Source: Anaerolineales bacterium
Lineage (GTDB): Bacteria > Chloroflexota > Anaerolineae > Anaerolineales > UBA4823
Reading direction: 5' to 3'
NCBI GenBank assembly: GCA_003105035.1
Contig: PQAL01000005.1
Location: 62,001 to 126,000, forward strand
Length of the DNA stretch: 64,000 nucleotides
In this document: positions 1-64,000 of the stretch, piece by piece
How positions within the stretch are numbered: the first letter of the stretch is position 1
Layout: each line of letters opens with the position of its first letter
Notes under the pieces: model-generated
Told to the model about the DNA's origin: nothing
Seen by the model: the letters and a program-made list of their open reading frames with translations, nothing else
Database searches by the model: none
Made by a program: the position numbers and the translations under genes

Positions 1-62
1 TTTCTGTAATTGTTAGGAGGGCGACCTTAAGATCCTTCAAGTACCCATACTCCATACACCCC

Positions 63-90
63 TTGACAATCCTCCTTTTCCAGCTATAAT
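63..90 (+). promoter_or_regulatory. sigma-70 type promoter for the cysteine operon
   Basis: TTGACA at 63-68 and TATAAT at 85-90 are both perfect consensus hexamers, separated by 16 bp. The predicted start near 97 leaves a leader of about 230 nt before cysK. Confidence 0.75.
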
Positions 91-327
91 TACCCCTTAA
101 TCTATCTATTATGTCTACTTTTGGAGTGTTTACCTTTTTCGTTTGCACATGTCCGAGGCGGGGTTCCTAGCCGCCTCTGCGTCATGACCTTCTCCCTTAC
201 CGGACGACTGACAATCTGACGTAAATGGTGGCAGCACCCCGCTTGCCGACCTTATTTTTCGTGGTTATCATGCCACTTTTTTGTGTAGTTATCCGTCGTT
301 CAAATTTGCAGAAAGGGAAAATCATCC
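91..327 (+). promoter_or_regulatory. structured 5' leader of cysK
   Basis: No gene lies in these 237 bases, but they hold nested complementary blocks. GTCCG (151-155) pairs with CGGAC (201-205), enclosing AGGCGG (156-161) paired with CCGCCT (171-176). A short weak hairpin, GTGG (261-264) with CCAC (273-276), is followed directly by six Ts (277-282), as in a terminator. The layout suggests an attenuated leader for cysteine synthesis. The ligand is unknown. A T-box was considered because of GGTGGCA at 227-233, but the motif is not exact. Confidence 0.4.
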
Positions 328-1260
328 ATGAATATCGCCAGCAATATTACCCAGCTGGTCGGGAACACACCCCTCGTCCGGCTCAACCGCCTCACTGCAG
401 GCGCGAAAGCCGATGTGCTAGTTAAGCTGGAATCATTCAATCCCGCCCACAGCATCAAAGACCGTATCGGCGTCGCCATGATCGATGCCGCCGAGCAAGC
501 CAGCCTGATAAATCCCGGCAGCATCATCCTTGAGCCTACCAGCGGTAACACAGGCATCGCCCTGGCCATGGTATGTGCTGCTCGCGGTTATCGCTGCACC
601 CTGACCATGCCCGATACGATGAGCCGGGAAAGGCGTATGCTCTTACGCGCCTACGGTGCCGAGCTGATTCTCACCCCAGGTAGCGAAGGCATGTCCGGCG
701 CCATCCGTAAAGCGGAGGAATTGGCTGCCTCCGACCAACGCTATGTCATCCCACAACAGTTTAATAACCCCGCTAATCCCGAAATCCATCGCCGCACCAC
801 TGCCGAAGAGCTTTGGCGTGATACTGATGGCAAGCTGGATTTGTTGGTTGCTGGTGTAGGAACCGGCGGTACTATCACCGGCGTCGGGGAGGTGATCAAG
901 GCTCGCAAGCCCTCATTCAAGGTTGTGGCTGTCGAACCACGGGGGTCTTCAGTGCTATCCGGTGGCGAGAAAGGTCCCCATCAGATTCAAGGTTTGGGTG
1001 CGGGCTTCATCCCCCAGGTGCTCAACACCCATATCTACGACGAGGTCATCAGCGTGTCGAATGATGATGCGCTGCAGACTGCCCGGCGGATGGCAAATGA
1101 AGAAGGATTGCTGGTAGGCATCTCATCCGGAGCAGCGGTTTGGGCTGCTTTACAAGTGGCGCACCGATCCGAGAATGACGGCAAGCTGCTGGTGGTCATC
1201 GCCCCCGATTTTGGCGAACGCTATTTGAGCACCCCGCTCTTCGCCGACCTGGCAGACTAG
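328..1260 (+). CDS. cysK: cysteine synthase (O-acetylserine sulfhydrylase)
   Basis: A PLP enzyme that makes L-cysteine from O-acetylserine and sulfide in the cytoplasm. The 310 residues match the family length. The PLP lysine is K44 in HSIKDRIG, the substrate loop is TSGNTG at 71-76, and the phosphate-binding loop is GTGGTITG at 178-185. The start has an AAAGGGA ribosome site about 10 nt upstream. cysE follows after 73 nt, so this operon supplies both acetylserine and cysteine. Whether the sulfur donor is sulfide or a thiocarboxylate carrier protein (as for CysM of mycobacteria) cannot be decided from the sequence. The MoeZ-like gene downstream makes the second option worth considering. Confidence 0.93.
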
Positions 1261-1333
1261 CCACGTACCTTTTTTTATTCCATCTATCAAGCCGCAAGGA
1301 TAAATTCCTGTAGCTTGACGATTAGGAGCCATT

Positions 1334-2092
1334 ATGGAAATTAATACCTACCGATCCACTACTACAAGGACAGCCAGACCTGCAGGTATTTTGGAAACCT
1401 TTCGTCAGGATGTGCACTCAGCCTTGAGTCGCGACCCGGCGGCAAGGTCTGCCCTGGAGGTGATCCTGGGTTACCCAGGCCTGCACGCTTTATGGGGTTA
1501 CCGCATTGCCCACTGGTTCTGGCGGCATGATCTCAAGCTATTCGGGCGGCTTCTCTCCCAGCTCGTGCGCGCGATCACCGGCATCGAGATTCACCCGGGT
1601 GCACAGATCGGCTCAGGTCTGTTTATTGACCATGGTATGGGGGTGGTTGTTGGTGAGACCGCTGAAATTGGTCAGGATGTCACCCTTTATCACGGCGTCA
1701 CCCTGGGTGGCACCAGCCTGGAAAAAGGAAAACGCCATCCCACCCTGGGTGACCGTGTTGTTGTGGGTGCCGGCGCTAAGATCCTGGGTCCCATCACCAT
1801 CGGGCCCGACAGCCGTATCGGCGCCAACGCCGTGGTGGTGAAGTCTGTCCCCGCCAACGCAGTGGTCGTGGGCGTCCCGGGCCAGAATATCGCCCGCAGC
1901 AAGCCCCACCGCCAGAGTGATGCGCCTGATCTCAACCACACCTCCCTGCCCGACCTGGTGGGTGTGTCATTGGTTGACCTGATCAAGCGCGTGGAAGCCT
2001 TGGAAGCCGAGGTGGATGGGCATGCCAATGGTAAGCCCCACGTGCACGCCCCCACTGACGGTACCTGGTCGGGTGAGGATTTCTCAATCTAG
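1334..2092 (+). CDS. cysE: serine O-acetyltransferase
   Basis: Transfers acetyl from acetyl-CoA to L-serine, the committed step of cysteine synthesis. An N-terminal helical part (about 1-70) is followed by a left-handed beta-helix of hexapeptide repeats (about 75-180). The active-site region [15 protein letters not shown] and the HGVTLGGT segment are present. The last 60 residues are a charged tail with a predicted helix, longer than in short CysE forms. GGAG lies 7 nt before the ATG. It sits between cysK and a MoeZ-like gene in one operon, and CysE-CysK complex formation is known in the family. Confidence 0.93.
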
Positions 2093-2143
2093 TTAGCCAC
2101 AACCCAATGGGTTTCATAAACCTGCCGGGTCTTCAGTAGGGAA

Positions 2144-3316
2144 ATGGATTATACTCTGCGCATGTTACCTGATCTTTCTCATGAGGAAATCCTGCGTTAT
2201 TCTCGTCACCTGCTCATCCCCGATGTTGGTCTCGATGGGCAGCGTAAGCTGAAGGTTGCCTCGGTGCTGATCATTGGCACGGGTGGTCTGGGTTCACCAG
2301 CCGCTCTATACCTTGCTGCTGCAGGGATTGGGCATATCGGGCTGGTCGACTATGACGTGGTCGACCGCACAAACCTGCAGCGCCAGGTGATCCATGGCAC
2401 CTCCACGGTAGGCAAGCTCAAGGTAGAATCCGCTCGCGACCGCATGCACGATTTGAACCCCGACATCCAGGTAGATATCTACAACGAGGTTTTCACCTCC
2501 ACCAATGCTGAGGGCATCGCTGAGCCTTACGATCTGATCATTGATGGCAGCGATAACTTCCCCACCCGCTACCTCACCAATGACCTATGCGTGCTTACCA
2601 GGAAGCCTAATATCTACGGCTCGGTTTACCGCTTTGAAGGCCAGGTGAGTGTCTTTGACGCCCGCGTGGGCCCTTGTTACCGTTGCCTATTTCCCGAGCC
2701 ACCCCCACCTGGCCTGGTGCCATCCTGTGCCGAAAGTGGTGTTCTGGGCGTGTTACCTGGGACAATTGGTACCCTGCAAGCTACCGAAGCCCTCAAGCTG
2801 CTGCTTGGCACAGGTGAGCCATTGATTGGCCGGCTGCTGCTATACAACGCCCAGGATATGAGCTTTGAGTTTGTCAAGCTGCGCAAGAACCCTGCCTGTA
2901 AGGTGTGTGGCGAGCACCCCAGCGTGACCGCTCTCATCGATTACGACGCTTTCTGTGGAGTTCCTGGTCACCAGGTGGAAACCGGCTCAGCAGGTGAGCA
3001 ATGGGATATATCTCCGCGTGAGCTTTCAGCTCGGCTTAACTCAGGTGCTTCACTTTGCCTGGTGGATGTTCGTGAGCCTCATGAGCTGCAGATTTCCCGC
3101 ATCGAGGGCGTACGCAATTTCCCCTTGGGGCAGCTTGCAACACGTGGTAATGAGCTGGATCCTCAAGATGATATCGTGTTGATCTGTAAGGCCGGTGTGC
3201 GTTCCACGCGCGCCTTGCATATCCTGCTTGGGTTGGGTTTCCGCAAGCTCCACAATCTGCAAGGAGGGATGAATGCCTGGGTCAAAGATATTGACCCAAG
3301 GCAGCCGATCTATTAA
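2144..3316 (+). CDS. MoeZ/MoeB-like sulfur-carrier adenylyltransferase with C-terminal rhodanese domain
   Basis: An E1-like enzyme that adenylates the C-terminal glycine of a ubiquitin-like sulfur carrier; the rhodanese domain then supplies sulfur. The ThiF domain (about 12-265) has the ATP loop GTGGLGS at 45-51, two zinc pairs (C178/C181 and C252/C255) and the cysteine loop PSCAESG around C195. The rhodanese domain (about 288-388) has its catalytic loop CKAGVRS at C348. In actinobacteria MoeZ serves molybdopterin, thiamine or CysO-dependent cysteine synthesis, and its place after cysK-cysE suggests the last. No small GG-ending carrier or JAMM peptidase gene is visible here. The start could instead be the ATG at 2162. 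The stop overlaps the next start by one base. Confidence 0.88.
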   Translation: MDYTLRMLPDLSHEEILRYSRHLLIPDVGLDGQRKLKVASVLIIGTGGLGSPAALYLAAAGIGHIGLVDYDVVDRTNLQRQVIHGTSTVGKLKVESARDRMHDLNPDIQVDIYNEVFTSTNAEGIAEPYDLIIDGSDNFPTRYLTNDLCVLTRKPNIYGSVYRFEGQVSVFDARVGPCYRCLFPEPPPPGLVPSCAESGVLGVLPGTIGTLQATEALKLLLGTGEPLIGRLLLYNAQDMSFEFVKLRKNPACKVCGEHPSVTALIDYDAFCGVPGHQVETGSAGEQWDISPRELSARLNSGASLCLVDVREPHELQISRIEGVRNFPLGQLATRGNELDPQDDIVLICKAGVRSTRALHILLGLGFRKLHNLQGGMNAWVKDIDPRQPIY

Positions 3317-4191
3317 TGGCCCCTGACGTGTCTCAACCCTTCACAATGCTGGTTTGCCTGGCTCACCCCGATGATGAGACCTTTGGGATGGGCGGTACCC
3401 TGGCGTTGTATGCTAAAAAGGGGGTGCAGGTGCATCTGGTGTGCGCCACACGTGGCGACGTGGGTGATGTGGATCAAGACCTCCTGCAGGGCTTCAGTAG
3501 CGTGGCTGAGCGCCGCGAATCCGAGTTACGTTGTGCAGCCGGTATATTGGGCTTGAGCGGGGTCTACTTCCTGGGTTACCGCGACTCCGGCATGCCTGGC
3601 ACCCCCGATAATCAGCATCCCAACGCCCTGGCTGCCCAGCCAGTGGATGAAGTCGCTGCCAGGGTGGTGCACTACATCCGCTTGCTTCGTCCGCAGGTGG
3701 TGGTCACCCATGATCCAATCGGGGGATATAAGCATCCGGATCATATCGCCATGCACCACGCCACACTGCGCGCTTTCCAACTGGCTTCACAGGCGAGCTA
3801 CCCTTCCGATCTGCCACCTTTTCAGCCGGACAAGTTGTATTACCAGACCATGCCGAAGGCGATCATGCGTTGGGCGGTCAGGCTGGCCCCCTTGTTGGGC
3901 ATGGACCCGCGCCACTTTGGCCGTAATCGTGATATCGATCTGGTGGCAGTGGTACAGGAAGGTAGCTTCCCCACCCACGCTCGCATCAATTGCCGCAGTG
4001 TCAGCGAAATCAGGGACCAGGCTACTGCTTGCCACACCAGCCAGCTGGGTGGAGCTATCGGTCGCAAAGGACCCATGACCATATTAAGGCGCTACCTTGG
4101 GGGCACTGAATCGTTCATGCGTGCATATCCCGAGCCGGTGAATGGATTACATGAGCGCGATTTATTTGCTGGCATTGCATCGGTGACGTAA
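3316..4191 (+). CDS. PIG-L / LmbE family N-acetylglucosaminyl deacetylase-like protein
   Basis: A zinc-dependent deacetylase of the LmbE/MshB/BshB superfamily. The metal motif AHPDDE is at 16-21, and a second family motif, HPDHIAMH, lies about 120 residues later. The 291 residues fit MshB- and Mca-like members. It is translationally coupled to the MoeZ-like gene (TAATG overlap), closing a cysteine operon. MshB, Mca and BshB act on glucosaminyl-inositol or -malate precursors or conjugates of cysteine-based thiols, so a role in low-molecular-weight thiol metabolism is a reasonable inference. The substrate is not determined by the sequence, and other LmbE proteins act on unrelated sugars. Confidence 0.8.
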   Translation: MAPDVSQPFTMLVCLAHPDDETFGMGGTLALYAKKGVQVHLVCATRGDVGDVDQDLLQGFSSVAERRESELRCAAGILGLSGVYFLGYRDSGMPGTPDNQHPNALAAQPVDEVAARVVHYIRLLRPQVVVTHDPIGGYKHPDHIAMHHATLRAFQLASQASYPSDLPPFQPDKLYYQTMPKAIMRWAVRLAPLLGMDPRHFGRNRDIDLVAVVQEGSFPTHARINCRSVSEIRDQATACHTSQLGGAIGRKGPMTILRRYLGGTESFMRAYPEPVNGLHERDLFAGIASVT

Positions 4192-4272
4192 TTACTTCAG
4201 GCCAGTGCGATAGATCGCCTGGACCCCTGATTAATTTTCCAGTTTTCTTACAATTTAACTGTCTATCTGTCC

Positions 4273-5664
4273 TTATTCCCTGCCAACCAACGCCCTCTCA
4301 ATCGCTTCCCTCAGCGAACGTACTTCCACCACTTCGATCCCCTTGGGCCACGGTTCGGCCTTGCGGATGCTTTTCGGCACGATAGCCGTTTTGAAGCCCA
4401 GCTTAGCCGCTTCTCGCAATCTGGCAGGCATCTGTCCCACCATGCGCAGCTCACCAGAAAGCCCCACCTCGCCAATCAACACAGTATCGGCTCTCACCGC
4501 CACGTCGCGCATCGATGAGGCAATGGCTGTTGCCACTGCCAGGTCGGCCGCTGGTTCCTCCACCTGTATGCCCCCCACAACATTCACGAAAATATCCTGG
4601 TCTCCCAGGCGCAAGCCCATGCGCCGTGCCAGCACTGCGCTTACCAGCAGCAGCCGGTTGAAATCTACCCCATTGGGGGTCCGGCGGGGGTTGCCAAATG
4701 CTGTGGGGCTGGATAATCCCTGTACTTCCACCAGGATGGGCCGCGTGCCTTCCATGGTGACGGCAATAGCGCTCCCAGGGGCATTCACCATCCGTTCAGC
4801 CAGGAAAGCCTCGGATGGGTTGGTCACTTCCACCATACCGCGCTCGCGCATCTCGAACACCCCCACTTCCGAGGTTGCCCCGAAGCGATTTTTGACTGAC
4901 CTGAGCAGGCGATACGACTGGAAGCGGTCACCCTCCAGGTAAAGCACGGTATCGACGATATGCTCAAGCACCCGCGGGCCGGCGATCGCCCCTTCCTTGG
5001 TTACATGCCCGATCAGGAAAACCGCTATACCTGAGCCCTTGGCCAGTTCGCGCAACCTTGAAGCACACTCTCGCACCTGGGTCACGCTACCGGCTCCTGA
5101 TTCAAGCTCTGGCATGTAAGTGGTCTGGATGGAGTCCACGATTACCAGGGATGGTTTTACTGCAGAAACATGTTCCAGGATAACCCCCAGGCTGGTCTCT
5201 GTAACCAGCAGCAGCCCATCTGGCATCTCCTCTGGAGTGTCTTTTAGCAGGCGCATGGCCCGCATCTTAATCTGCCGCTCCGATTCCTCTCCCGAGATGT
5301 ACAATACCAGGCCTGTCTGTGCCATCTCAAGCGCCACCTGCAGCAGTAGCGTGCTCTTGCCGATACCTGGGTCACCTCCAACCAGCACGATCGAGCCGGG
5401 GACGATGCCACCTCCCAGCACGCGGGCGAACTCCCCAATGGATAACCCCCAGCGCTCATCCACATCGCCATCAATCTCGGTCAGCTTGAGCGGCGTCGAG
5501 ATACCCGTCAAGCCACGGCCAGCTGCGTGCACAGCCTTTGTTGGCGCGGCGATAATCTCCTCCACCATTGAGTTCCAGGCACCGCACTGCGGGCAGCGCC
5601 CCATCGGGCGGGCAGCGGTACGCCCGCATTGCTGGCAAACGTATTGGGTGTGTGTTTTCGGCAT
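4273..5664 (-). CDS. radA: DNA repair protein RadA
   Basis: A RecA-like ATPase that drives branch migration during recombination. It has a C4 zinc finger (C10, C13, C24, C27), Walker A GGDPGIGKST at 96-105, the diagnostic KNRFG motif at 258-262, and a C-terminal Lon-protease-like domain (about 280-463). The length is typical at 463 residues and all motifs are intact. It is convergent with the PIG-L gene, only 81 bp away. A 7-bp inverted repeat (5732-5738 and 5759-5765) lies upstream of the start, with no assignable role. Confidence 0.95.
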   Translation of the reverse strand: MPKTHTQYVCQQCGRTAARPMGRCPQCGAWNSMVEEIIAAPTKAVHAAGRGLTGISTPLKLTEIDGDVDERWGLSIGEFARVLGGGIVPGSIVLVGGDPGIGKSTLLLQVALEMAQTGLVLYISGEESERQIKMRAMRLLKDTPEEMPDGLLLVTETSLGVILEHVSAVKPSLVIVDSIQTTYMPELESGAGSVTQVRECASRLRELAKGSGIAVFLIGHVTKEGAIAGPRVLEHIVDTVLYLEGDRFQSYRLLRSVKNRFGATSEVGVFEMRERGMVEVTNPSEAFLAERMVNAPGSAIAVTMEGTRPILVEVQGLSSPTAFGNPRRTPNGVDFNRLLLVSAVLARRMGLRLGDQDIFVNVVGGIQVEEPAADLAVATAIASSMRDVAVRADTVLIGEVGLSGELRMVGQMPARLREAAKLGFKTAIVPKSIRKAEPWPKGIEVVEVRSLREAIERALVGRE

Positions 5665-5800
5665 GGAAAGATTATACCTTTGAAGATTGTCCTGAATGAA
5701 AACGAATTGAGGTTCCGGCTAATGTGTTTAGCCCCGGTGCGAAGCTTTAAATGTTATTACCGGGGAGAGAGCATACCCTGCCCCTCATGTTGTAAAAAGC

Positions 5801-6796
5801 CTATACGGGGAAGGTTGGTGTGGCGGCATACTTAACCGGCCTGGCCAGTTTGATTTTCAAAAATAGCCTAGGCGCAAAAAAGAAAACCCACAACATCACC
5901 AACGAGGCCTCCAGGTACCGCAGAGCATACCCTGGAGCAGAATCAACAATAGGAAGCTGTTGTTCCAACCACTCAAAACCGAAATATATAAATAATACCC
6001 CGGCAATTCCTGATATACACCGCCAGATCTTTCGTGGAAAAGTTCCTCCGGTTCGAAAATCCGAGCTGGAAGTCATCAACCTGGCACCGATTACACCGCC
6101 GAGCAGCACCCCAGCGCAAGCAAAATAATCTCCCATGGAGCGGGCTTGTGGAGTAAAAGCTGCCCATGAAACTGGATCCACCACAGGAGCAATCCAGGCA
6201 TGCACCAATAGCCCGATCCCAATCACCCCGAGCGACAGTCCGAAAGCCACTCCCACCTGCCACTTAATCGAATGGGTGTTCCAGGCATGCAGTGGAAAAG
6301 AATGCGCTTTAATAAGTGTCACCAGCACTGCCAACCCTAATAGCCAGCCAGTCAAAATATCCAGGGGGAAATGCAGGCCAAGGTACATGCCTGAGATACC
6401 GATGAGAATGATCAGCAGGCCTGCAGAAGCCCATAGCCAGGCTTTATCCAGACGGTAAGCTAGGTAACCCATTACTGCCAGTGAAATCGCCGCTGCGCTG
6501 GAAGGTAGGGCATACGAGCTTGCCTGCGCTAATACCTGCAAGCTGCCTGACCAATAAGGCCGGGGCAGGTGCAAGAGCTGCCGAAACGCTATACTCACTA
6601 TCGTAGCTGAGACAAACACCATCAGAGCTGTTACTCCAACATTACGGTTGACAGTCCAATAAATGATCGGGATGAGCAAGACGTAAAAAGCTGGAGTTCC
6701 AAACAGGTAAACGAACCTGAACAACCCATCCAGCATGGGGCTAAGCGTCTGCAGCATCTGGATCAGATCGATACTGAGACCTTGAAAATTCTCCAT
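5801..6796 (-). CDS. PAP2-superfamily-like membrane protein with altered phosphatase motifs
   Basis: An integral membrane protein of 331 residues with about eight hydrophobic segments. Relics of the three PAP2 motifs are in the right order. Motif 1 is R72-x6-R79-P80, with Arg in place of the usual Lys. Motif 2 reads PSSA at 98-101 instead of PSGH, so the acid/base His is missing. Motif 3 reads SG-x5-H142-x3-D146, with Gly for Arg. Phosphatase activity is therefore doubtful, although the nucleophile His and its Asp partner remain. A strong AGGAGG ribosome site precedes the ATG. It probably acts on, or binds, a lipid-linked phosphate. The family call is reasonable; the function is not known. 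Confidence 0.72.
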   Translation of the reverse strand: MENFQGLSIDLIQMLQTLSPMLDGLFRFVYLFGTPAFYVLLIPIIYWTVNRNVGVTALMVFVSATIVSIAFRQLLHLPRPYWSGSLQVLAQASSYALPSSAAAISLAVMGYLAYRLDKAWLWASAGLLIILIGISGMYLGLHFPLDILTGWLLGLAVLVTLIKAHSFPLHAWNTHSIKWQVGVAFGLSLGVIGIGLLVHAWIAPVVDPVSWAAFTPQARSMGDYFACAGVLLGGVIGARLMTSSSDFRTGGTFPRKIWRCISGIAGVLFIYFGFEWLEQQLPIVDSAPGYALRYLEASLVMLWVFFFAPRLFLKIKLARPVKYAATPTFPV

Positions 6797-6880
6797 TTAC
6801 ATCCTCCTGGCAATCCAAACCAATTTTCATCCAGCCCCTTTTTGGCATAGCACCAGGGTGATTTCCATTTCCTTAACTCT

Positions 6881-6917
6881 GCCAGACGAGAGGCAAGGGC
6901 ATTGTCTCTCGTCTGGC
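6881..6917. terminator. 12-bp hairpin after the lipoprotein gene
   Basis: GCCAGACGAGAG (6881-6892) is the exact complement of CTCTCGTCTGGC (6906-6917). It lies just past the lipoprotein stop, but no clear U-tract follows on the minus strand. It may be a terminator of the non-canonical kind or an RNA-stabilising hairpin. Confidence 0.45.
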
Positions 6918-6937
6918 AAATCTTTGAAGTGGGGATC

Positions 6938-7828
6938 TTATTTGATCAGCTCCCAGATCGTGGTATTGGTGAATTTACAATAAGTTCCAAAATCCTTGTT
7001 GGTCCCCGAAAGAATGGTGTAGCCGATATCTCCGGGACTGGTCAGGGCCACATACCACTGGTAAATCCGCTGGCCATCAATGTAGGCTGTGACGAATTCT
7101 TTTTCAGCCACCACGGTAAAGTCTGAGCTACCGCTTGACGGTGGAGTCAGGCCGGCATAGTTCGGTAGGTCAGGATTCTTCCAGCGGATGCTTTGAGTTT
7201 GGTAGCCATTAACCGTCATGGCACCCAGCTCGGCATCTCCACGCGGAGCAAGGAAGACTACCAGGTGGTTGTCGTTATCCTTTAAGCGCAAGACAAAACC
7301 GCATCCACCATTTCCGTAGCTTGCCTCGGCAGTTTCCCACTCAATCTGGGTGGATATCACAAAATCTGCCATGCTATACCCGAACCACCACCATTGGTAC
7401 CAGTTACGCTGAGCCCAGCTCTCCTCGAAATCGTCGATCTCATACATCTCACCCTGGTTCATCGTAATCGTCCCATCGGCCACCATCTGTGCCCAGAAGG
7501 CATCTTGCGCCTGCTGGGTAGCCTCCACCGATAACGCCTCAGCAGTCTGCACCGCCTGCTGGGTCTCTAAGCGAGCGGTTTGGGTGCTGGCTGCTGATGT
7601 TGCTGCCAGGTTGGGCGTTTCAGTCGGGAGGGGTGTCTCGGTTGGTGTGGAAGTGGCAGTTGCCGTCGGCTCAGGCGTGCTTGTCGCGGTGGGGGCTAGG
7701 GCCGTTTGAGTCGCACCCAGGGTGATTGCATCCGATGTGGGCGTGGCAGCTGGAGCCTTTGGCCCGCAGGCAGTCAAGCTGGTGCTGAGCAGCCACAAAA
7801 TAAGTAATATGAATACCCGTGTCTTCAT
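6938..7828 (-). CDS. lipoprotein with Thr/Pro-rich stalk and beta-sandwich-like C-terminal domain
   Basis: An exported lipoprotein. A lipobox (LTAC) ends a 21-residue hydrophobic signal that starts at MKTRVFIL. An acylated Cys is followed by about 60 residues rich in Thr, Pro and Ala, then a short predicted coiled coil (about 75-110) and a Trp-rich C-terminal domain of about 180 residues. Its alternating hydrophobic pattern suggests a concanavalin-like or sugar-hydrolase-like beta sandwich, without recognisable catalytic residues. The ATG at 7828 is preferred because AGAGGAG lies 6 nt upstream; the ATG at 7834 abuts the ribosome site. The function is unknown, and surface binding is a guess. 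Confidence 0.72.
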   Translation of the reverse strand: MKTRVFILLILWLLSTSLTACGPKAPAATPTSDAITLGATQTALAPTATSTPEPTATATSTPTETPLPTETPNLAATSAASTQTARLETQQAVQTAEALSVEATQQAQDAFWAQMVADGTITMNQGEMYEIDDFEESWAQRNWYQWWWFGYSMADFVISTQIEWETAEASYGNGGCGFVLRLKDNDNHLVVFLAPRGDAELGAMTVNGYQTQSIRWKNPDLPNYAGLTPPSSGSSDFTVVAEKEFVTAYIDGQRIYQWYVALTSPGDIGYTILSGTNKDFGTYCKFTNTTIWELIK

Positions 7829-7970
7829 TTTCATCTCCTCTCTGGTTTCAGTATTGCATAATTGGACTGCCAATTCAAGTGGAATAACCGCCAAAAGACG
7901 CCAGATTGGTAAGATATAGAGATAGATTGTTTGCCCGCATGTTGCATCCCCAATATGCGGCTTGATTAAC

Positions 7971-9815
7971 TTATGAACTTGATGTTTCCATTTCTCCTAT
8001 TGCCCGCGCCACAGAACGGATGGCAGTACGGCGCGTGCGATTAAACGTGCCCTCAGAGATGTACAGCTTCTGCATGATGTCGCGGTTGGACGTTTCTTCG
8101 ACGTAGGCTTCTTGCAAGATGATGTATGGGTACCATTCGCGGGTCGGTGTTTTTGTTGGTGGCACAGCCCCCGGGCGTAGTTTTTCCAACGCTTCCAGTA
8201 GGATCGCATTGACAGCCTTGCCGCGCTCCAAATGAGTTATTTGCCCAGCAGGAAGGCGGTCTCGCACCAGGTTTATCTCAGCCAGAGGTGTATCAGCAAG
8301 GTATGGATAATCATACAAATTGCGTAAGGCCTGCTCGATACATTCATTCGATACGGGGGGGTGATTATCTTGATGGTGAAAATTATGTTCTTGGATCAGC
8401 TCAGAGATTTTCTCCATATATCGGCGGTTTCGCCACGCAGTCTGGATCGTCTCGCTGAATTCATCGGTGACCTCTAGGATCGGTTCAGTATCATCCAGGG
8501 CGTATTGCAGACCGTTCTCTGGCTCACCCAGGATCAGCGCACCCAGTTGTTCAGTCTCGCTATACAGCGGAACCAGCAAAGAAGCGTGATCCAGGGGTGG
8601 TGGGAGCTGACCAGATTTTAAATAGACCAGGTCATCAATAGTCAGTTTTTTGATCTCAATATCAGGTAGTTCAGCATCAAATTTACAAGAAATTATCTTC
8701 AAGGGAGTCTCACTCCCAAAGATCAGGATTAAGCCATAAGTAGCCTCAACGTAGCTACATAAGCTCTCGAGGGAAGGTTTAAGCAACATTTCTAGTGGAG
8801 CGTTCACACCCACCTGGCGGGATAATTTTCTCAATTCCACACGCAGCATGCCTGTATCTTTTGAATAAAAGATACGATCGCGTAAACGGTCGATAGCGGT
8901 CATGGATGAATGCGTGATCACAGCCATCGGAGGAAAAACCGCCAGGAGCACCATCGGGGCATGGTATTGCATAATCAGGATCAAGCTGATCGGAACATAG
9001 ATCAAAAGCACGAGGCTGAGCAGGAAGAAGCTATATACAAAATCTTTCTGGATGGTACGTCCTTCCATCAACGCACTGTACCGCGCCACACTATATCCAA
9101 TCAGGGCCACCGGAATCGCTTCGAGTAGCGAAATGACCAGGATGGGGATAGGTATCCTGAAATAGGAAGCAGCAATCGACACAAATCCCGCTAAACCGGC
9201 AGCTAGCGATGCCCATGCTAGTATTTTGAGTTGATTGCGAGCAACACTCGATGACGCGCTACGTGCCGCAAGGATCAAGTTGTAAACGCAAGTCCAGGTT
9301 AAAACGACCAGGGCAACCGCAAAAATCGGGTACCATGGGCCTGCAAGCAGGCTGTTCAAGAAAAGCGGATTTCCACCTTCTGTTGTGAATAAAATCGGGG
9401 CATTGATCTGCACAATAACCGCAATTATGGCAACCAGGTATGCCAGTAGTATTCTCACCCAACGCCAGATGGTGGTTCTTCCTGGCAGGAGCAGTATGGT
9501 CACATGGTGCCAGATCGCCAGAGCGGGTGCTATCGACCAACCCTGCAACCAGTTGTTGCTGGCGCCTAAAAAAGTCTCGCGCGGCCAGAATGGAAAAAAT
9601 ATCCTTAGCCAGGTCAGCTTGAGCAGGACCACTGGGGGCGGGTTGATCGCCAGTAGCACGTTTTGGAATGCAGCAGCTATTAGCCATAAGGTTAAAGCGG
9701 TCATCCAGGCAATCAGGTATTTGGGGCTGCGCGACACCAGGAACAGCCCCAGCCAGATCGCCAGAACAACTGCAGTCAGGTTCACTGCGATAGTCGCACC
9801 AAGTATAAAAGACAA
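7971..9815 (-). CDS. multi-pass membrane protein with GAF-like domain and C-terminal helix-turn-helix
   Basis: About nine hydrophobic helices span the first 320 residues, as in 7TM-type sensor regions. A GAF-like domain follows (about 335-470). The end of the protein (about 555-610) reads like a DNA-binding helix-turn-helix: NRDIMQKLYISEGTFNRTRR and a following basic helix. No kinase H-box or ATPase motif is present. It is therefore best described as a membrane-tethered one-component regulator, a type I associate with Chloroflexota. The start is uncertain: GGGAGGGG lies 5 nt before a TTG at 9815, while an upstream GTG at 9830 has a weaker site. The signal and target genes are not visible. Confidence 0.65.
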   Translation of the reverse strand: MSFILGATIAVNLTAVVLAIWLGLFLVSRSPKYLIAWMTALTLWLIAAAFQNVLLAINPPPVVLLKLTWLRIFFPFWPRETFLGASNNWLQGWSIAPALAIWHHVTILLLPGRTTIWRWVRILLAYLVAIIAVIVQINAPILFTTEGGNPLFLNSLLAGPWYPIFAVALVVLTWTCVYNLILAARSASSSVARNQLKILAWASLAAGLAGFVSIAASYFRIPIPILVISLLEAIPVALIGYSVARYSALMEGRTIQKDFVYSFFLLSLVLLIYVPISLILIMQYHAPMVLLAVFPPMAVITHSSMTAIDRLRDRIFYSKDTGMLRVELRKLSRQVGVNAPLEMLLKPSLESLCSYVEATYGLILIFGSETPLKIISCKFDAELPDIEIKKLTIDDLVYLKSGQLPPPLDHASLLVPLYSETEQLGALILGEPENGLQYALDDTEPILEVTDEFSETIQTAWRNRRYMEKISELIQEHNFHHQDNHPPVSNECIEQALRNLYDYPYLADTPLAEINLVRDRLPAGQITHLERGKAVNAILLEALEKLRPGAVPPTKTPTREWYPYIILQEAYVEETSNRDIMQKLYISEGTFNRTRRTAIRSVARAIGEMETSSS

Positions 9816-9980
9816 GGTAGCCCCTCCCACTATCTTTCTTATAGTCTGATGCGTCGCCAGGGGATGATCGAAGCATTAACCCAGACAGGCAACGAAAAGC
9901 TTTATTCGATTTCCACTTATAACGTCGATAAATTAATTATATCGCCGGAACAACAGGATGCAAGCAATTTATAGGAAAAA

Positions 9981-10010
9981 ATTCCCGAGGTCGTAATCGA
10001 CCTCGGGAAT
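9981..10010 (-). terminator. intrinsic terminator of clpC
   Basis: A perfect 13-bp stem (9981-9993 with 9998-10010) with a TAAT loop. On the minus strand it is followed by TTTTTCC. It lies 52 bp past the clpC stop. Confidence 0.88.
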
Positions 10011-10061
10011 GATAGTGTGTTTATAGGTGTCTTCTAAATGATCCCAATACCAGGATCGGCT

Positions 10062-12563
10062 CTACACGCTTGCGGGCGTAGGTTCCCCTTCTGGCTCGCG
10101 TCGCAAGACAACCTCATCTTCGCGGTAATCCACAATGATCGCATCCCCATCTGCGAAGGTGCCAGAAAGCAGTGCATCGGAGAGCACATCCTCCACCTTC
10201 TGTTGGATGACCCGCTTCAAAGGTCGCGCACCCATCTCTGGGTCGTAACCCAGCTCGGCCAGTTTTTCCAGGGCTATGGGTGTGGCCACCAGGCTGATGT
10301 CATGCTCCTTCAAGCGCTCAGATACCTTGTTCAGCTCGAGATTGACAATCTCTTTGATGTCTTCCTTGGCCAGGGCACGGAACACGATCACCGAATCCAG
10401 GCGGTTGATGAACTCAGGCCGGAAAACCCGTTTGAGCGAGTCCATCAGTTTCTTACGCATCTCATCATAAGCTAGCTTTTCTTCGGTCTCTTCATCGCGC
10501 TGTAACGAGAACCCCAGCGATGTCTGCCGCTTGATCATCTCGGCTCCAATATTCGATGTCATCACCACGATGGCATTGCGGAAATCCACCTTGCGCCCGC
10601 GCGCATCCGATAGATGGCCCTCTTCCATGATCTGCAGCAGCATGTTGTGCGCTTCAGGGTGGGCTTTCTCCACTTCATCGAACACCACGATCGAGTACGG
10701 CCTTCGTCTTAATGCCTCGGTTAGCTGGCCCGCCTCTTCATACCCCACGTATCCCGGTGGGGCACCCACCAGCCGGCTCACCGTATGGCGTTCCATGAAC
10801 TCCGACATATCCAACTGGATAAGTGCATCTTCGCTGCCGAACATGAAGCGCGCCAGGGCTTTGGTCAGCTCGGTCTTCCCAACCCCGGTTGGGCCAAGGA
10901 ACATGAACGATCCGATTGGTCTGCGGGGGTCTTTTAAGCCTGCCCGGGCACGACGTACCGCTTTGGAGATTGCCTGGATGGCTTCATCCTGCCCGATGAT
11001 GTGTTTCTGCAAGTCGTCTTCCATCTGCAGCAGGCGTTCCGATTCTGCCTGGGCAATCTGCATCACCGGCACACCCGTCCACATCGCCACCACCTCGGCG
11101 ATATCTTCGGATGTGACGGTTGGGCTGGTTGCCCGGTCCCATCCTGTCCGCAGGTATTCGAGCTGCCTTTCCAGCTCATCCATGCGCTCCTGTAAATCCT
11201 GGGCGTCATCGGCTCGGCCGTCTTCCAGTGCCAACGCATGGTCCTGCCGCAAACCCTTAAGTTGGGTCATCAATTCTTTGGCGGTTTTCGCTGCCGGGCT
11301 CTTATACATCCTTACCCGTGATGATGACTCATCGATCAGGTCGATTGCTTTGTCGGGTAGAAAGCGTTCGGTGACGTAACGCGCCGATAGGTGTGCTGCC
11401 GCATTCAGGGCTTCATCGGAGATAGTCAGGCGGTGGTGCTCTTCATACGCCGAGCGTACCCCGCGTAGGATCTCAATCGTCTCGTCTATGGTAGGTTCAT
11501 CCACCATGATGGGCTGGAAACGCCTTTCCAGGGCGGCATCACTTTCAATGTATTTTCGGTATTCATCCAGGGTCGTGGCACCGATCACCTGTAGCTCACC
11601 TCGTGAAAGGGCAGGTTTCAAAATGTTCGCCGCATCAACCGAAGATCCAGCTGCCCCAGCTCCCACCAGCATATGCACCTCATCGATGAACAGGATCGCC
11701 CCCGAAGCCTTCAGCTCATCGATGACCCTTTTCAGGCGTTCTTCGAACTGTCCTCGGTACATCGTGCCCGCCACCAGTGAACCGACGTCAAGTTGCATGA
11801 CGCGCTTGTTCATCAGGGGAGCCGGCACATCATTTTCGACGATCCGCTGGGCCAGGCCTTCCACGATAGCCGTTTTGCCCACACCAGGTTCACCGATCAA
11901 GGCGGGATTATTCTTATTGCGTCGTGCCAGGATTTGTATCACCCGTTCGATCTCCATCTGGCGACCGATTACCGGGTCAAGCTTACTCTCTTCAGCCAGG
12001 GTGGTCAGGTCCGTTGCCAATTGGTCCACCATGGGGGTCTTGGTCTTACCGGTCTCTTTTGAAACTTGCTCGCCTGCGCCTACCGCAGAGCGTCTCGCGT
12101 TCGATTCAGACGAAGCCGACGTACTGCTCTCATCTAACACCCTGCGCGTTTGCCGGCGAATTTGCTCGGCTGACACGCCCATCTTGCGTAAGACGTCCAG
12201 CGCCACCCCCTCACCTAATCCTACCAGGCCAAGTAACAAATGTTCGGTGCCGATGTAATGATGTCCCATCTTGCGGGCTTCTTCCACCGAATTCTCAAGC
12301 GCACGCTGCACGCCAGGTGATAGGTCGAGCTTGGCTGAAGTAGATTGACCGGTTCCTGTGATACGGAGGATAACTTCCTCCATCCGTGCAGCATCTAAAC
12401 CCAGTTCGCGCAGCACCCGGCCAGCCACTCCGCCTTCTTCTTTCATCAAGCCCAGCAGGAGATGCTCAGTGCCAATATAATTCTGGTGCATCCGCTCTGC
12501 TTCTTGGTGTGCCAAGCTCAAAACCCGTCTGGCTCGCTGTGTAAAACGTTCCATTCCTGCCAT
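10062..12563 (-). CDS. clpC: ATP-dependent Clp protease ATP-binding subunit ClpC
   Basis: A HSP100 unfoldase that feeds substrates to ClpP. It has two N-terminal Clp repeats (about 5-145), a first AAA+ domain with Walker A GEPGVGKT near 224-231, a coiled M domain around 395-445, and a second AAA+ domain with Walker A GPTGVGKT near 557-564 and the [17 protein letters not shown] segment. The 833 residues match ClpC. The ATG at 12563 has GAGG 8 nt upstream; a GTG one codon earlier is the alternative. No CtsR-type heptad repeat or CIRCE element is visible upstream. clpP is not in the window. The gene is monocistronic with its own terminator. Confidence 0.95.
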
Positions 12564-12684
12564 CACAATTGCCTCACAACTGTTATAAAAGGATATATAT
12601 TGTCCGATTGACTATTCTACCAGAATTTACTTCCCCCGCATGTATGCATTGTGTTAGAGTCCTTTAACCAATAAAAAGCAAAGA

Positions 12685-12704
12685 GCGGGGTTATTATGCC
12701 CCGC
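12685..12704 (-). terminator. intrinsic terminator of the S1-domain gene
   Basis: GCGGGG (12685-12690) pairs with CCCCGC (12699-12704) around an 8-nt loop. On the minus strand it is followed by a T-rich stretch, TCTTTGCTTTTTATT. Confidence 0.75.
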
Positions 12705-12770
12705 CCGGTTAATTAATCAGGAAAATTAAACCTTGGTAGCGGCTGTTTGAATTCTCGCCTTTACCTGGCC

Positions 12771-14174
12771 TCACTCATCGGCCGGGGTTTCAGGTTGTTC
12801 TTCGGTTGCTTCTTCAGCTATGTCCTCGGTATTGACCTCGGCTAAATCCTCGGCTACGTCCTCAGTCTTGTCCACAGCTATGTTCTCAACCTTGTCCTCA
12901 GCTATGTCCTCAGCTACGTCCTCAGCGATGTCCTCGGCTTTACCAGGCTCGCTGGTTTGCTTGCCCGATAACATCATCTCGTAATCCATGTTGGCATATG
13001 CCATCGAATCGACCTTGCGCAGCGATAAACCAATGCGCCGTCGTTCGGTATCCAGCTTGATGATGCGCAGGGTGACGACGTCACCCTCCTTCACCACCTC
13101 TTTGGGATGGTTTATGCGTTGCTCACTTAGCTCAGAAATATGGATCAAACCTTCCAGGTCTTCGTCCAGACGGGCAAAGGCGCCAAATTTCGTCAAGTGT
13201 GTGATCGTGCCTTCCACAAGCTGGCCTTCCTTCAGGTTCGAGACCTTCACCACCCAGGGATCAGCTTGAAGCTGGCGGATCGAGAGACCAATGCGCTTGC
13301 GTTCCTGGTCCACCGCGATCACTTTCACCTTAACTTCCTGTCCAACCTTCAGAACTTCGCTTGGGTGATCGATGCGTTCCCAGCTGATCTCTGATAGGTG
13401 CACCAGGCCGTCTGCGCCATCGATGTTCACGAATGCACCAAAATCTGCCAGGCTGGTCACGCGCCCGGTCTTGACCGTTCCTTCCTGGAGCTCATCCAGC
13501 AGGCGGTCTTTGATTGTCTCACGCGTTTCTTGCAAGGCAGTGCGTTCCGAAAGGATCAAGCGATGACGGGCACGGTCCACCTCGATCACCGCAACTTTGA
13601 TCGGCTCACCAACCATTTTGCCCCAACGCGAATCCGGGCTTTCATCACCTTCCACACGCCTCATCACGCTCACCTGCGAAGCGGGGACGAACCCACGCAA
13701 CATACCGATCGGTACAATCAAGCCGCCCTTGTTATATCCAATCACTTGGGCGTCAATCGCTGCGCCTGAGGCTTTCAAAGCTTCCGCTTCCTGCCAGTCG
13801 GTTTCTTCGCGGGCGCGCATGTAGGAGAGCACCAGGTTTCCGCTGGTATCTTCAGGTGTGAGCACATATACGGGAATTTCCTGGCCAACTGTGAAGCTCG
13901 CTAGCACTTCGGCAGGGATTTGTTCTTTTTCCTTGCCAGAGATCACCCCCTCTGATTTGGTTCCAACACTTACCAGGATTTCACTATCGCCGAGACTGGC
14001 GATGACACCAGTGCGTATCTCACCCTGCTTCGGAAAATCAATATCCAAACCCTTTTCCTGAAGCAACGATTCCATTGAATCCATTGAAGCTGTCGGGCGT
14101 TCGTCTGTGTCCTTTGGGTTAACCTCCCCTTCTGGTACTTCCTCCTGCCCAGCCTGGGCATTTATCTGATCCAT
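12771..14174 (-). CDS. S1 RNA-binding domain protein (30S ribosomal protein S1-like)
   Basis: An RNA-binding protein with four S1 domains, at about 50-115, 130-205, 215-290 and 300-375 of the 467 residues. The last two carry the classic signatures ADFGAFVNIDGADGLVHLSE and TKFGAFARLDEDLEGLIHIS. It is shorter than the six-domain proteobacterial S1 and resembles the four-domain S1 of Gram-positive lineages. The last 75 residues form a very acidic tail with a 4-residue AED[IVKL] periodicity. The start at 14174 is chosen because GGAG lies 7 nt upstream; an ORF extension to 14207 lacks such a site. It is expected to help translation initiation, but could be a general RNA-binding protein. Confidence 0.88.
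   Translation of the reverse strand: MDQINAQAGQEEVPEGEVNPKDTDERPTASMDSMESLLQEKGLDIDFPKQGEIRTGVIASLGDSEILVSVGTKSEGVISGKEKEQIPAEVLASFTVGQEIPVYVLTPEDTSGNLVLSYMRAREETDWQEAEALKASGAAIDAQVIGYNKGGLIVPIGMLRGFVPASQVSVMRRVEGDESPDSRWGKMVGEPIKVAVIEVDRARHRLILSERTALQETRETIKDRLLDELQEGTVKTGRVTSLADFGAFVNIDGADGLVHLSEISWERIDHPSEVLKVGQEVKVKVIAVDQERKRIGLSIRQLQADPWVVKVSNLKEGQLVEGTITHLTKFGAFARLDEDLEGLIHISELSEQRINHPKEVVKEGDVVTLRIIKLDTERRRIGLSLRKVDSMAYANMDYEMMLSGKQTSEPGKAEDIAEDVAEDIAEDKVENIAVDKTEDVAEDLAEVNTEDIAEEATEEQPETPADE
12817..12938 (-). repeat. 12-bp imperfect tandem repeats encoding an acidic AED-x tail
   Basis: In the 3' part of the S1-domain gene a 12-base unit (on the plus strand similar to GTCCTCAGCTAT) recurs about ten times with small variation. 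It encodes runs such as AEDIAEDVAEDIAED. Such short in-frame repeats can change in copy number by replication slippage. Confidence 0.7.
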
Positions 14175-14303
14175 ATGTTTACTCCGGTTAAATTTATTTG
14201 CAAACAATCATTATACACTAGTTTTTTGGTAATTCGCCTGGTGAACTAATTAATGAAGATGAGCCTCTTGACTCTCAGGTATGAATGGGTGGACAATTAG
14301 GCG

Positions 14304-14765
14304 GTGGAACAACCCCTCTCTCCTCAGCAGTTTACTCTCCGCCCGGCAACCGCAGGAGATGCCAGTACGATTCGGCAGATCATTTCGTCGGTGCACATCA
14401 ACCCTACAGGACTAAACTGGCGGCGTTTCATCCTGGCTGTCGATACTCATGGCAGCCTCATCGGATGCGGCCAGGTCAAATCTCACCGCGATGGCTCTCT
14501 TGAGCTGGCCTCGATTGCCGTCGTGCCAGCGTGGCGCGGCAGTGGCATCGCCCGGGTAATCATCGAACACCTGCTTAAAGAGCACCCCGGCAGGCTTTAT
14601 CTCACCTGCCGCGCACCCTTGGGTGCCCTCTATCAGAAATTCGGTTTTATAGCCATGAGTTCCAATGAACTGCCCCCTTATTTTCGACGCTTGCGTCGCT
14701 TGGTATCTTTATATCAACGGTTATTCCGTCAGCCTGATCAATTGCTGATAATGAGGCGGCATTGA
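14304..14765 (+). CDS. GNAT family N-acetyltransferase
   Basis: An acetyl-CoA dependent acetyltransferase of 153 residues. The N-terminal FTLRPATAGDASTIRQI strand-helix is typical of GNAT proteins. The acetyl-CoA loop is VVPAWRGSGIARVIIEHLL (about 72-90), followed by LYQKFGF near 112. The start is a GTG with a poor ribosome site (TAGGC), so the true start may differ by a few codons. It is divergent from the S1-domain gene. The substrate is unknown. The basic C-terminal tail (RRLRRLVSLYQRLFR) is a local feature. Confidence 0.78.
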   Translation: MEQPLSPQQFTLRPATAGDASTIRQIISSVHINPTGLNWRRFILAVDTHGSLIGCGQVKSHRDGSLELASIAVVPAWRGSGIARVIIEHLLKEHPGRLYLTCRAPLGALYQKFGFIAMSSNELPPYFRRLRRLVSLYQRLFRQPDQLLIMRRH

Positions 14766-14863
14766 ACTGCCAATCACCAGAGTTAATTCCAGGCTTATCA
14801 TGCTGCTATGATCGGATTTTGTAATTACACGACACAAAATTGGAAAAGAAGAAGGAGGATTTA

Positions 14864-15829
14864 ATGGATCGACCTGACCCTGATGTTATCGTGACACATG
14901 GGCTAAGCAAATCATATAAAAATCTGCTCGCCCTCAAAATGCTTGACTTGCACGTCCATCAAAACTCGATTTTTGGTTTCCTCGGCCCGAACGGAGCAGG
15001 CAAAACGACAACCATCAAGCTTCTGTTGGGGCTAACACGACCGACCTCTGGAACAGCAACCGTCTTTGGTCTTGATAGCGTCACTCAAAGTGTCGATATT
15101 CGTGCCCGCATCGGCTACTTACCTCAGGAGCCGCACTTTTATGAGTATATGACCGCTCGCCAGACTCTCCACTTCACCGCTGAGTTCTTCTTCAGTGGTC
15201 CGAAGAAAGCCATCAATGACCGGGTGGATGAAATGCTCAACCTGGTAGACCTGGACGGTAAATCGGACCGCCCAATCAGGACTTTATCCGGTGGAGAAAG
15301 ACAAAGGCTGGGAATTGCCCAGGCTCAGGTGAATTATCCTGATTTACTCATCCTCGATGAGCCGGCTGCTAGTTTGGACCCACTTGGGCGAAGAGACGTG
15401 CTGGAAGTGATGTCAAAACTACGCAAATACGCCACCATTTTTTATTCAACCCACATACTAGATGATGTTCAGCGGGTCAGCGATACGGTTGTCATCCTCA
15501 ACAAGGGTGAGCTGGTTGCCCAGGGGCCCATCGAAGAGTTATTAGCAGGCAGTGAAGGCGTGATTTATATTATTCACCTGAAGGGGGAAGTGGATGCGGT
15601 CCTCAATAAAATTGAGGCCTTACCCTGGGTGAGTGCCGTCAAAACCAGCCAGCATAACTCCGAGTATATCTGGCAGGTAAGCGTCAGCGATCCCCTGACG
15701 GCGGAGCAGCATCTGCTCAAGCTGTTGGTGAATGAGCCTGTCACCGTAAATGAATTCCGCCGTAAACAATATGAGCTTGAAGATGTGTTTATGCAGGTGA
15801 TTGAGGGAGGTCAAAATGTCGGGAAATGA
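14864..15829 (+). CDS. ABC transporter ATP-binding protein (exporter type)
   Basis: The cytoplasmic ATPase of an ABC-2 type exporter. Walker A is GPNGAGKT near residue 48, the signature is LSGGERQR, Walker B is LLILDEPAASLDP, and the switch His lies in STHILDD. The C-terminal extension of about 90 residues is typical of the CcmA/NatA class. The ATG at 14864 has a perfect AGGAGG 7 nt upstream. The last 14 bases overlap the permease gene, so the two are translationally coupled. The substrate is unknown. Confidence 0.88.
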   Translation: MDRPDPDVIVTHGLSKSYKNLLALKMLDLHVHQNSIFGFLGPNGAGKTTTIKLLLGLTRPTSGTATVFGLDSVTQSVDIRARIGYLPQEPHFYEYMTARQTLHFTAEFFFSGPKKAINDRVDEMLNLVDLDGKSDRPIRTLSGGERQRLGIAQAQVNYPDLLILDEPAASLDPLGRRDVLEVMSKLRKYATIFYSTHILDDVQRVSDTVVILNKGELVAQGPIEELLAGSEGVIYIIHLKGEVDAVLNKIEALPWVSAVKTSQHNSEYIWQVSVSDPLTAEQHLLKLLVNEPVTVNEFRRKQYELEDVFMQVIEGGQNVGK

Positions 15830-16607
15830 ATCCTTTGAGCTGGTATCCCAGCGGGGCTGGACCCGCGGATTACCCACCATGCTGCGTAGCGGCATGGCAC
15901 GCTGGTTCAAAACCCACATGTGGTGGATTCAATGCCTCATTTGGGGAGGCATGATTGGCGGAGTCTTGGCGATGATCGCCTTCAACCCCCAAGACATATC
16001 TAAAGAGGATTTGTTCATGCTGTTTAGCGTGTTTGCTGGCCTGTTCCCGGCAGTTGGAGTGATAATTATCATGCAGGATGCCCTGGTGGGTGAGAAGCGC
16101 GAGGGTACAGCTGCCTGGGTTCTCTCCAAACCCCTTACACGCCCAGCATTTGTGCTTTCAAAAATCATTGCCAACAGTGCCGGCATCCTACTGACCATGG
16201 TCCTGGTGCCTGGCATCCTGGCGTATATTATCTTCAGTATACGCGGCTTCCAACTTAACCCACTCGGTTTTCTCGAAGCTCTGGGGGTCATATTTGTCAG
16301 CCATTTTTATTTTTTAGCGCTCACCCTTATGCTTGGAGCCTTTTTCAACCAGCGCGGGCCAGTGATCGGCATCCCTCTGGGAATCCTGTTCCTCCAGCAG
16401 AACCTGATTGGGTTTCTACCCGCATTGCAGTTCGTTCTGCCCTGGATGTTGGTGATTCCTCTGGGAAGCAGTCCGTCTCTCGTTTTTTCACTGATAATGG
16501 GTATTGGCACCCAGGTTGATCTGCTGATCACCCTGGCGATCATATTTGGCCAAAGCATCTTATTCATCTTGCTCAGCCTGTGGCGCTTCAACCGTGAAGA
16601 ATTTTAA
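15816..16607 (+). CDS. ABC-2 type transporter permease
   Basis: The membrane partner of the preceding ATPase. Its 263 residues contain six hydrophobic helices after a cytoplasmic N-terminal stretch of about 40 residues. The segment KREGTAAWVLSKPLTRPAFVLSK is the coupling-helix region usual in ABC-2 permeases. GAGGGAGG lies 5 nt upstream of the ATG at 15816, inside the end of the ATPase gene. The two genes probably form one homodimeric exporter. No accessory gene is adjacent. Confidence 0.83.
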   Translation: MSGNESFELVSQRGWTRGLPTMLRSGMARWFKTHMWWIQCLIWGGMIGGVLAMIAFNPQDISKEDLFMLFSVFAGLFPAVGVIIIMQDALVGEKREGTAAWVLSKPLTRPAFVLSKIIANSAGILLTMVLVPGILAYIIFSIRGFQLNPLGFLEALGVIFVSHFYFLALTLMLGAFFNQRGPVIGIPLGILFLQQNLIGFLPALQFVLPWMLVIPLGSSPSLVFSLIMGIGTQVDLLITLAIIFGQSILFILLSLWRFNREEF

Positions 16608-16677
16608 CGAGGAAAATAGACAACCCAACTCAATAAGATAGGCTAATCCAATCCATCTTTCGTCATTGCTGAATTTA

Positions 16678-18270
16678 TTATTTCGGTGGAATTTTGCTCA
16701 TCGCATACTCAGCCAGGGCGGTGATAGTCAGGCTCGGGTTCACCCCTGGGTTACCCGGCATGATTGCCCCATCCACCACGTATAAACCAGGATAGTTGTG
16801 CACCTGGAAGTTGACATCCACCACGCCTTCTTGCTCGTCCCGTCCAACAGGCACGCCACCCATGAAGTGGGCCGTGATGGGAAAATTAAACAAGCTATCC
16901 ATCACGCTGGCTTGAGGAATGCCGTTGATTTTTTGGGCGAATTGCCGGGTGAATTTGTTGCACATCGCTGGCCCTTTGGGCAGCTTTCCACCTTTTGTAT
17001 CAAACATTACCCCCTTGCGGAACAGGGTGAAGATGTTGCGACCCAGGCGCACATTCAGGATCTCCTCTACCGGCCGCATGAACAATAATATCGTGGTATG
17101 GAATGCCCAGCGGGAGAAGAAGCGAGCATAAAAGAAATCGATGGGGTGACGCAGGATCTCAAGCCCGGTGTTCAATAATCGGCTCGGGATCGTATCACCA
17201 TCCACCAGGGGGGCAGTAATATTTCTTATGAGTGATGACCCATCTGAAAACCGCACTGGCTCAACATTCGTGTCTTCCCTGGTGTTTATGATTGAGGTAA
17301 TAGCGATACCCTTTGAATAATCGATACCCTTATTACGGCTGCCAGCGCCCTGTAGGTTTTCACTGTTGGTGCGTACGTTTTCACCCAACCGCCCAGATAG
17401 CTTGGGTAGAGACCGCTCTCGCGAGCGGCAGCGCAGAAGCAGGTCTAGTGTACCTAAGGCACCCGCAGCGACGATCACATTACGTGCCTGAACAACCTGT
17501 CGTGGATGATAAAACCATGCCGTTGTTTTATGGTAGGCTACTTCGTAACGCACCTCTCTGCCAGGCTGGTTTATTAAAGGCCGAATGTCCTTGACCGTGA
17601 CTTCCGGCTGAATACGCACACCCAGCTTTTCTGCCAGGTACAGGTAGTTTTTAGGGAGCGTATTTTTCGCATTGTAACGGCAACCCACCATACACCCCCC
17701 ACAGAAATTGCATCCTGTACGCTCAGGCCCTTCCCCATTGAAATACGGGTCAGGGTAAGTCTCATCTTCCTTGCCAAAAAATACCCCCACTTCTGTTGGA
17801 TGGAAGCTGTCTGTTGCTCCCCAGTCAGCAGCAAGCTGCTTCATTATCTCATCTGCAGGCCATAAGCGGGGGTTGGTTGTCACCCCCAGCATGCGTTTAG
17901 CGGTATCATAATGAGGCCGCAAGACAGCTTTCCAGTCCGCTAGTTGATGCCAGCTGGATGCTTCGAATAACCGGTCATCGGGCTCCATCAGCACGTTGGC
18001 ATACATCAGGCTGCCCCCGCCTACCCCACTCCCGTGCATGGCGACTGCCCCGTTCATGAAGGTTAATTCCCAGGTTCCAAAGCAGCGTAATAATGGCACC
18101 CAGAGTGATTTTCCAAGATTCCAGTTTGTCTTGGGAAAGTCAGCGTCTTCGTACCTTTTCCCCCGCTCCAGCACCAGCACTGAATATCCTTTTTCAGCCA
18201 GGCGCAGGGCAGATACACTGCCCCCAAATCCAGAGCCAATGATCACATAATCATACACTTGGTCATCCAT
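16678..18270 (-). CDS. GMC-type FAD-dependent oxidoreductase (cholesterol-oxidase-like)
   Basis: A flavoenzyme of the glucose-methanol-choline family. The dinucleotide fold starts at DYVIIGSGFGGSVSALRLAE (about 7-26). The GSGVGGGSLMYANVL segment (about 80-95) resembles the FAD loop of cholesterol oxidases. The C-terminal block VVDGAIMPGNPGVNPSLTIT is the GMC signature. An unusual Cys cluster, CNFCGGCMVGC, lies near 190 and resembles an iron-sulfur or zinc site seen in a subgroup of these enzymes. The length is 530 residues. GGAGGAG precedes the ATG. It lies upstream of beta-hydroxyacyl-CoA and thiolase genes on the same strand, but gaps of 60 and 180 bp leave co-transcription open. The substrate is probably a lipid alcohol or sterol-like compound, by inference. 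Confidence 0.8.
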   Translation of the reverse strand: MDDQVYDYVIIGSGFGGSVSALRLAEKGYSVLVLERGKRYEDADFPKTNWNLGKSLWVPLLRCFGTWELTFMNGAVAMHGSGVGGGSLMYANVLMEPDDRLFEASSWHQLADWKAVLRPHYDTAKRMLGVTTNPRLWPADEIMKQLAADWGATDSFHPTEVGVFFGKEDETYPDPYFNGEGPERTGCNFCGGCMVGCRYNAKNTLPKNYLYLAEKLGVRIQPEVTVKDIRPLINQPGREVRYEVAYHKTTAWFYHPRQVVQARNVIVAAGALGTLDLLLRCRSRERSLPKLSGRLGENVRTNSENLQGAGSRNKGIDYSKGIAITSIINTREDTNVEPVRFSDGSSLIRNITAPLVDGDTIPSRLLNTGLEILRHPIDFFYARFFSRWAFHTTILLFMRPVEEILNVRLGRNIFTLFRKGVMFDTKGGKLPKGPAMCNKFTRQFAQKINGIPQASVMDSLFNFPITAHFMGGVPVGRDEQEGVVDVNFQVHNYPGLYVVDGAIMPGNPGVNPSLTITALAEYAMSKIPPK

Positions 18271-18331
18271 GCATCACACTCCTCCCTCCACTTTACGCCC
18301 ACAATTTCCACTCCCAAAAAATGATGGGAAA

Positions 18332-19177
18332 TCAGTATTGGTAGAAACCTCTGCCAGATTTTCTACCCAGGTAGCCGGCGTCTACCATCTTGCGCAGCAA
18401 CGGGCATGGGCGGTATTTATCGTCACCCAGGTCGCGCTGTAACACTTCCATCACAAACAGGACCACATCCAGCCCAACCAGGTCAGCCAGGGCCAACGGG
18501 CCCATTGGGTGGTTCATGCCCAACTTCATCACCGTGTCAATCGCCTCCGGTGTGCCAATGCCTTCCTGCAGGGCAAAGATTGCCTCGTTGATCATCGGGC
18601 ACAGGATCCGGTTGGATATGAATCCGGGCGAATCATTGGCTTCCACCGGTTCCTTACCCATCTTGCGGCACACTTCCATGGTAGTGGCAGTCGTTTCATC
18701 CGAGGTCGCCAGCCCTCGGATGACTTCCACCAGCTTCATTAAGGGGACCGGGTTCATGAAGTGCATCCCGATCACATTTTCGGGCCTTTTCGTGGCAGCC
18801 GCGATCTTGGTGATGCTGATCGACGAGGTATTGCTCGCCAGGATTGCCCCTGGTTTGGCAATCTGGTCCAGGTCGCGGAATAATTTCAGTTTGAGCTCCG
18901 GGTTTTCAGTGGCAGCTTCAATGACCAGGTCTGCCTCTCCGACACCATCCAGGGTCATGCTAGTTTTGATCGCCAGGGCAGCTTGCTTCTGTTCTTCGGT
19001 GATGGCTGCCTTGCTGAGCAGCTTCTCAACTGACTTGGCAATCGTAGCCTGTGCCCGTTCCACCTGCCCTGGCACCACGTCCATCAGCGTCACCTGGTAG
19101 CTTGAAGTGGCTGCCACCTGTGCAATCCCATTGCCCATCGTCCCAGCCCCCACCACAAAGATTGATTTTATCTCCAT
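18332..19177 (-). CDS. 3-hydroxybutyryl-CoA dehydrogenase
   Basis: An NAD(P)-dependent oxidoreductase interconverting acetoacetyl-CoA and 3-hydroxybutyryl-CoA. The Rossmann motif [14 protein letters not shown] starts at residue 9. The catalytic signature [17 protein letters not shown] is near 138, and the C-terminal domain includes [16 protein letters not shown]. The 281-residue length is that of the single-function enzyme. The ATG at 19177 is supported by GGAGGAG 6 nt upstream; the longer frame to 19240 is not. It pairs functionally with the thiolase 180 bp upstream, in butyrate/crotonate-type or polyhydroxybutyrate-type metabolism or in fatty-acid oxidation. Confidence 0.92.
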
Positions 19178-19357
19178 GCCGTTCTCCTCCATGTTGTCAT
19201 CGAGAGGCGGTTTTTGCCGCAGCAATCTTCCTTTTGCCAATATTCACAATGAACTTTCTGTTTATAAAGACAAGAAAAGTTCACGTAAGCTGGTAGATCA
19301 GCCACGTAGATTAAGGAAGTATTGGATAGTTCACCTACCTCACAACGGCATCCAACC

Positions 19358-20563
19358 TCATTCGATTTCGATCGCCATCGCCACCGCTTCAGAGCCGCCC
19401 AGGCACAACGAAGCGATGCCTTTAGTCAATCCACGGTCTTTAAGGGCGTAGATCAGCGTAGCCAGCAGTCTCGCCCCGCTGGCACCAATCGGGTGCCCAA
19501 GGGCGATCCCGCCGCCATTGACGTTGACTTTAGCCCAATCCCACCCCTGGCTGGCCAGCTCGTAGCCGTTGGCCAGCACCTGGGCTGCAAATGCCTCATT
19601 CAACTCAACCAGGTCAACATCCGTAAGCTTCCATCCCACCTGCTTCAGCACCACCGGGATGGTCTTGGCAGGGGCAGCGAACAGGTATTTGGGCTCCAGG
19701 GCTACGTTCCCATACCCCAAGATGCGTGCCAGTGGCTTTACCCCCATGTTTTCCGCTTTTGCCCGGCTGGCTATCACCACGGCTGCCGCACCGTCATTTA
19801 AGCCGGGGGCATTCCCCGCCGTTACCTTGCCTTCCTTCTGGAAGGCAGGCCGTAGCTTGGCCAACCCTTCCAGGGTCGTATCTCGTCGGGGTGTTTCATC
19901 CGTGTCTACTACGGTCACCTGTCCTTTGCGACCCTTCACCTCCACGGGGACGATTTCCTGTTTAAACTTCCCCGCATCAATGGCCGTGATGGCTTTCATG
20001 TGGCTGTGATAGGAATATTCATCCATGGCTTCGCGACTGATGTTATACTCGTTGGCGATGAATTCGGCGGCATCGCCCATTGACCAGTTTTCAAGTGCAC
20101 ACCATAAGCCGTCTTTAAGCAGGGCATCCGTCAGCTGGCCGTGCCCGAAGCGCAAGCTGCCGGTCCGTCCATCCACCAGGAAGGGTGCCCGGCTCATGCT
20201 CTCCATGCCGCCTGCCACGAACAGCTCACCATCTCCCGCCCGAATGGCTTGGGCAGCCAGCATGGCCGCTTTCAAAGCCGAACCACAAACCTTGTTAATG
20301 GTGAAAGCACCCACTGACGCTGGTAGTCCGGCATGCATGGCTGCCTGGCGGGCAGGGTTCTGCCCCAGGCCCGCAGATACCACATTCCCCATGATCACCT
20401 CATTGATGTCAGCCGGATTTGGAATTGACCCGCGCTCAACCGCCGCCTTCACAACGCAGGCTCCCAAGTCAACGGCGGATAGGCTGCCGAATCCACCCTG
20501 GAAGCTCCCTGAAGGTGTGCGCACTGCACTCAAGATTACGGCTTCAGTGTCCTTGTTGCTCAT
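19358..20563 (-). CDS. acetyl-CoA acetyltransferase (thiolase)
   Basis: A biosynthetic or degradative thiolase converting two acetyl-CoA to acetoacetyl-CoA and CoA. The acyl-accepting Cys is C93 in NKVCGSALKA, the base is H357 in GHPIGASGAR, and the second Cys is C387 in CLGGSEA (the family usually has CxGGG here, so Ser replaces one Gly). The length is 401 residues, as expected. AGGAGAG lies 7 nt before the ATG. It is followed by the hydroxybutyryl-CoA dehydrogenase gene on the same strand, so the two probably act in sequence. Confidence 0.93.
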   Translation of the reverse strand: MSNKDTEAVILSAVRTPSGSFQGGFGSLSAVDLGACVVKAAVERGSIPNPADINEVIMGNVVSAGLGQNPARQAAMHAGLPASVGAFTINKVCGSALKAAMLAAQAIRAGDGELFVAGGMESMSRAPFLVDGRTGSLRFGHGQLTDALLKDGLWCALENWSMGDAAEFIANEYNISREAMDEYSYHSHMKAITAIDAGKFKQEIVPVEVKGRKGQVTVVDTDETPRRDTTLEGLAKLRPAFQKEGKVTAGNAPGLNDGAAAVVIASRAKAENMGVKPLARILGYGNVALEPKYLFAAPAKTIPVVLKQVGWKLTDVDLVELNEAFAAQVLANGYELASQGWDWAKVNVNGGGIALGHPIGASGARLLATLIYALKDRGLTKGIASLCLGGSEAVAMAIEIE

Positions 20564-20661
20564 CGTTTTCTCTCCTGGTTTCTACATTTCTGTGTTTTGC
20601 GTAGGTTGTTTTGGATCGTAATGAGCCTTATATTACATTTTTCTTTTTTAGTGGAATAGAT

Positions 20662-21147
20662 CTATTCGGTGCTCCAGACCTGCCGAATTCGCTGGTAGGT
20701 CTCTTCCAGCAGTTCAGGCAGCACCCGTGTCTGCGATACCGCTGACATGAAATTCGTGTCACCCACCCACCGGGGTACCACGTGCAGGTGCACGTGCTCT
20801 GTAATCCCCGCTCCGGCTGCATTCCCGATATTCATTCCCAGGTTGTACCCTTGCGGCGTGTAAAGTACATTCAATACCTTAATCGCCCGGGCCGAAAGGT
20901 CCATGATCTCGAGGCGTGACGCCTCATCCAGATATTCCAACGAAGGCTGGTGATCGATGGGCACAATCATCAGGTGCCCGCTGGTATATGGGAAGCGGTT
21001 CAGCATTACGAATGCATTCGGACCGCGGAAGACAATCAGATTGCCAGGACCATCCTCCTGTTTTAGCCCCTCACAGAATATACAACCTTCGCTAGATTTG
21101 GTAGATCGAATGTATTCCATACGCCACGGCGACCAAATGTAATTCAT
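20662..21147 (-). CDS. HIT family hydrolase (Ap4A-hydrolase-like)
   Basis: A nucleotidyl hydrolase or transferase of the histidine-triad superfamily. The catalytic triad is HVHLHVV near residue 105. A CIFC pair near residue 21 is the zinc half-site seen in the HIT/GalT-like branch. The opening MNYIWSPWRMEYI is the usual start of this subfamily, so the ATG at 21147 is preferred over an ORF extension of seven codons. The 161 residues are complete. Ap4A- or AMP-lysine-type substrates are likely but not proven. Confidence 0.87.
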   Translation of the reverse strand: MNYIWSPWRMEYIRSTKSSEGCIFCEGLKQEDGPGNLIVFRGPNAFVMLNRFPYTSGHLMIVPIDHQPSLEYLDEASRLEIMDLSARAIKVLNVLYTPQGYNLGMNIGNAAGAGITEHVHLHVVPRWVGDTNFMSAVSQTRVLPELLEETYQRIRQVWSTE

Positions 21148-21462
21148 ATACCCATATAATTTTAGCAAAGAATCAGCCTTTACGGAATTGTATCACTACG
21201 ATGGAGTTAACATCGCACCATATTTCATGTGTGTCTCGACGTATGTATTACTCTAGGTTCAGCAGGCTCTTAGCGCCAGATTAGCTACGATCCTGTCTCG
21301 CATTTTGCGTATGTACGCACTTGCTTTAGGATATTATTTTGCTATACTACATATATATCCAGTTACAGTTAATTTACCTTTTCTTACAGTTGTCGCCTGA
21401 TACAAGAATTCCATCGGTTTTCTGCAATATGGCTAACTAGCCGGGAAAGGAGATTTTTCAGG
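21148..21462 (+). promoter_or_regulatory. intergenic region with promoter for the repeat protein
   Basis: No gene is recognised in these 315 bases. TTGCTT (21321-21326) and TATACT (21343-21348) are spaced by 16 bp, and the -10 is preceded by TGC (extended -10). Transcription would begin near 21355, about 108 nt before the ATG of the downstream gene. Confidence 0.5.
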
Positions 21463-23436
21463 ATGAACTATAAAAAAGTTGGGCGTATTTTCGGAATCGT
21501 GTTAACGCTTCTTGTGGTTACTTTGGTAGCCTCTCCGTTTCAAGCGTCATTTTCAAGTAATGGGTCAGTGGGTTCGGGTAGTTCATGGGAACAGGCACCG
21601 TTGCTCGGACCTCAGCATGATGCCGATCCGACTCAAGGTCCACCCGACAATAATGGCGGTGGGGTACCGCCCGTGGCGCCTGGAGGTACAGAGCCGGTAG
21701 CACCTCAGGACATCCCCGGTGATAATTTCGAAGGCATACCACCCCAATTGCCCCTACCTGCTGAGCAAGTCGTTCCCCTTCAAACATCACCCGATGATAA
21801 CCGCGGAGTTGTGGAACCACTGCAACAGCCGATTTCTCCCCAATCCCCTACAGACAGCATTCCAAATACCGGGGAACAGTCGAAGGAGCTGCCCTCTCAA
21901 GAAGGCGCAGCTCCTTCGACTTCTGTTAGCTTCGATTTTCCGGCAACTGGTGATACATACACCGTGTTGCATGATCCAAACTGGTGGAATACCGGAGATC
22001 GTGTAGATGGATACCGCCAGCCTGGGCTGAATTGGGTCAACAAGCTTACATACAACCTCCAGATTTCTGATAATGTACTCTCTGGAGGCGGTCACGTTGA
22101 CCTGGATTTATCCATTAACGGTATTATCGTTGGCAACTTTACCATCCTGCCCGGCCAGACAAGCAAATCCCTCACCTTCTCTTTCCCAGCCATCAGTGGG
22201 CCTGGTTATTCTATACGCTTACGAGAAACGAATACAGTTGGCCCTGGTTTAGGCTCGATCGAATTACCAATAAATACTTCGTCGCTCACGTTGATTGGGA
22301 ATACCTTTCCTGCCACTGGTGATTCTCTAGTCCTCGAAGATTCTCCCGACTGGTTTTGGTACATTGGAGATCGTGCGGTCGGTTACCGCACACCTGGGAT
22401 AGAATGGATAGATGGCTTAATATTCGACCTCCAAATTGGAAATTACCTGTCCGCACCTGGCCATGTCGATTTCAATTTAACCATTAATGACATTCTGGTG
22501 GGTAGCTTTACCGTCCTGCCTGGCGAGACGAGTAAATCGGTTACCTTCTCATTCCCCCAAATCAGTGGACCTGTATATCAAATCTGGATGGAAGTGACAA
22601 ATACAGTTGACCCAGGTAAGGGCTCAATTGAAATACTCCTGGATTCTTCCACCATCACGTTTATTGGCGATGCCTTTCCTGCTGCCGGGGATACCATGAT
22701 TGTAGCCAATTCTCCTTATTGGTGGACTGCTGGAGATTATGCCCTCGGCACCCGTAAGCCGGGGCTTGATTGGGTTAATAGCGTAAGATATGATCTCCTA
22801 ATTTCTAGGAATGTTCTTGGTGGTACCGGTCATATTGATTTCGAATTATCCATTAACGGTATTATTGTAGGTCAATTTACGGTGTTACCAGGCACTAGTT
22901 CTATGAATGTCACATTCTTCTTCCCCAAAATTAATGGACCGAATTATGTCATCAAGCTTAAAGAATTAAACACAGTTGATCCCGGCATGGGCTCGGTCGT
23001 TATTCCTCTGAATATCTCCACCATCCACCTGTTCGGAAACAAGTTTCCCGCAGACGGTGACACAATGTCTGTTACGACCCTTCCCTACTGGTGGCATGTC
23101 AATGATAATGCGACAGGTTCACGTAGGCTCGATATGGGGTGGGTGACTGGTGTAACCTATAACCTTCAGGGAATCCAGAACTTCCTGAGCGGCACCGGTC
23201 ATATTGACCTTAAAATGTACATCAACAATATCCTCGTTGGTAGTTTTACCATACTGCCGGGTGAAGTCACAAAGACGGTTTCCTTTACCTTCCCTATGAT
23301 TCGCGGTCCGAATTATGCCATCAAGCTTAAGGAAACGAATTTAGTAGATCCTGGCATGGGCTCGATCGTGATACCGTTTAATAAAAGCACCATCACATTC
23401 AGGACAGGCATCTATACTCCCAACCTTGCGAAATAA
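21463..23436 (+). CDS. secreted protein of four tandem 123-residue beta-rich repeats
   Basis: Of the 657 residues, 1-29 form a signal peptide or anchor (basic start, hydrophobic core, VASPFQA). Residues 35-155 are a low-complexity linker rich in Pro, Gly and Gln. Residues 159-650 are four repeats of exactly 123 residues, starting at F159, F282, F405 and F528. Each opens with FPA[TAD]GD, has a W-W/F pair about 15 residues later, then a GLxW-type segment, G-H-[IV]-D-x-x-[LM], GxFT[VI]LPG and a TNTVxPGxGSI-type end. The alternating hydrophobic pattern suggests beta sandwiches. I do not recognise the family. No catalytic motif or sorting signal is seen, so a surface-adhesive or structural role is a guess. 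AAAGGAGA precedes the ATG, and it has its own promoter and terminator. Confidence 0.75.
   Translation: MNYKKVGRIFGIVLTLLVVTLVASPFQASFSSNGSVGSGSSWEQAPLLGPQHDADPTQGPPDNNGGGVPPVAPGGTEPVAPQDIPGDNFEGIPPQLPLPAEQVVPLQTSPDDNRGVVEPLQQPISPQSPTDSIPNTGEQSKELPSQEGAAPSTSVSFDFPATGDTYTVLHDPNWWNTGDRVDGYRQPGLNWVNKLTYNLQISDNVLSGGGHVDLDLSINGIIVGNFTILPGQTSKSLTFSFPAISGPGYSIRLRETNTVGPGLGSIELPINTSSLTLIGNTFPATGDSLVLEDSPDWFWYIGDRAVGYRTPGIEWIDGLIFDLQIGNYLSAPGHVDFNLTINDILVGSFTVLPGETSKSVTFSFPQISGPVYQIWMEVTNTVDPGKGSIEILLDSSTITFIGDAFPAAGDTMIVANSPYWWTAGDYALGTRKPGLDWVNSVRYDLLISRNVLGGTGHIDFELSINGIIVGQFTVLPGTSSMNVTFFFPKINGPNYVIKLKELNTVDPGMGSVVIPLNISTIHLFGNKFPADGDTMSVTTLPYWWHVNDNATGSRRLDMGWVTGVTYNLQGIQNFLSGTGHIDLKMYINNILVGSFTILPGEVTKTVSFTFPMIRGPNYAIKLKETNLVDPGMGSIVIPFNKSTITFRTGIYTPNLAK
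21937..23412 (+). repeat. four in-frame repeats of exactly 369 bp
   Basis: Units run 21937-22305, 22306-22674, 22675-23043 and 23044-23412. Their lengths are identical with no indel, although the bases have diverged clearly. The constant length with sequence divergence points to domain duplication under structural constraint. Confidence 0.85.
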
Positions 23437-23486
23437 GCCCGTGCAGAAGTAATAGTCTCAACCATAAGTTCAACAATTTCTAGAGA

Positions 23487-23524
23487 TTTTAGCCTGGACG
23501 ACAAAGATACCGTCCAGGCTAAAA
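23487..23524 (+). terminator. intrinsic terminator after the repeat-protein gene
   Basis: A perfect 14-bp stem, TTTTAGCCTGGACG (23487-23500) with CGTCCAGGCTAAAA (23511-23524), with a 10-nt loop. It begins 50 bp after the stop. The downstream T-run is weak (TTACTTTG), but the stem itself carries A/T ends on both sides. Confidence 0.75.
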
Positions 23525-23597
23525 TTACTTTGAGGCAAGCACATCAAGGATGAAGAGATTGTTGACATCCTACATTAATACAGGTATGCTAAGGTCC

Positions 23598-24821
23598 ATG
23601 TCGCAAATGCCGCTCTTCAACCAGCAGATCCCAGCTTCCTGGTCTGTGACCGACCTGACCCGCTATCTCCGTGAGCTGCTCGAATCCGACGAGGCACTCC
23701 AGGATGTTTGGGTGAAGGGTGAGGTATCCAATTTTTCACGCCCCGCTTCCGGCCATATCTACTTTACCTTGAAAGATACCAGCGCTTCCTTGCGCTGCGT
23801 CATGTGGCGTGGAGCTGCCATACGCCAGCGTACCATGCCCCGTGATGGTGATGCCGTCGAGGTGCACGGCGCTATCAGTGTTTATGAGTTGGGTGGGCAG
23901 TATCAGCTTTATGCAGACGTCATCCGTCCGGCTGGAGAAGGTGCCCTCTATCAGGAGTTCTTACGCCTCAAGGCAGGGTTGGAAGCTGAGGGTTTATTTG
24001 CCCCCGAACGCAAGCGCCCCATCCCGGCCAGGCCGCAGCGGATAGGCATCATCACCTCTCCCACTGGGGCTGCCTTGCAGGATGTGCTCAACACCTTGCG
24101 CCGCCGCTATCCCCTCGTGGAAGTCGTGCTGGCCCCCACTCCAGTCCAGGGTGATGAAGCACCACCAGGCATCATCGCTGCCTTGCGTGATGTAGCCCAG
24201 GTAGCCAGGCCAGATGTAATCCTCCTAGTACGCGGGGGTGGCTCGATCGAAGATCTGTGGGCCTTCAACGATGAACGCGTGGCACGTGCAATCGCCAGCT
24301 GCCCAATCCCGGTCATCACCGGTGTGGGCCACGAGACCGACTTCACCATCGCCGATTTCGTGTCCGACTTACGTGCTCCTACCCCCACCGCCGCAGCCGA
24401 GCTGGCCACACCCAATCAAGCAGACCTTCGCCTGGACCTTTCCGAACTCAGCGATCGCTTGAACCAGCGAGTCCAGGCTTTCACCAATGAGCTCCGTTGG
24501 ACCTTCCATGATCTGCACAACCAGCTGGAGAGAAACTCACCTCTGAGCCAGATCCAAACCAACATTCAGAGGGTGGATGAGCTGGACCATCTTCTTTCAG
24601 CGACCACATACCATCTTCTCCAGCTGGCTCGCTCTCGAATGGCGGGGTTGATGCAGCATATGGCCGCCTTGAACCCGCAAGCCGTTCTTGAGCGTGGCTA
24701 CGCCATTGTCACCAACCAGTCTGGTTTGAACATCACCCACATCGGCCAGGTCAGCCCAGGGGAAGCACTGAATGTACAAGTCAGTGATGGTGATTTCGGT
24801 GCCCATGTGGACGTTCCATAG
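23598..24821 (+). CDS. xseA: exodeoxyribonuclease VII large subunit
   Basis: The catalytic subunit of the single-strand nuclease that trims DNA during repair. An OB-fold domain (about 12-105) includes VWVKGEVSNFSRPASGHIYF. The catalytic domain (about 125-300) has GIITSPTGAALQDVL, RGGGSIEDLWAFNDE and TGVGHETDFTIADFVSDLRA. A long coiled coil follows, and the C-terminal part has the ERGYAIV motif. The ATG at 23598 gives the family's usual short lead before the OB domain. An open frame reaches 23550, so an earlier start is possible. xseB follows after 72 nt. Confidence 0.92.
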   Translation: MSQMPLFNQQIPASWSVTDLTRYLRELLESDEALQDVWVKGEVSNFSRPASGHIYFTLKDTSASLRCVMWRGAAIRQRTMPRDGDAVEVHGAISVYELGGQYQLYADVIRPAGEGALYQEFLRLKAGLEAEGLFAPERKRPIPARPQRIGIITSPTGAALQDVLNTLRRRYPLVEVVLAPTPVQGDEAPPGIIAALRDVAQVARPDVILLVRGGGSIEDLWAFNDERVARAIASCPIPVITGVGHETDFTIADFVSDLRAPTPTAAAELATPNQADLRLDLSELSDRLNQRVQAFTNELRWTFHDLHNQLERNSPLSQIQTNIQRVDELDHLLSATTYHLLQLARSRMAGLMQHMAALNPQAVLERGYAIVTNQSGLNITHIGQVSPGEALNVQVSDGDFGAHVDVP

Positions 24822-24893
24822 GCCATTGCGACGAGTGTTGATTACAGTGAAGCAATCTGAACTTTATAGACAAAATAGGATCTACTAACCCTT

Positions 24894-25154
24894 ATGACAC
24901 CAACAAAACCTAAAGAAAAAAACGCTCTTCCTCCAGTGACCGACTTATCTTACGAGCAGGCATTGGCAGAGCTGGAATCGATTGTCGCTTCTCTCGAATC
25001 CAATCAGCTCCCCCTGGAGGCAACAATGGCCCTGTATGAGCGCGGCCAGCAACTCACCAGGCACTGTGTCGAATTGCTGGACAAGGCTGAGCTGCGCCTC
25101 AAGCAACTTTCAGGTGGCACTCTGCTGGATATAGCCACTACAGAAGAAGGCTGA
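24894..25154 (+). CDS. xseB: exodeoxyribonuclease VII small subunit
   Basis: A small helical subunit of 86 residues that binds the XseA coiled coil in several copies. The family block is LSYEQALAELESIVASLES, followed by LPLEATMALYERGQQL and a closing helix that includes ELRLKQL. It lies directly after xseA, as in most bacteria. The stop is separated by 2 nt from the next start. Confidence 0.92.
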   Translation: MTPTKPKEKNALPPVTDLSYEQALAELESIVASLESNQLPLEATMALYERGQQLTRHCVELLDKAELRLKQLSGGTLLDIATTEEG

Positions 25155-25156
25155 TT

Positions 25157-25603
25157 GTGGCCATATTTCACAATTATGTCTTTATCGCTGCCCTGATCGC
25201 CTGGGGAATCGCCCAGACGATAAAGGTACCTATCGAATATTTACGGACCCATAAATGGAATTGGGCTCTGTTGATTCAAGCTGGGGGCATGCCCAGCTCT
25301 CACTCCGCCCTGGTAGTGGGGGTTGCCCACGGGATAGGCCTGTCGGTTGGATTCGATTCCGCATTATTCGCTCTGGCATTTGCTGTGTGCATGGTTGTCA
25401 TCTATGACGCCACCGGCATTCGTCGCCAGGCTGGGAAACATGCCGAGCGCATCAATGCGATGATTAGCGACCTGGCTGCTGGACATCCATTAAAACAGGA
25501 TCAATTGGCTGAGGTGCTGGGTCATACGCCAGCAGAAGCACTGGGTGGGATAATCCTTGGTTTGCTGGTTGCCCAGCTCACCTGGATATTCTGGGCAAAG
25601 TAG
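25157..25603 (+). CDS. DUF212 / divergent PAP2 family membrane protein
   Basis: A 148-residue membrane protein of the YuiD-like family, related to acid phosphatases and vanadium haloperoxidases. The hallmark GGMPSSHSALV (about 42-53) and YDATGIRRQAGKHAE (about 93-107) are present, with about four hydrophobic segments. The GTG start lies 2 nt after xseB, so the gene is probably co-translated with it. The family's biochemical role is not established. The last 26 bases overlap the end of the convergent epimerase gene. Confidence 0.83.
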   Translation: MAIFHNYVFIAALIAWGIAQTIKVPIEYLRTHKWNWALLIQAGGMPSSHSALVVGVAHGIGLSVGFDSALFALAFAVCMVVIYDATGIRRQAGKHAERINAMISDLAAGHPLKQDQLAEVLGHTPAEALGGIILGLLVAQLTWIFWAK

Positions 25604-26591
25604 GTTCTTTGCTGTGTTTGAGTGCCTGCTCGCGCTCGTACAAGATCACCCTTCGCAGGATGTCATCCAGCGTAAATTGGGGTTCGTACCCGATCAGGCC
25701 ATGGATCTTGCTTAAATCCGGCACTCGACGGCGCATATCTTCGAACCCTGGGGCGTAAGCCTCCTCATAAGGCACATAAGCAATTTCCGATGAGCTTCCC
25801 GTGGCGTTAATCACCCGTTCAGCCAGCTGCCGGATGGTCACTTCCTCGGTCGAGCCAATGTTGAATACCTGGCCGATCGCACTGGGTTGGTCAGCAAGTT
25901 TAACGACTGCCCCGATAATATCGGCGACATCGGCAAAACACCGGCTTTGTTCGCCGTCACCATAGATGGTAATCGGATCGCCTGCCAGTGCCTGTCGCAC
26001 GAAACGTGGCAGCACCATGCCATAACGGCCGGTCTGGCGCGGTCCTACCGTGTTAAAGAAACGCATCACCACCACTGGCAGCCCGAACTGGTGGAAATAT
26101 GCCAGTCCGAGGAACTCGTCAATGGCTTTTGACGTGGCATATGACCAGCGGCTATGGCTGGTGGGTCCCATCACGCAGTCATCTTCTTCGTTAAAAGGCA
26201 CTTTATAACCCTTGCCGTACACCTCTGATGTAGACGCCAGCATTACTTTACAGTGGTAGCGGTTGGCGGTGGTCAGCACTGCTTCGGTGCCCATGATGTT
26301 CGTGGCAATCGTGTTGACCGGGTCCTCAACGATCAGCTGCACCCCCACTACCGCCGCCAGGTGAATCAGGATGTCCGCCTCGCTGGTCAACCGGTCGAGC
26401 ACCTGGCTGTTGGTGATGGTCTCGCGCACGAACTGAAAACCCTGCATCGGCAGCAGGTGTTGGATATTTTCCAGCCTGCCCGTGGATAGGTCATCGATTG
26501 CCACCACACGGTGCCCGTTATGGATCAGCAGCTCACACAAGTGGCTGCCGATAAAACCTGCTCCGCCGGTTACCAGAATCTTCTCTTTCAT
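25578..26591 (-). CDS. NAD-dependent epimerase/dehydratase (sugar-nucleotide, extended SDR)
   Basis: A cytoplasmic sugar-nucleotide enzyme of the extended short-chain dehydrogenase family. The NAD loop GGAGFIGSH is near residue 9, the active-site Ser/Thr region is ASTSEVYG, and the catalytic YATSK lies near 146. [20 protein letters not shown] resembles UDP-glucuronate decarboxylases and UDP-glucose epimerases. The start at 26591 has GGAG 8 nt upstream. The 337 residues are complete. The exact substrate is uncertain, and no glycosyltransferase cluster adjoins it. Confidence 0.85.
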
Positions 26592-26681
26592 GTGTGTATC
26601 TCCGTTAAGTAGATGGAATAAATTTAGCAAATTGCCATGCCTATGATTTTAATATAAAAACTGGAAACCAATTTTATTTCG

Positions 26682-29090
26682 CTATTTAAACGTCAGGCTG
26701 GTGTACGCCTGGCTGGTATTGCCATCCAGGTCCGCCACCATGAAGCCCACCAAATATTCTCCTACCGGGGTAAACACTGCCTCCCAGGTAAAGGGATTGC
26801 CATTCCCAAACGTCAGGGTTTCTCCTGGAACATCAACTGCCTGGCTGACATTTCCGCTTGAATCCAGGTCCAACCACTTTTGCAAGATGGTGAAAGTATC
26901 GCCTTCCGAAGGAGTGATCTCTGCTGGAGCACCACTTTGTTCGCCTCCCTGGTAGCCAACGACCTGGACCAGCCTGCCGTCCATGAACCTGAGCTTGGCA
27001 GGCTGTTGGTCGCCTGAATCTGCGAAGGTATATGTCCCCGACAAGCTGTATACGGCATCCTGAGCAGACACGCCGTAGGTCTCTGGCTCGAGTAGTGCCA
27101 CTACCGAGGTAGTACCATCTGACACACTGAATACCGATCCATCCCACTCGAAATTGAGCTTGAAGGAATCTGCCTGTGGCCAGGCTGGGTAATATACCCC
27201 ATTCAGCTGGTGGGTGTCGGGGCTTTCCAGAAAATCGGTATCTGCCACAAAGATCGAATTGGCTGCTGGATCATAATAGCCAATAAACAGATAGATATAG
27301 CCGATATTTTGCCCGCTGATGCTGGTGCTCAGCTTTACTGTCTCGCCGGGAGAAAATGATTCACTTGTAGTGCTGATCGATGAAATATTAACCGTACCTG
27401 CACCTGGTGCCCGGCTGGGCATTCCAGGGCCTGGCGCAACCACTTCGACCGCATCGGGTTGGAAGGTTCGGTCGTTATAGTGGTACGCCAGGAAATCATC
27501 CCACAGCGACGTTTGAACAAAGCGCCCAGCGATTGCGTTGTAAGATTGTGGACCTGTGTAGGCTGACCGGTACATGGTGGAGTTGGGAAAGTAGATGGCA
27601 ATCCCCGTCGAACCAGGCTTTCCCGAGCCATGTTTTTCAGCAATCACAGCTTTTTGGATAGACTGCATAACCTCATTGGCAGCTTCATCCAGGCTGTTAT
27701 TGTTGGCTTCTCTGGCGACCAGTTGCACGAAGTGACCCATATCGATATACGAATTGGTTGCCTGCTTGCCGAATACGCTGGTATATGCCTGGGCATAATC
27801 GCGAGCTGCAGCCACTATTGCCTGGTCTTCAGACTGTAGCCGATATACGAACCGATTAAATTGAGCCATCAGCTCTGGCAGAACATCCAGGTCAACTGCG
27901 GTCAGTGTGCCATCCCGTCCGATTTGCCGGGCAAGTTGGTCAGCCGTGACGCTGCTCACGCTGAAGAACCCTCCCATTGGGCTCCCCTGTCTCAAGAATT
28001 CCTGCCTTGCCTGGTCATCAACAATACGTAAATCTTGTTGGACGTAAGAACTGACGATATCGCTGGCCAGCTGCTGGCTGCTCATGTCTGGATTATCCAC
28101 CAACATCTGCAAAAAGCCGGCATATGCCCAGCCCAAGGATGGTTCCACCTCTTCTGAGGCCAGGGCGATATGAGCATATGGCTGTAAGGCTGCATAAACC
28201 TCCAGCTGGCTCATTAAGCAGGCATCCATACCGATGATATCCAATTTATCCACCCCGGTCTGAGATGTGATCTGTGCCAATGCATCGTCGATTTCTGAAA
28301 GAAAAAGAAAATCGCTGTCTAAAGATAAGATGAGCGGCGCATCACCACGATCCCGGCTGGTAGGGTCTTTGTCGCTCCAGCCTCCAGGCCATCCCATGCC
28401 ATGATCAGAGACCACCAGCACATAGCGATCAGCAGGATAATTCTGCATTGCCCAGGTGGTAAAATCCACCAGGCTGCTCCCAGCCGCCATGTCTACTTCA
28501 CCCAGGTCTTCTACCATTTGTGAGTTCACGTGGTTCAGGTCTTCATCCTGGCTCACCAGATAGCGGTGGGCCGAGGTCCAATTGCCATCCCCCTGAAACG
28601 CACCTTTGTACCGGTCCAGCTGTGCCACGATCGTTACCCGGTCGGTCGATCCAGCTCGCTCAGCTTCGTTCAGATCCAGGAATATATCCTGTTCAAGCAC
28701 CTGGTCATCCGCATCCTGGTACAGCATCACCAGCCACTTCTGACCGGTTTGTCCAGCAACAGGGGCACGAGTTGGCCGAGGTGTGTAGGTAGCCAGGTCT
28801 TGGACGATAGGAGCCGCTTCAGTCGGTTGTTCATAGATTGGCGCTTCGCTCTGCAGATCACTACCCCCACCCTGAGATAACAAGACATACATAATGATGA
28901 CGACAATTACCAGAAAACCACCACACCCGCCTAATTTACCGCGGGTGGGGATATTAAAACCTCCCCCACCTGATGGAAAGATACCTCCTCCCGAGCCTCC
29001 AGTTGGTCTTCTTTGCGGAGCTTCGGCGCGTTGCGTGGGTTTTTCGGCTTTACGTCGACGCTGGACGTCAATTTCTGGTTGATTGCTCAT
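26682..29090 (-). CDS. membrane-anchored clostripain-type (C11 family) cysteine peptidase
   Basis: A basic, Gly-rich cytoplasmic segment (1-52) is followed by one membrane helix (about 53-73), a Pro-rich stalk and an extracellular C11-like peptidase domain (about 120-500). The catalytic His is in VVSDHGMGWPGG and the catalytic Cys in DIIGMDACLMSQLEVYA. The C-terminal 280 residues are beta-rich and end in an Ig-like segment. The 802-residue start at 29090 (MSNQPEID) is chosen for GAGGAG 7 nt upstream; the frame extends to 29264 without a good site. C11 enzymes usually cleave after Arg or Lys. The target is unknown. Confidence 0.85.
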   Translation of the reverse strand: MSNQPEIDVQRRRKAEKPTQRAEAPQRRPTGGSGGGIFPSGGGGFNIPTRGKLGGCGGFLVIVVIIMYVLLSQGGGSDLQSEAPIYEQPTEAAPIVQDLATYTPRPTRAPVAGQTGQKWLVMLYQDADDQVLEQDIFLDLNEAERAGSTDRVTIVAQLDRYKGAFQGDGNWTSAHRYLVSQDEDLNHVNSQMVEDLGEVDMAAGSSLVDFTTWAMQNYPADRYVLVVSDHGMGWPGGWSDKDPTSRDRGDAPLILSLDSDFLFLSEIDDALAQITSQTGVDKLDIIGMDACLMSQLEVYAALQPYAHIALASEEVEPSLGWAYAGFLQMLVDNPDMSSQQLASDIVSSYVQQDLRIVDDQARQEFLRQGSPMGGFFSVSSVTADQLARQIGRDGTLTAVDLDVLPELMAQFNRFVYRLQSEDQAIVAAARDYAQAYTSVFGKQATNSYIDMGHFVQLVAREANNNSLDEAANEVMQSIQKAVIAEKHGSGKPGSTGIAIYFPNSTMYRSAYTGPQSYNAIAGRFVQTSLWDDFLAYHYNDRTFQPDAVEVVAPGPGMPSRAPGAGTVNISSISTTSESFSPGETVKLSTSISGQNIGYIYLFIGYYDPAANSIFVADTDFLESPDTHQLNGVYYPAWPQADSFKLNFEWDGSVFSVSDGTTSVVALLEPETYGVSAQDAVYSLSGTYTFADSGDQQPAKLRFMDGRLVQVVGYQGGEQSGAPAEITPSEGDTFTILQKWLDLDSSGNVSQAVDVPGETLTFGNGNPFTWEAVFTPVGEYLVGFMVADLDGNTSQAYTSLTFK

Positions 29091-29328
29091 CACATTTCTC
29101 CTCAAGGTCTGCTTGTGATTATCGACCGTCAGATAAACATTCTGACGTGTCGCGTCCTGATACCCGTGCTCCCCCCATGAATGATTGAGCATTTTTACGT
29201 TTTTTTTATTATACGACTCTTCAGCCAGGCAGTTTTTTAGAACCTGTGAACAGGCATTGATCAACGAAGTGCCTCATTTTCAATTTTTGGGTATTCTGGG
29301 AGTTTTCTTATTTGGAAGCTGATCAGGC

Positions 29329-30846
29329 TTACCCCATAGCAGGCAGCCTCACTTCAAAAGTCGAACCCTTGCCGATCGCGCTTTGCACGTGAATTTCCCC
29401 CTGGTGCGCCTCGGCGATCCACTGCGCGATTGCCAATCCCAAACCTGTTCCGGACGACTCCGGTGCGTTAACCCCATCTTCCCAACCGCCTTCTCTGGTG
29501 CGTGCAGCATCCACCTGGTAAAAACGATCGAAGAGGTGGGTCAGGTGTTCGCTGGCAATGCCGATCCCATTATCCTTCACTTGCACCCAGGCTACAGGGC
29601 GCTGGTCTTCTGTTCGGCTGCCCACAGTCACCATAACTTGCGGTACCTCCGCATTCGCAGAATACTTGATGGCATTTTCCACCAGGTTGGTCAGCATCTG
29701 GGCCAATAGGGCGCGGTCTCCCCTCACCTTCACTTCCGGAAGGTCACCCAGGCCCAGAGATACTCCACCCGACTTTGCCAGTGGTTCCAGGCGCTCCACC
29801 ACTTCAGACGCCAGCTCGCTTAAGTCTGCAGGCTCCGCTTTGATATTTGTTTGCCCGGCATCCATGCGTGCCAGGGTGAGCAGGTTGGTCACCAGCCTGA
29901 TCATGAACTTGTTTTCCGAGTTTATCGTGCGGAGCACGCGCTCATATTCATCCAACGAACGGTGACCGGCAAGCATTCGGCTGGTCTCCAGTTCGATAAT
30001 GGTCAGCGGGGTGCGTAGCTCGTGGCTGGCATCGGCAGTGAATTGCTTCTGCCGCTCAAACGCAGCCTGCAAGCGGTCGAGCATCGCATCGAAGGTATTA
30101 CCCAGCTCAGACAGCTCATCCTGCCCTGCCATACGCAGGCGTTTGTTCAAGTCAGTCTCGCCGATTTCCCGGGCAGTCTGGGTGATGGTTTTCACCGGTC
30201 GCATCGCCCGGTCAGCCAGCCACAGACCACCCACCAGGGCGATCCCCATTGTCAGGATAATGCCACTACTCAGGGAAACCAGCAATCGGTTGAGCTGGTT
30301 GTCGGTATCCAGGGGTACGCCCACCAGCAGGTATCCGGTGGTTTGTCCATTTTGGGCAATGGCGCGATTTAAGAACAAGTAGCGATTGTTGACCTCTGCC
30401 ACACTCTTTGGCACCCGTACCTGCTGCACTCCGCTCCATCCCGCAGCAGGAAAATGAATCTGCTGGAGTTGTACAACACTCAATACGCCTGCACTGTCCA
30501 GTATGGATCCATCTACAGTCTGCAGAGCCAGTACTGTACCTTCCTGGATGTTCGTATCGGACGCGGGATTACTGCCCTGTAACCCTTGGAAGATCAGCAG
30601 CCCACCTTCGGCAAAATGCTCAGCTTCACCCTGCCCGCCCAACGCATGCTCGAGGGCGACATTCAAACGCAGGACCGCCGCCGATCGTAAATCCTGAGCC
30701 TGGCGCCAGTAAATAAACGCACTGAAAATGACCATGACCGCGCCCAGGATCAAAACAAACCACACCACCAACCGGAAGCGGATGCTATGGGTGAGCTGGA
30801 TGATGGATCGTGTTGAAAACTTGGCTGGTTTTTTTTGCTCTTGCAT
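29329..30846 (-). CDS. two-component sensor histidine kinase
   Basis: A membrane kinase. Transmembrane helix 1 (about 26-46) and helix 2 (about 185-205) flank an extracellular sensor region of about 140 residues. Then come a HAMP domain (with RAMRPVKTITQTAREIGETD), a HisKA domain with the phospho-accepting His in ADASHELRTPLTIIE, and an ATPase domain with NLVENAIKYS, VKDNGIGIA and GTGLGLAIAQW. The 505-residue form starts at ATG 30846; a TTG five codons earlier is the alternative. It lies 46 bp after its response regulator and is transcribed with it. The sensed signal is unknown, but the operon context is redox-related. Confidence 0.92.
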   Translation of the reverse strand: MQEQKKPAKFSTRSIIQLTHSIRFRLVVWFVLILGAVMVIFSAFIYWRQAQDLRSAAVLRLNVALEHALGGQGEAEHFAEGGLLIFQGLQGSNPASDTNIQEGTVLALQTVDGSILDSAGVLSVVQLQQIHFPAAGWSGVQQVRVPKSVAEVNNRYLFLNRAIAQNGQTTGYLLVGVPLDTDNQLNRLLVSLSSGIILTMGIALVGGLWLADRAMRPVKTITQTAREIGETDLNKRLRMAGQDELSELGNTFDAMLDRLQAAFERQKQFTADASHELRTPLTIIELETSRMLAGHRSLDEYERVLRTINSENKFMIRLVTNLLTLARMDAGQTNIKAEPADLSELASEVVERLEPLAKSGGVSLGLGDLPEVKVRGDRALLAQMLTNLVENAIKYSANAEVPQVMVTVGSRTEDQRPVAWVQVKDNGIGIASEHLTHLFDRFYQVDAARTREGGWEDGVNAPESSGTGLGLAIAQWIAEAHQGEIHVQSAIGKGSTFEVRLPAMG

Positions 30847-30892
30847 GCTTTCTTCCCCCAAATTTACCTGGGTTCCTGGATATCAGGGGTCT

Positions 30893-31570
30893 TCATGCCT
30901 CTGGCTTATTCAAACGGTAGCCATAGCCGCGTACAGTTTCGATCAACTTAATCTCAAAGGGGTCATCTACTTTACGCCTCAGCCGCCGGATATATACATC
31001 CACCAGGTTTGATCCGCTCGCTCTGCCGTAATCCCACACATGTCTTTCGGCCATCTCACGCGTGATTAGCCAGTTAGGGTTGCGAATCATATATTCGAGC
31101 AAGGCAAATTCCTTGCCGGTCAGCTCGATTGGCACACCCGCTCGTTGAGCAGTATGTGCAGCTGGGTCCACCTCCAGGTCCGCTGCGCTCAACACTCCCA
31201 TCTTGTCGGGAGCATCGCGCCGCATGACCGCCCTCAGGCGTGCTTGAAGCTCATCCATCGAAAAGGGCTTGACCAAGTAATCATCAGCGCCACTGTCCAA
31301 TCCCTTCACCCGGTCATCCACTGTATCCCGCGCAGTGAGCATGAGGATCGGGGTGCGCAGGCGCATCTTTCTTAGGTTCCGGCATACCTCCAGGCCATCA
31401 AGTTCGGGCAACATGATATCGAGAATGATTGCATCGTAAGGTGTCAGCTCAGCCAGCTCTTGCCCTTCAGCGCCGTCGGCTGCGCTATCAACCACATAGC
31501 TCGCCTCTTCCAGGCTGAGCCGGATCGTATTTCGCAGGCGGGCATTATCTTCGACCAGGAGCAGGCGCAT
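30893..31570 (-). CDS. OmpR-family response regulator
   Basis: A DNA-binding response regulator of 225 residues. The receiver domain has the acidic pair in LVEDN, the phosphoacceptor D51 in AIILDIMLP and the conserved Lys in LVKPF. The winged-helix domain (about 130-222) contains LTGKEFALLEYMI and the wing RGYGYRLN. No clear Shine-Dalgarno site lies before the ATG. Instead a TATAAT ends 6 nt upstream, so a leaderless transcript is possible. It follows the cytochrome gene by 25 bp and pairs with the kinase downstream. Confidence 0.92.
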   Translation of the reverse strand: MRLLLVEDNARLRNTIRLSLEEASYVVDSAADGAEGQELAELTPYDAIILDIMLPELDGLEVCRNLRKMRLRTPILMLTARDTVDDRVKGLDSGADDYLVKPFSMDELQARLRAVMRRDAPDKMGVLSAADLEVDPAAHTAQRAGVPIELTGKEFALLEYMIRNPNWLITREMAERHVWDYGRASGSNLVDVYIRRLRRKVDDPFEIKLIETVRGYGYRLNKPEA

Positions 31571-31576
31571 AAGCAG

Positions 31577-31582
31577 ATTATA
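31577..31582 (-). promoter_or_regulatory. -10 element just before the response regulator start
   Basis: A perfect TATAAT on the minus strand, with its last base 7 nt before the A of the ATG (31570). No good -35 is visible. If active, it would start transcription on or next to the start codon. Confidence 0.35.
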
Positions 31583-31595
31583 CAACCATCAAAGC

Positions 31596-32360
31596 TTAGT
31601 GTTTTACAGGCCTATGTGCTTGATGGAGCACATTCTGTTGTTCTTTTTCTGCCCTGAGTTGCTTGGCATTGATCAGCCAGTATGCGGTCAGGAATACCAC
31701 CACCAAAAAAGTACCAAGATAGATCAGCTGTGCCACAGGCAGAGCTGAATCACTGCCGGAGAAAAAGGCGTGCAAGACCACACCCAGGTAGCCTGCCATA
31801 CTCAAGGTATGGATGGCCTTGAACCGCTTCTGCCCAATCCGCTTGCGCAGGTAAAACGTGATCGTCACCAGCAAGCTCAGGTATGCCCCAATGGTACCCA
31901 GGCCTACCCAAAAAGGTTGGTAAGTTGCTGCAAACGGGACGAGCACCTGGGCCAGGGTGAATGGCAGGTATTGATCGATTAATAAAACCCCAACATGGAT
32001 GACCACGAAACCAATCGCCAACAAGGAGATGTACTCGTGAAAATCTACCACGAAGGTGGGAGACAGCAGGCGCTGGAAAAATTTGGTTGGAATGGCGAGT
32101 CCCCATAGCATCGAAAACCACAACAAGAAATACGCCACCCAACCCGCTGCTCGTGTGACATACCAGGTGGCATGGCTGCTGTTGGTGGCGAATAACCAGG
32201 TGAACAGGTTGGAAACAATCTGTCCCATTGGCAAGGTTCGCATTAAAAGGTATCCGACTGCCCCTGCAGTCAGGGCGGCTGCAAAAATAAATACTCCGAG
32301 CAGCCAGGAAAAGGCTTTCTTATGCTCAGCTTCGTGTGTAGTGATCCTGCTATCAGACAT
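31596..32360 (-). CDS. ferric-reductase-like transmembrane (cytochrome b type) protein
   Basis: An integral membrane protein of 254 residues with about six helices. Paired histidines sit in facing helices (FHEYISLLAIGFVVIHVG and IHTLSMAGYLGVVLHAFF), the pattern expected for two b-type hemes in the ferric reductase/YedZ superfamily. There are no FAD or NAD domains, so it would pass electrons to a separate partner. The ATG at 32360 has GAGGTG about 5 nt upstream and overlaps the apbE stop by 8 bp. It is co-transcribed with a flavin transferase and a two-component system. Electron transfer across the membrane is inferred; the acceptor is unknown. Confidence 0.82.
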   Translation of the reverse strand: MSDSRITTHEAEHKKAFSWLLGVFIFAAALTAGAVGYLLMRTLPMGQIVSNLFTWLFATNSSHATWYVTRAAGWVAYFLLWFSMLWGLAIPTKFFQRLLSPTFVVDFHEYISLLAIGFVVIHVGVLLIDQYLPFTLAQVLVPFAATYQPFWVGLGTIGAYLSLLVTITFYLRKRIGQKRFKAIHTLSMAGYLGVVLHAFFSGSDSALPVAQLIYLGTFLVVVFLTAYWLINAKQLRAEKEQQNVLHQAHRPVKH

Positions 32361-33294
32361 GAAACACCTCGTGATAATTCTTGGAGCCATGCACCCAGCC
32401 GGTTTTATCGACGGCCAGGTACGTTAATTTTGAATAGTGTCCGATCAATTCATCCGCCGATCGGGGTCCAGCGATCAGCAAGGCTTTGGCAAACACTTCC
32501 GCTTCCACCGACTGCTCAGCCCAAACGGTCACGCTCAGCCAATCCGTCTCGGCAGACCGGCCGCTGCGTGGGTCAATCAGGTGATGCTGCACCCGCCCGT
32601 TATGTTTCCACTGCCGCTTGACTATTGAAGATGTAGCAACCGCCCCCGGTGGTACACGCAAGACTGCCAGGTCTTCTTCAGGTTTCAGCGGATTCTCCAG
32701 CCCCACCTCCCAATCATCCTGCCCTCGTGGCAGGTTGACCAGGAACATATCCCCACCGGCACTGACAGCACATGCCTCACTGTATTTTGCCAGTCTCTGC
32801 GCGGCTTGTTCGGCAATCCATCCCTTAGCGATGCCTCCCAGGTCGATCTGCATCTCTCCCGGCAAGTACACCAATTTACGCAATGGATCGAGCCGGATTT
32901 GCCTGAAATCCTGATTGATTTCCGCCTCGTAGTTTGCGTTCTCAACCAAATTTTCTTGGCTATCGTCTTTCCGGATATCATCCATGCTGCGGTTATAACC
33001 CAACCTCTTTAATGCTGGCAGGATTGCCGGGTTAAATAATCCCCCAGTCACCATTGCTAACTTGTGGGCTTCATTGATTACCTCGTACATCTTATCTGAA
33101 GCCTGGAACCACGTGCCTGCGGAATGATTAAGCTCCACCAGCTCACTGGTCTCTGAGAATCGCGTGAACCGTTGCTCACTTCTGGCAATGAGCTCGCGTA
33201 CCTGTGCGAATCCATGGGCGATCACTTCAGCGTCTGCACCCTCGGCAGCCACCACGATATCCGAGTTCATTGCCCGGAATTCATCGTACTTCAT
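32353..33294 (-). CDS. apbE: FAD:protein FMN transferase (ApbE family)
   Basis: Transfers FMN from FAD to a Thr or Ser of extracytoplasmic redox proteins. Family blocks are DLGGIAKGWIAEQ (about 151-163), SAGGDMFLV (about 180) and HHLIDPRSGRSAE (about 235). The 313 residues lack an evident lipoprotein signal, unlike many ApbE proteins, so it may act in the cytoplasm or be anchored indirectly. The ATG abuts the stop of the upstream gene (TAAATG). No protein in this window carries a recognisable flavinylation motif, so the target is elsewhere or atypical. Confidence 0.9.
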   Translation of the reverse strand: MKYDEFRAMNSDIVVAAEGADAEVIAHGFAQVRELIARSEQRFTRFSETSELVELNHSAGTWFQASDKMYEVINEAHKLAMVTGGLFNPAILPALKRLGYNRSMDDIRKDDSQENLVENANYEAEINQDFRQIRLDPLRKLVYLPGEMQIDLGGIAKGWIAEQAAQRLAKYSEACAVSAGGDMFLVNLPRGQDDWEVGLENPLKPEEDLAVLRVPPGAVATSSIVKRQWKHNGRVQHHLIDPRSGRSAETDWLSVTVWAEQSVEAEVFAKALLIAGPRSADELIGHYSKLTYLAVDKTGWVHGSKNYHEVFHV

Positions 33295-33549
33295 TTATGA
33301 GCCACCTGTCCGCAGGCGCGGGCTAAAGGAGTTAAACTTGTTCTGATTCAAGAATTGAAAGCCGTTGGATGGGGCGTTTTGGTTGAATGATCGACTAGCC
33401 GAGTTAGTCGTTGGTGAGCTGATCACCGGCTGGTTGATCTGGAGTGGTGCCGGTTTGTTGGAATGGGATAATAGAATGTAACCACCGATAAAGCTGAACA
33501 GTGCTGCGATCGTAAAGTACACGCGCAAGCCTTTCTTGACGATTTTCAT
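33295..33549 (-). CDS. small single-pass membrane protein
   Basis: An 84-residue protein with a basic start (MKIVKKGLRVY), one hydrophobic helix (about 11-28) and an Asn/Ser/Pro-rich exterior tail with no Cys. AAAGG lies 8 nt upstream of the ATG, and the stop abuts apbE. I recognise no family. Its place at the head of the apbE-cytochrome operon suggests a small exported partner of that redox system. The tail resembles the low-complexity part of the neighbouring coiled-coil protein. Confidence 0.6.
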   Translation of the reverse strand: MKIVKKGLRVYFTIAALFSFIGGYILLSHSNKPAPLQINQPVISSPTTNSASRSFNQNAPSNGFQFLNQNKFNSFSPRLRTGGS

Positions 33550-33621
33550 GATCAAAGCCTTTCTTTTATGCGCAGATAAGGGTTTGCATCCCCACTGGTG
33601 AAGGACAGATATAGCATTTGT

Positions 33622-33993
33622 TTAGTGGAAAGAAGACGAGCTACCTTGTGGCAGGAAGATGTTTCCATTCTCGTCGATGCTGATCACACCCCGTTGCTGC
33701 AGTACCAGCAAGAGGTTCTGGTATTGCTGGATAGCCTGACTCGCTTGCTGCAGCTGAGACTGCAACGCATTTACTTCTTGTTGTAGCTGCTGCACCTGAG
33801 CTGGGTTTGCTGCAAGGTTTTGGGAGGCGCTGGTATTATTGCTAAGTCTGTTGCTAGTTAACCCGGTGTTCGGAGTGTTTTGCAGTGGAACTGTATTGGT
33901 GTTGGTGAAGGCGCTTACCCCGATCACCACGATTCCCAGGCCGAGGACGGCGGTGATGATCAAGGCAGTGGTAATGGCTGAGAAGTGTTTCAT
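33622..33993 (-). CDS. small exported coiled-coil protein
   Basis: A signal or anchor helix (about 8-30) is followed by an Asn/Thr-rich linker and a Gln-rich coiled coil (about 65-97, with QQLQQEVNALQSQLQQ). A short acidic end carries DENGNIFLP. It has 123 residues from the ATG at 33993; an ATG two codons earlier is possible. It is the first gene of the apbE operon and lies 255 bp from the divergent cyclase gene. Function unknown; oligomerisation through the coiled coil is likely. Confidence 0.6.
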   Translation of the reverse strand: MKHFSAITTALIITAVLGLGIVVIGVSAFTNTNTVPLQNTPNTGLTSNRLSNNTSASQNLAANPAQVQQLQQEVNALQSQLQQASQAIQQYQNLLLVLQQRGVISIDENGNIFLPQGSSSSFH

Positions 33994-34254
33994 GTTCATT
34001 TCCCTTCTAGAAACAAGATATTGTGTATCTAATTGACATAATATATCAAGTTAAGATGACAATCAGATGAACTTGGAAAGAATATTATTTATAAAATTTA
34101 TTGGATGAGAAGTCAGATTTTTATGTGCCTATCAATTTTTCCTACAAAACACTTGTAAACTCCATGATAAAAGGATATGATTTATGGAACCAATTTTCTT
34201 CATCTGGGTAAACGTAAGCCTGTCGCGTCAATTGCTGGATAGGGGAGATCAGCT

Positions 34255-37200
34255 ATGGCAGAGTCACTGCAAGCTCAGCTCGAGAAATTACGCCTCTCAA
34301 TCAAAGGTCTGGAAGCACAACGCCTTGCCTTGGGTGATGAGGTGGTCGAACCAGCCCTGGCAGCTTTGAGGCAGCAAGAAACGGTTCTGGAAGCACAGCT
34401 CGCTGTCCAGGCAGTACCAGTCGAAGAACGCCGTATGGTCACCATCCTGTTCATCGACATGGTGGGCTCCACTGCCATGGCCGAAAAAATGGATCCTGAG
34501 GAGTGGCGCCAGGTGGTTTCAAGGTTGCATACCTCCATGGGAGCAGCAATTAATTCGCACCATGGGTCCATCGCCCAATACCTCGGAGATGGATTGTTGG
34601 CATTCTTTGGCTCACGGCAGGCAAGTGAGAACGATCCAGAAAATGCCATCCGGGCTGCCCTGGATATTCAGGCTGCTGCAGACAACCAAAATTTCCCTGA
34701 GAAGATCCAATTACGCGCTGGCATTCATACCGGCCTTGTAGTGGTGGGCGAGCTTGGGGATGCCACCCACAAGGAATTTACTGCCAGCGGTGACGCCATG
34801 AACCTGGCTTCCCGACTACAGTCTGCCGCACCACCCGGTGGAATCATGATCTCGAATGACACCTACCACTACGTGCGTGGTGTCTTCGATTTGACCCCTC
34901 AACCGCCATTGACAGTAAAAGGTAAACGAGAGCCTGTCCTGACCTATCTCGTTCGTCGCGCCAAGCCACGTCCATTCCGTAGTGTGACACGTGGAGTGGC
35001 AGGTGTGGAAACTCGCACAGTCGGGCGTGACCTGGAAATGCAGTCACTCTGCCAGGCATATCTTAAGGCATACGAAGGACACGGGGTGGTGTGGGTCCAG
35101 CTTTTAGGCGAGGCAGGGATAGGGAAAAGCCGCCTGATGGAAGACATGATGGATTGGATCGACCTGCGCGAGGAGACCACCCGTTTGATGCGAGCGCGTG
35201 CCTTCCCAGATGATGCCAACCAGCCATTTGCACTGGTACGCCGTCTCTGGTTTGACCGCTTCCAAATCGCAGAAGATATTCCCCTGCAACAAGCCGAGGC
35301 GCGCTGGGTGGAGCGCTTCTCCGAATTTTATGGTCGTGAAGATTGTGACGAACCTGCCCATGCCTTGGGCTTGTTGGTTGGTTTGCCATTTGAAAACAGT
35401 CCATATATCAAGGCCATGCGCACTGATCCTACCCAGGTCAAAGGGCGAGCGTTTGTGGTTAGCCGGGAGCTAGTCAATGCCGTCCGCAAATACAACCAGG
35501 TGGTGATCTTGCTGGAAGACCTGCAATGGACCGACCTGGCTTCATGGGATTATCTGGCGGAGGTTTTCTTTGATCCGTTCACGGGAGCACAGCCGAACGG
35601 AGTATTCATCCTTGCGGCAGCGCGCCCAGAATGGCACCCACCCAAAGGGCTGGCCGACCTGTTGGGCTCGAGCAGCTCGGTAAGTGAGACCAGTGCACCA
35701 TGCGGTACCTTGGTGGATCTGTCGCCATTGAGCGACCAGGCTGTCCGTGAGATGGCAATGGAATTATTACAGCGCGTCCCAATCGTCCCGGAACAGGTGA
35801 TTGAGCTACTGGTGGAGCGCTCTGAAGGTGTACCTTATTTTGCTGAGGAGATGGTCAATTGGTTTATTGACCATGGCATCCTGGATACCCAGGGCGAGCA
35901 ATGGTGCATCTACCCCGAAAGATTGAAGGAGCAGCCCCTACCAGCCACTTTACAACACCTACTCCTGACCCGCCTGAGCAGCTTATCCACTGCCGAGCGG
36001 GTAGCTCTGCAACGAGGTGCGATCTTCGGTCGGCGCTTCTGGTCGGGGGGCGTGGAAGCCCTGGGCATCGCGGCTGGTACTGAGGTGTTCGGTCACCTGC
36101 AGCCGCGCGGTTTCGTGGAATCCCAGCCTGAATCTGCCTTCCAGGGGGAGACAGAATGGAGTTTTCACCAAAATATGCTCCATGAAGTGACCTACGAGAG
36201 TGTGCTGAAGCGCGAACGGCTCGCCCTGCACAAAGTAGCTGCCGGCTGGCTGGAAAAGCAAGCCCGTAACGCCGGCCGCTTGGAAGAATTTGCCGGCCTG
36301 TTAGGCGAGCACTACCAGCGGGCTGGTGAGCTGGGCAGTGCGATCGATTGGTTCATGCTGGCGGGTCAGCGTGCATTACTCCAAGGGGCGGCACGCGAGG
36401 CAGTAGGTTATTTCACGCAGGCATTGAGTTTATTGCCTCCCGTGGACAAGGAGCGACGCTGGAAGACGCTACTCGGGCGGGAGAGTGCTTACAATGTGCT
36501 GGGTGAAGCCGAACCGCGCAAGGCAGATCTTGATGCGATCCTCGACTTGGCGCGTGACTTTGAAGATGAAAATTACCTGGCCGAAGCCTATCTGCTCACA
36601 GCAGGCTTTTCTGCCCAGATAGGAGACGATCGCTTCGCCCGCCAGTATGCACGCGATGCACTTGCTACATCCAGACAATGTGGTAACCAGGCGGTTGAAG
36701 CCAAAGCTCTCTCCCTGATGGCGTTAGCGACCGAGTTTAAACCAGAACTGATCGAGCCAGCCATCCGGAATATCGAAATTGCGCAACAGTTAGCCCGTAC
36801 ACTAGAAGATAAGAGCATTCTGGCAATGGTGCTCTTCCGTGCAGCAATTTGCTATGCTGCCCTTGGCGACTTTGTTAAAAGCGTCGATATGATGATCGAG
36901 CAGGTTGACCTGCATCACAAGCTGGGAAATCGCGCTTTGGAAGCAGTCGGCCTGAGTAACCTGGCTGGTGTTTATATGCGGATGGGATTGAATAAACAGA
37001 CCAGGGCTGTGATTGAACAGTCGCGCCGATTAAATGAGTCGCTCGGTGCCCATCGTGGGATTGCCTACAATATGATCGGCTTGGGGGAGCTAGCACTTTA
37101 CACCGGTGACCTGCGAACGGCTCATGCCATGTTTGACCAGGCCTTGCTGCAAATAGTCCCTAGCAATGATATTTTTGCTAAATGCGTAATATTGACCGGT

Positions 37201-37638
37201 TTAGGGTTTGTCCAATTGGGGATGGAGGATGCCCCCGGTGCGCACAGGCGATTGACAGAAGCCTATGAGCTGGCAACGAAAATCGAGCAGCCCCCACAGA
37301 TTTGTATTGCTTCTGCAGCCCTGGCGCAGTGTACGGTCATGCAAGGCCAGTTAGAAGAAGCCTCAAAATACATAAATCCAGCCTGGGAGCATCTACAGGC
37401 ACTCGGTATCGTAGGTATAGAAAATCCATCTTTAATTTATCGGCTATGCGCAGAAGTCTACGATGCCCTGGGTGACGAGGCAAACCTCCAGGCGGTGCTG
37501 GAGGGTGGCTACAAGATGATCATGGATGTGGCGGAGAAGATCTCTAAACCTGAGTGGAAGCAATCGTTCTTGGAAAACGAGCCACTCAACCGGGCGTTCT
37601 TAGAGCTGTGGGAGCGAAGAAAACGAAACAGCTTGTAA
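34255..37638 (+). CDS. class III nucleotide cyclase domain fused to AAA-type ATPase and TPR repeats
   Basis: A large cytoplasmic regulator of 1127 residues. An N-terminal coiled coil (about 1-55) precedes a cyclase domain (about 58-245) with metal Asp residues in LFIDMVGST and YLGDGLLAFFG and the transition-state Asn/Arg in GDAMNLASRLQ, so it looks catalytically competent. A signal-ATPase domain follows with Walker A GEAGIGKS (285-292) and Walker B near VVILLEDLQW. The C-terminal half (about 720-1120) is a TPR superhelix. GGGGAG precedes the ATG. Such proteins are common in Chloroflexota and cyanobacteria. Substrate choice (ATP or GTP) is not settled by the sequence. Confidence 0.85.
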   Translation: MAESLQAQLEKLRLSIKGLEAQRLALGDEVVEPALAALRQQETVLEAQLAVQAVPVEERRMVTILFIDMVGSTAMAEKMDPEEWRQVVSRLHTSMGAAINSHHGSIAQYLGDGLLAFFGSRQASENDPENAIRAALDIQAAADNQNFPEKIQLRAGIHTGLVVVGELGDATHKEFTASGDAMNLASRLQSAAPPGGIMISNDTYHYVRGVFDLTPQPPLTVKGKREPVLTYLVRRAKPRPFRSVTRGVAGVETRTVGRDLEMQSLCQAYLKAYEGHGVVWVQLLGEAGIGKSRLMEDMMDWIDLREETTRLMRARAFPDDANQPFALVRRLWFDRFQIAEDIPLQQAEARWVERFSEFYGREDCDEPAHALGLLVGLPFENSPYIKAMRTDPTQVKGRAFVVSRELVNAVRKYNQVVILLEDLQWTDLASWDYLAEVFFDPFTGAQPNGVFILAAARPEWHPPKGLADLLGSSSSVSETSAPCGTLVDLSPLSDQAVREMAMELLQRVPIVPEQVIELLVERSEGVPYFAEEMVNWFIDHGILDTQGEQWCIYPERLKEQPLPATLQHLLLTRLSSLSTAERVALQRGAIFGRRFWSGGVEALGIAAGTEVFGHLQPRGFVESQPESAFQGETEWSFHQNMLHEVTYESVLKRERLALHKVAAGWLEKQARNAGRLEEFAGLLGEHYQRAGELGSAIDWFMLAGQRALLQGAAREAVGYFTQALSLLPPVDKERRWKTLLGRESAYNVLGEAEPRKADLDAILDLARDFEDENYLAEAYLLTAGFSAQIGDDRFARQYARDALATSRQCGNQAVEAKALSLMALATEFKPELIEPAIRNIEIAQQLARTLEDKSILAMVLFRAAICYAALGDFVKSVDMMIEQVDLHHKLGNRALEAVGLSNLAGVYMRMGLNKQTRAVIEQSRRLNESLGAHRGIAYNMIGLGELALYTGDLRTAHAMFDQALLQIVPSNDIFAKCVILTGLGFVQLGMEDAPGAHRRLTEAYELATKIEQPPQICIASAALAQCTVMQGQLEEASKYINPAWEHLQALGIVGIENPSLIYRLCAEVYDALGDEANLQAVLEGGYKMIMDVAEKISKPEWKQSFLENEPLNRAFLELWERRKRNSL

Positions 37639-38118
37639 GGTAATCCGGCTTTCGCTATTTTCTGTTTTCTAGCATATTCATCACTCTGAGCTGGTGTGCA
37701 AACCAACATCTGTTTTTCGGTCATTGCGAGCGAGCATCGCGAGCGAAGCAATCCGTTCTTCATTTTCTACGCAGTTATATTTATCAGGATCTTACCTAAT
37801 TGCAAAATCCACAAATCAGCGACCATCTGCAGGGCGGACATTTTTTAGCATGTCATCTTCCTTGCAAGCACTTATGCACCAATTCTTTCAATTAAGTAAA
37901 GAAATACTCCGCATTAATAAAATCATCGTCATGTAGAAGCGCTATTTATCAGAGCACCTGGCTGCTGGTCGATGGTGGGATCTCCTGAATTAACCATCTT
38001 AGGATTGACTTTTAGGACAAAACTATCTGTTCATGTTTGAGGACAATTGCTTAAGGAGATTTCGGGATGTGCCATTAACTGCGATTCAAAAATCGTCCCC
38101 TCCGCAATAACAATACTC
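37639..38118. other. intergenic region without recognised gene
   Basis: Apart from the REP-like element at 37720-37754 I see no supportable gene. Open frames here lack ribosome sites and family features. AAGGAGATTTCGGG before an ATG at 38067 opens only a three-codon frame. Confidence 0.5.
37720..37754. repeat. REP-like palindromic element
   Basis: The stretch beginning GTCATTGCGAGCGA and ending GCGAAGCAATCCG has ATTGC/GCAAT ends around a GCGAGC-rich core. It closely resembles a dispersed intergenic repeat (TCATTGCGAG...GCGAAGCAATC) I recall from many bacterial genomes. Only one copy is in this window. Confidence 0.5.
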
Positions 38119-38146
38119 TTGCAAATTAGAACGTTTGTGCTACAAT
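38119..38146 (+). promoter_or_regulatory. promoter for the winged-helix protein gene
   Basis: TTGCAA (38119-38124) and TACAAT (38141-38146) have 16-bp spacing, and TGC directly precedes the -10, giving an extended -10. Confidence 0.55.
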
Positions 38147-38232
38147 TGGGTTATGGAGCACATATCCATTTTTACTTTGAGCACTGCCTCATTCCACGAT
38201 TTGTTTTATAAAACAGCAAATCGAGTGAGCTT

Positions 38233-38766
38233 ATGACCACCCTCTCTAGCTTCCCGCCACGTGGCATCTTGGTGCCTACTTCGATGATCTTCAACCAACA
38301 GCTACCCGCTGCCGTGCTCGTCACCTGGATCCAGCTACGCGCCTTGGCGTGGAGGGGTTGGTCCACACCTGCCCTGAGCTTGGCAGAAATGGCTTCAATC
38401 CTTGGCATTCATCCCACCAGGCTCGAGAAGCATCTCTACCATCTGCAGCATGCCTCGGCCCTAAGCTTGCATGCTACTGGGAGCGGCAAGCTCATCCTGT
38501 CCTTTCCCACTCAGCCTGTGGTCGCACCCGATGAACAACCCGAACCAATCCATTTGGATACTGTCCCACCTCCACTCGCCCAAGAACGACACACACTCAA
38601 ACCGCCATCCTATTTCCCCCACCAGATACTTGGTTACCTCACCTATGACGCATCACAGGAATCGCTCGCCAGACAAGAAACACCCGTCAGTGTGAGCCTT
38701 GAATCAGATGAGGCGCTGTTGAGCCTGGATCGCATCACGACATTGTGCTCCCAGGAATTAATATGA
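38233..38766 (+). CDS. winged-helix-like protein of unknown function
   Basis: A 177-residue protein. Residues 12-85 read as a helix-turn-helix of the kind found in replication initiators and DnaD N-termini: PTSMIFNQQLP, then LSLAEMASILGIHPTRLEKH and a following wing. The rest is Pro-rich and without recognisable domain. There is no strong ribosome site before the ATG (GTGAGCTT). I cannot name a family, so DNA binding is an inference. It is isolated between the cyclase gene and a convergent lipoprotein operon. Confidence 0.6.
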   Translation: MTTLSSFPPRGILVPTSMIFNQQLPAAVLVTWIQLRALAWRGWSTPALSLAEMASILGIHPTRLEKHLYHLQHASALSLHATGSGKLILSFPTQPVVAPDEQPEPIHLDTVPPPLAQERHTLKPPSYFPHQILGYLTYDASQESLARQETPVSVSLESDEALLSLDRITTLCSQELI

Positions 38767-38800
38767 TTATTCAAACAGTACTATTATTAATTAAAAGATC

Positions 38801-38828
38801 CGGCAGCCAGGCTGTTCCATGGCTGCCG
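38801..38828 (-). terminator. intrinsic terminator of the lipoprotein operon
   Basis: CGGCAGCCA (38801-38809) pairs with TGGCTGCCG (38820-38828). On the minus strand GATCTTTTAATTAAT follows. It lies 35 bp past the stop of the lipoprotein gene and may also serve the convergent gene. Confidence 0.75.
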
Positions 38829-38862
38829 TAATCGTAATCCAGAGGTTTATCGGCTTTCCTTT

Positions 38863-39495
38863 CTAGCCAGTCGCTTGGCTAAGTGTCTTTAACATCTGGA
38901 TCAATGCTTGCAGGACCATAGGGCTGACCTGTATGGAAGCCGTGTTGTTCACGGATTGCGTTGCCACCGGTGTGCTCTGGGTCGTGCTTCCAGTGCCTTC
39001 GATCTGGCTCATGATACTGTCACCTCCCGGGCCTCCCAGCATACCACCAGGCCCATTCTGAGGTGTATTCTGGCTGCTGCTCGTTGAGCTGCCGGATGTG
39101 CTTGCTGGCTGGCTGGCAGCATTGTTCACCGCTGACAATTGCATGATCTCGCTCAACACCTGTTCGCTAAGATTCATGTCATTGATTGCCGTGAGCTGCT
39201 CGGAGGTCAAGGCACCTTCAATCTGGTCGACCAGCGCATCTTCTTCTACCTGTGAAGTGGTGTCACTGTTACTCAAGGATTGGTACGCTTCCCACAGGGT
39301 CAGCAGTTCTCCTGCCTGGCTGCTGGTTACAGCCTGGTCGGTACCTTCCAGTTTGAGAGTACCTGCAGCCAGTTGGGTGATTGAGGATAGCCTGTTGCTT
39401 TGTGTTGCTGCTGGTGTGCTGCTGCTGGCACATCCGCTGAGTATCGCAGTGATGATCCCAATAATCGTGATCAGGATGAAGATTCTTGCTCTCAT
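38863..39495 (-). CDS. small lipoprotein of unknown function
   Basis: A 210-residue lipoprotein. The signal MRARIFILITIIGIITAIL ends in the lipobox LSGC. A helical region (about 40-120) contains the KLEGTDQAVTSSQAGELLTLW block, followed by a Ser/Gly-rich linker and an amphipathic C-terminal helix. I have seen this block in other Chloroflexota and Firmicutes lipoproteins, but know no function. GGAG lies 7 nt upstream of the ATG. It is the last gene of a three-gene operon with the beta-helix lipoprotein and the DUF4405-like cytochrome. Confidence 0.68.
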   Translation of the reverse strand: MRARIFILITIIGIITAILSGCASSSTPAATQSNRLSSITQLAAGTLKLEGTDQAVTSSQAGELLTLWEAYQSLSNSDTTSQVEEDALVDQIEGALTSEQLTAINDMNLSEQVLSEIMQLSAVNNAASQPASTSGSSTSSSQNTPQNGPGGMLGGPGGDSIMSQIEGTGSTTQSTPVATQSVNNTASIQVSPMVLQALIQMLKTLSQATG

Positions 39496-39505
39496 AATTT
39501 ACTCC

Positions 39506-41014
39506 TTATCCGGCTGGTTTCAAATACCCACCGCCAACCAGGGTGTAAGTCTGCCCGCCCAGTGCACTGCAGGCGCTGGCATTGTAATAGACCGTATGAC
39601 CATTACCGATGATGTTAGTCATCGTGGTGCCAGAAATCCCATCCGCATCATTCAGGCAAGTGATGTACGAATCGGCTGTGACGGTCCAGCTGCTGGTCTT
39701 GTCCAGGGTGATATTAGCTGATTTGGCGCTATGCTCAGCGTTGATGGTTCCTTCGAGTGTCGATCCGTTCTCAAGGCTGATCGTCAGGTTGCTAATGCTA
39801 TCCGCCACCAGGTTGCCGGTCAGGGTCTGCTTATCGGCGGTCAGGTTCACTGTGCCTCCATTAGACCCGCTGGTTCCCCAACGGTCAGTGCCGGCTACCT
39901 GCACCAGTACGCCTGACCCTGCGCTCAACCTAACCGCGCTCAAGTTGATGTAAGCGGTCGTATTGGTAACGAAGAACAACGGGCCAGACGAAGCACTGTT
40001 CGTAAGCGAGCCTCCTGTCATGTTGAACTCACCTTCTGTCCCCTGGGCATCCCCCGACATGCTTTGATAGATCATGACGCCCCACTTATCCTCGATGCTG
40101 GAAGTTAAGCTGCTGACCGTCAGGGTGATCGAGTTTGCTCCTTCGATCACTACTGATTCTGATCCAGTGGCAATGCACGTCAGGTTCGTGCTAACCAGCC
40201 TCCCTGTGGAATACAGGCAGGGTGAATCTGCCCCGCTGGAGGTTACCGTACCACCGCTTGAAGTGATCGTCCCGCCGCCACGGTCGGTAGCGATGGAGGC
40301 CGAATTGGCACCCGCCGTGGTAATATCCACGTTAGTGAGGTTCATGCTTCCACCCTGGGTTGCCATCACACCATGCCCTCCCCCTCCCGTGGCATTAATG
40401 GTCACGTTGGATAAAGAAACGCTACTGCCTTCACCTGTGGCAAACACCCCATTGGCTCCCGATCCCGTGGTGCTCACCGAGCTATCCGCCAGCTTGATCG
40501 TGCTTCCGCTGGTGGCCAGGACGGCTGCGTTGAGTCCATAAAAGCTGCTATTATCGTTGGATGAGCTATTCCCGCTGGTGTTTATTGTGACATTGTCCAG
40601 GGTCAGGTTACCCCCGTTGATCACATAGACCGCAGATTGGTCCTGCTCACTTGCGGTATAGGTCTGGTCTGTTTCACTGGCGGTTTGCCCATCCAGGGTG
40701 TATGCACCAGTGGCTGTTGAAAGCCCCTGATTGGAGCTGGTGCTACCCGAGCTACCACTGGGAGGGTTACCGCTCGGAGGCGATCCGCTGGGTGGGCTGC
40801 CATTCGGTAGTGCCCCGCTGGGAGGGTTGCCACCGGTGGGTGCCGCAGAGACCTGGCTGGTACTCGTTTGGCTATTGGTGCTGGTCTGTGTGGCTGTGGC
40901 TGACACCGTGGTGCTTGGTTCAGTGGCTATGGGTGTGGCTGATGCACAGGCACTCAGTAGCAGGATGAGTACTGCCAGGATGCTTATATTGAACAACATG
41001 GTTCTCTTCTTCAT
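39506..41014 (-). CDS. large beta-helix-like surface lipoprotein
   Basis: A 502-residue lipoprotein. The signal peptide ends in LLSAC. It is followed by a Ser/Thr-rich stalk and Pro-rich repeats of the NPPSG/SPPSG type (about 65-95). From about 110 on, regular short strands with turns such as GGNLTLDNVTINT, GGSMNLTNVDITT and SSVSLSNVTINA indicate a right-handed parallel beta-helix. No catalytic site is apparent. The start at 41014 is supported by AAAGGAG 6 nt upstream. It lies 21 nt after the cytochrome gene, so the three genes probably make one cell-surface unit. Role unknown. Confidence 0.72.
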   Translation of the reverse strand: MKKRTMLFNISILAVLILLLSACASATPIATEPSTTVSATATQTSTNSQTSTSQVSAAPTGGNPPSGALPNGSPPSGSPPSGNPPSGSSGSTSSNQGLSTATGAYTLDGQTASETDQTYTASEQDQSAVYVINGGNLTLDNVTINTSGNSSSNDNSSFYGLNAAVLATSGSTIKLADSSVSTTGSGANGVFATGEGSSVSLSNVTINATGGGGHGVMATQGGSMNLTNVDITTAGANSASIATDRGGGTITSSGGTVTSSGADSPCLYSTGRLVSTNLTCIATGSESVVIEGANSITLTVSSLTSSIEDKWGVMIYQSMSGDAQGTEGEFNMTGGSLTNSASSGPLFFVTNTTAYINLSAVRLSAGSGVLVQVAGTDRWGTSGSNGGTVNLTADKQTLTGNLVADSISNLTISLENGSTLEGTINAEHSAKSANITLDKTSSWTVTADSYITCLNDADGISGTTMTNIIGNGHTVYYNASACSALGGQTYTLVGGGYLKPAG

Positions 41015-41034
41015 CTTAATCTCCTTTACATCTG

Positions 41035-41838
41035 TTATGAACATTCACCGAGATCGCAATAGTTATCGCCATCTGCATCCGTGTAGCGCCTGCAATGACC
41101 CGGATATGCACAACGCTTGCCGCATTGTATGCTGCAGGATCCCGTTCCGCTATAGAAGCTCGAACTGAACTGTGAATATGAAGAATTGTCAGACACAGAT
41201 GACAGGTTCGCGTTCGTTGAACTCAAAACGCTGCTGGTTGTAACATCACTTTGCAATCCAGCCAGGCTCTTCGTGGCACTGAGCAGGGCAAACATCGAGG
41301 CACCCCCTGCCACGCCCATCACGCGCAGAAACGCACGCCGGTCCATTCCCTGCATTGTGGCTGGAACTGGCTGCAGCTGGGTGGGCTTATATGCCACAGC
41401 AGGCTGCCTCTTCAAAGCTATTTGAACAGCTCGTGCAATCCACTTCCAGTGCATGGCAAGCTTGATCACCAATACCAGCAGGGTGATGATGGAAGCCAGG
41501 ATGTGTACATATAACCAGGTACTGTAATTCGTGAGTGCAAGCTTCAGCCAGCTCGAGATGACCAGGCCGGTGCCAACGATGCCGCTAAACCCGGCTAGTA
41601 AAGTTCCGTCGATGAGGTACTTCAGCTGCACGTTCCCGTTTGCTGATTTTAAGAACCGTTGGCTGACCGCCTCTACCCAATCCATATGGAGTAGCAGATG
41701 ATATAAGGCAAGCAATCCACCGATTACCCCGATCCATTGGTGCAGCTCAACCCCGGTGAAGCTCAGGAAGAAAGCCACCAAAAATCCAGTGAATAGGATT
41801 GCATCGATCCACCAGTAAGTTCTCTGCTTTGATTTCAT
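41035..41838 (-). CDS. DUF4405-like cytochrome with internal Tat-like motif and Cys/EF-hand tail
   Basis: A 267-residue protein. The N-terminal half has about four membrane helices with histidines placed like b-type heme ligands (H33, H47, H51, H112, H130). A twin-arginine-like motif, DRRAFLRVMG, lies at R167-R168 and is followed by a hydrophobic stretch (about 173-194). The outer tail is Ser-rich and ends with six Cys (C235 to C266) and a 12-residue EF-hand-like loop (D254, D256, D258, D262, E265). A membrane cytochrome with a calcium- or metal-binding exported tail is the simplest reading. AGAGGAA precedes the ATG at 41838. Confidence 0.7.
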   Translation of the reverse strand: MKSKQRTYWWIDAILFTGFLVAFFLSFTGVELHQWIGVIGGLLALYHLLLHMDWVEAVSQRFLKSANGNVQLKYLIDGTLLAGFSGIVGTGLVISSWLKLALTNYSTWLYVHILASIITLLVLVIKLAMHWKWIARAVQIALKRQPAVAYKPTQLQPVPATMQGMDRRAFLRVMGVAGGASMFALLSATKSLAGLQSDVTTSSVLSSTNANLSSVSDNSSYSQFSSSFYSGTGSCSIQCGKRCAYPGHCRRYTDADGDNYCDLGECS

Positions 41839-42053
41839 AGTTCCTCTCTGTTTTGACATTGTCCAAGGATATTCAAAGTATCCAGCATTGATTATTTCCT
41901 TGTGAAAATATTATCAAAGAGATATTTCAGAGGTATTCAGATGTTATTTAGAAAATATAAAGATTGTTGGATGCCAACCACCCTCAGCTGACGTCCTGCA
42001 AATATATTCTTTTACATGAACGAATTCGCCGCTCAGGATTATGAATCAACCCA

Positions 42054-42062
42054 TGCTATAAT
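42054..42062 (+). promoter_or_regulatory. extended -10 promoter of the znu-type operon
   Basis: TGC followed by TATAAT (42057-42062) is a perfect extended -10; no -35 consensus is visible. No Zur or Fur box could be recognised by eye. Confidence 0.5.
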
Positions 42063-42103
42063 GAAATTTATGACAATTCTATGGAGGAATCCGGTCAAGC
42101 CTC

Positions 42104-43015
42104 ATGCGTAAAGCCTTATTCATCATCCTTGTGTTTTCTTTGCTGCTCTCAGCCTGCCAGAGTACTTCACCCACTGCCGCGACTGATAAAAAAAATATTG
42201 TCGTTACCTATTCGATCTTGGGCGCATTGGTCAAAGAGTTGGTGGGTGACCAGGCTAATGTGACGGTCCTCATTCCCAATGGGCAGGATCCACACGAGTG
42301 GGAGCCTTCCGCCAAAGACATTGAAACCCTCATGAACGCCGACCTGATCGTGCAGAACGGTTTGGGGTTGGAGGGCGGCCTTGAGAAGACCCTTTCCCAG
42401 GCAGCCAAGGCCGGGGTTAAGATGTTCATTGCCTCGCGCTACATCACCGTGCGCAAGGTGGGACGGGGAGAAGGCATCCCCAATGCCTCGGCTGACCAGG
42501 CAGTCGGATCACCCGATCCGCACATCTGGACCGACCCATTGACCATGAAACAGATGGTAATCGGCCTCTCAGAATTCCTAAATACCGCCCTGAGCATAGA
42601 CGTCTCCGCGCAGGCCCAGGACCTGGAAAACCGGCTCGACAGCCTTAATAATGAAATTTCGAAAGATATCAGCAAGCTACCTGAAGCTGACCGCAAGCTG
42701 GTCACCGGGCACGAATCCCTGGGATATTTTGCTCAGCGCTATGGCTTTCAGTTGATTGGTGCCATCATCCCTAGCTTGAACTCGCAGGCAGAAGTCTCCG
42801 CTGCAGATATGGCTGCCTTGAAAACTCTCATCGAAGATAATCAGGTAAAAGCCATTTTTTCTGAGCTTGGCACACCCCCGTCCATCACTGACGCCATTGC
42901 CAGGGAGACTGGGGTGAAGGTGGTTCAATTGTCAACCCATATCCTGCCCGCTGACGGCTCATACTTTACGTTCATGCGTAATCTGGCTCAGACCATTGTA
43001 GATAATCTGCGCTAA
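42104..43015 (+). CDS. metal ABC transporter substrate-binding lipoprotein (ZnuA/TroA-like)
   Basis: A cluster A-I metal-binding protein of 303 residues that captures zinc or manganese outside the membrane. The lipobox is LSAC at the end of an 18-residue signal. Likely ligands are the His in GQDPHEWEPS, the His in PDPHIWTDP, the His in TGHESLGYF and an acidic residue near FSELGTPP. The His-rich acidic loop typical of high-affinity ZnuA is absent, so metal choice is open. The nearest GGAGG is 16 nt from the ATG, which is unusually far. The permease gene follows after 2 nt. Confidence 0.88.
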   Translation: MRKALFIILVFSLLLSACQSTSPTAATDKKNIVVTYSILGALVKELVGDQANVTVLIPNGQDPHEWEPSAKDIETLMNADLIVQNGLGLEGGLEKTLSQAAKAGVKMFIASRYITVRKVGRGEGIPNASADQAVGSPDPHIWTDPLTMKQMVIGLSEFLNTALSIDVSAQAQDLENRLDSLNNEISKDISKLPEADRKLVTGHESLGYFAQRYGFQLIGAIIPSLNSQAEVSAADMAALKTLIEDNQVKAIFSELGTPPSITDAIARETGVKVVQLSTHILPADGSYFTFMRNLAQTIVDNLR

Positions 43016-43017
43016 AC

Positions 43018-43860
43018 ATGGATTTTTTCATTACACCTTTCACCTCCAACTCCTTCTTGCTCAATGCCCTGGTGGCAGGTGTATTGGTGTCTATCGCCTG
43101 CGGGGTCATCGGCACCTTTGTTGTGCTGCGCGGCCTGGCATTCATCGGTGATGCCCTTGCACATGGTGTTCTTCCCGGCATCGCTCTGGCATTGTTGTTG
43201 GGTTTCCCGGGTCTTTTAGGCGCGGTCGTTGGGGCTGTGGTGATGATTGGCGGAATCAGCATGATCACCCGCCGGACGCGCCTGAGCTCGGATACGGCCA
43301 TCGGCTTGCTTTTTGTGGGAATGTTGGCCCTGGGTGTGGTGATTGTCTCGCGTTCCAGCTCGTTTAGCGGTGACCTGGTACGTGTGCTGTTTGGCGAGAT
43401 CCTCGGCATCGACCCGAGCGCATTGCTGGTACAGTTGGGTGCCACTATCATTGTTTTGATCACCGTGATCATCTGTGCCCGGCCTTTCCTAATGCTTTGC
43501 TTCAGCTCTGAGCAAGCTCAGGTGGCTGGGTTTTCTGCCAGCCTGTATCACAATATCATGCTAGCCCTTATCGCTCTGACAGTGATCACCTCATTTCAAA
43601 CAGTGGGGACCTTGCTGGTTTTTGGCATGCTGCTGGCACCTGCTGGTGCAGGCGCCTTGATTGCCCGCAGGGTGACCAGTATGATGGTGTGGGCTTGCGT
43701 ATTCGGCACTCTCTCCGTTTACCTGGGATTGCTGGCCAGCTACCATTTAAACCTGGCTGCCGGGGCTTCCATCGTCCTGGTAGCCACGGCTATCTTTTTC
43801 ATTGTCTTCTTCCTGCGTAACCGTCCAATTTCAGCTTTCGGTTCACAGCATCAAGGCTAA
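43018..43860 (+). CDS. metal ABC transporter permease (ZnuB-like)
   Basis: A permease of 280 residues with eight to nine hydrophobic segments. RGLAFIGDALAHGVLPGIA near residue 40 is the family signature, and SFQTVGTLLVFGMLLAPAGAGAL near 185 is the coupling region. It is adjacent to the binding protein (2 nt) and the ATPase (3 nt), a tight znuA-znuB-znuC order. Confidence 0.9.
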   Translation: MDFFITPFTSNSFLLNALVAGVLVSIACGVIGTFVVLRGLAFIGDALAHGVLPGIALALLLGFPGLLGAVVGAVVMIGGISMITRRTRLSSDTAIGLLFVGMLALGVVIVSRSSSFSGDLVRVLFGEILGIDPSALLVQLGATIIVLITVIICARPFLMLCFSSEQAQVAGFSASLYHNIMLALIALTVITSFQTVGTLLVFGMLLAPAGAGALIARRVTSMMVWACVFGTLSVYLGLLASYHLNLAAGASIVLVATAIFFIVFFLRNRPISAFGSQHQG

Positions 43861-43863
43861 ACC

Positions 43864-44664
43864 ATGCAGACTGCCGTTCCAACCTCCGTTGATTATTCCT
43901 CTTCCTGCGTCATTGCTCATGGCATGGATATTGGTTATCAGGGAGAGGTGGTTGTCCCGGACGTTAATTTCGAGCTGACCTGTGGCCAATCGCTTGCATT
44001 GGTGGGGATCAACGGCTCAGGGAAAAGCACCCTGCTTAAGACGATCGTAGGGCTCCTTCCGCCCATCAAGGGCGAGATCACGGTTCTGGGAAACCCGCCC
44101 GGGAAAAACCCTCACCAGCTGGCCTATCTGAGCCAGTTTCACGATTCAAGCTTTATCCTTCCCCTGCGTGTTAAGGATGTGGTGGAGATGGGCCGTTATA
44201 CCGAGCGAGGCTTGTTCGGCCGCATGACCCCCGAAGACCGCACCATTATCACAAAATCAATAGAACGTATGGGCATCCTTGATTTGCAAGATGCGCCTCT
44301 GCGTTTGCTTTCGGGAGGGCAACAGCAGCGCGCCTACATGGCTCAGGTGCTTGCTCGCCAGGCAGACTTGATCGTGCTGGATGAGCCTACCTCGAGCCTG
44401 GACGCCTCCGGACGTGAGCTGTTCTCACGCATCCTAGACGAGGAGCGCGACCGAGGCGCCATGATTGTTGTGGCAACCCATGACATCCAGCTGGCTTCCG
44501 AATGTAACCAGGCCATGCTGCTAGCCCACGAGGTCGTAGCTGTCGGCCCGGGCACCGAGATCCTGACACCCGAAGCCTTACTAAAAACGTTCGGCATCGT
44601 CCTGCTATACCAGGGTGAAGACAAGGGCGTGGGTATCGTCGAACGCGAACACGGGCACAATTAG
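43864..44664 (+). CDS. metal ABC transporter ATP-binding protein (ZnuC-like)
   Basis: The ATPase of the importer. Walker A is GINGSGKST near residue 48, the signature is LSGGQQQRAYMAQ, Walker B is LIVLDEPTSSLD, and the switch His lies in VATHDIQ. The length is 266 residues. The last gene of the three-gene operon; the next gene starts 85 bp downstream on the same strand. Confidence 0.9.
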   Translation: MQTAVPTSVDYSSSCVIAHGMDIGYQGEVVVPDVNFELTCGQSLALVGINGSGKSTLLKTIVGLLPPIKGEITVLGNPPGKNPHQLAYLSQFHDSSFILPLRVKDVVEMGRYTERGLFGRMTPEDRTIITKSIERMGILDLQDAPLRLLSGGQQQRAYMAQVLARQADLIVLDEPTSSLDASGRELFSRILDEERDRGAMIVVATHDIQLASECNQAMLLAHEVVAVGPGTEILTPEALLKTFGIVLLYQGEDKGVGIVEREHGHN

Positions 44665-44749
44665 TGCACGTAGATCATTGCCAATACAATCAACAAACGA
44701 ACAATGACCTTGGCAGGCTGGTATAACTATTTCATAAGGAGCTGCACTC

Positions 44750-45823
44750 GTGACGCAAAAAGAACTTGGTTATGTTGAGCTGGAATGGACCTGTAAACAT
44801 TGCGGGACGATCAACCCAGGGATGAACCGCATTTGCTCCAATTGCGGCGCACCAATCGCCCAGGATGACAAATTTGAGCTGCCTGACCAGCAGGTGTTGA
44901 TCACCGATCAGCAAAAACTGGATGAAGCCAAGACGGGTCCAGCCATTCAGTGCCCGTACTGTAATGTGCTCAATCCGGCTGGAACGCAAATCTGCATCCA
45001 ATGTGGTGGAGATATCCAGGCTGGCCTTGCGCGCCAGGCTGGTGAAGTGCTGGGAGCTTACAAGGCCGATTCAGTCCCTGATAAGCCCTGCCCTTCCTGT
45101 GGGCAGCCAGTGAAAGCCAATGCCCAGCGCTGCCCACATTGCGGCGGCAGCCTTGTCGAAAGTGCGAAACCACCCGCAACACCCGCTGGATCAAAGAAGA
45201 CTCCCCTCTGGCTGATCATCGGCGCCATTGCCTTGGGTCTGCTATGCGTCACCTCGATCATCGTCCTGGTAGTCTTGGGCAATAAGACCAGCGATGTCAC
45301 TGCCAGCGTGTCGGACGTACAATGGCAGCGTTCGATTGAAATACTCGCCAGGCAGCCGGTCCAAAAAAGCTCCTGGAGTGAAGATGTTCCTACGGATGCA
45401 GAAAATATCTCCTGCCGTGATGAATATAAAGAGACCCGCAGCGATCCAGTACCTAATGCCACCGAAGTATGCGGTACACCCTACACCATCGATGTTGGTA
45501 GCGGTGCTGGTAAGGTGGTCCAAGACTGTCAATATCAGGTATATGCCAGCTACTGCGACTATACCGTGCTGGATTGGGTCGTAGTGAGCACTGCTTTAGC
45601 TGAAGGGACTGACTTGAACCCCTCCTGGCCTCAGGTCAGCTTACAGGCTGGTCAGCAGGAAGGTGATCGCAGCGAAACCTACCAGGTCACTTTTACCACT
45701 GCTGGAGAAACCTATGCATACACCCCGGCTGACCTCACAGAATTCAGTCAATATGATCTTGGGTCACAATGGCTACTAAGCGTCAATACGTTTGGTCAGA
45801 TCAAGCAGCTGCGTAGCAAATAG
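44750..45823 (+). CDS. zinc-ribbon membrane protein
   Basis: A 357-residue protein. Three CxxC...CxxC zinc ribbons (about 15-33, 69-86 and 112-129) sit on the cytoplasmic side. One membrane helix (about 152-174) follows, then an extracytoplasmic domain of about 180 residues with four Cys that could form disulfides. The start is a GTG with AAGGAG 9 nt upstream. It lies just after a zinc/manganese importer, so a link to metal status is possible but unproven. The outer domain has no family I recognise. Confidence 0.75.
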   Translation: MTQKELGYVELEWTCKHCGTINPGMNRICSNCGAPIAQDDKFELPDQQVLITDQQKLDEAKTGPAIQCPYCNVLNPAGTQICIQCGGDIQAGLARQAGEVLGAYKADSVPDKPCPSCGQPVKANAQRCPHCGGSLVESAKPPATPAGSKKTPLWLIIGAIALGLLCVTSIIVLVVLGNKTSDVTASVSDVQWQRSIEILARQPVQKSSWSEDVPTDAENISCRDEYKETRSDPVPNATEVCGTPYTIDVGSGAGKVVQDCQYQVYASYCDYTVLDWVVVSTALAEGTDLNPSWPQVSLQAGQQEGDRSETYQVTFTTAGETYAYTPADLTEFSQYDLGSQWLLSVNTFGQIKQLRSK

Positions 45824-45925
45824 CCTAACCGCTATGCTAATAATCGCTGGGTGTCATGCTTTCTGTATTCTACCTGGCGGTATACACCCATAAGAATTCG
45901 CAGGATATCCGCTTACGTAAAAAAA

Positions 45926-45941
45926 CTACCCATCTGGGTAG
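45926..45941 (-). terminator. intrinsic terminator of the tRNA operon
   Basis: CTACCC (45926-45931) pairs with GGGTAG (45936-45941). On the minus strand seven Ts follow the stem. It lies 8 nt past the tRNA-Cys 3' end. Confidence 0.85.
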
Positions 45942-45948
45942 CTTTTAG

Positions 45949-46019
45949 AGGCGTCGACGGGATTTGAACCCGTGATCAGGGTTTTGCAGACCCTTGCCTT
46001 GCCACTTGGCCACGACGCC
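45949..46019 (-). tRNA. tRNA-Cys (GCA)
   Basis: The 7-bp acceptor GGCGTCG/CGACGCC, the T-loop TTCAAAT and the anticodon loop CTGCAAA (anticodon GCA) are all present. The discriminator base is U73, as usual for tRNA-Cys. CCA is not encoded. It is the last of three tRNAs in one operon. Confidence 0.95.
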
Positions 46020-46104
46020 ATTTCAATTTATATTGAAAATTGCTGATTGGTGATTTTGATGGCAAATTTCAATAAAAATCAACAACCAGCAACCTTCGTT
46101 GAGA

Positions 46105-46176
<72 letters not shown>

Positions 46177-46199
46177 AGGGCTGACCATTCGGTCAGTAG

Positions 46200-46272
46200 T
46201 GCCGAGAGTCAGGATCGAACTGACGACCCCACAATTTTCAGTCGTGTGCTCTACCTACTGAGCTATCTCGGC
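46200..46272 (-). tRNA. tRNA-Phe (GAA)
   Basis: The acceptor GCCGAGA/TCTCGGC, the T-loop TTCGATC and the anticodon loop CTGAAAA (anticodon GAA) are present. The discriminator is A73. It is the first tRNA of the operon. Confidence 0.95.
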
Positions 46273-46299
46273 CTGTTCAGCAGATTTTCAAGAATGCTA

Positions 46300-46327
46300 A
46301 TTTTACCAGATGCAAGCACATTGTCAA
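46300..46327 (-). promoter_or_regulatory. promoter of the Phe-Gly-Cys tRNA operon
   Basis: On the minus strand a perfect TTGACA (46322-46327) and TAAAAT (46300-46305) are spaced by 16 bp, about 28 nt upstream of the tRNA-Phe 5' end. Confidence 0.8.
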
Positions 46328-46399
46328 GCATCACCCTCCCACCCGCCTCTTATTGGAGATTAACTTGCCTTTTCTTCAAATTTATGTCATAATAATTAT

Positions 46400-46436
46400 G
46401 CGAACATCTGGGTGCCCCCCTCACCCAGGTGTTCGC
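46400..46436. other. 15-bp inverted repeat with C-rich loop
   Basis: The arms at 46400-46414 and 46422-46436 pair over 15 positions with one G-T pair and a CCCCCCT loop. It stands between two divergent promoters and has no U-tract on either side. It could be an operator or the end of an unrecognised small RNA. Confidence 0.4.
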
Positions 46437-46499
46437 ACTTTAAACCACCAGGAATTCCACTTTTCCTCAATTTTGTAGCAAAATTCACTATCATTTGGC

Positions 46500-46527
46500 T
46501 TGACTTATTCATCCATGTCTCTATAAT
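46500..46527 (+). promoter_or_regulatory. promoter of the tandem riboswitch transcript
   Basis: TTGACT (46500-46505) and a perfect TATAAT (46522-46527) are spaced by 16 bp. The predicted start near 46534 is a few bases before the first aptamer. Confidence 0.8.
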
Positions 46528-46540
46528 TAAAGTGCAACGC

Positions 46541-46625
46541 TCCGAAAAGGCTCGTCAGGTGAAAGTCTGATGCGCAGAGTCATGGGTCTACATCCATTTC
46601 CCCTGGTGGACACGATTCCAGACCG
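46541..46625 (+). ncRNA. first, degenerate GEMM-like aptamer
   Basis: This unit has the GAAA-capped stem (GTCAGGTGAAAGTCTGAT), the GGGTCTA junction and a closing CCAGACCG like the next two units. The core motifs are changed: GGCTCGTC instead of GGCAAAC, and GCGCAGAG instead of GACGCAAAG. It may be a decayed copy or have altered ligand preference. Confidence 0.55.
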
Positions 46626-46708
46626 CCGACAATAGCAAACTAAGTGAAAACTTAGGACGCAAAGTACTGGGTCTAAAACCGGTTCTGCCGGTCATGATTG
46701 CCAGACCT
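46626..46708 (+). ncRNA. cyclic di-GMP-I (GEMM) riboswitch aptamer, second unit
   Basis: The GEMM hallmarks are in order: AGCAAACTAAG, a GAAA loop, CTTAGGACGCAAAG, GGGTCTAAAA, CCGGTT/CCGGTC with a short loop, then ATGATTGCCAGACC. The match to the Vibrio Vc2-type consensus is clear by eye. The G before CAAAC that contacts the ligand is kept. Confidence 0.82.
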
Positions 46709-46794
46709 CCGAACAGGCAAAACCAGTGAAAACTGGCGACGCAAAGTTATGGGTCTAAAATCGGTTTTTCCGGTCATGACTGCCAGACTACCGA
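46709..46794 (+). ncRNA. cyclic di-GMP-I (GEMM) riboswitch aptamer, third unit
   Basis: The same core as the second unit: AGGCAAAACCAG (one extra A), a GAAA loop, CTGGCGACGCAAAG, GGGTCTAAAA, a TCCGGT stem and ATGACTGCCAGACT. It ends 25 nt before an intrinsic terminator, as expected for a transcriptional switch. Confidence 0.82.
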
Positions 46795-46818
46795 AGAGCG
46801 TCGCACATTTTAACCACC

Positions 46819-46843
46819 ATGAGCAGTCACCTGCTCATTTTTT
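46819..46843 (+). terminator. intrinsic terminator, probable expression platform
   Basis: ATGAGCAG (46819-46826) pairs with CTGCTCAT (46831-46838) around TCAC and runs into TTTTTT. It follows the third aptamer directly. Confidence 0.85.
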
Positions 46844-47042
46844 CTTCCAGTCGGTTAATTGCGAATTTATTACGGACTTCGATGCAAGGATGAATGATCC
46901 AGTTTTGACAGGATTGTTGTGCTCAGCTTATTATTTTATATAATATAACTGAGAGTAGGAGAGGCTGTTATATGTCACTCTTCCTGCGGTAAAACCATCG
47001 ATAAAATATCAGTACTGCTTCATTGGCATGGAGGGTTCAACA
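46844..47042 (+). promoter_or_regulatory. spacer between riboswitch terminator and oxidoreductase gene
   Basis: No gene is supported here. TTGACA (46905-46910) with TATTAT (46929-46934), 18 bp apart, could be a second promoter. A 17-codon frame at 46890 has GCAAGG before it but nothing else to support it. Confidence 0.35.
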
Positions 47043-47975
47043 ATGGATGGAGGAAGTAAACGTAAGCTCACTTTTGGGATTATGCTGGGACCGTTCCCCC
47101 CATGGGAGAAGGTCGTAGGCTGGGCGAAGCTGGTCGAAAGCCTTGGGCTCGATAAGCTCTGGCTACCCGATCATTATGTCAATCCAGACGATAAGGATAT
47201 GGATTGGTTTGACTGCTGGTGTACGCTTTCAGCCCTGGCGACCCAAACCGATAAGATCAAGCTTGGGACCTTGGTCTCAAGCATGACTCTGCGTAATCCA
47301 GCAGTCCTGGCCCACATGTCCATGGCTGCAGACCACATCTCTGCCGGGCGCTTCGAGTTAGGGGTTGGTGCAGCTGGCACCCGAAAATGCCACGAGATGA
47401 CCGGTGTACTGCGTTGGGAGCCGAAAGAACGTTCGGAACGCTACCGTGAATTTGTTGAAATCCTGTATTCGATGCTCAATAATGAGGTAACCACCTATCC
47501 AGGGAACTATTACAATATCCAGGGAGCAGTGATGCATCCGGGATTCATCTCCAGTCCCCATCCAACGCTTAGCGTCGCTGCACACGGACCAAAGGCTCTC
47601 CGCCTGGCCGCTACATATGGTGATGCCTGGAACACCCTTGGACCGTTAAAAGAGCTGACGCCCAGGCAAAGCAGCGATGAGATCCATCAGAGTTATCAAA
47701 TGCTCCGTGAGTTTGCCGCTGCTGCTGGTCGTGATCCGGATAACTTCGATCGGACAATCCTATTCGGGTGGACCTGCGAACGCCCTTGTGCCTCAGTAGA
47801 TGCCTTTTATGACGTCATCAGTCGTTATGCAGAAGCAGGCATCAATGATTTCTGCTTTATTTACGCCCCAGGGGTCGACCTGTGGAAAGATCAATCCATC
47901 AATAATGAGGACCTGCTATACAGGATTGCACTGGAAGCCATCCCTGCCATACGGAGCAGTAGTCTGAATAAATAA
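47043..47975 (+). CDS. LLM-class (luciferase-like) flavin or F420-dependent oxidoreductase
   Basis: A TIM-barrel oxidoreductase of 310 residues. Family features are the opening TFGIMLGPFPPWEKVVGWAK, DKLWLPDHY near 40, IKLGTLVSSMTLRNPAVLA near 78 and GRFELGVGAAGTR near 105. Bacterial-luciferase and F420 members share this fold, so the cofactor is not settled. The ATG at 47043 has GGAGGG 7 nt upstream; an ATG at 47028 is less likely. It is the first gene after the c-di-GMP riboswitches and may be under their control. The substrate is unknown. Confidence 0.85.
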   Translation: MDGGSKRKLTFGIMLGPFPPWEKVVGWAKLVESLGLDKLWLPDHYVNPDDKDMDWFDCWCTLSALATQTDKIKLGTLVSSMTLRNPAVLAHMSMAADHISAGRFELGVGAAGTRKCHEMTGVLRWEPKERSERYREFVEILYSMLNNEVTTYPGNYYNIQGAVMHPGFISSPHPTLSVAAHGPKALRLAATYGDAWNTLGPLKELTPRQSSDEIHQSYQMLREFAAAAGRDPDNFDRTILFGWTCERPCASVDAFYDVISRYAEAGINDFCFIYAPGVDLWKDQSINNEDLLYRIALEAIPAIRSSSLNK

Positions 47976-48360
47976 AATCACATATAACTGATATCACAAT
48001 CTATCAAGAATAGGGCTTAACATCCATAGAAGCAGAACGTCGCCAAGAATCCTCGCTGATAGCATTCATGTGGGGATAGTAACACTGACAGTTCTTATCA
48101 CATAACCCCTGAACTGACCTGGGTGTTAGTCTTCTGTTCTGCGGAAAAGTCAATTTTAAGAAAATACGAGTTACATCATACCATCAATCAAAATGTGCTT
48201 CAGCCATTCAGAGTACCATCCAATCAAACGTCAGCGATTTGAGCTTCTAGTAGACGTTTTAGGAGGTTTTGTCAAGAGGATATTTTTAATCTCACAATTC
48301 ATCCATAGAGGTTGTTAAAAACCTAGTCTCACAAAAATCAATGGTTCGGCTTTTTGCTAT
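47976..48360. other. intergenic region without recognised features
   Basis: I see no gene, strong hairpin or promoter in this A/T-rich stretch after the oxidoreductase gene. Confidence 0.4.
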
Positions 48361-48430
48361 GCTCCTACCCGGTCAAGCACAGGTTTCAACCCTGAAAGCT
48401 AGGGTCCTGTCCACTAGACGATGGGGATAC
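48361..48430 (-). pseudogene. degenerate tRNA-Glu copy
   Basis: On the minus strand CCCCATCGTCTAG matches the 5' part of the intact tRNA-Glu at 49405-49477, followed by an AGGAC D-arm end and a GCTTTCA anticodon region. The acceptor ends no longer pair and the T-loop is lost (GCTTGAC), so it should not be functional. Confidence 0.65.
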
Positions 48431-48490
48431 TGCCATTTTAGCCTCTATAAAAATATGGGGGTTGCCATCTCTGTTTCGTCTAAACAAAAA

Positions 48491-48510
48491 ATCCCCGCTC
48501 GAGCGGGGAT
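48491..48510 (-). terminator. intrinsic terminator
   Basis: The perfect palindrome ATCCCCGC-TCGA-GCGGGGAT is followed on the minus strand by TTTTTGTTTA. It lies downstream of the small monooxygenase-like gene. Confidence 0.8.
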
Positions 48511-48614
48511 CGATATTTCAGTTACCTATTATTGATTTATATATGAGGTAAATTCTTTTTTTAACGCCTGCCAGGTAAGAAACCAGTCAGTATTCGCGTT
48601 GCATTTATCGATAT

Positions 48615-48890
48615 CTAACTTCGCGACACGATAGAGACCAAGGCGGGCTGCCCTATCACGCCTGCCTTCATCATCACTTCCCCAAGTCCCGGATCGTTGG
48701 CGAACTTTAGAGCATTTTCCGGTTTATCCCACTCCATAATCGCTATGGTAGTGTTAGGGTCATTCACATCTCGATAAACCTGGCTTACGCCTGTTGCACC
48801 AAAAGATCGACGCCTGGCATCGTCTTCATCATAAAATGGGCGCCATTTTTCATAATCAGCAACTGTGTGACGAACAACGAGGTAGCACAT
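48615..48890 (-). CDS. small dimeric alpha-beta barrel (antibiotic-biosynthesis-monooxygenase-like) protein
   Basis: A 91-residue protein opening MCYLVVRHTVADYEKWRPFY, with WDKPENALKFANDPGL in the middle. Both are typical of stand-alone ferredoxin-fold barrels related to ABM or cyclase proteins. The start at 48890 has AAAGGA 8 nt upstream; an extension to 48941 lacks a site. These proteins dimerise; some bind heme or oxidise quinols, others have no known activity. It lies alone between two tRNA-Glu relics. Confidence 0.72.
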   Translation of the reverse strand: MCYLVVRHTVADYEKWRPFYDEDDARRRSFGATGVSQVYRDVNDPNTTIAIMEWDKPENALKFANDPGLGEVMMKAGVIGQPALVSIVSRS

Positions 48891-49301
48891 AAGTATATCC
48901 TTTCGCAATTTTCGATATGGTGTATGCCTCTTTTGAAGCATACGATGAATTCGTACTCAACAATGTTTAGGAAGCCGATATTATCTCTATCATTACAATT
49001 CGATAGAATGAATAAGGGCATTCTCACAACAAAGTACAGACACTATTGTTGAGGTAAGTAGCCATGATGCTTTTCTGGCTGACTTTGTAAATCAATATCC
49101 CCATATAAGGTAAAGTATATCATATTATTCGTAATTTCTTTTGCCAGTTTTATTAATATAAGCTCAATGGTTTACAAACAGTTACGTATGGTAACGATAG
49201 TCTCGAATATGGATGGAGTATCTTTTATAAAGTCAATCACTCGTTCATGAGAATCCAAAGAGTAATCCTATTTACTATTACATGAGCGAATCCAAAAGTG
49301 T
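48891..49301. other. intergenic region without recognised features
   Basis: A/T-rich sequence with stop codons in all frames. No RNA gene or repeat was recognised. Confidence 0.4.
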
Positions 49302-49360
49302 GCCCCCAGCCGGTCGAACTGGCGTTTTAGCGATGAGTCCCCTCAATGGGGATTGAAAGG
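49302..49360 (-). pseudogene. tRNA-Glu 3'-half fragment with an inserted hairpin
   Basis: The plus strand starts GCCCCCAGCC, lacks two bases of the T-loop, then matches CGAACTGGCGTTTTAGC of the intact tRNA-Glu 100 bp away. About 21 bases with the palindrome CCCCTCAATGGGG interrupt it before TTGAAAGGGCT resumes. The insertion falls next to the anticodon position. The 5' half is missing. Confidence 0.6.
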
Positions 49361-49377
49361 GCTTAATTAATCAAAGA

Positions 49378-49396
49378 GCACCGTATATCACGGTGC
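49378..49396 (-). terminator. terminator of tRNA-Glu
   Basis: GCACCG (49378-49383) pairs with CGGTGC (49391-49396). On the minus strand TCTTTGATTAAT follows, 9 nt after the tRNA-Glu 3' end. Confidence 0.65.
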
Positions 49397-49404
49397 CTTT
49401 GCGT

Positions 49405-49477
49405 TGCCCCCAGCCAGATTCGAACTGGCGTTTTAGCCTTGAAAGGGCTGCGTCCTGGTCCCCTAGACGATGGGGGC
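49405..49477 (-). tRNA. tRNA-Glu (TTC)
   Basis: The acceptor GCCCCCA/TGGGGGC, the T-arm GCCAG-TTCGAAT-CTGGC and the anticodon loop CTTTCAA (anticodon TTC) are intact. The anticodon stem has one C-A mismatch at its base. The discriminator is A73. CCA is not encoded. Confidence 0.92.
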
Positions 49478-49494
49478 GGGTTCCAAGCGCACGG

Positions 49495-49523
49495 ATTTTA
49501 CCATCAGCGCTGATTCGGGTCAA
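49495..49523 (-). promoter_or_regulatory. promoter of tRNA-Glu
   Basis: On the minus strand TTGACC (49518-49523) and TAAAAT (49495-49500) have the ideal 17-bp spacing. The same TAAAAT -10 is used at the Phe-Gly-Cys operon. Confidence 0.75.
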
Positions 49524-49530
49524 GTAAATC

Positions 49531-49559
49531 TGGACAAATTCCCCGCCCTCAAGTAAAAT
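49531..49559 (+). promoter_or_regulatory. promoter of rpsT
   Basis: TGGACA (49531-49536) and TAAAAT (49554-49559), 17 bp apart, lie about 42 nt before the start codon. Confidence 0.65.
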
Positions 49560-49600
49560 AGCCTGCCGTGATCTAGAAGGATATTTTTTGGAGGACCAAG

Positions 49601-49876
49601 TTGGCTAATACCAAATCTGCAATCAAGCGCATAAAACAAAACCACAAGCGACGGCTACGCAACCGCTTGTTCACCGGTGGTGCTCGCACGTATGTCAAGC
49701 ATGCCCGCACAGCCATCGAAGGTGGCACACCTGAAGATGCCCGCACCGCCACTATGGCAGCCATCAGCGCCTTGGATAAGGCCGCTGAAAAAGGCGTCAT
49801 TCACAAAAACAATGCTGCCCGGCGCAAAAGCCGCCTGATGCGTCGCCTCGCACAGATGGACAAACCCGTCGCCTAA
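49601..49876 (+). CDS. rpsT: 30S ribosomal protein S20
   Basis: A small basic primary-binding protein of the 30S subunit, 91 residues. The opening ANTKSAIKRIKQNHKRRLRN and NNAARRKSRLMRRLAQ near the end are diagnostic. The start codon is TTG, with GGAGG 6 nt upstream. A rare start codon at rpsT is also known in E. coli, where it takes part in autoregulation. It is monocistronic with its own promoter and terminator. Confidence 0.95.
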   Translation: MANTKSAIKRIKQNHKRRLRNRLFTGGARTYVKHARTAIEGGTPEDARTATMAAISALDKAAEKGVIHKNNAARRKSRLMRRLAQMDKPVA

Positions 49877-49939
49877 TATTCCACGGGCTGATCTTGCCAA
49901 CCATGCAAGACCCAGCATTCTCTTAATGTAAATTCTCCA

Positions 49940-49968
49940 GCGGGAGTATCAGGTACTCCCGCTTTTTT
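49940..49968 (+). terminator. intrinsic terminator of rpsT
   Basis: GCGGGAGTA (49940-49948) pairs with TACTCCCGC (49954-49962) and is followed by six Ts. Confidence 0.9.
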
Positions 49969-49976
49969 GCTACAAT
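49968..49976 (+). promoter_or_regulatory. extended -10 promoter directly before argS
   Basis: TGC followed by TACAAT (49971-49976) overlaps the end of the rpsT terminator. Its expected start point lies on or next to the argS ATG at 49984, implying a leaderless or very short-leader mRNA. Confidence 0.45.
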
Positions 49977-49983
49977 AAGGCAT

Positions 49984-51801
49984 ATGTTCGAATCGCAGCA
50001 GCAGGCCGCCACACAAAAAATCCGCTCCTACATCACCGAGCATCACCTTCCTTTACCCGGTGATATCGCCTGGAGCCCCATCCCGTTTTCAGGCGAATGG
50101 GGCATCACCACCTCATTCTTCCAGCTGGCTGCCCTCGAGGCCCGCACGATCAAGGAAGCTACCGGCCAATCCTTCAATGTTGCAGCTCGTGCCCAGGAGT
50201 TGGCTGCCAAGATCGCACTTTACCTGGGCGACCTGCCGGGTTTCACCCGTAAGGAAGCTGTCAGAGGTTACCTGAACTTATATTATTCTCCCGCTGAATT
50301 CTCAAAGCAGGTGGTAGATGCCATCATCGAACAGGGGGTTGATTTCGGGCGCGGTCAACCCAAAGGCGAGCGGGTGATGATCGAGTATGCCCAGCCCAAC
50401 ATGCTGCACTCCTTTCACATTGGCCATTTCCGTAATGCAGTCCTCGGTGAAGCCCTGGCCCGCCTGGTGGAGTTTGCGGGGTTTGATACCATTCGTGCCA
50501 CCTACCCGGGTGACATCGGCCTGGGTGTCATCACTGTGGTGTGGATCTACCAGAAGTTCTACAAGGGTATGGAACCATCAGGCATCCATGAACGCGGCCA
50601 GTGGTTGCTGAAGATCTATGTCGAAGCTATCGCCATGCTCGAGGCTAAGGAAGATGAAACATCCGAGCAGGTAGCCCAACGTGAAGCCTACGACGCAGAA
50701 CGGCGGGAACTTTACCTCCGCTGGGATGCCAAGGACCCTGAGGTACGCTCTTTGTGGCTGAAGCTCCGCCAATGGAGCCTGGATGAGCTGAACGACATCT
50801 TCCGCATACTCGCCATCAAGATGGACGTGTGGTTCTATGAAAGTGAAGTAGACGATCCGGCTAAGGAAATTGTTGATGAGCTGGTCGCCAGAGGTATCGC
50901 TGATGATGAACGCCCCCAGGGTGGTCCGGTAATTGTGCACATCGACGAAAAGCTCGGTCTTAAAAAAGAGAAGTACCGCAGCAACATCATCCTGCGCAGT
51001 GACGGCACCACGCTTTACCTCACCAAAGACCTGGCGCTGGCCAAGATAAAGTTTGAGACTTATCATGTAGACCGCTCAGTCTACGTGGTGGATGTTCGCC
51101 AGGGGATGCACCTCCAGCAAGCCTTCAAGATCCTCGAGCTGTGGGGCTTCCACCAGGCAGCCAAATGCTATCACCTGGGATATGGATTTGTTAGCCTGCC
51201 TGAGGGTGCCATGTCTGCCCGCAAAGGCAGGTTGGTCCTGTTCAAGGATGTGGCTGACGAAGCCATTCGCAGAGTGTTGGTTGAGATCGAGCAGAAGAAT
51301 CCCGATTTAGCCCCGGAGGAACGCCAGCCTGTCGCTGAGCAGGTGGGCTTAGGGGCGATGACTTATGCCATGTTAGCCATCGACAACAACAGGGATATGG
51401 TCTATGATATGGATACTGCCTTGAATTTTGACGGGCATACGGGTCCATACATCCAATACACCCATGTACGCGCCAATGGTATCCTCAAGAAAGGTGGCGG
51501 CATTCCACAGGCAGCTGATTTCGATTACCCGCTCGCCAATCATGAAGTGCAATTGATCGACCTGATGTCACGCTTCCCGTCCACGGTTCAACAAGCCGCT
51601 GAAGAATACCGGCTGCTGGTCATCGCTAATTATGCTTATGAGCTTGCCAGCACTTTCCATAGTTTTTATCATGTTGTTCCGGTGATCCAAACCGATGATC
51701 CCGTTATTCGTGCGGCCCGTTTACGCCTGGTGGCTGCTGCCCGCCAGACCCTTGCCAATGCCTTGCAGATCCTGGATATTGAGGCTCCACAGGTGATGTA
51801 A
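49984..51801 (+). CDS. argS: arginyl-tRNA synthetase
   Basis: A class I aminoacyl-tRNA synthetase of 605 residues. The N-terminal Arg-tRNA recognition domain (about 1-110) is followed by the HIGH motif (H145-H148, in SFHIGHFRNA) and the KMSKS equivalent MSARKG (410-415). The C-terminal helical anticodon-binding domain ends ALQILDIEAPQVM. All hallmarks are intact. AAGG lies only 3 nt before the ATG and a -10 box just upstream, so initiation may be leaderless. A strong terminator follows. Confidence 0.95.
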   Translation: MFESQQQAATQKIRSYITEHHLPLPGDIAWSPIPFSGEWGITTSFFQLAALEARTIKEATGQSFNVAARAQELAAKIALYLGDLPGFTRKEAVRGYLNLYYSPAEFSKQVVDAIIEQGVDFGRGQPKGERVMIEYAQPNMLHSFHIGHFRNAVLGEALARLVEFAGFDTIRATYPGDIGLGVITVVWIYQKFYKGMEPSGIHERGQWLLKIYVEAIAMLEAKEDETSEQVAQREAYDAERRELYLRWDAKDPEVRSLWLKLRQWSLDELNDIFRILAIKMDVWFYESEVDDPAKEIVDELVARGIADDERPQGGPVIVHIDEKLGLKKEKYRSNIILRSDGTTLYLTKDLALAKIKFETYHVDRSVYVVDVRQGMHLQQAFKILELWGFHQAAKCYHLGYGFVSLPEGAMSARKGRLVLFKDVADEAIRRVLVEIEQKNPDLAPEERQPVAEQVGLGAMTYAMLAIDNNRDMVYDMDTALNFDGHTGPYIQYTHVRANGILKKGGGIPQAADFDYPLANHEVQLIDLMSRFPSTVQQAAEEYRLLVIANYAYELASTFHSFYHVVPVIQTDDPVIRAARLRLVAAARQTLANALQILDIEAPQVM

Positions 51802-51805
51802 TTAC

Positions 51806-51837
51806 AGGGAGATTGGAATCAACCAATCTCCCTTTTT
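51806..51837 (+). terminator. intrinsic terminator of argS
   Basis: AGGGAGATTGG (51806-51816) pairs with CCAATCTCCCT (51823-51833) around AATCAA and runs into TTTTT. Confidence 0.9.
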
Positions 51838-51870
51838 AAATAAAAAAACAATTAGGAGAAGAACCAGCCA

Positions 51871-53190
51871 ATGACAGCCATCCGAACCCTCATCATGGGC
51901 GCCGCCGGGCGCGACTTTCATAATTTCAATGTTTTCTTCCGCGATAACCCCGATTACGAAGTGGTTGCCTTCACAGCCACCCAGATTCCCGACATTGAGG
52001 GCCGCACCTATCCAGCCGCCCTGGCCGGGAAGCTCTACCCTCATGGAATCCCCATCCACGCTGAATCTGACCTGCTAAAGCTGGTTAAAGAATTGAAGGT
52101 AGACCAGGTCATATTCGCTTACAGTGACGTCCCACACGAAGTGGTCATGCACAAAGCATCGGCGGTGTTGGCAGCCGGCGCAGATTTTCGCCTGATGGGC
52201 ACCCGCACCACCCAGCTCAAATCGAGCAAGCCTGTCGTCTCGGTCTGTGCTGTGCGTACTGGCTCAGGCAAGAGCCAGACCACCCGTCGTGTTTCCCTGA
52301 TCCTACGCAGCATGGGGTATAAAGTGGCTGCGATACGCCACCCCATGCCCTATGGAGATCTTGTCAAGCAGGCTGTCCAGCGCTACGCTGACTATTCGGA
52401 TCTGGATCGGTACGAGTGCACCATCGAGGAACGCGAGGAATACGAACCCCACCTGGATAATGGCGTGATTGTTTATGCGGGTGTGGATTACGAGAAGATC
52501 CTGCGCCAGGCTGAGCAGGAAGTAGACATCATCTTGTGGGATGGCGGCAACAATGATTTCTCATTTTACATCCCAGACCTGCAGATTGTTGTGGCAGACC
52601 CGCATCGGCCCGGTCACGAGCTCCGCTATTATCCCGGCGAAACCAATGCTAACTCTGCGGACGTGTTTGTCATCAACAAGGTTGATACCGCCGATCCGGA
52701 GAACGTCATCAAAGTCCGCGAAAACCTGCGCAAGATTAATCCTGACGCCGTGGTGATCGAAGCCGCTTCTCCCCTGTTCGTTGATGACCCGGCTGCCATC
52801 CGCGGAAAACGCGTGCTGGTGATTGAAGACGGACCCACCCTCACCCACGGCGAGATGGCCTATGGGGCAGGTTATGTTGCTGCCCGTCGTTTCGGTGCAG
52901 CTGAGATCGTCGACCCGCGCCCCTTCGCAGTAAAATCCATCAAAGCCACCTTTGAAAAATACCCTAAGACTGGCCCCATTCTGCCCGCCATGGGCTATGG
53001 TGAGGCTCAAACCAGGGACCTGGAAACCACCATTAACAATTCTGATGTGGACATGGTGATCATTGGCACACCGATTGATTTGAATCGAGTGATAAAGATC
53101 AACAAGCCTGCCCAACGCGTGCGTTATGAGCTACAGGAGATCGGCCAGCCAACCCTTGAGGACATTTTAAAAGCGAAATTCGGTAAGTGA
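51871..53190 (+). CDS. COG2403-type predicted GTPase (cyclic 2,3-diphosphoglycerate synthetase-like)
   Basis: A 439-residue cytoplasmic protein. The N-terminal Rossmann-like part (about 1-115) opens IRTLIMGAAGRDFHNFN. A P-loop, RTGSGKSQTTR, is near 129-139, and a GTPase-like FVINKVDTAD lies near 270. The sequence resembles archaeal cyclic 2,3-diphosphoglycerate synthetases, but bacterial homologues have no settled function. AGGAGA lies about 11 nt upstream. It stands alone between argS and a DNA methyltransferase. Confidence 0.75.
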   Translation: MTAIRTLIMGAAGRDFHNFNVFFRDNPDYEVVAFTATQIPDIEGRTYPAALAGKLYPHGIPIHAESDLLKLVKELKVDQVIFAYSDVPHEVVMHKASAVLAAGADFRLMGTRTTQLKSSKPVVSVCAVRTGSGKSQTTRRVSLILRSMGYKVAAIRHPMPYGDLVKQAVQRYADYSDLDRYECTIEEREEYEPHLDNGVIVYAGVDYEKILRQAEQEVDIILWDGGNNDFSFYIPDLQIVVADPHRPGHELRYYPGETNANSADVFVINKVDTADPENVIKVRENLRKINPDAVVIEAASPLFVDDPAAIRGKRVLVIEDGPTLTHGEMAYGAGYVAARRFGAAEIVDPRPFAVKSIKATFEKYPKTGPILPAMGYGEAQTRDLETTINNSDVDMVIIGTPIDLNRVIKINKPAQRVRYELQEIGQPTLEDILKAKFGK

Positions 53191-53218
53191 TTGTGCGGTT
53201 AGAGTAGATAAAAAGCTG

Positions 53219-54469
53219 ATGCCCTCCTTTACCTGGGCTTCGAAATCACTACCAAACCTGCCAGCGACTGCCCTGGAGATGGACTCGATTGTCTATCCCC
53301 AGGGCTTTGGTTATCCTGAAGCCTCTCCCCAAAACCAGCTGATCCTGGGAGACAACCTGGTGATCATGCATACCCTGTTGCCGGAATATCGTGGCAGGGT
53401 GAACCTCATCTACGCAGACCCGCCTTTCTTTACCAACCGTCATTACCCCATGCGCATTGGGAGAGGTGAAGACTCGCGCCGCCCGCAGGATTGGCAGCTG
53501 GCAGAAGGCTACCCGGACCACTGGCCTGATATTGACAGCTACCTGGATATGCTCTACCCCCGCCTGAAGCTGATGTATGAGCTTCTCGCTCCCACCGGCA
53601 CGCTTTACCTGCACCTGGATTGGCATGCCGATGCATATGCCCGCCTGCTGTTGGATGAGATATTTGGCGCTGAGAGACTGCTGAATGAGATCATCTGGGT
53701 CTACCATGGTCCATCTCCCATCCGCACAGCCTTCAACCGCAAGCATGATACTATCCTCGTATATACAAAAGGTGATGAGTACACATTCAATGTCGATGCG
53801 GTCCGCCAGCCGTATGATCCAACCACGGTAAAAACATTTGCATCCTCGCCAAAAGCAGGCTTCGGCAAAGTCCCTGACCTCGCCCGCGGCAAAGTGCCTG
53901 AAGACTGGTGGTATTTCCCGGTGGTGGCTCGCTTGCATCGTGAGCGTACAGGCTATCCTACTCAAAAACCTGAAGCGCTACTGGAACGTATCATCCTGGC
54001 ATCTTCGAACCCGGGTGATATTGTTTCTGACTTCTTCTGCGGTTCAGGAACGACTGCCATCGTTGCTGCAAGGCAAGGTCGCAGCTTCATCGCCACGGAT
54101 GTGAGCTACCGGGCAGTCCACACCTCCCGTTTGAGGCTGGTTGGTGCTGGTGTACCGGCATTCTCCATCCAGCACACCTCTGCTGGTGGCTTGTTGAATG
54201 AAGAATCTAATCTGGCTACTTCGTTAGAGCTAAGACGTGAGGGGCATATCGTATTTCTGCAGGCTGAACGGTTGGATGAAATTGATTATTGGGAAATTGA
54301 CCCTGCATATGATGGATATTTCTTCCGTAGCGCTGCCCAAGCTCTCCGACCGCCTCGCACCGGCAGCCTGCCATGCCAGCTGAACATTCCTTCGATGAGT
54401 AGCGCCTATCCGGTAAATGCCCGAATCGTAGATATCCACGGGAATTCCTGTACTACTAAATTAGATTAA
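53219..54469 (+). CDS. site-specific DNA methyltransferase (beta-class, N6-adenine or N4-cytosine)
   Basis: A 416-residue amino-methyltransferase. Catalytic motif IV is DPPF at 67-70, in VNLIYADPPFF. The AdoMet motif FFCGSGTTA comes later, at 272-280, so the order is that of the beta class. A target-recognition region lies between (about 75-240). A C-terminal tail of about 110 residues is not typical. There is no strong ribosome site at the ATG, and one at residue 21 is possible. No restriction endonuclease gene adjoins it. Confidence 0.85.
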   Translation: MPSFTWASKSLPNLPATALEMDSIVYPQGFGYPEASPQNQLILGDNLVIMHTLLPEYRGRVNLIYADPPFFTNRHYPMRIGRGEDSRRPQDWQLAEGYPDHWPDIDSYLDMLYPRLKLMYELLAPTGTLYLHLDWHADAYARLLLDEIFGAERLLNEIIWVYHGPSPIRTAFNRKHDTILVYTKGDEYTFNVDAVRQPYDPTTVKTFASSPKAGFGKVPDLARGKVPEDWWYFPVVARLHRERTGYPTQKPEALLERIILASSNPGDIVSDFFCGSGTTAIVAARQGRSFIATDVSYRAVHTSRLRLVGAGVPAFSIQHTSAGGLLNEESNLATSLELRREGHIVFLQAERLDEIDYWEIDPAYDGYFFRSAAQALRPPRTGSLPCQLNIPSMSSAYPVNARIVDIHGNSCTTKLD

Positions 54470-54492
54470 CCCTCCCGCTCGGCTAAAAATAA

Positions 54493-54522
54493 AAATCCGT
54501 TAACAAATTTGTTAACGGATTT
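54493..54522. terminator. bidirectional terminator
   Basis: AAATCCGTTAAC (54493-54504) and GTTAACGGATTT (54511-54522) form a perfect 12-bp stem with A/T-rich flanks on both sides, between two convergent genes. Confidence 0.75.
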
Positions 54523-54546
54523 ATCCATTAGTATGTATACCGCAGT

Positions 54547-55275
54547 TTATGCGTCGAGCCGGTAACCAATCCCCCGTATCGTCTTCAGGAACTGTGGTCT
54601 GCGTGGATTCTCTTCGATTGCCTCGCGCAGCCAGCTGATGTGCACGTCAAGCGTGCGGGTATCACCGGTATATTGTGTGTCCCACACTTCAGAGAACAGT
54701 CGTTGCCGCTCCACCGCCTCACCAGCATGTAAGAGCAGTACTTTTAATAAGTGAGTGAGGCGCGGGGTCAGCCGGGCTTCGCGCCCCTTGCACCTTACAC
54801 GCTTCAGCTCCAAATCCAACCGGATAAATCCCACGTGAAGGATATTCTTCCCATCGCCAGGCAGCAAGGGTGCGATGCGATTCAATAGCTTACGCGACGT
54901 GAAGGGAAGCTCAAGGACGACATTCGCCGAGGTTTGGGTTGGTGCGTGTTTTTTGTTCCTTTGTGTTACTGATTCTGCTGGATTGCTCTTTTCTGATTCT
55001 GTGCTTTCATCTTTTTCTTGGTTAGCCGAAGGTAGTATTAAAACGATGGGAATATTTTTAGACTTGGCGCGGATATCATTACAGATGCGCTTACCACTGC
55101 TGCGCAGTGAAGAAGCATTCACTACCACCAGGTCTGGGTCAATTTCAAACAATCGCCTAACAGCCTCGCTACCTGTTGGCACTGTTTCCACCAAGTATTC
55201 TTTTTTTCTTAGGGAGGGGACGAAGGATGCAGATTCCATTCGCTTTCCCTCCACCCATAATAAACAAGCCTTCAT
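54547..55275 (-). CDS. response-regulator-like winged-helix protein lacking the phosphoacceptor
   Basis: A 242-residue protein. The N-terminal 130 residues keep the receiver layout, but Asn (N53, in DLVVVNASS) replaces the phosphorylated Asp and the usual Lys-Pro-Phe reads LPF. A charged low-complexity insertion (about 84-112) lengthens the domain. The C-terminal OmpR-type winged helix (about 145-242) is intact, with LTPRLTHLLKVLLL and RGIGYRLDA. No kinase gene is adjacent. It probably binds DNA independently of phosphorylation. The ribosome site is weak. It diverges from the bifunctional nuclease gene. Confidence 0.82.
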   Translation of the reverse strand: MKACLLWVEGKRMESASFVPSLRKKEYLVETVPTGSEAVRRLFEIDPDLVVVNASSLRSSGKRICNDIRAKSKNIPIVLILPSANQEKDESTESEKSNPAESVTQRNKKHAPTQTSANVVLELPFTSRKLLNRIAPLLPGDGKNILHVGFIRLDLELKRVRCKGREARLTPRLTHLLKVLLLHAGEAVERQRLFSEVWDTQYTGDTRTLDVHISWLREAIEENPRRPQFLKTIRGIGYRLDA

Positions 55276-55497
55276 CTACCAATATTCCACTGTTCAGTTT
55301 TGACAGGCGCAAGTAATTCCCCGCAAAAGGAGTGCACGTATTATACCGTAATCCGTATCTGCGGCAAGATGTTAAAGGATTCCTTTAACATTAAGAGAAC
55401 ACATGATTCAATAATTCTTTAAATCATTAATGGTTTGTTATCCTGATATCCATGTTAGAATCACCCAACTAAGGAACAATGGTGCCGGAGGCATCTT

Positions 55498-56076
55498 ATG
55501 TCTGATATGGTTGAAGTTGTCATCGATAGTATCCGGGTTAGTCTGATTTCTCAACAGCGGATCGTTATCTTGCGTGAGGTGGATGCTGACCGTTATCTAC
55601 CGATCTGGATTGGTATCTATGAAGCCGAAGCCATTGCCTTGGCCCTCCAGGATGTAGAAGTAGCTCGCCCTCTAACCTGGGACTTACTGAAGAATGTTTT
55701 TTCTGTCCTTGATGCCCGCATCATTCGCGTTGAGGTAATTTCCTTACATGACGATACATATTATGGCAATATCGTCGCCGAGTTCGATGGACATAAACTT
55801 GACATCGATTCACGACCTTCCGATGCTATCGCTCTGGCAGTGCGCGCCCATGTGCCTATTCTTGTCTCCCGCCAGATCCTCGATTCAGTCGGGGTGATTC
55901 CGGAGGAAGATATGCAGGAAGGCTCTGGCGAGAAAACCCAGGCAGCCGAAGCACCTACCGCAGAGATCAATGAAGAGAATTTATCGGTATTCAAAGACTT
56001 CCTTGAGAACCTGGACATCGATGACGAAGACAAGGGCAACCAGGAAGATGATGATAAGAAAAAGCCTGATAGGTAA
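55498..56076 (+). CDS. bifunctional nuclease family protein (DUF151)
   Basis: A 192-residue protein. The conserved core (about 1-135) includes ADRYLPIWIGIYEAEAIALA and IDSRPSDAIALAVRAHVPI, the hallmark of this family. A plant member shows RNase and DNase activity; the bacterial role is unproven. The C-terminal 55 residues form an acidic tail with SVFKDFLENLD, common in bacterial homologues, and end in a charged DDDKKKPDR. GGAGG lies 6 nt before the ATG. dnaB follows after 78 bp. Confidence 0.88.
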   Translation: MSDMVEVVIDSIRVSLISQQRIVILREVDADRYLPIWIGIYEAEAIALALQDVEVARPLTWDLLKNVFSVLDARIIRVEVISLHDDTYYGNIVAEFDGHKLDIDSRPSDAIALAVRAHVPILVSRQILDSVGVIPEEDMQEGSGEKTQAAEAPTAEINEENLSVFKDFLENLDIDDEDKGNQEDDDKKKPDR

Positions 56077-56154
56077 GTCAAACATTGGGCGTTTAACGCA
56101 GTAAAATTGAAACATCCGTCTTAAAAAATCCATTCTGGTTGATGAAAGCAGGGA

Positions 56155-57531
56155 ATGAGCGATTTCATTTCTTTTGAGGAAGCTCCTGCACCTACCCCGC
56201 AAGTAGTGCCTCACAGCCGTGAAGCCGAAGAAGCTGTATTGGGGGCAGTGTTAATTAATCCGGAGGCGTATTACGAAGTCTCGCAATTCCTACGCCCCGA
56301 GGATTTTTATATCCAGCGTCACCGCTGGCTGTGGGAATCCTTCATCCGCCTGCAGGAACGCCGTGCACCCATTGATTTTCTCACCGTTGTAGAGGAGCTG
56401 GATCAGCTTGGCCAGCTTAATGAGGTTGGTGGGGCGGTTTATATCACCATGCTGATTAATAACGTCCCCTCCTCCTTGCATGCCGAGGCGTACGGCCGCA
56501 TCATCGAACAGACTGCTATTCGCCGCAGGATGCTTGAAGCCGCCAATCAGATCGCCAAGCTCGCCTATCAGGAAGAAAACCGCCTGGAAGCGGTGATGGA
56601 TGAGGCGGAGAAGGCCATCTTCGGTGTCAGTGAGCGGCGCATGACCCGCGACCTGCAATCCATCAAGACGGTGCTTAGTGATTATTACAGCCGTATCGAC
56701 CAGCTTTCCAAGCGTGACGAGGAAACTTTCGGTGTCCCCACCGGTTTCATCGACCTTGACCGCTTATTAGGTGGCCTGCAGCCATCCGACTTCCTGATCA
56801 TCGCTGGCCGTCCTGGAACTGGAAAGACTTCCTTCATGCTCTCTGTCGCCAAGAATGCTGCCCTGATCCATAAAAAGCATATCGCCATTTTTTCCATGGA
56901 AATGTCCAATGACCAGCTGGCCCAGCGTTTGATCGCTCAGGAAACCGGCATCGACGCCCACCACCTGCGCACTGGCAAACTCTCTGATGATGAATGGTCT
57001 CTCTTTGCTCAGGCAATCGAAGTCCTCAACGACACAATGATCTTCCTGGATGATACCCCCGGTCTGACGCCGATCCAGCTGCGCACAAAATGCCGCCGCC
57101 TGCACATGGAATATAATCTGGACCTGATTCTGGTGGATTACCTTCAGCTGATGAGTGGTGGGATACGCTCAGAAAACCGTGTCCAGGAAGTGTCTTACAT
57201 TTCACGCAACATGAAAATCCTCGCCCGTGAGCTGAATGTCCCCGTCCTGGCGGCTGCTCAGCTCTCACGCGCCATTGAGCAGCGTACAGACAAGGAGCCA
57301 CAGCTTTCCGACTTGCGTGAATCAGGTAGCCTGGAGCAGGATTCTGACGTGGTCATGTTCATCCACCGTCCTGAGCTCTACGAGAAAGACACCCTCAAGC
57401 GCCATCTGGTCCAGATCAAGATTGCCAAACACCGCAATGGCCCGGTTGGGAATATTGAGCTGGTGTTCCGTGAAAACCTGACTAAATTTGAAAACGCCGC
57501 CACCCAGATAATTGACCTGCGGAAGGTCTAG
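56155..57531 (+). CDS. dnaB: replicative DNA helicase
   Basis: The hexameric 5'-3' helicase of the replication fork, 458 residues. The N-terminal domain (about 18-120) opens PHSREAEEAVLGAVLINPEA. The RecA-like domain has Walker A GRPGTGKT at 218-225 and contains VDYLQLMSG and SDLRESGSLEQDSDVV. No intein is inserted. The AGGGA ribosome site is unusually close to the ATG. It is followed after 2 nt by the DnaD-like gene and then a DnaC-like loader, forming a primosome operon. Confidence 0.96.
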   Translation: MSDFISFEEAPAPTPQVVPHSREAEEAVLGAVLINPEAYYEVSQFLRPEDFYIQRHRWLWESFIRLQERRAPIDFLTVVEELDQLGQLNEVGGAVYITMLINNVPSSLHAEAYGRIIEQTAIRRRMLEAANQIAKLAYQEENRLEAVMDEAEKAIFGVSERRMTRDLQSIKTVLSDYYSRIDQLSKRDEETFGVPTGFIDLDRLLGGLQPSDFLIIAGRPGTGKTSFMLSVAKNAALIHKKHIAIFSMEMSNDQLAQRLIAQETGIDAHHLRTGKLSDDEWSLFAQAIEVLNDTMIFLDDTPGLTPIQLRTKCRRLHMEYNLDLILVDYLQLMSGGIRSENRVQEVSYISRNMKILARELNVPVLAAAQLSRAIEQRTDKEPQLSDLRESGSLEQDSDVVMFIHRPELYEKDTLKRHLVQIKIAKHRNGPVGNIELVFRENLTKFENAATQIIDLRKV

Positions 57532-57533
57532 CC

Positions 57534-58229
57534 ATGACCTTTCCAGGTTTCTCCGATGAAGCTACTGCCCAAATTCGCATACCTGAGCAGTTTTTTCGCC
57601 AGGTTTTACCCGATATTACCAACCTGACTGAGCTAAAGCTCACCCTCTATATCATCTGGCGTCTTGAACGCATAGAAGGCGCCATTCACTACCTGCGTTT
57701 CTCCGATCTTTTAAAAGACCCCAACCTGCTCGCATCGATCGCTAAAGATCCTCATAAAGCTCACTCCACCTTGCAAGCTGCCCTGAACAGGGCGGTTAAA
57801 CGGGGTACACTCCTCCAGGCTGATGTTACGGTAGCCGGCGGATCGGAAAAGCTGATATTCCTCAATTCTCCTCGGGGTCGGGCGGCTGTGGCAGCCATTC
57901 AGCGGGGCGAGTGGCACATGGCAGATCATCCTGAGCAGTTGCCGGAGCCTTATCCTGAGCACCCTAATATATTTCAGCTATATGAAGCGAATATTGGACC
58001 TCTCACCCCATTGATTGCGGATGCTTTGCGTGATGCCGAGAATACCTACCCGCCCGACTGGGTAGAAGATGCATTTCGCCTCGCCGTAGAACGCAATAAA
58101 CGCAATTGGCACTATATCGAAGCCATCCTGCATCGCTGGCAGGAAGGAGGACGTGATGACCGAAAAGATCAGCAAGCTCGACGAGACACTGAGGAAGCTA
58201 TCCGAAAATACGGAGACTGGGAGAGATGA
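57534..58229 (+). CDS. DnaD-domain primosomal protein
   Basis: A 231-residue replication-initiation protein. The N-terminal part (about 15-110) looks like a winged helix. The C-terminal DnaD/DnaB2 domain (about 145-210) has IFQLYEANIGPLTPLIADAL and PDWVEDAFRLAVERNKRNWH followed by YIEAILHRWQEGG. In Bacillus, DnaD helps load the helicase with DnaB and DnaI. Here it is wedged between the helicase gene (2-nt gap) and the loader gene (74-bp overlap), which supports the same role. Confidence 0.87.
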   Translation: MTFPGFSDEATAQIRIPEQFFRQVLPDITNLTELKLTLYIIWRLERIEGAIHYLRFSDLLKDPNLLASIAKDPHKAHSTLQAALNRAVKRGTLLQADVTVAGGSEKLIFLNSPRGRAAVAAIQRGEWHMADHPEQLPEPYPEHPNIFQLYEANIGPLTPLIADALRDAENTYPPDWVEDAFRLAVERNKRNWHYIEAILHRWQEGGRDDRKDQQARRDTEEAIRKYGDWER

Positions 58230-59592
58230 GATAGCCGAAGAAATGGATGATTTGAATTACCTCTCATCAAGCGACCTGGCTGGTGATGTAAACTGCCCGT
58301 ATTGTCACGGTTTAGGCTACCTGCGTCGCGACCTTCCCCTTGGTCACCCTGATTTTGGTCGTTTGCAGATTTGCTCCTGTCGGCAGGGCCAGGTGTCTCA
58401 GCAGATCCACCAGCGCTTGTTCAGCATTAGCAATCTGGAAAATCTCCAGCACCTCACCTTCGAGAACTTCCAGCCTCGCGGCCGGATTGGTTTGGGACCA
58501 TGGCAGGCAGATTCTCTTGAGCGAGCCTATAACCAGGCGCAGCAATTCAGCCAAAAAGCGGATGGCTGGCTGCTGCTTCAGGGAGGTTACGGTTGCGGAA
58601 AAACCCACCTAGCTGCCGCGATTGCTAACTTCACCGTTAGCCTGAGCGTCCCTACCTTATTTATTACGGTTCCCGATTTATTGGATGCTCTCCGCTTCAC
58701 TTATTCGAGTGAGGAAAGTACTTTTGAGCAACGTTTTGATGAGATTCGCCAGGCGTCCTTGCTCATCATGGACGATTTCGGCACGCAAAATGCCACCGCA
58801 TGGGCACAGGAGAAATTGTTCCAAATATTAAATTACCGCTATATCAACAAGCGACCCTTGGTGGTGACTACCAACCTGCTGCTCGAGCAAATCGAAGGTC
58901 GCATCCGCTCGCGACTTGAGGACCCTGAGCTGGTGACACGTGTCTTTATCCAGGCACCCGATTATCGCCGGCCAACCGATGACACCACGCATTCAGACCT
59001 GTCTTCCCTGGCCATGCACAGTGAACAGACATTCAGCAACTGGGATGACCGTCAATCAGAGAATCTTTCTGCTGAATTTTGCGAAAGTTTGGCAAATGCA
59101 TTAAAAGCTGCCACATCCTATTCCCGCGAACCGCGTGGCTGGTTGGTATTCACCGGCCCATACGCCTGCGGCAAGACCCACCTGGCTGCTGCCATCGCTA
59201 ATTCTCGCGCCGATTTGGGCCAGCCGCCCTTGTTCATCAGCGTATCTGACCTTCTGGATCATCTGCGGGCAACCTTTAGCACAAACAGCCCGGTCAGCCT
59301 CGACCGCCGCTTCGAGGAGATGCGCAGTGCCCCGCTGCTCATTCTGGATGCCTTGGGTGAGCAGTCGCCCACAGCCTGGGCCAATGAGAAGCTGTTCCAG
59401 CTGATCGATTACCGCCATATTAACAAGTTACCCACGGTGATCACCACCGCAAAATACCTGAATGAAATCGATGAGCGTATCTTAAGCCGCATCCTGGATG
59501 CCCGCTTGTGCACGGTTTACGCCATAAAAGCACCCGGTTATCGGGGAGGCGTAAGCGTGAAGGTCACGCGTCATCGCAAGCGCTCAAAATAA
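58156..59592 (+). CDS. DnaC/DnaI-like helicase loader with two tandem ATPase domains
   Basis: A 478-residue protein. A Cys-rich N-terminal motif (CPYCHGLGYL and CSCRQG) resembles the zinc site of DnaI. Two DnaC/IstB-type AAA+ domains follow, about 190 residues apart. Walker A is GGYGCGKTH (143-151) in the first and GPYACGKTH (334-342) in the second. Walker B keeps a double acid in the first (D206-D207) but reads LDAL in the second, so A399 replaces the second acid. The ATG at 58156 has GGAGG 5 nt upstream and lies within the DnaD gene. It probably loads the DnaB helicase; the second domain may be a non-hydrolysing partner. Confidence 0.88.
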   Translation: MTEKISKLDETLRKLSENTETGRDEIAEEMDDLNYLSSSDLAGDVNCPYCHGLGYLRRDLPLGHPDFGRLQICSCRQGQVSQQIHQRLFSISNLENLQHLTFENFQPRGRIGLGPWQADSLERAYNQAQQFSQKADGWLLLQGGYGCGKTHLAAAIANFTVSLSVPTLFITVPDLLDALRFTYSSEESTFEQRFDEIRQASLLIMDDFGTQNATAWAQEKLFQILNYRYINKRPLVVTTNLLLEQIEGRIRSRLEDPELVTRVFIQAPDYRRPTDDTTHSDLSSLAMHSEQTFSNWDDRQSENLSAEFCESLANALKAATSYSREPRGWLVFTGPYACGKTHLAAAIANSRADLGQPPLFISVSDLLDHLRATFSTNSPVSLDRRFEEMRSAPLLILDALGEQSPTAWANEKLFQLIDYRHINKLPTVITTAKYLNEIDERILSRILDARLCTVYAIKAPGYRGGVSVKVTRHRKRSK

Positions 59593-59608
59593 CCGCAAGA
59601 TCATCATC

Positions 59609-59634
59609 GGCGGGAGGATCCCTCCCGCCTTTTT
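59609..59634 (+). terminator. terminator of the primosome operon
   Basis: GGCGGGAGG (59609-59617) pairs with CCTCCCGCC (59621-59629), followed by TTTTT. Confidence 0.88.
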
Positions 59635-59755
59635 ATTTTCTGTCTTCAATGGGTGGAATGAAATTAATCACAGCCTGTTGGGTTTCTAAATATCGGGGTT
59701 CCCTTAGCTTTTAATCCCGATCAAGACGCTGCGTCCTGAAATTCTATGGGATTTA

Positions 59756-59784
59756 TTGACAGCCATTCAATGATGCGATATTAT
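59756..59784 (+). promoter_or_regulatory. promoter of the iron-permease operon
   Basis: TTGACA (59756-59761) and TATTAT (59779-59784) with 17-bp spacing. No Fur or IdeR box was recognised. Confidence 0.7.
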
Positions 59785-59832
59785 ATCCAAATTGTCATAT
59801 ATAATATTGATGAAAGGAATACGATAACCATC

Positions 59833-60018
59833 ATGTCACCGGCTTGTATCTTCTGCAACCATTCCGATCAGGAATCCCCTTTATTGTCCTTCCAATATCA
59901 GAATGAGCAATACTGGATCTGCCCAGAGCACCTGCCCATCCTGATCCACCATCCCGAGCAGTTGGCAGATAAGCTACCAGGGTTCCAGTCGAAGTTTGTG
60001 CCTGCGGAACATTCATGA
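59833..60018 (+). CDS. small Cys-rich protein upstream of the iron permease
   Basis: A 61-residue protein opening MSPACIFCNH, with a later WICPEHLPILIHHPEQL. Cys5, Cys8, the His-rich middle and the third Cys could form a zinc or iron site. The ATG at 59833 is preferred because the conserved-looking part starts there; the ribosome site AAAGGA is 14 nt away, which is long. The stop overlaps the permease start (ATGA), so the two are translationally coupled. No family is recognised; a metal-related role is inferred from context. Confidence 0.6.
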   Translation: MSPACIFCNHSDQESPLLSFQYQNEQYWICPEHLPILIHHPEQLADKLPGFQSKFVPAEHS

Positions 60019-60842
60019 TCGCCAGCCTGGTACTCTCATTGCGTGAAGGGCTTGAAGCTGCTCTGATTATCGGTATTGTCCTGGGCGCTCTCCGCCGCAC
60101 GGGCCATGCCCATCTCAACCGTTACGTCTGGGCTGGAGTGGCAGGTGCTGGCGGGGTCAGTTTACTCACTGCCTTCCTCCTGCGCCTGGTGGACCAAGAG
60201 CTAGAAGGTACCCGAGAGCAAATCTTCGAAGGGGTCACTCTGCTTCTAGCAGCTGCTGTACTCACCTGGATGATCTTCTGGATGGGTAAACAAGCCAGCA
60301 GTATGAGATCTAATCTCGATACCAAAGTCAGCCAGGCAGCCAATCTGGGTGGCCGGGGTGCTTTATTCTTCCTGGCCTTTTTCGCCGTCTTGAGGGAAGG
60401 CATTGAGCTGGCCTTATACCTGACGGCTTCGGCATTCACCTCCACTGGCCTCCAGACGTTGCTGGGCACATCGATTGGGTTGTTCGTTGCCGCTATACTC
60501 GGCTATCTGCTATATACCACCACCCTTCGCCTCAACTTGAAACGCTTCTTTCAGATTACTGCCTTCATTCTAATCTTTTTCGCTGGTGGTCTTATTGCTC
60601 ATAGCGTGGCTGAATTCAACGAAGCGGGGGTCATCCCAGCCATCATCAGCCCCATCTGGAACCTCAACCCCCTTCTTAATGATCATTCCTCAATCGGAAT
60701 GATCTTCAGCACCCTCTTTGGTTACCATGGCAGCCCATCACTGACTGAAGTGATCGGCTACAGCATATATGTCCTGGCTGCCTTGCTGATTCTTTTCAAG
60801 CCGAGACTTTTACGCTTCAACAAACTCACTCCTCCCGTGTGA
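60015..60842 (+). CDS. FTR1/EfeU-family iron permease
   Basis: A membrane permease of 275 residues with seven hydrophobic segments. The two REGLE-type iron motifs are present: REGLE at 10-14 and REGIE at 127-131, in helices 1 and 4, as in the family. It imports ferric iron in yeast and ferrous iron in EfeUOB systems. No efeO or efeB gene adjoins it. It is coupled to the small Cys-rich gene upstream and converges with the LOG-family gene, overlapping it by 17 bp. Confidence 0.88.
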   Translation: MIASLVLSLREGLEAALIIGIVLGALRRTGHAHLNRYVWAGVAGAGGVSLLTAFLLRLVDQELEGTREQIFEGVTLLLAAAVLTWMIFWMGKQASSMRSNLDTKVSQAANLGGRGALFFLAFFAVLREGIELALYLTASAFTSTGLQTLLGTSIGLFVAAILGYLLYTTTLRLNLKRFFQITAFILIFFAGGLIAHSVAEFNEAGVIPAIISPIWNLNPLLNDHSSIGMIFSTLFGYHGSPSLTEVIGYSIYVLAALLILFKPRLLRFNKLTPPV

Positions 60843-61407
60843 CCCACTTTTCCATCCCTTGCGGATAGCGATACTGGCACATTAGGTCAAGCAAAGCTTC
60901 CGGCTGGTCTGCCACCACAAACAAAGAAGAATGCTCGACATACAAAAAGCCTTCAACGCTGGCGTGCTTGATCGTCTCCAGTAATGGCTCAAAATAATTT
61001 TGGGTATTGAGCATGCCAATTGGCTTCCGATGTAGGCCGATTTGAGCCCAGGTGAGGATCTCAAATAGCTCTTCAAATGTCCCATAACCTCCTGGTAGGG
61101 CTATGAATCCATCGGAAATATCTGCCATACGCTGTTTGCGTACGTGCATGTTATCCACGATTTCCAGGCGTGACAGTCCATTGTGCATCAATGTAGGCGT
61201 GGCAAACATGCCTGGGATCACCCCGATCACCTCCCCGCCTGCTCCCAGGGCACCATCCGCTACGGCTCCCATCATCCCGGTGGAGCCTGCCCCATAGACC
61301 AGGGTCATTGCACGTTTCGCGATGGCAATGCCCATCTCGCGTGCAGATCGCAGGTAAGCTTCCCCCATCTTATCCGAAGAACCGCAATAAACACATACCG
61401 ATTGCAT
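60826..61407 (-). CDS. LOG family protein (TIGR00730-type Rossmann fold)
   Basis: A 193-residue protein related to plant LOG cytokinin-activating phosphoribohydrolases. The opening SVCVYCGSSDKMGEAYL, the loop YGAGSTGMMGAVADGAL and the diagnostic PGGYGTFEELFE are all present. Bacterial members cleave nucleoside 5'-monophosphates at the N-glycosidic bond. The start at 61407 is favoured by TAGGA 8 nt upstream; an ATG three codons earlier is possible. Confidence 0.87.
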   Translation of the reverse strand: MQSVCVYCGSSDKMGEAYLRSAREMGIAIAKRAMTLVYGAGSTGMMGAVADGALGAGGEVIGVIPGMFATPTLMHNGLSRLEIVDNMHVRKQRMADISDGFIALPGGYGTFEELFEILTWAQIGLHRKPIGMLNTQNYFEPLLETIKHASVEGFLYVEHSSLFVVADQPEALLDLMCQYRYPQGMEKWVTREE

Positions 61408-61584
61408 CACCGCCATCCTAAGAGGTATTTGGAGAACCACGCCATTATAGCATCCATGGCGATTGGGCAGTGAATGGCTGCAGTTACCACCAGAAACCTC
61501 AGGAAATCTTTGCCCGCTGGCCCGTACTTGTAATACAATAGCTGTAAGCTTCTATTCGAAAAGCCGGAAAGGAAGTTTATTCGT

Positions 61585-62499
61585 ATGCCTGCTGTCGAAC
61601 TATCCCATATCAGTAAGTCCTTTGGAACGCTGAAAGCCGTGGACGATGTCTCTTTCGATGTGGAAAAGGGAGAGATCTTTGGTCTGCTTGGCCCCAATGG
61701 TGCCGGGAAAACAACTGCCATCCGGGTGCTGTTGGATATATTCAAGCCCGATTCTGGCGAAGTCTCTATCCTGGGCGGACCGATGACAGAATCCAAAAAA
61801 GACCACATCGGTTACATGCCAGAGGAACGTGGTCTATACCAGGATATTCCCCTTGACCGCTGCCTGGTTTATTTGGGCACTTTGAAGGGCCTATCTCCCA
61901 TCGAAGCACAAAATCGAATTTCCAGTTATTTGGTTCGATTCGACCTCGAATCCTCTCACCGCAAGAAAGTCAAAGAGCTCAGCAAGGGTATGCAGCAAAA
62001 GGCTCAGCTCATTTCCACGCTGATCCACCAGCCAGAATTGCTCATCATCGATGAACCGTTCAGCGGCTTGGACCCCATCAATACCCAGATGGTGAAGGAC
62101 CTTCTTCGTGAGCAGCGCGACAAAGGTGTGACCATCCTGATGTCGACCCACCAGATGCACCAGGTGGAGGAGTTATGTGATCGCATCGTGCTGATCGATC
62201 ATGGCCGTACTGTTTTATATGGTCGTCTAGATGATATTCGCAACCAATTCGCTGGTCACGCGGTAATCGTTAGTACACCAAATGAGCTTCCAAAGTTGGA
62301 TGGCGTAATTAAGAAAGAGGAGCACAACTCATCGGCATTTCGACTGACCCTTGCACCCACCGTGAGCGCTCAGCAAATCCTGCACCAGCTGGTCGAATCA
62401 GGTATCGAGGTCAACCAGTTTGAGATTGCTGCTCCAACTCTGGATGAGATATTCATCCGTGTTGTCCAGCAAAACGACCCGGAGAAAAGTTATGAGTAA
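61585..62499 (+). CDS. ABC transporter ATP-binding protein (NatA-like)
   Basis: The ATPase of an ABC-2 exporter, 304 residues. Walker A is GPNGAGKT near 38, the signature region is LSKGMQQKAQL (Lys-Gly in place of the usual Gly-Gly, a known variant), Walker B is LLIIDEPFSGLDP, and the switch His lies in STHQMH. An 85-residue C-terminal domain follows. It overlaps the permease gene by 8 bp. The substrate is unknown; NatAB of Bacillus exports sodium. Confidence 0.88.
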   Translation: MPAVELSHISKSFGTLKAVDDVSFDVEKGEIFGLLGPNGAGKTTAIRVLLDIFKPDSGEVSILGGPMTESKKDHIGYMPEERGLYQDIPLDRCLVYLGTLKGLSPIEAQNRISSYLVRFDLESSHRKKVKELSKGMQQKAQLISTLIHQPELLIIDEPFSGLDPINTQMVKDLLREQRDKGVTILMSTHQMHQVEELCDRIVLIDHGRTVLYGRLDDIRNQFAGHAVIVSTPNELPKLDGVIKKEEHNSSAFRLTLAPTVSAQQILHQLVESGIEVNQFEIAAPTLDEIFIRVVQQNDPEKSYE

Positions 62500-63694
62500 G
62501 TTCTGGCGAATTACCTGGAGGGAATACTCCAGGCATGTGTTCCGCAAACGCTTTTTAATCACCCTGCTAAGTGTTCCGCTCATGCTGGCTTTGATGGTGG
62601 GTCTCGTGGTGATTATCATCTGGATGGATTCAGACCCGACCCCAATCGGCTACATTGATAATTCGGGGATCCTGGCAGACCGCATCCCGCAGCCACCAGT
62701 CAAATTTCCCGAACGGAATGCTACATTTACATCTTATGCTGACCAGTCCAGCGCAGAGAAAGACCTCTTAGCTGGCAAGCTCCAGGCATACTATATCATT
62801 CCAGCGGATTACTTGCAGACAGGTGATGTGAAGGAAGTGTACCTTGAGGAACCGCGTGGCATCGCAATCCAGCAATTTTATTCCTTCCTGAGCATCAACC
62901 TGCTTAAAAACCAGCCCCCCGAAATTGCCAGTCGGCTGATGGATGGGAACAAGATCGTTGTGCAATCCGCAGACAAGACCCGTGAGGCTTCCCAGGAAAA
63001 AATCATCAACCTCATTCTGCCATTTGTCGCCGGGATCTTGTTCATCGTTGCCATGAGTACCAGTTCGGGCTATTTGCTTCAAGCCGTGGTCGAAGAAAAG
63101 GAAAACCGCACCATGGAGATCATGGTGACCTCGGTCTCTCCCAATCAGCTGATGAGTGGAAAAACCATCGCGGATATGGCAGTCGGGATCACTCAATTGC
63201 TCGTATGGGGGATATTTATCTTCCTCATCCTGTTATTCGGAAAATCTTATTTCTCTTTCCTGAGCGGAATCGCCTTCCCACTTGAAACAGTTGCCATATT
63301 GGTCGCAGTGATGATCCCTGCCTTCATCATGATATCCGGGTTAATGGCTGCTGTAGGAGCTACCGTGACTGAAGCCAGTGAAGGCCAGCAGGTGATGGGA
63401 TTGTTTACCATCCCCATTTGGTTGCCCTACATCCTCATCGCCGTCTTCGTTCAAAACCCCAACAGCCCCCTGGCAATTGCCATGACCCTTTTCCCACTCA
63501 CGGCGCCTATGACCATCGCCATACGGATTGGTTTTACCTCCATCCCAACCGCGCAGTTGCTAGCCAGCTTCATCATCCTGGTGGCATCCGCAATTGGTGC
63601 GATTTGGCTGGCTGGCCGCGTTTTCCGTATGGGTATGCTGCGTTATGGGCAGCGCTTACGCTGGAAGGAAATCTTTGCCCATCAAAAGGGATAA
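62492..63694 (+). CDS. ABC-2 type transporter permease (NatB-like)
   Basis: A permease of 400 residues. One N-terminal membrane helix (about 24-46) is followed by an extracytoplasmic domain of about 130 residues and five to six C-terminal helices. VEEKENRTMEIMVTSVSPNQ is the coupling segment typical of NatB and YhaP proteins. The ATG at 62492 has GGAG 8 nt upstream and lies within the ATPase gene. A second permease gene follows after 3 nt, so the exporter is probably heterodimeric. Confidence 0.88.
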   Translation: MSKFWRITWREYSRHVFRKRFLITLLSVPLMLALMVGLVVIIIWMDSDPTPIGYIDNSGILADRIPQPPVKFPERNATFTSYADQSSAEKDLLAGKLQAYYIIPADYLQTGDVKEVYLEEPRGIAIQQFYSFLSINLLKNQPPEIASRLMDGNKIVVQSADKTREASQEKIINLILPFVAGILFIVAMSTSSGYLLQAVVEEKENRTMEIMVTSVSPNQLMSGKTIADMAVGITQLLVWGIFIFLILLFGKSYFSFLSGIAFPLETVAILVAVMIPAFIMISGLMAAVGATVTEASEGQQVMGLFTIPIWLPYILIAVFVQNPNSPLAIAMTLFPLTAPMTIAIRIGFTSIPTAQLLASFIILVASAIGAIWLAGRVFRMGMLRYGQRLRWKEIFAHQKG

Positions 63695-63697
63695 GCT

Positions 63698-64000
63698 ATG
63701 AATAAGACCTGGTTGATAATTCGGCACGAAATTTTTACCATCCTCTCACGCCCCTCTTTCTTGTTTGTCTTGTTTGGGATCCCAATCATTGGGGCATTAA
63801 TATTTAGCGTTGGTGGGCAGTTATCCAGGGGTAACCCGGCTCAGAACATACTGTCCTCTTTGATTGGTAGCCCCCAGACTGTGCAGACTGAAGGCTATAT
63901 CGACCAAAGTGACCTGATCAAACAAATTCCAGCCGATGTACCCGCAGGGCTGCTGATTGCCTTTTCTGATGAAACCAGTGCCCGGCAGGCGCTGCAAACC
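63698..64000 (+). CDS. ABC-2 type transporter permease, partial (runs off the window)
   Basis: An open frame of 101 codons from ATG 63698 to the window end, starting MNKTWLIIRHEIFTILSRPS with a membrane helix (about 20-42) and the beginning of an extracytoplasmic domain. Its layout parallels the preceding permease, so it is likely the second half of the membrane unit. The 3' end is missing. Confidence 0.82.
   Translation, partial: MNKTWLIIRHEIFTILSRPSFLFVLFGIPIIGALIFSVGGQLSRGNPAQNILSSLIGSPQTVQTEGYIDQSDLIKQIPADVPAGLLIAFSDETSARQALQT

Follow-up and report, generated by a model that had tools for sequence, protein, structure and literature searches.

The window examined here is a 64,000-nt stretch of contig PQAL01000005.1 from an Anaerolineales bacterium. 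The feature under study is an array of c-di-GMP-I (GEMM-I) units situated between divergent tRNA genes and a gene for an LLM-class oxidoreductase. Three tRNA genes (45949–46272) occupy the minus strand and point away from the array, and a fourth is located at 49405–49477. A preliminary description of the locus had listed three GEMM units in a row behind a consensus promoter and ahead of an intrinsic terminator, all of which were recovered within 46500–46845. Absent from that description were a helix that closes the array (P0) and a second promoter, past the terminator and ahead of the LLM gene. The features are as follows:

46500–46527, plus strand: predicted sigma-70 promoter of the array (TTGACT-16-TATAAT, 11/12 consensus matches)
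46532–46542, plus strand: 5′ strand of P0, GUGC-A-ACGCUC (MFE fold, duplex energy and covariation)
46539–46622, plus strand: unit 1, a diverged c-di-GMP-I-like domain (RF01051, 19.3 bits; fold)
46624–46713, plus strand: unit 2, a canonical c-di-GMP-I aptamer (RF01051, 63.4 bits; pocket motifs, GAAA tetraloop)
46706–46795, plus strand: unit 3, a canonical c-di-GMP-I aptamer (RF01051, 72.8 bits; pocket motifs, GAAA tetraloop)
46796–46806, plus strand: 3′ strand of P0, GAGCGU-C-GCAC (MFE fold, duplex energy and covariation)
46819–46845, plus strand: intrinsic terminator, a hairpin (46819–46838) plus a T run, self-contained and without an anti-terminator partner
46905–46934, plus strand: second sigma-70-like promoter, ahead of the LLM gene and outside the RNA (TTGACA-18-TATTAT, 11/12)
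47028–47975, plus strand: LLM gene, luciferase-like monooxygenase (PF00296, 156 bits)

If the array is transcribed from its predicted promoter, as we infer, the transcript would start at about position 46533. The fold of the whole transcript has an energy of -107 kcal/mol (z -4.5 relative to shuffles). The LLM gene is co-directional with the array and lies 232 nt beyond the closing helix, with the terminator in between. Two further elements were noted at the locus. At 46399–46440, in the interval from the tRNA genes to the array promoter, is a near-perfect 15-bp inverted repeat (GCGAACATCTGGGTG / CACCCAGGTGTTCGC), of which two partial copies occur elsewhere in the genome (88–94% identity over 33–34 bases). 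A short reading frame at 46698–46943 overlaps the structured RNA and was set aside.

The three units are not equivalent. The Infernal search with RF01051 that had been proposed for them places units 2 and 3 well above the Rfam gathering score of 35 bits, even when unit 2 is trimmed for its overlap with unit 3 (50.0 bits), whereas unit 1 falls below it. Units 2 and 3 also possess the pocket motifs GCAAA and GACGCAAAG together with a GNRA loop in P2, in agreement with the cores ascribed to them beforehand, a combination that unit 1 lacks. The earlier claim of three tandem GEMM-type units thus stands for the arrangement and for units 2 and 3, but not for unit 1, which is degenerate. In unit 1, P2 pairs continuously (GC-U-CGUCAG.../CUGAUG-C-GC) through the site where an internal loop would otherwise form the ligand pocket, and GCGCAGAG stands at the core position that GACGCAAAG occupies in units 2 and 3. 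Because the pocket loop is paired and the core altered, unit 1 is unlikely to bind ligand, and its candidacy as a working third sensor was rejected on the closed P2. Units 2 and 3, in which the pocket is present, should bind c-di-GMP. A cGAMP-type variant was also considered, and the contact base before CAAA is G in both units; judged by the Vc2 structure, c-di-GMP is thus the expected ligand. Synthesis of c-di-GMP in the host is plausible, since its genome encodes five GGDEF domains. An RF01051 search of the same 4.45-Mb genome yielded no c-di-GMP-I matches besides the three units. Among related arrays, unit 3 frequently has a U-rich P3 loop (A1 alignment columns 276–292), and in the window this loop includes UUUUU (46764–46768).

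In the MFE fold, a 10-bp P0 helix extends from the predicted 5′ end of the transcript and encloses all three units as one junction. The duplex formed by its flanks has an energy of -17.4 kcal/mol, and about 1 in 2000 shuffles is equally good.

Related arrays were sought at several taxonomic depths. A nucleotide search of 61 related genomes returned similar DNA in 27. Searching the family and order with RF01051 revealed close-packed triples in several genomes. A search pattern composed of the last unit and the following CCGAAGRR matched 54 of 400 genomes of the order Anaerolineales, at one site each. Removal of single riboswitches and contig-edge cases, and addition of two arrays by inspection, gave a set of 48 complete closed arrays in these 400 genomes, usually one per genome and spanning several families of the order. 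Forty-seven of them have three units, the sole exception being the two-unit array L104, and in 42 of the 48 the strands of P0 are 250–272 nt apart. Five closed arrays (L077 [rc 200–915], L078, L079, L080 and L102) carry long insertions of ~130–500 nt, mostly inside aptamer P3 arms, and that of L077 is purine-rich and structured in appearance. The pattern matched none of 359 Anaerolineae genomes outside the order. A stricter pattern run against 84,980 species gave seven matches, all in Chloroflexi records, one of which (L093) is a single riboswitch. A similarity search of plasmids and a pattern scan of viral contigs produced no match. Ordinary-looking c-di-GMP-I tandem pairs, with a spacing of ~170–181 nt unlike that of the closed triples, were seen in G006, G018, G024, G029, G032, G034 and G061.

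Comparison of the arrays bears directly on P0. RNAalifold predicted the helix unprompted on 41 aligned triples. In the same alignment, 90.7% of P0 cells are paired versus 27–54% in slid controls, the covariation score is 0.325 versus 0.167 in shuffles, and five of six pairs show two-sided changes, with pair-type changes that include GC to AU, CG to UA, and UA to CG, AU or GC. When P0 partners were permuted among the 48 arrays, the observed pairing was reached in 0 of 5000 trials. Acceptance of an array needed at least four closing pairs, so that the innermost four are paired by selection; this rule alone does not account for their type changes or for the pairing of the outer ones. As a separate observation, a short closing-like helix (GCGATC with GATCGT) also lies outside the aptamer in the single c-di-GMP-I riboswitches L031, L035 and L037.

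The loss of the unit 1 pocket could be taken to mean that the array is a non-functional, decayed relic of tandem riboswitches. This is very improbable: the compensatory changes in the closing helix largely contradict it, units 2 and 3 are canonical, and the architecture is kept across several families of the order.

Conservation differs from unit to unit. Strict pocket motifs occur in unit 1 of 27, unit 2 of 31 and unit 3 of 38 of the 41 aligned arrays, and the P2 GNRA loop persists in 18, 19 and 38, respectively. The search pattern included the pocket core of unit 3, whose conservation is for this reason partly ascertained, but not its GNRA loop. The unit 1 core is broken in the window and in L081, L101 and L117–L119, while in the largest family the middle unit of L140, the sole array with that unit listed, scores 19.8 bits. 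Arrays with lost pockets still keep their domain number and spacing, a pattern that favors a scaffold role over a sink whose worth lies purely in its number of pockets. In the largest family, the P3 arm of unit 1 (A1 columns 66–89) presents a nearly invariant hexaloop, GAACUG, on a GCU/AGC stem, unlike the corresponding arms of units 2 and 3, which vary freely. It is possible that this hexaloop is a contact site for a partner or for another arm.

The preliminary description had envisaged control of the LLM gene by a switch with a steeper or logic-gated response, i.e., a tandem riboswitch in which cooperative binding of c-di-GMP controls termination ahead of that gene. The position and orientation of the LLM gene, with a terminator on the way to it, fit such an arrangement, and triple-tandem c-di-GMP-I riboswitches that control genes do exist in Bacillus thuringiensis (PMC4759541). 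The terminator itself, however, has no predicted switching partner. In the window, its complementarity to the 3′ portion of the aptamer is not significant (duplex z -0.93, p 0.15), and there is no expression platform or terminator between the units, which abut, the only terminator being that after unit 3. The same holds among the closed arrays, where anti-terminator complementarity reaches p<0.05 in 2 of 40 cases (mean z 0.06). In single c-di-GMP-I riboswitches of the same order, by comparison, the terminator's left arm shows complementarity to the aptamer end in 16 of 19 cases at p<0.05 (mean z -2.9). This test detects base-pairing competition with the terminator, and other switching mechanisms would escape it. 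An automated search found a strong hairpin and a T-rich tail 3′ of 40 of the 48 arrays; these hairpins are self-contained and mostly start 8–25 nt past the closing helix. Directly 5′ of the closing helix, a -10-like hexamer is present in 38 of the 48 arrays versus 4% of random upstream 16-mers.

Neighboring genes likewise speak against the LLM gene as the regulated one, as had been supposed. It has a predicted promoter of its own, and in none of the relatives examined does it adjoin the array. Among the homologous arrays, no conserved co-directional target gene was found; neighbors vary and are often convergent. At least nine arrays are followed by a convergent gene: purA, DnaJ (two), a LytR-type gene, an ABC permease, a membrane protein, nitroreductase (two) and a subtilase. 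For these and for the other neighbors, names were assigned mostly by reading the sequences, with Pfam backing for LLM only. A possible tenth case, L077, was left out as a short piece at the end of a contig. Elsewhere, the array in G006 is followed by a thiamin pyrophosphokinase gene behind its own TPP riboswitch, and YqeY stands behind the array in G024, of the same genus. In L108, a TPP riboswitch (1741–1852) comes after the closed array, ahead of a likely thiamin pyrophosphokinase gene. In one family, ruvB lies downstream of ~21 arrays, and a cis role may exist in this lineage, although those that were read have a -10-like element just ahead of the ruvB start. For the window, control of the LLM gene in cis is improbable, and the LLM gene is judged to be unrelated to the RNA. 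The evidence from promoter, terminator and neighbors led to the rejection of a longer LLM mRNA leader.

What comparison of the sequences establishes is a three-domain closed architecture with a covarying closing helix, lacking both anti-terminator complementarity and a fixed downstream gene. The best explanation, to which a probability of roughly 0.74 is assigned, is that the array is a conserved, free-standing, c-di-GMP-binding ncRNA that would act in trans, and not a cis-riboswitch of the LLM gene. As proposed, the RNA gene would be ~310 nt long and would have a promoter and a constitutive terminator of its own, and the 5′ end of the RNA would pair with the stretch right after unit 3, so that all three GEMM domains are enclosed in a single multi-helix junction. 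Units 2 and 3 would bind c-di-GMP, and unit 1 would be a "ghost" domain that keeps its shape and position but has lost its pocket. Across the relatives, two or three working c-di-GMP aptamers per closed RNA are most likely. Action in trans is the most likely mode because there is no switchable terminator and the neighbors are variable or convergent; the RNA might hold part of the c-di-GMP pool, or might refold on binding so as to act on a partner. The choice between a c-di-GMP store and ligand-gated action on a partner is about even.

For the first of these, a pure sink or store, the precedent is the proposal made for merRNA of Bdellovibrio, in which a free-standing transcript with high-affinity aptamers was argued to serve this purpose (PMC3627812). 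By analogy, the lack of a target gene would fit such a function here. There is just one copy per genome, however, and pockets have been lost repeatedly with the scaffold retained; a pure sink is possible but less likely than not. For the second, the domains would be scaffold arms of an RNA that is gated by its ligand and has a specific partner, either protein or RNA, the junction being set by c-di-GMP mainly at unit 3. Retention of domain number and size despite pocket loss, which a pure sink would not need, points this way, as do the far tighter constraint on unit 3 than on units 1 and 2 and the conservation of the unit 1 GAACUG loop through most of one family. The candidate partner is as yet hypothetical, though, the loop may be conserved through recent common descent, and unit 3 served to find the arrays. 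This reading, too, is possible but less likely than not. That the arrays represent a new class of trans-acting signaling RNA, with three GEMM arms around a junction that the two ends of the RNA close and with c-di-GMP, mainly at the third arm, refolding the RNA toward a partner, is a conjecture with the odds somewhat against it.

The proposed free-standing RNA resembles several known systems in part. Glycine riboswitches with a ghost aptamer retain a ligand-binding aptamer beside a degenerate partner domain, as does the closed array, but they belong to another aptamer class, have two domains, and possess a cis expression platform. Membership in the c-di-GMP-I family (RF01051) is evident from the scores, pocket motifs and GAAA tetraloops of units 2 and 3, whereas the sub-threshold unit 1 and the absence of the family's cis-regulatory expression platform set the array apart. 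In B. thuringiensis, Bc3-5 comprises three independent c-di-GMP-I riboswitches, each with its own terminator, in the 5′-UTR of cspABCDE (PMC4759541). It shares with the closed array three c-di-GMP-I aptamers in tandem, but here the units abut within one closing helix and are followed by a single terminator without a switching partner. A survey of tandem c-di-GMP-I riboswitches lists 347 doublets and 12 triplets, with several expression platforms and pseudo-cooperative behavior (PMC9481103). These are arrays of the same aptamer class, and no mention of an enclosing helix or a stand-alone array was seen in that survey; some of its 12 triplets could be closed-array members. Triplets of c-di-GMP-I are also recorded in Bacillota in a survey of contiguous riboswitches (PMC12452182). 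The merRNA of Bdellovibrio bacteriovorus, which contains a c-di-GMP riboswitch and was not found outside Bdellovibrio by its authors (PMC3627812), is a non-coding transcript with a c-di-GMP aptamer and no target gene, as the closed array would be. Compared by description, the closed array differs in its three domains, closing helix and order-wide distribution. A search of the literature, mostly outside subscription journals and for that reason weak evidence, turned up no publication that describes an enclosing helix or a stand-alone closed array.

Nearly all known c-di-GMP-I aptamers are, to our knowledge, treated as leaders of the next gene. Since it is conserved across many species, the closed array would be a better test case for the merRNA idea, and its ghost domains would let scaffold and binding roles be separated experimentally. 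If the proposed reading is true, the array would be a free second-messenger receptor built of RNA, rather than an mRNA leader. With three aptamers in one closed RNA, and neither a switch nor a fixed target, bacteria would also use such aptamers as free receptors or buffers of c-di-GMP.
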